Source of the DNA: Candidatus Methylomirabilis sp.
Lineage (GTDB): Bacteria; DYJV01
Reading direction: 5' to 3'
Assembly: GCA_020722945.1 (NCBI GenBank)
Contig: DYJV01000044.1
Span: forward strand, 1-19,802
Length of the DNA stretch: 19,802 nucleotides
This document shows, in pieces, positions 1 to 19,802 of the stretch (positions are counted from its first letter, which is position 1; the number at the start of each line of letters is the position of its first letter). Both the position numbers and the translations under genes were made by a program. The notes under the pieces are model-generated. The model was not told where the DNA came from and did not search any database. It saw nothing but the letters and a program-made list of their open reading frames with translations.

Positions 1-121
1 CAGATACTCCAGCTTTATAGTTTTTAAAACTTTGAAAATTGAAATTGTATAATATTTTTAAAACTACTTTACTTTTATACATTAAGATTTAGATATCAAC
101 TTATTTTCAGAATCTTAGTTA

Positions 122-137
122 TGGCATTTATATTGCA
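122..137 (+). promoter_or_regulatory. sigma-54 (-24/-12) promoter of the first acyl-CoA dehydrogenase gene
   Basis: The sequence reads TGGCAT, five bases, TTGCA. The GG (123-124) and GC (135-136) are exactly ten bases apart, as sigma-54 RNA polymerase requires. Transcription would begin near 148, giving a leader of about 40 bases before the ATG at 189. The same core recurs before two other catabolic transcription units at 3126 and 4892. Sigma-54 promoters need an enhancer-binding activator, and one is encoded at 1379-3028. Confidence 0.85.
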
Positions 138-188
138 TACTAAAATTGTCAAAATATGAAAGAATATTTTAATAAACAGGAGGTTAAA

Positions 189-1346
189 ATGGATTTTCAA
201 TTACCAGAGGAGATAAGAGCCCTTCAGAGTATGGTTAGAGAGTTTGTCCAGAAAGAGATCTCACCTAATGCTGACAAATGGGATGAAGAGCACTATTATC
301 CAAGAGATCTTGTAAAAAAAATGGGTGATTTAGGTTTTTTCGGATGTATTATTGACGAAGAGAATGGTGGTAATGGAATGGGTTTTTTGGCTCAGACAGT
401 ATTAACAGAAGAGCTATCAAGGGGGAGCAGCAGTCTTAGAGTTGCAGTAAATTGCAATGGTGCTGGAAGTGCTTTTGAAATTTACAAATATGGAACCCCA
501 GAAGCAAAGAAAAAATATATACCCAAATTAATGGCAGGTGAATATCTTGGAGCTTTTGCTATCACAGAGCCAAACGCAGGTTCAGATACAATGTCTATGA
601 AGACAGCCGCTGAAGATAAAGGTGACTACTTTTTACTAAATGGTGCTAAAACATGGATATCTAATGCACAAGTTGCTGATGTAGCTATTGTCTATGCTTA
701 TCACGATAGAAGTCAAGGAAGTAAAGGGTTATCCGCTTTTGCTCTTGATATGAAGCAAGAGGGTGTCACAACAACAGCCCTTGACAAACTTGGGACAAGA
801 TCTTCTCCTACAGGTGAAATAATTATGGAGAATGCAAAAGTTCCAAAAGAGAATCTACTCGGCAAATTAGGCGATGGTGTAAAGATTATGTTTTCATCAC
901 TCAACCAGACAAGGCTCTTCACAGCAGCAGGTGCTGTAGGTGTTGCACAGAGCTGTCTTGATGTTACTACAAAGTATTGCACAGAGAGGAATCAGTTTGG
1001 AAAACAGATTGGTGAATTTCAGATGAATCAAGACCTTGTAGCACAAATGGCTGTAGAGATTGAAGCTGCAAGATTACTTACCTACAAAGCAGCATGGCAG
1101 AAAGATCAGGGCGAGCATGGAAATACAGTAGAGACTTGTTTTGCCAAATATTATGCAGGGTTAGTTGCTCAAAAATGTTCACACTCAGCAATGAAGATAC
1201 TCGGTTCTTACGGATACTCTCCTGAATACCCTGTAGCACGTCTTTACAGAGATGCAGTTCTTTATCAAATAGTTGAAGGGACAGAAAATATTCAGAAATG
1301 GATAATTGCTCTTGACCAATTAGGCTACAGAAAAGCAAACAAATAA
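189..1346 (+). CDS. acyl-CoA dehydrogenase, glutaryl-CoA dehydrogenase group (non-decarboxylating signature)
   Basis: This is a cytoplasmic FAD enzyme of the acyl-CoA dehydrogenase family, 385 aa and full length. The start at 189 is chosen over the in-frame ATG at 156 because CAGGAGG lies just before it and family members begin MDF. Visible motifs are ITEPNAGSD (flavin and substrate loop), ERNQFGKQI, and the catalytic Glu363 in VEGTENI. As I recall it, the glutaryl-CoA dehydrogenase of Desulfococcus multivorans is very similar along its whole length, including the C-terminal LDQLG.RKAN. Arg84 matches the human Arg94 that binds the glutaryl carboxylate. Ser77 and Val362 sit where decarboxylating enzymes have Glu87 and Tyr369, as in non-decarboxylating forms that stop at glutaconyl-CoA. 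It probably acts on the glutaryl-CoA released by the thiolase at 5032. Another dicarboxyl- or cyclic acyl-CoA substrate is possible. It is a single-gene unit between a sigma-54 promoter and a terminator. Confidence 0.85.
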   Translation: MDFQLPEEIRALQSMVREFVQKEISPNADKWDEEHYYPRDLVKKMGDLGFFGCIIDEENGGNGMGFLAQTVLTEELSRGSSSLRVAVNCNGAGSAFEIYKYGTPEAKKKYIPKLMAGEYLGAFAITEPNAGSDTMSMKTAAEDKGDYFLLNGAKTWISNAQVADVAIVYAYHDRSQGSKGLSAFALDMKQEGVTTTALDKLGTRSSPTGEIIMENAKVPKENLLGKLGDGVKIMFSSLNQTRLFTAAGAVGVAQSCLDVTTKYCTERNQFGKQIGEFQMNQDLVAQMAVEIEAARLLTYKAAWQKDQGEHGNTVETCFAKYYAGLVAQKCSHSAMKILGSYGYSPEYPVARLYRDAVLYQIVEGTENIQKWIIALDQLGYRKANK

Positions 1347-1373
1347 AAAAGTGGCTAAAAGCCACTTTTTTAT
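1346..1373. terminator. bidirectional intrinsic terminator
   Basis: The hairpin has stem GTGGCT (1351-1356), loop AAA and AGCCAC (1360-1365). An A-run precedes it and a T-run follows it, so it can end both the dehydrogenase mRNA and the convergent regulator mRNA that stops at 1379. Confidence 0.85.
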
Positions 1374-1378
1374 TTCTA

Positions 1379-3028
1379 TTAATCTTTTATCTTATATTTA
1401 TTTAATTTCTTATGAAGACCTGTCCTATGTATTCCAAGAAGTTCAGCAGTTTTTGTTTTGTTGCCATTTGTAACTTTGAGGGCTTTAATTATCGATTCCC
1501 GCTCTCTTTTCTCCATCTCCTCTTTAAGTCTGCTCACAGAACTAGTTGAGTAATTCTCAACTGTTTCAGGATTTATCTCAATATTTTCAAAGATATATGA
1601 AGGCAATGTTTTTATAGTGAGTTTATTTGAATCTGCTTTGTATATTGAAAGCTCTATTACATTTTTTAACTCCCTTATATTACCAGGCCATTTGTAAGAT
1701 TTTAAGATGTTTATATATTGGGGCTCTATCTCTCTAACTTCTGTATAATTAGATAAGATATTGAGAAGGTGGTAAGCTAATTTTTCAATATCACCCCGTC
1801 TCTCCCTGAGTGGTGGAATCTTTATTGGAACAGTGTAGATTCTATAATACAGATCTTCTCTGAATTGATTTTTTTCTACCATTTTCTTTAGATTGCGGTT
1901 AGTAGCACAGATAAGCCTAAAATCAACCTTTTGAGGTGATGATTTACCTATCCTCTCAACCTCTTTCTCCTGTAAAACTCTCAAAAGTTTAGCTTGGAGG
2001 CTAAGTGGGAGATCACCTATCTCATCAAGGAAAATAGTCCCACCATTTGCAAGCTCAAACTTTCCCGGTTTCCCATGTTTTAATGCCCCTGTAAAAGCAC
2101 CCTCAGTGTATCCAAAGAGTTCAGACTCTGCAAGCTCTGAGGGGATTGAGGCACAGTTAACCTTGACAAAAGGTTTATTTCTTCTAATACTTTCAAGGTG
2201 AATAGCATGTGCAAAAAGCTCTTTCCCTGTCCCACTCTCACCAAGAAGTATTACAGTAGAATCTGTAGGTGCTATCTTCTTGGCAAATACTTTACCTGCA
2301 AGAAATTCATCATCTTCACCTATAAGATCATCAAATGTGTAGTGGGCATTATGCATATTTACTATCTGTGTTTTATATTTGTTTATCTCATTTTTTAGGT
2401 TTTGAAGCTCTTTTGTAAGCTGATCAATGTCTTTGGCTTCCTTGAATATTATCTTCCCTATTGCACCATAGGTATTGTTTTTGTAGTTTACAGGAATTCT
2501 TGATACAACTCTCAACTCATCTTTAAATTTCTGGACTTTACCTATCTCCTCTTTCCCTGTTTTTGCAACAAGGTGTAATTTGGAGTTGGGGATAAGATTA
2601 GTGATATGTTTACCAACATATTTGGATAACTTTGCATTAAAAAATCTTTCATTTAAAGAGTTGTAATACTTTATTCTACCCTCTTTGTCTACAAGAATGA
2701 CTCCTTCATAAGGGTTGTTAACCAGTGTGTGAAGAGAGAGAACACCTTCAATAGATGAGAAGAATGTTGAGACAATCTCATTTTTTACAAAATCAACAAT
2801 AAAGCATACTTTAAAATCAAAAGCCTGATTTTGAAATAACTTTATATAAAATTTTACTCCTCGCTGATCAAGAAAAGAGGTTTTCCCATTAACAATATAT
2901 CCTGCAACATTAAAATCTTCACCAAATATCTCTTTATAATTGATATTTTTGAATATTAAATCTTTATCCTGAATTATTACTGCTGGAATTTTTACATAAT
3001 CTAAAATATCTTTTAATAAACTAAGCAT
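1379..3028 (-). CDS. sigma-54-dependent transcriptional activator with PAS sensor domain
   Basis: This is a bacterial enhancer-binding protein of 549 aa. Residues about 1-95 form a PAS-like sensor. A second PAS domain spans about 100-195 (NNPYEGVILVDKEGRI). A short coiled-coil linker follows at about 200-225. The AAA+ domain has Walker A GESGTGKE (263-270), the sigma-54 contact loop GAFTGA (310-315) and Walker B IFLDEIGD (332-339). A Fis-type helix-turn-helix ends the protein (NKTKTAELLGIHRTGLHKKL). There is no receiver domain, so it probably senses a ligand directly instead of being phosphorylated. GGAGAG at 3035-3040 supports the start. The three nearby sigma-54 promoters are its likely targets, and an aromatic acid or CoA ester is its likely signal. 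Both points are inference from position. It is transcribed divergently from the second dehydrogenase gene. Confidence 0.93.
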   Translation of the reverse strand: MLSLLKDILDYVKIPAVIIQDKDLIFKNINYKEIFGEDFNVAGYIVNGKTSFLDQRGVKFYIKLFQNQAFDFKVCFIVDFVKNEIVSTFFSSIEGVLSLHTLVNNPYEGVILVDKEGRIKYYNSLNERFFNAKLSKYVGKHITNLIPNSKLHLVAKTGKEEIGKVQKFKDELRVVSRIPVNYKNNTYGAIGKIIFKEAKDIDQLTKELQNLKNEINKYKTQIVNMHNAHYTFDDLIGEDDEFLAGKVFAKKIAPTDSTVILLGESGTGKELFAHAIHLESIRRNKPFVKVNCASIPSELAESELFGYTEGAFTGALKHGKPGKFELANGGTIFLDEIGDLPLSLQAKLLRVLQEKEVERIGKSSPQKVDFRLICATNRNLKKMVEKNQFREDLYYRIYTVPIKIPPLRERRGDIEKLAYHLLNILSNYTEVREIEPQYINILKSYKWPGNIRELKNVIELSIYKADSNKLTIKTLPSYIFENIEINPETVENYSTSSVSRLKEEMEKRERESIIKALKVTNGNKTKTAELLGIHRTGLHKKLNKYKIKD

Positions 3029-3047
3029 AAAAATCTCTCCATTTTAT

Positions 3048-3070
3048 TGTTGTGATTTTTATACACTACA
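3048..3070. promoter_or_regulatory. candidate enhancer/autoregulatory dyad
   Basis: TGTTGTG and CACTACA form an inverted repeat (6 of 7 pairs) around a nine-base AT spacer. Its centre is about 90 bases upstream of the predicted start from the sigma-54 promoter at 3126, a usual distance for an activator site. It also covers the -10 box of the divergent regulator gene. A partial match (TGT-N15-CTAC) occurs at 46-67, at nearly the same distance from the sigma-54 promoter at 122. One good and one weak copy do not prove a binding site. Confidence 0.3.
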
Positions 3071-3086
3071 TTATATTTTTAGTCAA
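3058..3086 (-). promoter_or_regulatory. sigma-70-type promoter of the activator gene
   Basis: On the minus strand TTGACT (3081-3086) and TATAAA (3058-3063) are separated by 17 bases, each matching consensus at five of six positions. Transcription would start near 3051 with a leader of about 23 bases containing the ribosome site. The -10 box lies inside the dyad at 3048-3070, so an activator bound there would also repress its own gene. Confidence 0.65.
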
Positions 3087-3125
3087 GTCATATCATATTT
3101 AACAATTATATTTATAAGGTTGTAA

Positions 3126-3141
3126 TGGCATATTAATTGCA
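3126..3141 (+). promoter_or_regulatory. sigma-54 (-24/-12) promoter of the second acyl-CoA dehydrogenase gene
   Basis: TGGCAT, ATTAA, TTGCA: GG (3127-3128) and GC (3139-3140) are ten bases apart. The core is identical to the promoters at 122 and 4892 except in the five-base spacer. The predicted transcript starts near 3152, about 53 bases before the ATG. Confidence 0.85.
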
Positions 3142-3204
3142 AAACCTTTTTTTACTATACTTAATATTTATAGAATTCATCTTTCTCAAATTTAGGACTC
3201 CCCT

Positions 3205-4371
3205 ATGGAAACAAACAAAATAGATTATATATACCTTGATTCTATGCTCAAAGAGGATGAAATATCTTTCAGAGAACAGCTAAAGAGTTTTGTTGATCAA
3301 AGCATTTTACCTGTGTTTGAAAATACTCTACCAGATATAAATTCAGTCAAAAATATAATCTACGAATTGGGGAGAAACAAATTAATAGGTTCTTTTATAA
3401 ATGGTTACGATTGCCCCGGATATAGTGCATTAAAACAGGGGTTAATATGTCAGGAAATAGAGAGAGCAGACGGAGGATTAAGAAGTTTTCTAACTACACA
3501 AGGTTCCCTTGTAATGTTTGCAATCTGGAAATTTGGTTCAGACATCCAGAAGAAAAAGTATCTTCAAAAAATGGGAAAGTGTGAAATAATAGGAGCTTTT
3601 GGCCTTACTGAAGAGGATGCAAATGGCAACCCTGCACAAATGAAAACATTTGCTTATAAAGATGGGGGAAAATGGATAGTAACTGGTAAAAAAATGTGGA
3701 TAACCAACGCACCAATCGCTGATATTGCCATTATATGGGCAAAAACAGACAATGGGATCAAGGCGTTTATATTGGAGATGGATAGTAAAGGGGTGACACT
3801 CGTCCACAACAAAGTTCATACATCGTTAAGGGGACTTATAACATCGGCAATAGAGCTCAATGATGTAATAATCCCAGAAAAAAATATTCTTCCAAATGTA
3901 GATGGTCTCAAATCAGCCTTAATATGCCTTTCAGAGAAGAGATACGGTGTTGCTTGGGGAGCACTCGGTGCTGCAACAGACTGCTACACCGAATCTATGA
4001 ATTATGCAAAAGAGAGGATAATTTTTGGGAAACCTCTTGTTTCTTCACAATTAGTTCAAAAAAAACTTGTAAATATGCTGATAGAACTAACCAAATCAAA
4101 AGCAGTTACTATTCAGGTAGCAAGGATAAAAGATAAGGGTAAAGATTTCAGACACGAAATGGTCTCATTCATAGCCCTGAATAACCTTACCAAATCCGTT
4201 GAAATAGCAAGGGAAGCAAAGGATATACATGGAATAAACGGTATTTCAACAAAATCAAGAGTAATAAGGCACCTTCTAAATCTCGAATCTCTTGATGGGT
4301 ATGAAGGGACAAATGATCTTTATACTTTAATAGTAGGTAGAGATATAACAGGCATGCAGGCATTCTTCTAA
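3205..4371 (+). CDS. glutaryl-CoA dehydrogenase-like acyl-CoA dehydrogenase (decarboxylating signature, divergent flavin loop)
   Basis: This is a second FAD-dependent acyl-CoA dehydrogenase, 388 aa, only distantly like the one at 189. Its middle resembles human-type glutaryl-CoA dehydrogenase: IERADGGLRS followed by TTQGSLVMFAIWKFGS. Glu86, Arg93 and Tyr366-Glu367 (in GYEGTND) correspond to human Glu87, Arg94, Tyr369 and catalytic Glu370, the set linked to decarboxylation of glutaryl-CoA to crotonyl-CoA. The usual TEPNSGSD loop reads TEEDANGN here, with changes at normally conserved flavin/CoA-contact positions, so activity or substrate may differ. AGGA about seven bases before the ATG serves as ribosome site. 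The gene stands alone behind its own sigma-54 promoter. The family assignment is firm; the precise substrate is inferred. Confidence 0.8.
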   Translation: METNKIDYIYLDSMLKEDEISFREQLKSFVDQSILPVFENTLPDINSVKNIIYELGRNKLIGSFINGYDCPGYSALKQGLICQEIERADGGLRSFLTTQGSLVMFAIWKFGSDIQKKKYLQKMGKCEIIGAFGLTEEDANGNPAQMKTFAYKDGGKWIVTGKKMWITNAPIADIAIIWAKTDNGIKAFILEMDSKGVTLVHNKVHTSLRGLITSAIELNDVIIPEKNILPNVDGLKSALICLSEKRYGVAWGALGAATDCYTESMNYAKERIIFGKPLVSSQLVQKKLVNMLIELTKSKAVTIQVARIKDKGKDFRHEMVSFIALNNLTKSVEIAREAKDIHGINGISTKSRVIRHLLNLESLDGYEGTNDLYTLIVGRDITGMQAFF

Positions 4372-4380
4372 CTTCATCAA

Positions 4381-4416
4381 TGTAGATTATAATATACAGA
4401 AGTGTATTTTCTACAC
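4381..4416. repeat. nested inverted repeats after the second dehydrogenase gene
   Basis: TGTAGA (4381-4386) pairs with TCTACA (4410-4415), and inside them ATACA (4394-4398) pairs with TGTAT (4403-4407). An alternative perfect pair is GTGTA (4402-4406) with TACAC (4412-4416). No T-run follows, so it is a poor terminator. A protein-binding site for the downstream operon is possible, with half-sites resembling the dyad at 3048. Confidence 0.35.
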
Positions 4417-4891
4417 AAAAAGGTTAAAATATTAAAAATTTTAAATGTTCTTGATTCAAAGAGAAATAAATATTATCTGAGTTAACCTTATTCACTCACT
4501 TGCGTTAAATAAAAAATAAAATTAATTTTGCAACATTTAAAATTTAAAATAAAGTAACTAAAATTAAGTATTAAATGATTATCGTTTCTTTACATACTAT
4601 GATCTTTTAAAATTTTAATTTTAATTTTAATGTCTGCATAGTGCATCCCCCAACTGTTTCATCTAACAACTTTTAAAAGGGTAAATTTGAAGTTCTAAAG
4701 ATAGTCATTTAAGATAGATTTGAGGTAGAAAAACTTTCAAGTAGGGATATTTATAGATAACAGAGCTTTTAAATTTTTAATCTTTTTCTTAAAATCAGAT
4801 AGATGTTAGGGAGTAACTCTTTGATTATCAGTTTGATTTTGCAAAATTTCTCTTATTCTGAGCTATTTTGGGCAATTTTATTTACAACTAA

Positions 4892-4907
4892 TGGCATAAT
4901 CATTGCA
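4892..4907 (+). promoter_or_regulatory. sigma-54 (-24/-12) promoter of the benzoyl-CoA pathway operon
   Basis: TGGCAT, AATCA, TTGCA: GG (4893-4894) and GC (4905-4906) are ten bases apart. The predicted start near 4918 leaves a leader of about 114 bases before the thiolase ATG. It is the third copy of the same core in this window and probably drives all five genes to the terminator at 10106. Confidence 0.85.
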
Positions 4908-5031
4908 ATATATAATCTACAAATTTTTAAATATTCCCAGCTCAACCTTAATCATAAATTATATTGAAAAATTATTAAACAATCTACATCAAAATAAATT
5001 GAAATTAAAATAATTAAAAAAGGAGAAATAA

Positions 5032-6225
5032 ATGAGAAATTTTAGCGACATAGTATTTGTAAGTGCTGTAAGAACACCTATGGGAAGTTTTGGAGGAACA
5101 TTGAGAGAAATGCCTGTTTACGAAATGGCTTCTTTTGCTGCAAAGGAAGCCATCAAGAGAGCAAATTTAAATGGCGACGAAATTGATGAATCTATCATTG
5201 GGAACTGTCGTCAAGCAGGAAATAGGGTAAACCCTGGAAGGACAGTAGCATTGAAAGCTGGATGTGCACAAAATATGCCGGGATTTACAATCAACAAAGC
5301 TTGTCCAGCAGGTCTAAAAGCAATATCAATGGCAGTAACACAAATTGCAGTTGAGCAAGGGGATATAATACTTTGCGGTGGCATGGAATCTATGAGTACA
5401 ATCCCTTTCCTCCTCAGAAATGTCCGATGGGATGGTTTTAGAATGGGTGACAAAGTTCTCGAAGATGGCTGGAGCGACAGTCAAGATCCTGTGGCACTTG
5501 TCAGCATGGGGATGACTGCTGAGAATGTTGCTGATAAATGGGGTATAACAAAAGTAGAGATGGACGAATATGCAGTTCGTTCACATAGACTTGCTTACGA
5601 AGCTCAACAGAAAGGTTATTTTGATGAAGAGATTACACCTGTTGTTATCCCTGCTACAAATAAAAAACCTGAAAAGATATTTGCCAAAGATGAGTCAATA
5701 AAACCTGAAACAACAATGGAGATTCTCTCAAAATTGAGACCTGCATTTAAAAAAGATGGAATGGTTACTGCTGGGAATGCTTGCGGTCTGACTGACGGAG
5801 CTGCAATGCTTATAGCAATGACAAGAGAGAAAGCAAAAGAGAAAGGATTGAAACCTCTTTTCTCAGTTATAGATTTTGTTTCATCTGCTGTTGATGGGAA
5901 ATATATGGGTGAAGGGCCAGGTGTTGCAATCCCAAAACTCCTCAAAAGAACAAAAATGGAGATAAGTGATATAGATCTTTTTGAGATAAATGAAGCCTTC
6001 GCATCACAAGTTCTTGCAAATGTTAAAATGTTGAATCTCGATATTAATAAGCTCAATCTCAACGGTGGGGCAATTGCTCTTGGTCACCCCACAGGGTGCA
6101 GTGGTGCAAGAATAGTAGTTACACTTTACCACCTATTAAAAAGGATGGACAAAGAGATTGGTTGTGCTTCAATATGCGGCGGTGGCGGTGCAACAATGGC
6201 AATGCTTATAAAAAGAGAAAGTTAA
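5032..6225 (+). CDS. thiolase (acetyl-CoA acyltransferase), probably 3-oxopimelyl-CoA thiolase
   Basis: This is a 397 aa thiolase of normal length. The nucleophile is Cys91 in NKACPAGLKA, followed by NEAFA, His352 in GGAIALGHPTGCSGAR and Cys382 in CGGGG. The residues after the nucleophile (CPAG) differ from the common CGSG/CASG. In this operon the likely reaction is CoA-dependent cleavage of 3-oxopimelyl-CoA to glutaryl-CoA and acetyl-CoA, although thiolase sequence alone does not fix chain length. AAAGGAGAA lies about five bases before the ATG. It is the first gene of the operon and is followed 18 bases later by the dehydrogenase that would make its substrate. Confidence 0.9.
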   Translation: MRNFSDIVFVSAVRTPMGSFGGTLREMPVYEMASFAAKEAIKRANLNGDEIDESIIGNCRQAGNRVNPGRTVALKAGCAQNMPGFTINKACPAGLKAISMAVTQIAVEQGDIILCGGMESMSTIPFLLRNVRWDGFRMGDKVLEDGWSDSQDPVALVSMGMTAENVADKWGITKVEMDEYAVRSHRLAYEAQQKGYFDEEITPVVIPATNKKPEKIFAKDESIKPETTMEILSKLRPAFKKDGMVTAGNACGLTDGAAMLIAMTREKAKEKGLKPLFSVIDFVSSAVDGKYMGEGPGVAIPKLLKRTKMEISDIDLFEINEAFASQVLANVKMLNLDINKLNLNGGAIALGHPTGCSGARIVVTLYHLLKRMDKEIGCASICGGGGATMAMLIKRES

Positions 6226-6243
6226 TTCTTCATGGGGGGAAAA

Positions 6244-6990
6244 ATGTTAAATTTATCTGGAAAAGTTGCAATAGTTACAGGCGGGACAAGAGGTATAGGA
6301 AAATCGATAGTTATGAAACTTGCCGAGCAGGGAGCAGCAGTTGCTCTTAACTATCGCAAAAGCTCAAAAGAGGCTGATGAGTTAGTAAATGAAATTAAAA
6401 GCAAAGGGAGAAAAGCAATTGCTGTTCAAGCTGATGTATCAGATTTTAATGGTGCACAAAATATGGTAAAAAGAGTAGTTGAAGAGTTGGGAAGTGTTGA
6501 TATTCTTGTTACAAATGCCGGAATGAACTGGGACGGTGTTGTGTGGAAGATGACTGAAGAGCAGTGGGACAATGTTATCAATATAGATCTTAAAGGGACA
6601 TTTAATTACATACGAGCAGTTGCACCCTTTATGAAAGACAAAAATTGGGGTAGAATTATTACTATCACATCAATTAATGGATTACGGGGTAAATTTGGTC
6701 AGATAAACTACTCTGCTGCAAAGGGTGGAGTAGTTGCTATGACAAAAGCTTGTGCAAAAGATCTTGGGAAATTTGGGGTTACTGCAAACTCTGTGGCTCC
6801 AGGATTTATCCTTACAGAGATGGGTGAATCTATGCCTGACGAATTTAAACAAGCAGCTATAAATGAAAGTGCCCTTAAAAAAGCTGGTAAACCTGACGAT
6901 ATAGCTAATCTTGTTGTTTTTCTTTCGTCAGAAGAGGCAGGGCATATAACAGGTGAAGTAATCAAAGTTGACGGCGGTCAATATATCTAA
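6244..6990 (+). CDS. short-chain dehydrogenase, probable 3-hydroxypimelyl-CoA dehydrogenase (FabG-like)
   Basis: This is a 248 aa classical short-chain dehydrogenase/reductase. It has the cofactor motif TGGTRGIG (12-19), NAG (91-93), and the catalytic Ser143, Tyr156 and Lys160 in YSAAK. The start at 6244 is preferred to the ATG at 6232, because the earlier ATG overlaps the GGGGGGA ribosome site that fits 6244. By sequence it would pass as a 3-oxoacyl-ACP reductase (FabG). Its place between the thiolase and the ring-pathway genes points to NAD(P)-linked oxidation of 3-hydroxypimelyl-CoA to 3-oxopimelyl-CoA, the step after Oah ring opening. The role in vivo is inferred from context. Confidence 0.85.
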   Translation: MLNLSGKVAIVTGGTRGIGKSIVMKLAEQGAAVALNYRKSSKEADELVNEIKSKGRKAIAVQADVSDFNGAQNMVKRVVEELGSVDILVTNAGMNWDGVVWKMTEEQWDNVINIDLKGTFNYIRAVAPFMKDKNWGRIITITSINGLRGKFGQINYSAAKGGVVAMTKACAKDLGKFGVTANSVAPGFILTEMGESMPDEFKQAAINESALKKAGKPDDIANLVVFLSSEEAGHITGEVIKVDGGQYI

Positions 6991-7017
6991 TCATCTAAAA
7001 AATTTTGGAGGTAGTTT

Positions 7018-7788
7018 ATGGATTACAAATTCATTAAAGTTGAAAGGAAAGATAACACTGTTTACCTCAATATCAACAAACCACCATACAATGTTCTCGA
7101 TATCCCAACAATGAAAGAGATAAATAAAGCTCTCGACTCTCTTATTAGTGATAACGAGATAAATATACTTGTATTTGGCTCTGAAGGTGATAAAGCCTTC
7201 TCTGCTGGAGTTGATGTTGCTGATCATACAGAAGATAAAGTAGATGAAATGATCCAAGTATTCCACGGAATTTTCAGAAGACTTGACAAATTTAAAGGTA
7301 TCACAATTGCAGCAGTAAAAGGTGCAACTCTTGGTGGGGGCTGCGAAGTAGCAATATTTTGTGATATGATATTTGCAGCAGACAACCTAAAAATAGGACA
7401 GCCTGAAATAAAACTTGCTGTTTTCCCACCTATAGCACTTGCTGTATTACCAAAAATAATCCCTCAAAAGAAAGCTTTTGAGATTATAGTTGGCGGAGAA
7501 GTATTTAAAGCTAATGAGGCATTGGCTATGGGGCTTGTAAACAAAGTCGTTCCAATAGCTGACTTTAATGCAGAACTTGCTAAATTTGTAGGGACATTTT
7601 CATCTTTAAGTGGCAGTGCCCTCAAAATTACAAAGGAAGCATTCAAGAAAGTTAACTCTCTCTCTTTCAATGAGTGCCTTGCAAATGTAGAGGATATTTA
7701 TCTTAATAGACTTATGAAGTTAGAAGATGCAGAAGAGGGTTTAAAATCTTTTATGGATAAAAGAAAACCTATTTGGAAAAATAAATAA
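7018..7788 (+). CDS. dch: cyclohexa-1,5-diene-1-carbonyl-CoA hydratase (Dch/BamR type)
   Basis: This is a crotonase-superfamily protein of 256 aa, the usual Dch length. The oxyanion-hole segments are FSAGVDVADH (61-70) and GATLGGGCEVAIFCD (102-116). The FSAGVDV.DH form is typical of dienoyl-CoA hydratases of the benzoyl-CoA pathway. It adds water to cyclohexa-1,5-diene-1-carbonyl-CoA, giving 6-hydroxycyclohex-1-ene-1-carbonyl-CoA. GGAGG lies a few bases before the ATG. The next two genes encode the two enzymes that act after it, which makes the assignment strong. Confidence 0.92.
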   Translation: MDYKFIKVERKDNTVYLNINKPPYNVLDIPTMKEINKALDSLISDNEINILVFGSEGDKAFSAGVDVADHTEDKVDEMIQVFHGIFRRLDKFKGITIAAVKGATLGGGCEVAIFCDMIFAADNLKIGQPEIKLAVFPPIALAVLPKIIPQKKAFEIIVGGEVFKANEALAMGLVNKVVPIADFNAELAKFVGTFSSLSGSALKITKEAFKKVNSLSFNECLANVEDIYLNRLMKLEDAEEGLKSFMDKRKPIWKNK

Positions 7789-7807
7789 AATAGCAAAGGA
7801 GGAAACT

Positions 7808-8908
7808 ATGAGTTGCAGTTGTTCTAATTCTTGTAAAGTTCCAGATAAAATAAAAACATGGCAGATGGTAGAGCCGGGGAAACTTGAATTAAAAGAGATT
7901 CCCGTTCCAGAGCTTGGAGATAATGATGTTTTAGTTGAGGTTGCAGGTTGTGGAGTTTGCCACACTGATCTTGGTTACTTTTACGACGGAGTTCCTACTG
8001 TAAGCAAGCCACCACTTACACTTGGTCATGAGATAAGTGGTAAAATTGTTGCCGCAGGGAAAAATAAAGGTAATATGATAGGAAAAGAAGTAATTATTCC
8101 TGCTGTTATGCCTTGCAATCAGTGTGAAATATGTAAATCTGGAAGAGGTAACAGATGTTTATTCCAAAAAATGCCCGGTAATAGTATCGGTATTTATGGT
8201 GGATTTTCAAGTCATATACCTGTTCCTGCTGATGATCTATGTATTGTTACAGAGAGAAAACTTCCTCTTGAAAAGATAGCAGTTATTGCTGATGCAGTGA
8301 CCACACCTTATCAAGCTGCTATGAGAGCAAATATTCAAAAAGGTGATAGAGTTGTTGTAATTGGTGCAACAGGTGGTGTAGGGACATACATGGTTCAGGT
8401 AGCCAAAGCATTAGGTGCTGCCTCTGTAGTAGGAATGGCAAGAAGTGTGGAGAAACTTGCAAGAATAAAGCAGTATGGATGTGATTTCACTATCAACATC
8501 AAAGACAAAACCTTTAAAGATATAAAAGAAGAGCTCAAAAATTACTGCAAAGAAAATAAACTTCCTCACAATTATGGCTGGAAAATTTTTGAAGTAACAG
8601 GGACAAAATTTGGTCAAGAGCTCGGTCTTGAGCTTCTCTCATTTGTTGGTAAGCTTGTGCTTGTAGGTTACGGTATGCATAAAATTGAATATATGTTCTC
8701 AAAAGTAATGGCTTTTGATGCTGAGATCATAGGGACATGGGGCTGTTTGCCAAAATATTACAATAATGTTTTAAAGATGGTAAATGAAGGTAAAATAGTA
8801 ATGGAGCCATTTGTTGATGTCAGACCTATGAGCAAAATCAAAGAGGCATTTGAAGATGCTCATAGTGGGAAAATTTTACAAAGAATAATATTAAAACCTG
8901 ATTTTTAG
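7808..8908 (+). CDS. had: 6-hydroxycyclohex-1-ene-1-carbonyl-CoA dehydrogenase (Had/BamQ type)
   Basis: This is a zinc-dependent medium-chain alcohol dehydrogenase of 366 aa. Residues 18-62 (WQMVEPGK, then GCGVCHTDLGYFYDGV) match the Had signature as I know it from Thauera. The catalytic zinc site includes Cys51 and His74-Glu75 (LGHE). Cys103, Cys106, Cys109 and Cys117 form the structural zinc site. The NAD domain has GATGGVGTYMVQ. It oxidises the 6-hydroxy group to give 6-oxocyclohex-1-ene-1-carbonyl-CoA. AAAGGAGG fixes the start at 7808. That start leaves an N-terminal tail with Cys3, Cys5 and Cys9 that the Thauera enzyme, as I recall it, lacks. Confidence 0.95.
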   Translation: MSCSCSNSCKVPDKIKTWQMVEPGKLELKEIPVPELGDNDVLVEVAGCGVCHTDLGYFYDGVPTVSKPPLTLGHEISGKIVAAGKNKGNMIGKEVIIPAVMPCNQCEICKSGRGNRCLFQKMPGNSIGIYGGFSSHIPVPADDLCIVTERKLPLEKIAVIADAVTTPYQAAMRANIQKGDRVVVIGATGGVGTYMVQVAKALGAASVVGMARSVEKLARIKQYGCDFTINIKDKTFKDIKEELKNYCKENKLPHNYGWKIFEVTGTKFGQELGLELLSFVGKLVLVGYGMHKIEYMFSKVMAFDAEIIGTWGCLPKYYNNVLKMVNEGKIVMEPFVDVRPMSKIKEAFEDAHSGKILQRIILKPDF

Positions 8909-8940
8909 TAATAAAAAAATTATTTTATTAGGAGGATTTT

Positions 8941-10077
8941 ATGAGTTTAGGATGGGTGCCAAGAGATAATAAGGTGAAAAATCATGACCTTTTTGGAAGT
9001 CAGCATTGGGGCAAATTTGAAGATGCACCATGCGTTGTTTATGAGAAAAAACCTTTAATTGACGACAAAGGTAATATTGTAGAGGGTCTTTATTCAGCAT
9101 GGATATGGCTCAACAATCCAAATCAATACAACTCTTACACCACAGAGATGGTAAAGGGTGTAATATCTGGTTTTGGTGCTGCGTCAGGCGATAGAAGTGT
9201 TGTAGCTGTAGTTTTTACGGCTGTTGGAGACAAAGCATTCTGCACAGGTGGGAATACAAAGGAATATTCTGAGTATTACAGCAAAAGACCTAATGAGTAT
9301 GGCGAATATATGGATCTTTTCAATGGTATGGTTGATGCTATACTCAACTGTAAAAAACCTACAATATGTAGGGTAAACGGAATGAGAGTTGCAGGTGGCC
9401 AAGAAATTGGTATGGCAAATGACCTTACAATTACTTCTGACCTTGCTATCTTCGGACAAGCAGGACCAAAACATGGTTCAGCTCCAGATGGTGGTTCTTC
9501 AGATTTTCTACCATGGTTCTTGTCAATGGAAGATGCTATGTATAACTGCGTTTCTTGCGAAATGTGGAGTGCATACAAAATGAAGAGACTTGGTCTTGTT
9601 ACAAAAGTTGTTCCTGTTCTTAAAAAAGATGGTAAATTTGTAAGAAACCCTCTTGTTTACACAGACGAATTTATAAAAGATGGCGAAATAGTTTATGGAG
9701 ATAACAAAAGTGGCGATGAAGCTAAAAAAGCTAAAGAGTTGATTTCTCAGTGTGAGATTGATCTTTCATTGCTTGATCTTGAAGTTAACAAACTCATATG
9801 GAAATTTGCAAATCTCTTCCCCGGCTGTTTAATCAAATCAATCGATGGAATCAGAGCTAAAAAGAAATTCTTCTGGGATCAGATGAAATTACCAAATAGA
9901 CATTGGCTCGCTGCAAATATGATGGGTGAAGCGTATCTTGGATTTGGTGCATTTAATACCAAAAAGATAACTGGTCAGGATACTATTGATTTTATCGAAT
10001 ACAGAAAACTTATTGCACAAGCTGCAGATATGAATGATGAAGCTTTTGCAAGAGTTTTTGCCAAACCAAAACAGTAA
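8941..10077 (+). CDS. bamA: 6-oxocyclohex-1-ene-1-carbonyl-CoA hydrolase (ring-opening, Oah/BamA)
   Basis: This is a 378 aa crotonase-superfamily hydrolase, longer than ordinary crotonases as is usual for Oah/BamA. Diagnostic segments include WIWLNNPNQYNSYTTEMVKG, AFCTGGNTKEYSEYY (about 99-113), GMRVAGGQEIGMANDL (about 147-162) and GQAGPKHGSAPDGGSSDF. It adds two waters to 6-oxocyclohex-1-ene-1-carbonyl-CoA, opening the ring to 3-hydroxypimelyl-CoA. BamA is the accepted marker gene for anaerobic degradation of aromatic compounds. AGGAGG lies before the ATG. It is the last gene of the operon and a strong terminator follows. Confidence 0.97.
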   Translation: MSLGWVPRDNKVKNHDLFGSQHWGKFEDAPCVVYEKKPLIDDKGNIVEGLYSAWIWLNNPNQYNSYTTEMVKGVISGFGAASGDRSVVAVVFTAVGDKAFCTGGNTKEYSEYYSKRPNEYGEYMDLFNGMVDAILNCKKPTICRVNGMRVAGGQEIGMANDLTITSDLAIFGQAGPKHGSAPDGGSSDFLPWFLSMEDAMYNCVSCEMWSAYKMKRLGLVTKVVPVLKKDGKFVRNPLVYTDEFIKDGEIVYGDNKSGDEAKKAKELISQCEIDLSLLDLEVNKLIWKFANLFPGCLIKSIDGIRAKKKFFWDQMKLPNRHWLAANMMGEAYLGFGAFNTKKITGQDTIDFIEYRKLIAQAADMNDEAFARVFAKPKQ

Positions 10078-10098
10078 CAGAGTAACAATATCTTAAAT

Positions 10099-10135
10099 AA
10101 AAAAAGAGCAGTGCAAACTGCTCTTTTTTTATTTT
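10099..10135. terminator. bidirectional intrinsic terminator between bamA and ssb
   Basis: The hairpin GAGCAGT (10106-10112), loop GCAA, ACTGCTC (10117-10123) is flanked by an A-run and a T-run. It therefore serves the plus-strand operon and the convergent ssb transcript. Confidence 0.92.
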
Positions 10136-10163
10136 AAAAACAAAGAAGTTACAACTTCATAAT

Positions 10164-10571
10164 CTAAAATGGTATCTCATCATCAACAGAATTTTGAGGT
10201 TCTTGAAACTCACTTGATGGGTGTGAAGATGCTTCATTTTTACCGTCAAGCATAATCATGTTGTTTGCCAAGACTTCCGTGGTATATTTCTTCTCACCAT
10301 TCTGATCTGTCCAGCTTCTGGTGCGGAGTTTCCCTTCAACATAGACTAATTTCCCCTTTGTGAGATATTCACCACATATTTCAGCAAGCTTTCCAAAAGC
10401 AACAATTTTTACCCACTCTGTGATAGTTTGGAGGTTATTGTTTTTGTCTTTGTAAGTCTCGTCAGTAGCTATGCTAAAATTGGCAACACCTTTCCCATCA
10501 GAAGAATACCTGATTTCAGGATTTTTACCAAGCCTCCCAATAAGGATGACTTTATTTAGACTTTTTGCCAT
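10164..10571 (-). CDS. ssb: single-stranded DNA-binding protein
   Basis: This is a 135 aa SSB. It has an N-terminal OB fold (LNKVILIGRLGKNPEIRY at 5-22, then WVKIVAFGKLAEICGEYL) and a short flexible tail ending in DDEIPF, the acidic tip that recruits replication and repair partners. It coats single-stranded DNA as a tetramer. AGAGGGAT before the ATG is the ribosome site, and the upstream zinc-ribbon gene stops one base before this start, so the two are probably translationally coupled. SSB is more often found beside rpsF/rpsR, so this partner is unusual. Confidence 0.97.
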   Translation of the reverse strand: MAKSLNKVILIGRLGKNPEIRYSSDGKGVANFSIATDETYKDKNNNLQTITEWVKIVAFGKLAEICGEYLTKGKLVYVEGKLRTRSWTDQNGEKKYTTEVLANNMIMLDGKNEASSHPSSEFQEPQNSVDDEIPF

Positions 10572-10572
10572 A

Positions 10573-11148
10573 TCAATCCCTCTTATTAGTTTCTAATATA
10601 CTTTCTAAAGATATTGAATCATCATCTTGGTCATCTGTAGATATATTTGGAGTAGCAGATGAAGTAGCTTTGGGTGGTGAGCTACTTGTTTCGAGGAGTG
10701 AAGAGATATTAAGATCATCAGATTGATCATCACTAACTTCCAAAGTAGCTGGCTTATTAAGATTGCTGGTTAGAAATAGTTTGACTTGAGTATCCTCTAT
10801 CACTAAATCTATACTCTCCTCATTATCTTTTGAAGAATCTGGTGCAACAACCGGCTGAATAACATTTGGGGAAGAGTCAACTGATGGGGTGCTTTTGTCT
10901 GAAGATGATTTGTCAGGGAGAGAGGTTTCACTATTTTCTAATTTATCCACCTGATTTTTGGAAGTATCAGAAACAGCTTCACTAATCTTTGACTCTACCT
11001 TGCCACTTTCAACAAGATAATTATTGTTTGGACCAAGTTCATAAAATATAATTGAGAGCTTTTTAAAAACAGATGAAAAATCTGTATTACACTTAGGACA
11101 AAAATGGTAAGAATCAAATGTGGTATAATTACATTTTGGACACTTCAT
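10573..11148 (-). CDS. zinc-ribbon protein with acidic Ser-rich tail, function unknown
   Basis: This is a 191 aa protein I do not recognise. Residues 1-20 are a zinc ribbon (CPKC at 3-6, CPKC at 17-20). The rest, from about 45, is low-complexity, acidic and rich in Ser, Asp and Pro, probably disordered, with runs such as SSSPPKATSSATP. There is no signal peptide or membrane segment. The tail resembles an extended acidic interaction region. Its gene precedes ssb with a one-base gap, so a role around DNA is conceivable but unproven. No Shine-Dalgarno is visible before the ATG, while the promoter at 11155-11183 would start transcription at about the start codon. Confidence 0.8.
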   Translation of the reverse strand: MKCPKCNYTTFDSYHFCPKCNTDFSSVFKKLSIIFYELGPNNNYLVESGKVESKISEAVSDTSKNQVDKLENSETSLPDKSSSDKSTPSVDSSPNVIQPVVAPDSSKDNEESIDLVIEDTQVKLFLTSNLNKPATLEVSDDQSDDLNISSLLETSSSPPKATSSATPNISTDDQDDDSISLESILETNKRD

Positions 11149-11154
11149 AAAACA

Positions 11155-11183
11155 TTAATAAACATTTTAATTATTTAAGTCAA
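11155..11183 (-). promoter_or_regulatory. sigma-70-type promoter of the zinc-ribbon/ssb operon
   Basis: On the minus strand TTGACT (11178-11183) and TATTAA (11155-11160) are 17 bases apart. The expected start is about seven bases further on, at or next to the ATG (11148), implying a leaderless message. Confidence 0.5.
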
Positions 11184-11259
11184 TAATTTTTTAAATTAAT
11201 TTTTAAAAATATAGTTTTAAAAAAGAGGTTTGATAAAAAGCTTTATACTAATTTTTTAA

Positions 11260-11288
11260 TTGTAAAAGTTAGTAAATTCAGTTATAGT
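11260..11288 (+). promoter_or_regulatory. sigma-70-type promoter of the hisA/moa operon
   Basis: TTGTAA (11260-11265), a 17-base spacer and TATAGT (11283-11288) precede the first gene by about 60 bases. The match to consensus is moderate (4/6 and 5/6) in an AT-rich region. Confidence 0.45.
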
Positions 11289-11349
11289 AAGATTTATTTT
11301 TTAAATACTCATACAATATGAATAATCTAATTATAAAGGGGGATTTTTT

Positions 11350-11751
11350 ATGAATTCTGAAGAGATCAAGAAAAAAACAGGGAAAACAGCCAAACTATAC
11401 TTTGAAGGGTTTACTGGTGAACGTCCTTATGAATTATGGAAAACATTCGATGAAGGGCTTGCAAAAGACCTTTCTCTATTTATTACAGGTCAAATGTATG
11501 CAAGGGAGCGAATCCCTCACCCAACAAGACAATTAGTCGCTGTTGCAGCTTTGACAGCTCTTGAGAGAAAAGATGAGCTCAAACTCCATATTTACGCCGC
11601 CCTAAATGTTGGATGTAAGCCACAAGAGGTTGCAGAGGTGATATTTCAAGTTGGGATATATGCAGGGATGCCAATTGTTAACAGTGGTTTAAAGTGCCTC
11701 AAAGATATTTTAATTGAAAGAGGAGAATGGGAAGATTTTATAAAGGATTAA
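11350..11751 (+). CDS. carboxymuconolactone decarboxylase (CMD/AhpD) family protein
   Basis: This is a 133 aa all-helical protein of the CMD family (PcaC/AhpD superfamily). The characteristic stretch runs from ERIPHPTRQLVAVAALTAL through ELKLHIYAALNVGCKPQEV to the C terminus. The AhpD CxxC redox pair is absent, so an alkylhydroperoxidase role is unlikely. True 4-carboxymuconolactone decarboxylase is an aerobic aromatic enzyme and would be out of place here, so I give only the family. AAGGGGGA precedes the ATG. It is first in a run of overlapping genes reaching to 15819, and the next gene starts inside its last codons. Confidence 0.85.
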   Translation: MNSEEIKKKTGKTAKLYFEGFTGERPYELWKTFDEGLAKDLSLFITGQMYARERIPHPTRQLVAVAALTALERKDELKLHIYAALNVGCKPQEVAEVIFQVGIYAGMPIVNSGLKCLKDILIERGEWEDFIKD

Positions 11752-12542
11752 CTTTAACTATACTCTTATATAGAAATTATGCTGCAAAAATTCTCTTTGA
11801 TGCTGCAAGCTTAAGTTTCTACACTATATTTAGCATAATTCCTTTATTTATGGTTATTTTCTCTATTTTTACAAATACCCCTTTTTTTGATAATTACTAT
11901 ATTGAGCTTCATAATTTTATATATCAGACTCTGCTTCCCGGGAAAACATCAATTATTATTAGATACATCGATATACTCCTTAAAAATTCTTCAAAACTTG
12001 GATTAATAGGAGCTTTATACGGGGTATTAGCAGTAATACTATTTTTGGGTAACTTCCAATATATTATTAACAAAATATTTAATACAGATAAAGAGCGATA
12101 TTTATGGCACCCTCTTTACACATTTTGCACACTTCTTGGCTTTATACCAATGGTCTTGACAGTAGCAATATATGTTTCAATAAAACTTGAGAACTTTTTT
12201 AACTTTACATCGTATATTCACTTCTTTATGATATGGCTTATATTCAGCATTATATATAAAGTTATGCCAAAAAGAAGAGTTAATGTAAAAGCAATTTTAA
12301 TAGGATCATTTGTAGCATCTATTGTATGGTTTACAATGAGGCTATACTTCACCTCATATATTTCAGACAGTAATATTTACCAAACTATTTACGGCCCAAT
12401 GAATGTAATTTTAATGTTTTTTATCTGGATATACATTACATGGATAATAGTAATAACAGGAGCATACCTAATAACTTTGTTAGAAAATTTTTTTCAAAAT
12501 AAGATGGAGATAAAAAATAATGTTAATAATTCCAGCCATTGA
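11727..12542 (+). CDS. YihY/BrkB-family inner membrane protein
   Basis: This is a 271 aa membrane protein with about six hydrophobic segments. It carries family hallmarks: DAASLSFYTIFSIIPLF near the N terminus, GLIGALYGVLAVILFLGNF in the middle, and YGPMNVILMFFIWIYITW followed by GAYL near the C terminus. Homologues were once called RNase BN, which was an error. The present name is YihY/virulence factor BrkB family, and the true function is unsettled (a transport or envelope role is suspected). The start overlaps the end of the CMD-family gene by 25 bases, and its own end overlaps hisA by 23, so translation is likely coupled. The charged C-terminal tail is short. Confidence 0.88.
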   Translation: MGRFYKGLTLTILLYRNYAAKILFDAASLSFYTIFSIIPLFMVIFSIFTNTPFFDNYYIELHNFIYQTLLPGKTSIIIRYIDILLKNSSKLGLIGALYGVLAVILFLGNFQYIINKIFNTDKERYLWHPLYTFCTLLGFIPMVLTVAIYVSIKLENFFNFTSYIHFFMIWLIFSIIYKVMPKRRVNVKAILIGSFVASIVWFTMRLYFTSYISDSNIYQTIYGPMNVILMFFIWIYITWIIVITGAYLITLLENFFQNKMEIKNNVNNSSH

Positions 12543-13230
12543 TCTAAAAGATGGGAAATGTGTCAGGCTAAAACAGGGAAGAATGGAAGACAGCACTATA
12601 TACTCCGACTCCCCTGATGAAGTAGCAGTTGGCTTTCAAAATATTGGTGTGAAGCGTCTACATATTGTAGATCTAAATGGTGCCTTTTCTGGTAAACCTG
12701 AAAATATCAATGCCATACAGAGTATTATTAAATCTGCCAATCTGATTACTGAACTTGGCGGTGGGATAAGGGACCTAAAAACAATTGAAAAATATTTTAA
12801 TCTTGGATTAAACTACATTATACTCGGCACAGTCATTATTGAAAATGAGAATTTAGTCAAGGAAGCCGCAAAAATATTCCCTGATAAAATAATTGCTGGA
12901 ATAGATGCTCTTGACGGAAAAGTTGCAATAAAAGGTTGGAAAGATGTTACCAATATAGATGCTCTATCCTTGTCCAAAAAGATGGAACAGTTTGGGGTGA
13001 GAGAGATAATCTATACCGATATAGGGAGAGATGGAATGCAGATGGGAGTGAATCTCGAAAGGACTGAAAATCTACAAAAATCTATATCAATACCTGTAAT
13101 TGCTTCAGGGGGAGTCAAAGATATAAATGACATAAAAGCATTAAAAGATAGAAATATCTTTGCTGCTATTACAGGAAAAGCTGTTTATGAAGGGACACTT
13201 AACCTCCAAGAAGCTCTTAACTTGCAATGA
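12520..13230 (+). CDS. hisA: phosphoribosylformimino-5-aminoimidazole carboxamide ribotide isomerase
   Basis: This is a 236 aa (beta-alpha)8 barrel that isomerises ProFAR to PRFAR in histidine synthesis. It has the N-terminal motif IIPAIDLKDGKCVRL with catalytic Asp8, ELGGGIRDL (78-86), GIDALDG with Asp129, TDIGRDGM, and the C-terminal phosphate loop IASGGV. It resembles HisA more than HisF. GGAG about ten bases upstream supports the start, and the gene overlaps both neighbours (23 and 4 bases). No other his gene lies in the window, so hisA stands apart from any histidine cluster here. Confidence 0.95.
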   Translation: MLIIPAIDLKDGKCVRLKQGRMEDSTIYSDSPDEVAVGFQNIGVKRLHIVDLNGAFSGKPENINAIQSIIKSANLITELGGGIRDLKTIEKYFNLGLNYIILGTVIIENENLVKEAAKIFPDKIIAGIDALDGKVAIKGWKDVTNIDALSLSKKMEQFGVREIIYTDIGRDGMQMGVNLERTENLQKSISIPVIASGGVKDINDIKALKDRNIFAAITGKAVYEGTLNLQEALNLQ

Positions 13231-14204
13231 TAACAGACAACTTTAATAGAAAGATAAATTATCTGCGTATATCGGTAACAGACAAATGCAATCTTCGTTG
13301 TCTTTACTGTATGCCAGAAACAGGTGTCAAATTATTTTCACACAATGAAATTTTATCTATTGAAGATATCCTCTTCTTTGTAAAAACAGCATCAGAAATT
13401 GGTGTAGAAAAGATACGACTTACAGGTGGAGAACCTTTAATCAGAAAAAATATCTTTCACCTTATTAGCCAAATCGCATCACTTCCAAAGATAAAAGATA
13501 TATCACTCACAACCAACGGAGTTTTACTTAAAGATAGTGCCCAACAACTTCTTGATTCAGGGATAAAACGTATAAATATAAGTCTTGACACATTAAAGAG
13601 GGATAAATTTCTATTCATTACAAGGCGAGATTTATTTGATAATGTTATAGAGGGTATCAGCGAGGCTGTCAAAATAGGTTTGAATCCACTCAAAATCAAC
13701 GTAGTAGCAATAAAAAATTTTAATCATAATGAGGTAATTGATTTTGTTGATTTTGGAATTCAAAATAACCTATTTATAAGATTTATAGAGTTTATGCCTT
13801 TTGGTAATTCACACGACCTCAGATTTATATCAAAAAGGGAGCTTATAGACATTCTACAAAGTAAATATTCACTTATAGAAGAACCATCTTCAGATCTCAA
13901 TTCACCTTCAAAAAATTATAAAATATCTGGGACTGAAAATGTTGTAGGATTTATATCACCAATGACAGAACATTTCTGTAAAAATTGTAATAGATTAAGA
14001 GTAACATCTAATGGTGAGATCAAAACATGTCTATTTTCAGACAAATCTTACAATCTATCTGATGCAATCAAAAAACATGATAAAGATTATCTGATAAATA
14101 AACTTACTTCTGTAATAAAAGAGAAACCTGAAAAACATTTTTTAAGCATCAATGACTACAAATTCAAAAAGTGTCAGAACGAAATGAGTAAAATAGGGGG
14201 GTAA
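13227..14204 (+). CDS. moaA: GTP 3',8-cyclase (molybdenum cofactor biosynthesis)
   Basis: This is a radical SAM enzyme of 325 aa. The N-terminal [4Fe-4S] cluster is held by Cys21, Cys25 and Cys28 (CNLRCLYC). A GGEP motif follows (RLTGGEPL), and the C-terminal [4Fe-4S] cluster is held by Cys251, Cys254 and Cys268. The protein ends in Gly-Gly, which MoaA needs for activity. With MoaC it converts GTP to cyclic pyranopterin monophosphate. The ATG overlaps the hisA stop (ATGA) and moaC begins one base after the stop, so it lies inside the operon. Confidence 0.97.
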   Translation: MITDNFNRKINYLRISVTDKCNLRCLYCMPETGVKLFSHNEILSIEDILFFVKTASEIGVEKIRLTGGEPLIRKNIFHLISQIASLPKIKDISLTTNGVLLKDSAQQLLDSGIKRINISLDTLKRDKFLFITRRDLFDNVIEGISEAVKIGLNPLKINVVAIKNFNHNEVIDFVDFGIQNNLFIRFIEFMPFGNSHDLRFISKRELIDILQSKYSLIEEPSSDLNSPSKNYKISGTENVVGFISPMTEHFCKNCNRLRVTSNGEIKTCLFSDKSYNLSDAIKKHDKDYLINKLTSVIKEKPEKHFLSINDYKFKKCQNEMSKIGG

Positions 14205-14205
14205 C

Positions 14206-14898
14206 TTGCTTTCACACGTTGATGAAAATGGCAAAGCAAATATGGTAAATATTTCAGATAAATCACCATCAGTGAGGAGAGCATTTGCCAAAGGTAGTAT
14301 ATTCACAGGGGATAAGATATTCCAATTAATAAAGGAAAATCAGATAAAAAAGGGTGATGTCTTATCAGTTTCCAAAATAGCTGCCATTATGGCAGCCAAA
14401 AAAACAGGTGAGCTAATTCCACTCTGCCATCCACTTAATCTCAACTACATAGATATAAAATTTCAATACAACAATCTTACAAAAGAGATATTGATATTTT
14501 CTGAAGTTGCAATAGAAGCAGCAACCGGAGTTGAGATGGAGGCTTTAATTGCCGTAAATATAGCTGCTCTTACTATTTATGATATGTGTAAAGGTGTTGA
14601 CAAAAGTCTAACAATAGGTGAAAGTTATCTGATACAAAAATTTGGTGGCAAAAGTGGTATCTTCCGAAATAGGGAGCGAATCAGAGGAGTTATTCAAGAG
14701 GATAGCCAACTATACGGCAGAGTTGAAGTAAAAAACATTCAATTAGCTGGATTCCTACCAGAGCATCTTATGGAGGGAGATATATTGGAGGCAGAAGGTG
14801 GCAGAAATATTACGATAGCTTCTGAAAACCAAAAAATATATACTATTTTAGAAGATAAAGTTAATCTAAAAAAAGGTGGTGGGATATGGCTCAAATAA
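14206..14898 (+). CDS. moaC: cyclic pyranopterin monophosphate synthase MoaC with unexplained C-terminal extension
   Basis: This is a 230 aa protein. Residues 1-155 are a complete MoaC, with LSHVDENGKANMVNISDK at the N terminus, Lys57, His75 in LCHPL, the catalytic Asp126 and Lys129 in YDMCK, and the closing GGKSG. It converts the MoaA product to cPMP. Translation starts at TTG (14206), supported by a GGGGGG ribosome site directly before it and by the conserved N-terminal sequence. Residues about 156-230 form an extra domain (GRVEVKNIQLAGFLPEHL, GDILEAEGGRNITIAS) that ordinary MoaC, about 160 aa, lacks. I do not recognise this extension. It overlaps mogA by 13 bases. Confidence 0.93.
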   Translation: MLSHVDENGKANMVNISDKSPSVRRAFAKGSIFTGDKIFQLIKENQIKKGDVLSVSKIAAIMAAKKTGELIPLCHPLNLNYIDIKFQYNNLTKEILIFSEVAIEAATGVEMEALIAVNIAALTIYDMCKGVDKSLTIGESYLIQKFGGKSGIFRNRERIRGVIQEDSQLYGRVEVKNIQLAGFLPEHLMEGDILEAEGGRNITIASENQKIYTILEDKVNLKKGGGIWLK

Positions 14899-15392
14899 CA
14901 TGTGCAGTAATAACATTAAGTGATAAAGGCTCTAAGGGGGAAAGAGAAGATGTAAGTGGAACTATTCTCAAAAATCTTATTGAGAAGAAACTAAATGGAG
15001 AAGTTAAATTTTATGAAATACTCCCCGATGAACCAAAACTTATAGAGGAGCAGTTTTTTAGATTCTGTTTTGAAGATAAAGTCGATCTTATCTTTACAAC
15101 AGGCGGAACAGGTGTTTCACCGAGGGATAACACCCCTGATGTAACCAAAAATTTTGTTGATAAAGAGATTCCAGGTTTTGGGGAATTAATGAGAGTTGAA
15201 AGTTTACAAAAAACACCCACTGCAATATTATCAAGGGCAACATCTGGGATAAAAGATAAAACCCTTATAATCAACCTTCCCGGAAGCCCTGTTGCTGTTG
15301 AGGAGTGTTTTAATTCAATTTACCGTGCTATCCCTCATGCAATAGAGAAGATAAAGGGTAGTGATGTAGATTGCTATGTTGAACCAAATTAG
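14886..15392 (+). CDS. mogA: molybdopterin adenylyltransferase (MogA/MoaB family)
   Basis: This is a 168 aa protein. The MPT-binding fold shows ITLSDKGSKGEREDVSG (9-25), TTGGTGVSPRDNTPDVT (71-87) with Asp81, and NLPGSPVAVEE. It adenylylates molybdopterin before metal insertion. MogA and MoaB share these motifs, and the length and GVSPRD.TPDVT fit MogA somewhat better. GGTGGTGGGAT before the ATG is the likely ribosome site within the end of moaC. It overlaps rimI by 17 bases. Confidence 0.92.
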   Translation: MAQITCAVITLSDKGSKGEREDVSGTILKNLIEKKLNGEVKFYEILPDEPKLIEEQFFRFCFEDKVDLIFTTGGTGVSPRDNTPDVTKNFVDKEIPGFGELMRVESLQKTPTAILSRATSGIKDKTLIINLPGSPVAVEECFNSIYRAIPHAIEKIKGSDVDCYVEPN

Positions 15393-15819
15393 CATTGTTC
15401 CACTTATTGAGAGTTATCTTGACGATATAATCTCAATTGAAGAAGATTACTCCACAGACCCTTGGACAAGGGAGACTTTCATAAGAGAGATTTCCAACTA
15501 TTTCTCTTATAATTTTGCTCTTAAATTAGGCTCTAATGTAATAGGGTATGCAAATTTCTGGTTTGTTACAGATTTCATAGAGCTAAACAATATAGCAATT
15601 GATAAAAATTTAAGGGGGAGAGGTATTGGTAAATATTTCCTGCAATTTATTATTAATGTTAGTAATCATCTTAATGCAAAAAAGATATTTCTTGAAGTAA
15701 AAGAGGGTAACTATCGAGCTCTAAATCTTTATAAAAGCTTTAATTTTGAAGTGATTAATATACGAAAAAAGTATTATAAAGATGGAAGTAATGCTATATT
15801 AATGGAAAAGATACTTTAG
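15376..15819 (+). CDS. rimI: GNAT acetyltransferase, probable ribosomal-protein-alanine N-acetyltransferase RimI
   Basis: This is a single GNAT domain of 147 aa. The acetyl-CoA pyrophosphate loop is RGRGIG within NNIAIDKNLRGRGIGKYFL, followed by LEVKEGNYRALNLYKSFNF, the RimI/TsaB-neighbour signature (EVR.SN..A..LY...GF). A YYKDG motif and the C-terminal LMEKIL complete it. RimI acetylates the N-terminal alanine of ribosomal protein S18. Other small GNATs share this pattern, so the substrate is likely but not certain. It is the last gene of the operon, and a hairpin follows at its stop codon. Confidence 0.85.
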   Translation: MLNQISIVPLIESYLDDIISIEEDYSTDPWTRETFIREISNYFSYNFALKLGSNVIGYANFWFVTDFIELNNIAIDKNLRGRGIGKYFLQFIINVSNHLNAKKIFLEVKEGNYRALNLYKSFNFEVINIRKKYYKDGSNAILMEKIL

Positions 15820-15845
15820 AAGTGGGTATCTTTCATCTTTTTAGA
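15807..15845 (+). terminator. probable terminator of the hisA/moa/rimI operon
   Basis: AAAGATAC (15807-15814) pairs perfectly with GTATCTTT (15826-15833) around an 11-base loop that contains the rimI stop codon. CATCTTTTT follows. The stem is AT-rich and the T-run is displaced, so termination may be partial. Confidence 0.5.
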
Positions 15846-15899
15846 TTTTTCCCTTAAAAATATCAGAACTACTGGGATTGTTTGAAGGTGTCAGATTAA

Positions 15900-16064
15900 A
15901 TGTTGTGTCACAGTTTTGCAAAACATTTACTCGAACAAGGAACTGATTTAAGGCATATCCAAGAGTTGTTGGGACATGAAAGCTCTAAAACTAAAGAGAT
16001 ATACGCTTATGTCTCCAAAAAAGCTATTGATAAGACCAAAAATCCAATTGACGAGTTTTTTTGA
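15900..16064 (+). pseudogene. C-terminal remnant of a tyrosine recombinase (Xer/integron-integrase type)
   Basis: A 54-codon stretch encodes the end of a tyrosine recombinase: [19 protein letters not shown], then [18 protein letters not shown], then [13 protein letters not shown] and a stop. The box II His, the LGH histidine and the nucleophilic Tyr region are recognisable. The Arg that precedes HSFA in working enzymes (LRHSFA) is Cys here (TGT, one transition from CGT). An in-frame stop lies just upstream, and no N-terminal catalytic domain precedes it, since rimI ends 80 bases before. The fragment cannot be an active recombinase. It marks an old integration event and begins the block of foreign-looking DNA that runs to about 18700. 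Confidence 0.85.
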
Positions 16065-16102
16065 CAAGAAGTAATGGGAATGATAAAGGGAAAATATAAA
16101 CA

Positions 16103-16140
16103 ATTGTGCTTATCCCTCCAATTTGGGATATAAGAACAAT
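16103..16140. repeat. imperfect inverted repeat, candidate attC-like half
   Basis: ATTGTGCTTATCCC (16103-16116) pairs with GGGATATAAGAACAAT (16125-16140), with one mismatch, a two-base bulge and an eight-base loop. Its right arm overlaps the left arm of the next dyad. Confidence 0.5.
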
Positions 16141-16168
16141 GAATACACACAAACGTTGTGCTTCATTG
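16137..16168. repeat. second inverted repeat with AAACGTTGTG core
   Basis: CAATGAA (16137-16143) pairs with TTCATTG (16162-16168). Inside it CACAA (16148-16152) pairs with TTGTG (16156-16160) around ACG. Unpaired bases between the two stems recall folded attC sites. The CAAACGTT string (16150-16157) recurs at 17165-17172. Confidence 0.5.
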
Positions 16169-16242
16169 CTAAAGAGATATTCTGCAAACTATTAAGCTGA
16201 TTCAATATGATTTTTTATCTTTATCGGAGCAAAAAAAGATAC

Positions 16243-16999
16243 ATGACTAAAGAGAATTCAATTAAATTATTTGAATCAAAAAAAATTAGAGTTCATCGTG
16301 ATGATGAACAAGAAAAATGGGACTTCTCAATTATTGATATTATTGAGACATTGACAGGAAGTAGTAACTCTCGTAGATACTGGAGTGACTTAAAACGCAA
16401 GCTGATAAAGGAAGGATTTAATCAGTTAGGCGTAATCATCGTACAACTGAAATTGGAATCATCAGACGGTAAAAAATATGTAACAGATTGCATAAATACA
16501 GAAGGACTACTTAGAATTATTCAATCGATCCCATCACCCAAAGCTGAACCATTTAAATTATGGTTAGCAAAAGTAGGATATAAAAGGATTGAAGGGACCA
16601 AAGATCCAGAATTGGCATTTGATAGAGCTATGGAAACATATCTGAAAAAGTATATTCCAAAAATTGGATAAATCAACGATTAAAAAGCATCGAGGTTCGG
16701 AAAGAATTGACAGATGAATGGTAAGAAAGGTATAGGAGTATGCTATTCTGACTGATGAAATCACGAAAGTCTGGGCAGGAATCACAACCAAGCAGTACAG
16801 GGATTTCAAAAAATTAAAAAAAGAAAACCTTCGTGATAATATGACTAATTTGGAGTTAGTATTGAACATGCTTACGGAAACTTCAACAACAGAACTATCA
16901 AAGAAAAAGAAACCACGAACATTTAATGAAAATAAAATAATTGCTAAAAAAGGTGGAGCAGTTGCAGGTGATGCACGAAAAAATTTGGAAAAAAATTAG
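16243..16999 (+). pseudogene. Bro-N/DinD-like antirepressor-family gene, frameshifted
   Basis: Intact members are about 250-270 aa. Here reading starts well at the ATG at 16243 (MTKENSIKLFESKKIRVH, RRYWSDLKRKL, SIPSPKAEPFKLWLAKVGY, AFDRAMETYLKK). It shifts frame near 16650 and meets a stop at 16669-16671. Homology resumes in other frames: WINQRLKSIEVRKELTDEW with a stop after it, then EYAILTDEITKVWAGITTKQ, NMTNLELVLNML, and an end at 16997. At least two frameshifts are needed, so the gene is broken. The family is common in prophages and mobile islands (Bro-N domain, antirepressors and DNA-damage-inducible DinD relatives). A longer in-frame start at 16207 exists, but family proteins begin at MTKENS. 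Confidence 0.8.
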
Positions 17000-17256
17000 G
17001 AAATAGTTGGAAATGTTACCAAAATGTTTGAAATAAAGCACAAAAACACAATAGCAGCTATGCCCAATAGACTATGAAAGAGCAATTTGAAACATTAGTG
17101 TCCCGCAGAAAAATTGTAGCGTGTGATAGTGGCTAAGCCCGCACTCCCTTACGACACTTACACTCAAACGTTACAAGTAAGTCGAAGAAACGACAGTGCG
17201 GAGAATAACAGCCTTAATCTAAGCATATTTTGCGGAGAAAGTTTTATTTGCGGAGA
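17000..17256. other. gene-free interval between the antirepressor pseudogene and fic
   Basis: No gene is seen. The stretch holds the large dyad at 17131-17213. The string GCGGAGAA occurs three times (near 17198, 17232 and 17251), the last directly before the fic start. Base composition is less AT-biased than in the chromosome to the left. Confidence 0.5.
17131..17213. repeat. large imperfect dyad, attC-like
   Basis: Nested arms are GGCT/AGCC (17131-17134, 17210-17213), CCGCACT/AGTGCGG (17139-17145, 17195-17201) and CGAC-AC-TTAC/GTAAGTCG (17152-17161, 17177-17184), the last with two extrahelical bases. The central loop contains CAAACGTT. Total length is about 83 bases, within the range of attC sites. 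The terminal core does not fit the consensus GTTRRRY well. Confidence 0.45.
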
Positions 17257-18390
17257 ATGAAAATTTATATACACGAAAAAGAAAACTGGACAGACTTCAC
17301 TTGGGATAATAAGAAAGTGATGATAAAACTTGGTGAAGTTAGAAATCAACAGGGCAGACTTCTTGGTAAAATGGAATCACTGGGCTTTGATTTGCAGAAT
17401 GAAGCGGTTTTGAATACTCTTACTTTAGATGTTATAAAATCATCTGAGATCGAAGGTGAGTTTTTAGAAATAGAACAAGTACGTTCTTCAATTGCTCGTC
17501 GACTAGGAATTGATATTGCAGGAGCAGTGGAATCGGAACGCCATGTTGACGGAATAGTTGGAATGATGCTTGATGCTACACAGAGGTATGATTTGCCTCT
17601 GACTAAAGACAGATTATTTGGTTGGCATTCTGCATTGTTCCCTTCAGGATGGAGTAATCTATATAAAATCACAGTTGCTGACTGGAGAAAAGACACGACT
17701 GGTCCTATGCAAGTTGTGTCAGGGCCTATGGGAAAAGAAAAAGTACACTATCAAGCTCCAAGCTCAGATAGGATAGAAGTAGAAATGAAAAAATTCTTAG
17801 ACTGGTATGAAAACGAGAAAGAAACAGATTTGGTTCTAAAAGCAGCTATTGCTCATTTATGGTTCGTGACAATTCATCCATTTGACGATGGAAACGGACG
17901 AATTGCAAGAGCAATTACGGATATGACATTGGCACGTTCTGACAAAAGTATCAGGCGATTCTACAGTATGTCATCACAAATTAGAGCCGAAAGGAAACAG
18001 TATTATGAAAAACTTGAAAAAACACAAAAAGGAAATTTAGATATAACAGAATGGATTTTGTGGTTTTTACAATGTCTAATAAATGCTATTGACTCCACAA
18101 ATTGGACTTTATCGAAAATACTTCATAAAGCAGAATTTTGGAAAATACATTCCACCACAATTCTCAATGATAGGCAACAAAAAATAATAAATATACTACT
18201 TGATGGATTTGATGGTAAGTTAACAACCTCGAAATGGGGAAAAATTAATAAGTGCTCACAAGATACTGCTCTTCGAGATATTCAAGATTTGATAAAGAAG
18301 GATATTTTACAAAAAGAAGCAAGTGGTGGACGAAGTACAAATTATGAACTAAAAGAAATGCCAGTCGGCAACAATGTATATACAAAATAG
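17257..18390 (+). CDS. Fic family protein (DUF4172 N terminus, Fic AMP-transferase, winged helix)
   Basis: This is a 377 aa protein, intact. The start at 17257 gives the family N terminus MKIYIHEKENWTDFTWD. An in-frame TTG at 17230 would add nine residues. An inhibitory helix motif S-x-x-x-E-G (SSEIEG, residues 62-67) precedes the catalytic loop HPFDDGNGRIAR (207-218), a perfect HPFx(D/E)GNGRxxR. The C-terminal 90 residues form a winged helix-turn-helix (ILNDRQQKIINILLDGF, TALRDIQDLIKKDIL). Such class II Fic proteins attach AMP from ATP to target hydroxyls and are self-inhibited by the motif. The target is unknown. No separate antitoxin gene is seen, as expected for this class. It lies in the foreign-looking block, and a toxin or stress role is possible. 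Confidence 0.92.
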   Translation: MKIYIHEKENWTDFTWDNKKVMIKLGEVRNQQGRLLGKMESLGFDLQNEAVLNTLTLDVIKSSEIEGEFLEIEQVRSSIARRLGIDIAGAVESERHVDGIVGMMLDATQRYDLPLTKDRLFGWHSALFPSGWSNLYKITVADWRKDTTGPMQVVSGPMGKEKVHYQAPSSDRIEVEMKKFLDWYENEKETDLVLKAAIAHLWFVTIHPFDDGNGRIARAITDMTLARSDKSIRRFYSMSSQIRAERKQYYEKLEKTQKGNLDITEWILWFLQCLINAIDSTNWTLSKILHKAEFWKIHSTTILNDRQQKIINILLDGFDGKLTTSKWGKINKCSQDTALRDIQDLIKKDILQKEASGGRSTNYELKEMPVGNNVYTK

Positions 18391-18734
18391 TCATTATAGT
18401 AGTAAATTTAAGGGTTGTGGATCGCTTTAAAAAACTTAACGGTTTGATAAGTTTGAAACCCGCATCACCTACTTTGCATATACTTGTCCATTAGGTGCAC
18501 AATTAAACGGAGCATTCCAAAGGTTAGTAATAAATTAGGAAACATAAAAATGAGAATTAAAAATTAACATTTACAAGGTTTCTATCAGCAATTTCAATTG
18601 GATAATGTCAATAAATGTTTCCAATTTTCCAAAGTAAGATTATCCCCCTTCATGCTGTTTTTTCGAGTAACTCATCTCTTTTAATCATAACAAGTTTTAA
18701 TTTTTCTGGATAAAAAGCTCATAAAGGCAAGTAA
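18391..18734. other. gene-free interval with small dyads after fic
   Basis: I see no gene. AAACTTA (18432-18438) pairs with TAAGTTT (18448-18454). CACCTA (18466-18471) pairs with TAGGTG (18492-18497), with an extra base in the extended arm. ATTGGA and TCCAAT also pair near 18600. No clear terminator is visible for fic or for the minus-strand gene at 18735. Confidence 0.45.
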
Positions 18735-19781
18735 TTAAAATAAATCCCTCATATTCTCTCTAATTTCTAAAAACTTATCTATATTTTCAAAAAATATATC
18801 CACAAGTTTTGGATCAAAGTGAGTCCCTCTACCTTCTCTTATAATTTTAAAAATAGATTCATCATCCATAGCTTTTTTGTAAACTCTATCACTTCCCAAA
18901 GCATCAAACACATCAGCCAATGCAGTAATTCGGCCACATAGCGGGATACCTTCACCTTTTAATCCATTTGGATATCCGCTGCCATCCCATTTTTCATGGT
19001 GAGTATATGCAATTTGTGCAGCCATTTTTAACAAAGGTCTATCAGAGTGCTTCAACATTTCATATCCATATTCAGAGTGTTTTTTCATAATCTCAAACTC
19101 CTCATAGGTCAGTTTTGCAGGTTTGTTTAAGATATTATCTGGAATAGCAATTTTTCCTATATCATGCATCGGACTAGCCCGTCTAATCATCATCTCTTCT
19201 TCTATGCTAAGACCATAGCAAATAGCCAGAACTTTTGAATACTCAGCCACTCTTGAGACATGCTGTCCTGTCTCTTTTGATCTTTTTTCAGCTATTGCTC
19301 CTATGGTAAAAATTATCTCTTTTTGTGTATGGATTAGCTCATCATTTAGCTTATGAAGCTCTTCTGTTTTTTCGGCAACCATTTTTTCAAGAAGTTTATT
19401 TTGTCCAAAAATAGCCAGATGGGTTGCTATTCTCGAAAGAACCTCTTTTGCCCTAAAGGGTTTTGTAATATAATCAACTCCTCCTATGTCATAAGCCCTT
19501 TCTATAGAATCCTCATCGGTTTTTGCAGTAATAAATATGACGGGTATATCTTTTGTTTTGTCATTTTCTTTTAATCTTTGGCATACGGTAAACCCATCCA
19601 TGTCAGGCATCATAATATCAAGCAATATCATATCTATCTTTTCACTAAATGCTATTTCTAAAGCAGTTTTGCCATCTGTTGCGACCAGTATATCATCATA
19701 TTTTTGGCTCAATAATTCCAAAAGAATTTCTATATTAAGTGGTGTATCATCCACCACCAAAATAGTTTCTATTTTATCCAT
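18735..19781 (-). CDS. response regulator with HD-GYP domain (probable cyclic-di-GMP phosphodiesterase)
   Basis: This is a 348 aa protein. Residues 1-120 are a receiver domain with acidic pocket Asp11-Asp12, phospho-acceptor Asp55 (MILLDIMMPD) and the ITKPF lysine. A coiled coil (about 128-155, LLEKMVAEKTEELHKLNDEL) links it to an HD-GYP domain. That domain carries MHDIGKIAIPD, HHEKWDGSGYP and DVFDAL, the metal-binding and GYP signatures intact, so it should hydrolyse cyclic di-GMP. GGAGG before the ATG supports the start. A cognate sensor kinase gene probably lies just outside the window, upstream of 19781. It is convergent with fic and looks like native chromosome. Confidence 0.94.
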   Translation of the reverse strand: MDKIETILVVDDTPLNIEILLELLSQKYDDILVATDGKTALEIAFSEKIDMILLDIMMPDMDGFTVCQRLKENDKTKDIPVIFITAKTDEDSIERAYDIGGVDYITKPFRAKEVLSRIATHLAIFGQNKLLEKMVAEKTEELHKLNDELIHTQKEIIFTIGAIAEKRSKETGQHVSRVAEYSKVLAICYGLSIEEEMMIRRASPMHDIGKIAIPDNILNKPAKLTYEEFEIMKKHSEYGYEMLKHSDRPLLKMAAQIAYTHHEKWDGSGYPNGLKGEGIPLCGRITALADVFDALGSDRVYKKAMDDESIFKIIREGRGTHFDPKLVDIFFENIDKFLEIRENMRDLF

Positions 19782-19802
19782 TTAAAACCTCCAATGCTTG
19801 AG

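Follow-up and report, generated by a model that had tools for sequence, protein, structure and literature searches.

A predicted sigma-54 regulon of glutaryl-CoA and benzoyl-CoA degradation genes, probably under a one-component PAS-type activator

The window analysed here, a whole stretch of DNA of 19,802 nt, belongs to a genome (G000) of 2.51 Mb assembled in 184 contigs with an estimated contamination of 5.8%; the only other genome of the phylum in the comparison (G001) is from a different family and is 92% complete. The window carries a series of catabolic genes and, on the opposite strand, a gene for a sigma-54 activator (Table 1), their identities being read from the sequence. The first gene, acd1, is predicted to encode a non-decarboxylating glutaryl-CoA dehydrogenase, as its product passes the NF045552 cut-off; its closest structure is 3mpi (E 1.8e-150), and it shares 70% identity with its G001 orthologue. 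The ORF as called at 156 is too long, and the start is likely at 189, because a good RBS (aggaggttaaaATG) is found and the G001 orthologue starts there. The product of acd2 is 60% identical to its orthologue, and that of ech reaches 143 bits against TIGR03189, under the cut-off of 292.5. The class II benzoyl-CoA reductase pathway is represented in G000 by BamB (full-length; 4z3w, E 2e-296), Had and BamA. The hairpin downstream of acd1 is of a kind that shuffled sequence yields in similar overall numbers.

Table 1. Coordinates of genes, promoter cores and candidate sites in the window
Feature	Position	Strand	Support or remark
P1, sigma-54 -24/-12 core TGGCATTTATATTGCA, ahead of acd1	122..137	+	same position in G001, L149:8138 TGGCATCTTAGTTGCA
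acd1, glutaryl-CoA dehydrogenase, non-decarboxylating Desulfococcus type	189..1346	+	NF045552, 619 bits (cut-off 470)
Terminator-like hairpin where the acd1 and activator genes converge	1341..1375	-	
Sigma-54 activator, PAS-AAA+(GAFTGA)-HTH_8, 549 aa, no receiver domain	1379..3028	-	profile matches
Weak candidate for an activator site TGATTTTTATACACTACA, 73 nt ahead of P2	3053..3070	+	matrix score 6.2, no higher than at control promoters
P2, sigma-54 core TGGCATATTAATTGCA, ahead of acd2	3126..3141	+	same position in G001, L149:11199
acd2, acyl-CoA dehydrogenase, GCDH (decarboxylating glutaryl-CoA dehydrogenase) family	3205..4371	+	4w9u, 1siq/1sir, E ~1e-92
Candidate activator site (UAS) TGTAGATTATAATATACA, immediately 3' of acd2 and 511 nt ahead of P3	4381..4398	+	matrix seed
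P3, sigma-54 core TGGCATAATCATTGCA, ahead of thl-sdr-ech-had-bamA	4892..4907	+	same position in G001, L149:12512
Further candidate activator site TGCAATATATAATCTACA, overlapping P3 start region	4904..4921	+	held-out match, score 13.9
thl, acetyl-CoA C-acyltransferase	5032..6225	+	TIGR01930, 447 bits (cut-off 240.55)
sdr, FabG/PhaB-like 3-hydroxyacyl-CoA dehydrogenase candidate	6232..6990	+	77% identity to G001
ech, enoyl-CoA hydratase family, dienoyl-CoA hydratase candidate	7018..7788	+	71% identity to G001
had/bamQ, 6-hydroxycyclohex-1-ene-1-carbonyl-CoA dehydrogenase	7808..8908	+	TIGR03201, 493 bits (cut-off 338.65)
oah/bamA, 6-oxocyclohex-1-ene-1-carbonyl-CoA hydrolase	8941..10077	+	TIGR03200, 582 bits (cut-off 464.45)

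The original prediction held that the motif TGGCAT-N5-TTGCA occurs three times here with the spacing of a sigma-54 promoter, each time just before a catabolic unit, and this was borne out: the three matches are exact, the GG at -24 and the GC at -12 are correctly spaced, and each core is intergenic and conserved, lying 67 nt from the acd1 ATG (P1), 79 nt from acd2 (P2) and 140 nt from the thl-sdr-ech-had-bamA operon (P3). Markov-1 simulation of the window put the chance level at 0.5 exact matches per Mb, and none of 300 simulated windows contained more than one. Instead of the equal abundance at random genome sites that had been set beforehand as grounds for refutation, we found four exact matches in the whole genome and none for the reversed control. 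Furthermore, gene order is the same in G001, which has exactly three exact cores genome-wide, at the three corresponding positions. MAFFT left the cores unaligned in the orthologous intergenic regions, and the footprints were therefore read by position. Both genomes also encode rpoN (PF04552, E 1.3e-57 in G000 and 1.7e-61 in G001). Because the cores are conserved in a second family and rpoN is present, P1, P2 and P3 are very probably real sigma-54 promoters. That the repeated core is a product of chance, or an AT-rich repeat without promoter function, is scarcely credible in view of the genome counts, and is nearly refuted by the conservation, as the positions are kept in another family despite different spacers.

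The proposal that the shared core defines a regulon, on the other hand, had to be given up. The fourth exact copy lies ahead of flhA, and a relaxed core, TGGCA-N6-TTGC, has 32 matches versus 2 in the control, mostly ahead of flagellar genes; in addition, TTGGCATNNNNNTTGCT is given in PMC6615313 as the general sigma-54 consensus of the Clostridiales. Since flhA and the flagellar genes carry it too, the core was rejected as a regulon marker: it is an ordinary, generic sigma-54 -24/-12 box, and by itself no mark of a catabolic regulon.

The PAS-type sigma-54 activator expected among the cores is indeed encoded there. Its product matches PF00158 (E 1.8e-69) and HTH_8 (E 8.3e-14) and contains GESGTGKE (Walker A) and GAFTGA; the PAS match (PF00989, E 3e-4) scores 21.2, slightly under the gathering score of 22.6, the same domain being found in 13 of 13 relatives, and a search of the protein for Response_reg gave no match. 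The strand/helix order of the sensor region is PAS-like in a predicted model; a separate single-sequence fold of this region was of low confidence (pLDDT 32). The G001 orthologue is 71% identical, and its recognition helix (HRTGLHKKLNKYKIK) is the same. The best family match is PrdR (NF041552), with 458.8 bits, below the cut-off of 795. Sigma-54 cores adjoin distant homologues in Bacillaceae and Nitrospirae as well, and the palindrome described below was not found at those cores.

G000 encodes ten sigma-54 activators in all; of the nine besides this one, five or more have a clear receiver domain, and in Geobacter metallireducens the two-component pair BamVW is reported to control the bam genes and benzoate degradation (Juarez et al. 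2010, as cited in PMC4424350 and PMC6678401). It might thus be supposed that another of the ten, for instance a two-component response regulator, controls the promoters, the PAS activator being unrelated or secondary. We consider this very unlikely, since in two families the activator gene sits between acd1 and acd2 and has been conserved together with the three promoters, and the catabolic clusters examined showed no further activator. No kinase ORF was found within positions 1-10600 of the window, and control of the BamVW type was not encountered there; the claim that one ligand-sensing activator takes the place of a two-component pair is plausible.

Scanning the genome for the core had been suggested as a route to the benzoyl-CoA reductase and CoA ligase genes, and it led to the former: the bamB operon (contig C141) has the core TGGTATAATGTTTGCA, one base off the exact form. 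No gene for a benzoate-CoA ligase scored above the TIGR02262 cut-off in G000. Sigma-54 cores also precede gcdA (glutaconyl-CoA decarboxylase alpha, contig C48; TGGCAATTTTTTTGCA) and a CoA-ligase/beta-oxidation cluster (contig C100; TGGCAATATTTTTGCA), the latter being conserved on contig C6 of G001. Two CoA ligases are contained in C100. The linkage to the window of these three contigs, and of C19, which carries a 4-hydroxybenzoyl-CoA-reductase-like operon, rests on binning (184 contigs, 5.8% estimated contamination).

The feature that would link the predicted members is a newly found palindrome, TGTAtATTA-TAATaTACA (TGT-N12-ACA). Its matrix was built from the two orthologous P3 regions alone, all other hits being held out, and its enrichment at the promoters is directly observed. 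In 1.18 Mb, all five held-out intergenic matches scoring at least 15 fall between -250 and +130 relative to catabolic sigma-54 cores (0.10 expected; P 3e-9, although flanking sites come in pairs and binomial P values overstate independence), as do 8 of the 10 scoring at least 13.5 (expected 0.20). The best of these in both genomes are at the sigma-54 promoters of gcdA and the CoA-ligase/beta-oxidation cluster. Tandem pairs in the same 1.18 Mb are found at bamB, C100, gcdA, G001 P3 and G001 C6, plus one elsewhere; the pair at bamB, which was never in the matrix, consists of sites weak singly (9.6 and 9.1). None of ten flagellar sigma-54 promoters scores above 7.0. In a whole-genome search with the palindrome pattern, which is partly shaped by these loci, 6 of 13 matches in G000 and all four in G001 fall in them. 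When seven upstream regions were searched de novo for motifs by EM, no motif stood out clearly from dinucleotide-shuffled controls. One UAS-like site in the activator gene (1834) and two within a gene of C168 (L255) were discounted as probable chance matches.

The placement of the palindromes leaves room for a different reading, in which the cores are real, whereas the palindrome serves another regulator as its operator (a repressor responding to acyl-CoA, for example) and the sigma-54 activator uses other, unrecognised sites or no specific ones. The gcdA sites lie downstream of the core, which is unusual for a UAS and compatible with such an operator, and one P3 site overlaps the start region, where a repressor would fit. 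The site at 4381 is strong and kept 3' of acd2 in G001 (L149:12415), and its distance from P3 is unusual for a UAS. P1 and P2 have no good palindrome nearby in the window, the region upstream of P1 being cut by the contig end; G001 P1 has no site either, and the G001 counterpart of the weak P2 candidate (TGAAGATTATTTACTACA) scores 14.9, though it was included in the matrix. However, at C100, G001 C6, G001 P3 and bamB the tandem pairs lie 71-169 nt ahead of the -24 box, the usual enhancer position; the UAS described in PMC6615313 are mostly 100-250 bp upstream, and TGT-N10-12-ACA is given there as the site type of PrdR and 14 other activator groups, the TGT-N12-ACA form being typical of Fis-type activators. 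Moreover, all four G001 pattern matches are in the activator's own cluster and on C6. We therefore regard the operator reading as unlikely.

It had also been claimed that the whole benzoyl-CoA lower pathway is switched on by this system, which can be read as a regulon specific for benzoate or benzoyl-CoA and sensing one of the two. This held in so far as the benzoyl-CoA reductase genes are reached, bamB having both the core and tandem sites; the P3 operon includes had and bamA, and perhaps the operon on C19 shares core and site. Yet G001 carries the activator, the three promoters and acd1, acd2, sdr and ech, and neither BamA nor BamB was found in it, its contig ending just after ech and the genome being 92% complete. 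A benzoate-specific regulon is consequently rather doubtful. Because G001 has the activator and promoters without BamA and BamB, the conserved theme would be glutaryl-CoA/beta-oxidation, and the benzoyl-CoA genes look like later recruits.

In our preferred explanation, which we consider probable, P1-P3 are RpoN promoters of one regulon switched by the one-component activator of the window, reading TGT-N12-ACA. With its PAS sensor region, GAFTGA AAA+ ATPase and Fis-type DNA-binding domain, this protein, rather than another of the ten, would most likely bind the palindrome, in most cases at paired tandem sites 70-170 nt ahead of the -24 box. On meeting a pathway signal, the sensor would cause the activator to remodel the closed sigma-54 polymerase complex, and the promoters would fire. 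The predicted members are the bamB operon, thl-sdr-ech-had-bamA (ring opening and beta-oxidation), acd1, acd2, gcdA and the CoA-ligase/beta-oxidation cluster, and perhaps the C19 operon, so that the regulon would drive benzoyl-CoA reduction, beta-oxidation of the ring product and glutaryl-CoA oxidation. The signal may be a pathway intermediate common to both genomes, such as glutaryl-CoA or a related acyl-CoA or acid, and not necessarily benzoate. We further suggest, tentatively and at slightly under even chances, that in this sparsely sampled phylum glutaryl-CoA/beta-oxidation was ancestrally under the activator as its master switch, and that the whole of benzoyl-CoA degradation (class II reductase, ring opening and possibly 4-hydroxybenzoyl-CoA reduction) was plugged into this switch by acquiring TGT-N12-ACA sites. 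If so, one acyl-CoA-type signal would command the breakdown of aromatic and dicarboxylic acids together, which suggests a way for an aromatic pathway to join an existing regulon.

Known regulators of anaerobic aromatic degradation are few; those named for Geobacter in the literature cited here are one repressor and one two-component pair. With benzoyl-CoA reductase, the glutaryl-CoA dehydrogenases and glutaconyl-CoA decarboxylase all placed under a single predicted switch, the one-component sigma-54 regulon predicted here, whose DNA site is defined, offers a wiring diagram at genome scale that can be tested in a lineage little studied so far, and the motif could be used to find missing parts such as a benzoate-CoA ligase.

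The predicted regulon resembles the BamVW system in that both involve class II benzoyl-CoA pathway genes, and sigma-54 regulation of the bam genes has been stated for Geobacteraceae (PMC11497800); it differs in having a one-component PAS activator within the cluster and in adding two glutaryl-CoA dehydrogenases and gcdA. BzdR, BadR/BadM and BgeR likewise control the anaerobic degradation of benzoate and benzoyl-CoA (PMC4424350, PMC6678401), but none is described in these sources, as cited here, as such a sigma-54 activator, and BzdR and BgeR are repressors by the titles of the respective papers. In the Clostridiales regulons, including the PrdR group (Nie et al. 2019, PMC6615313), one-component PAS-AAA+-Fis activators are likewise reported to adjoin their targets, with the same core consensus and UAS type, often several per promoter, whereas the targets cited here (Stickland reactions and others) include no benzoyl-CoA or glutaryl-CoA genes, with no glutaryl compound named in the main text. 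Finally, the mapped sigma-54 promoters of bss and hbs in Geotalea daltonii (TGGCATGTCTTCTGCT and TGGCATGGCTCCTGCT), with divergent Fis-family sigma-54 activators (PMC11497800), have almost the same core as those described here, but drive toluene and benzene activation rather than the benzoyl-CoA lower pathway.

The three copies of the sigma-54 core TGGCAT-N5-TTGCA (P1, P2 and P3) that the original prediction had placed before the two dehydrogenase genes and the bamA operon are each present at exactly the position claimed. Three such cores within 5 kb are far from chance, the exact core having a chance rate of ~0.5 per Mb in a Markov-1 simulation of the window. In the whole of the assembly (G000; 2.51 Mb in 184 contigs, of which the window is contig C69), the exact core has 4 matches versus 0 for the reversed control, and the fourth copy sits between flhB and flhA. 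The relaxed form, TGGCA-N6-TTGC, matches 32 times versus 2 for the control in the same assembly, and the majority of its intergenic matches are upstream of flagellar genes (flgB, fliS, fliD, flgL, flgD, flgH and others, named from their translations). Because of the flhA copy, these flagellar matches and the published Clostridiales sigma-54 consensus TTGGCATNNNNNTTGCT (PMC6615313), the core is to be read as the -24/-12 box in general use in this genome, which encodes RpoN, and not, as had been proposed, as the signature of a regulon. The core endings in this genome are mostly TTGCA at catabolic promoters and mostly TTGCT at flagellar ones, the flhA copy being an exception.

The setting of the three cores is shared with G001, the sole other genome of the phylum in our comparison, which belongs to a different family. 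Its gene order, i.e. core-acd1, the activator gene on the opposite strand, core-acd2 and core-sdr-ech, matches that of the window, the activator orthologue (71%) has an identical recognition helix, and its only three exact cores are these, with different spacers; at the sequence level, such conservation amounts to strong evidence for function. The G001 acd2 core lies very near the ATG, so that the predicted transcript would be nearly leaderless. The thiolase gene does not follow acd2 in G001, and the 660-base intergenic region upstream of P3 in the window is ~500 bases longer than its G001 counterpart. In two families of the phylum, two glutaryl-CoA dehydrogenases of different types adjoin, each behind a sigma-54 core.

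Features in the window and at related loci of G000 and G001
Feature	Location	Description
P1	window 122	core before acd1
acd1	window 156-1346	glutaryl-CoA dehydrogenase, Desulfococcus (non-decarboxylating) type
activator gene	window 1379-3028 (-)	PAS-AAA+-Fis sigma-54 activator
P2	window 3126	core before acd2
acd2	window 3205-4371	GCDH family
region upstream of P3	window 4371-5032	intergenic
palindrome	window 4381	TGTAGATTATAATATACA
P3	window 4892	core before thl-sdr-ech-had-bamA
P3 operon		thiolase, SDR, enoyl-CoA hydratase, 6-hydroxycyclohexenecarbonyl-CoA dehydrogenase, BamA
antirepressor-like ORF	window 16207-16671	named by eye
Fic-family-like protein	window 17230-18390	HPFDDGNGRIAR; named by eye
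G001 acd2 core	L149:11199-11227	
G001 palindrome	L149 12415	TGTAGATTAAATAATACA
bamB	C141	match to 4z3w (E 2e-296); further class II reductase subunits alongside; core TGGTATAATGTTTGCA
gcdA	C48	glutaconyl-CoA decarboxylase; match to 1pix (E 2e-220); core TGGCAATTTTTTTGCA
C100 cluster	C100	ketopantoate-reductase-like, hydratase, 3-hydroxyacyl-CoA dehydrogenase, CoA ligase and IorAB-like genes; core TGGCAATATTTTTGCA
molybdenum hydroxylase operon	L251:66-4000 (C19)	large subunit most like 4-hydroxybenzoyl-CoA reductase alpha, with a score under the cut-off; core TGGTATTTTATTTGC

Outside the window, cores were found at several catabolic loci of G000 (see table), the assignment of whose contigs to this genome rests on binning (5.8% estimated contamination). 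The bamB core lies 61 nt upstream of the start, and that of the C100 cluster is conserved at contig C6 of G001. Pairing a glutaconyl-CoA decarboxylase with a glutaryl-CoA dehydrogenase of the non-decarboxylating type is metabolically sensible, as the two would form a single route to crotonyl-CoA. The antirepressor-like and Fic-family-like products fall in a sparser-coding part of the window.

The original prediction was of a regulon for the benzoyl-CoA pathway. In G000, bam genes are among the core-bearing loci, but in G001 (92% complete) we found no BamA, the contig ending just after ech, and only distant aldehyde-oxidoreductase relatives of BamB, yet the activator, the promoters, acd1, acd2, sdr and ech are all retained. 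Judged from this gene content, the conserved theme is therefore glutaryl-CoA/beta-oxidation, and the benzoyl-CoA genes look recruited into the regulon.

A candidate site for the activator was not recovered by de novo motif search. By eye, an 18-base palindrome (TGTAtATTA-TAATaTACA) was seen just after the acd2 stop in both genomes, and a matrix built from those two sites alone was used to scan 1.18 Mb of both genomes, including 107 kb of intergenic sequence. All five held-out intergenic matches scoring at least 15 (two at C6, two at C100 and one at gcdA) lie within -250 to +130 of catabolic sigma-54 cores, where 0.10 were expected; at a threshold of 13.5, the proportion is 8 of 10. With a refined matrix, in whose building bamB was not used, tandem pairs were found at bamB (-120/-103), C100 (-142/-124), G001 C6 (-169/-124), G001 P3 (-97/-71) and gcdA (+51/+103), where the palindromes lie downstream of the core, and the same scan gave one unrelated pair elsewhere. 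Palindrome scores at ten flagellar sigma-54 promoters did not exceed 7.0. A whole-genome pattern search placed 4/4 matches in G001 and 6/13 in G000 within these clusters; the matrix test is the cleaner of the two, since the search pattern was partly shaped by the same sites. In the window, no good palindrome was found near P1 or P2, the region upstream of P1 being cut by the contig end. A match 208 nt upstream of the C19 core makes the molybdenum hydroxylase operon a possible additional member.

Most likely, then, the PAS activator would bind the paired palindromes, sense an intracellular signal of the pathway through its N-terminal PAS region, and switch on the RpoN polymerase at all these promoters. 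The PAS region gives a weak Pfam match that is present in 13/13 relatives, and the order of elements in the model is PAS-like. Of the nine further activators in the genome, five or more carry a clear receiver domain; none is found in the PAS activator. BamVW (Juarez et al. 2010), the two-component pair with which the single activator had been contrasted, is cited here after PMC4424350, PMC6678401 and PMC11497800. The palindrome itself has the form TGT-N12-ACA, and sites of the type TGT-N10-12-ACA have been published for PrdR and activators related to it (PMC6615313).
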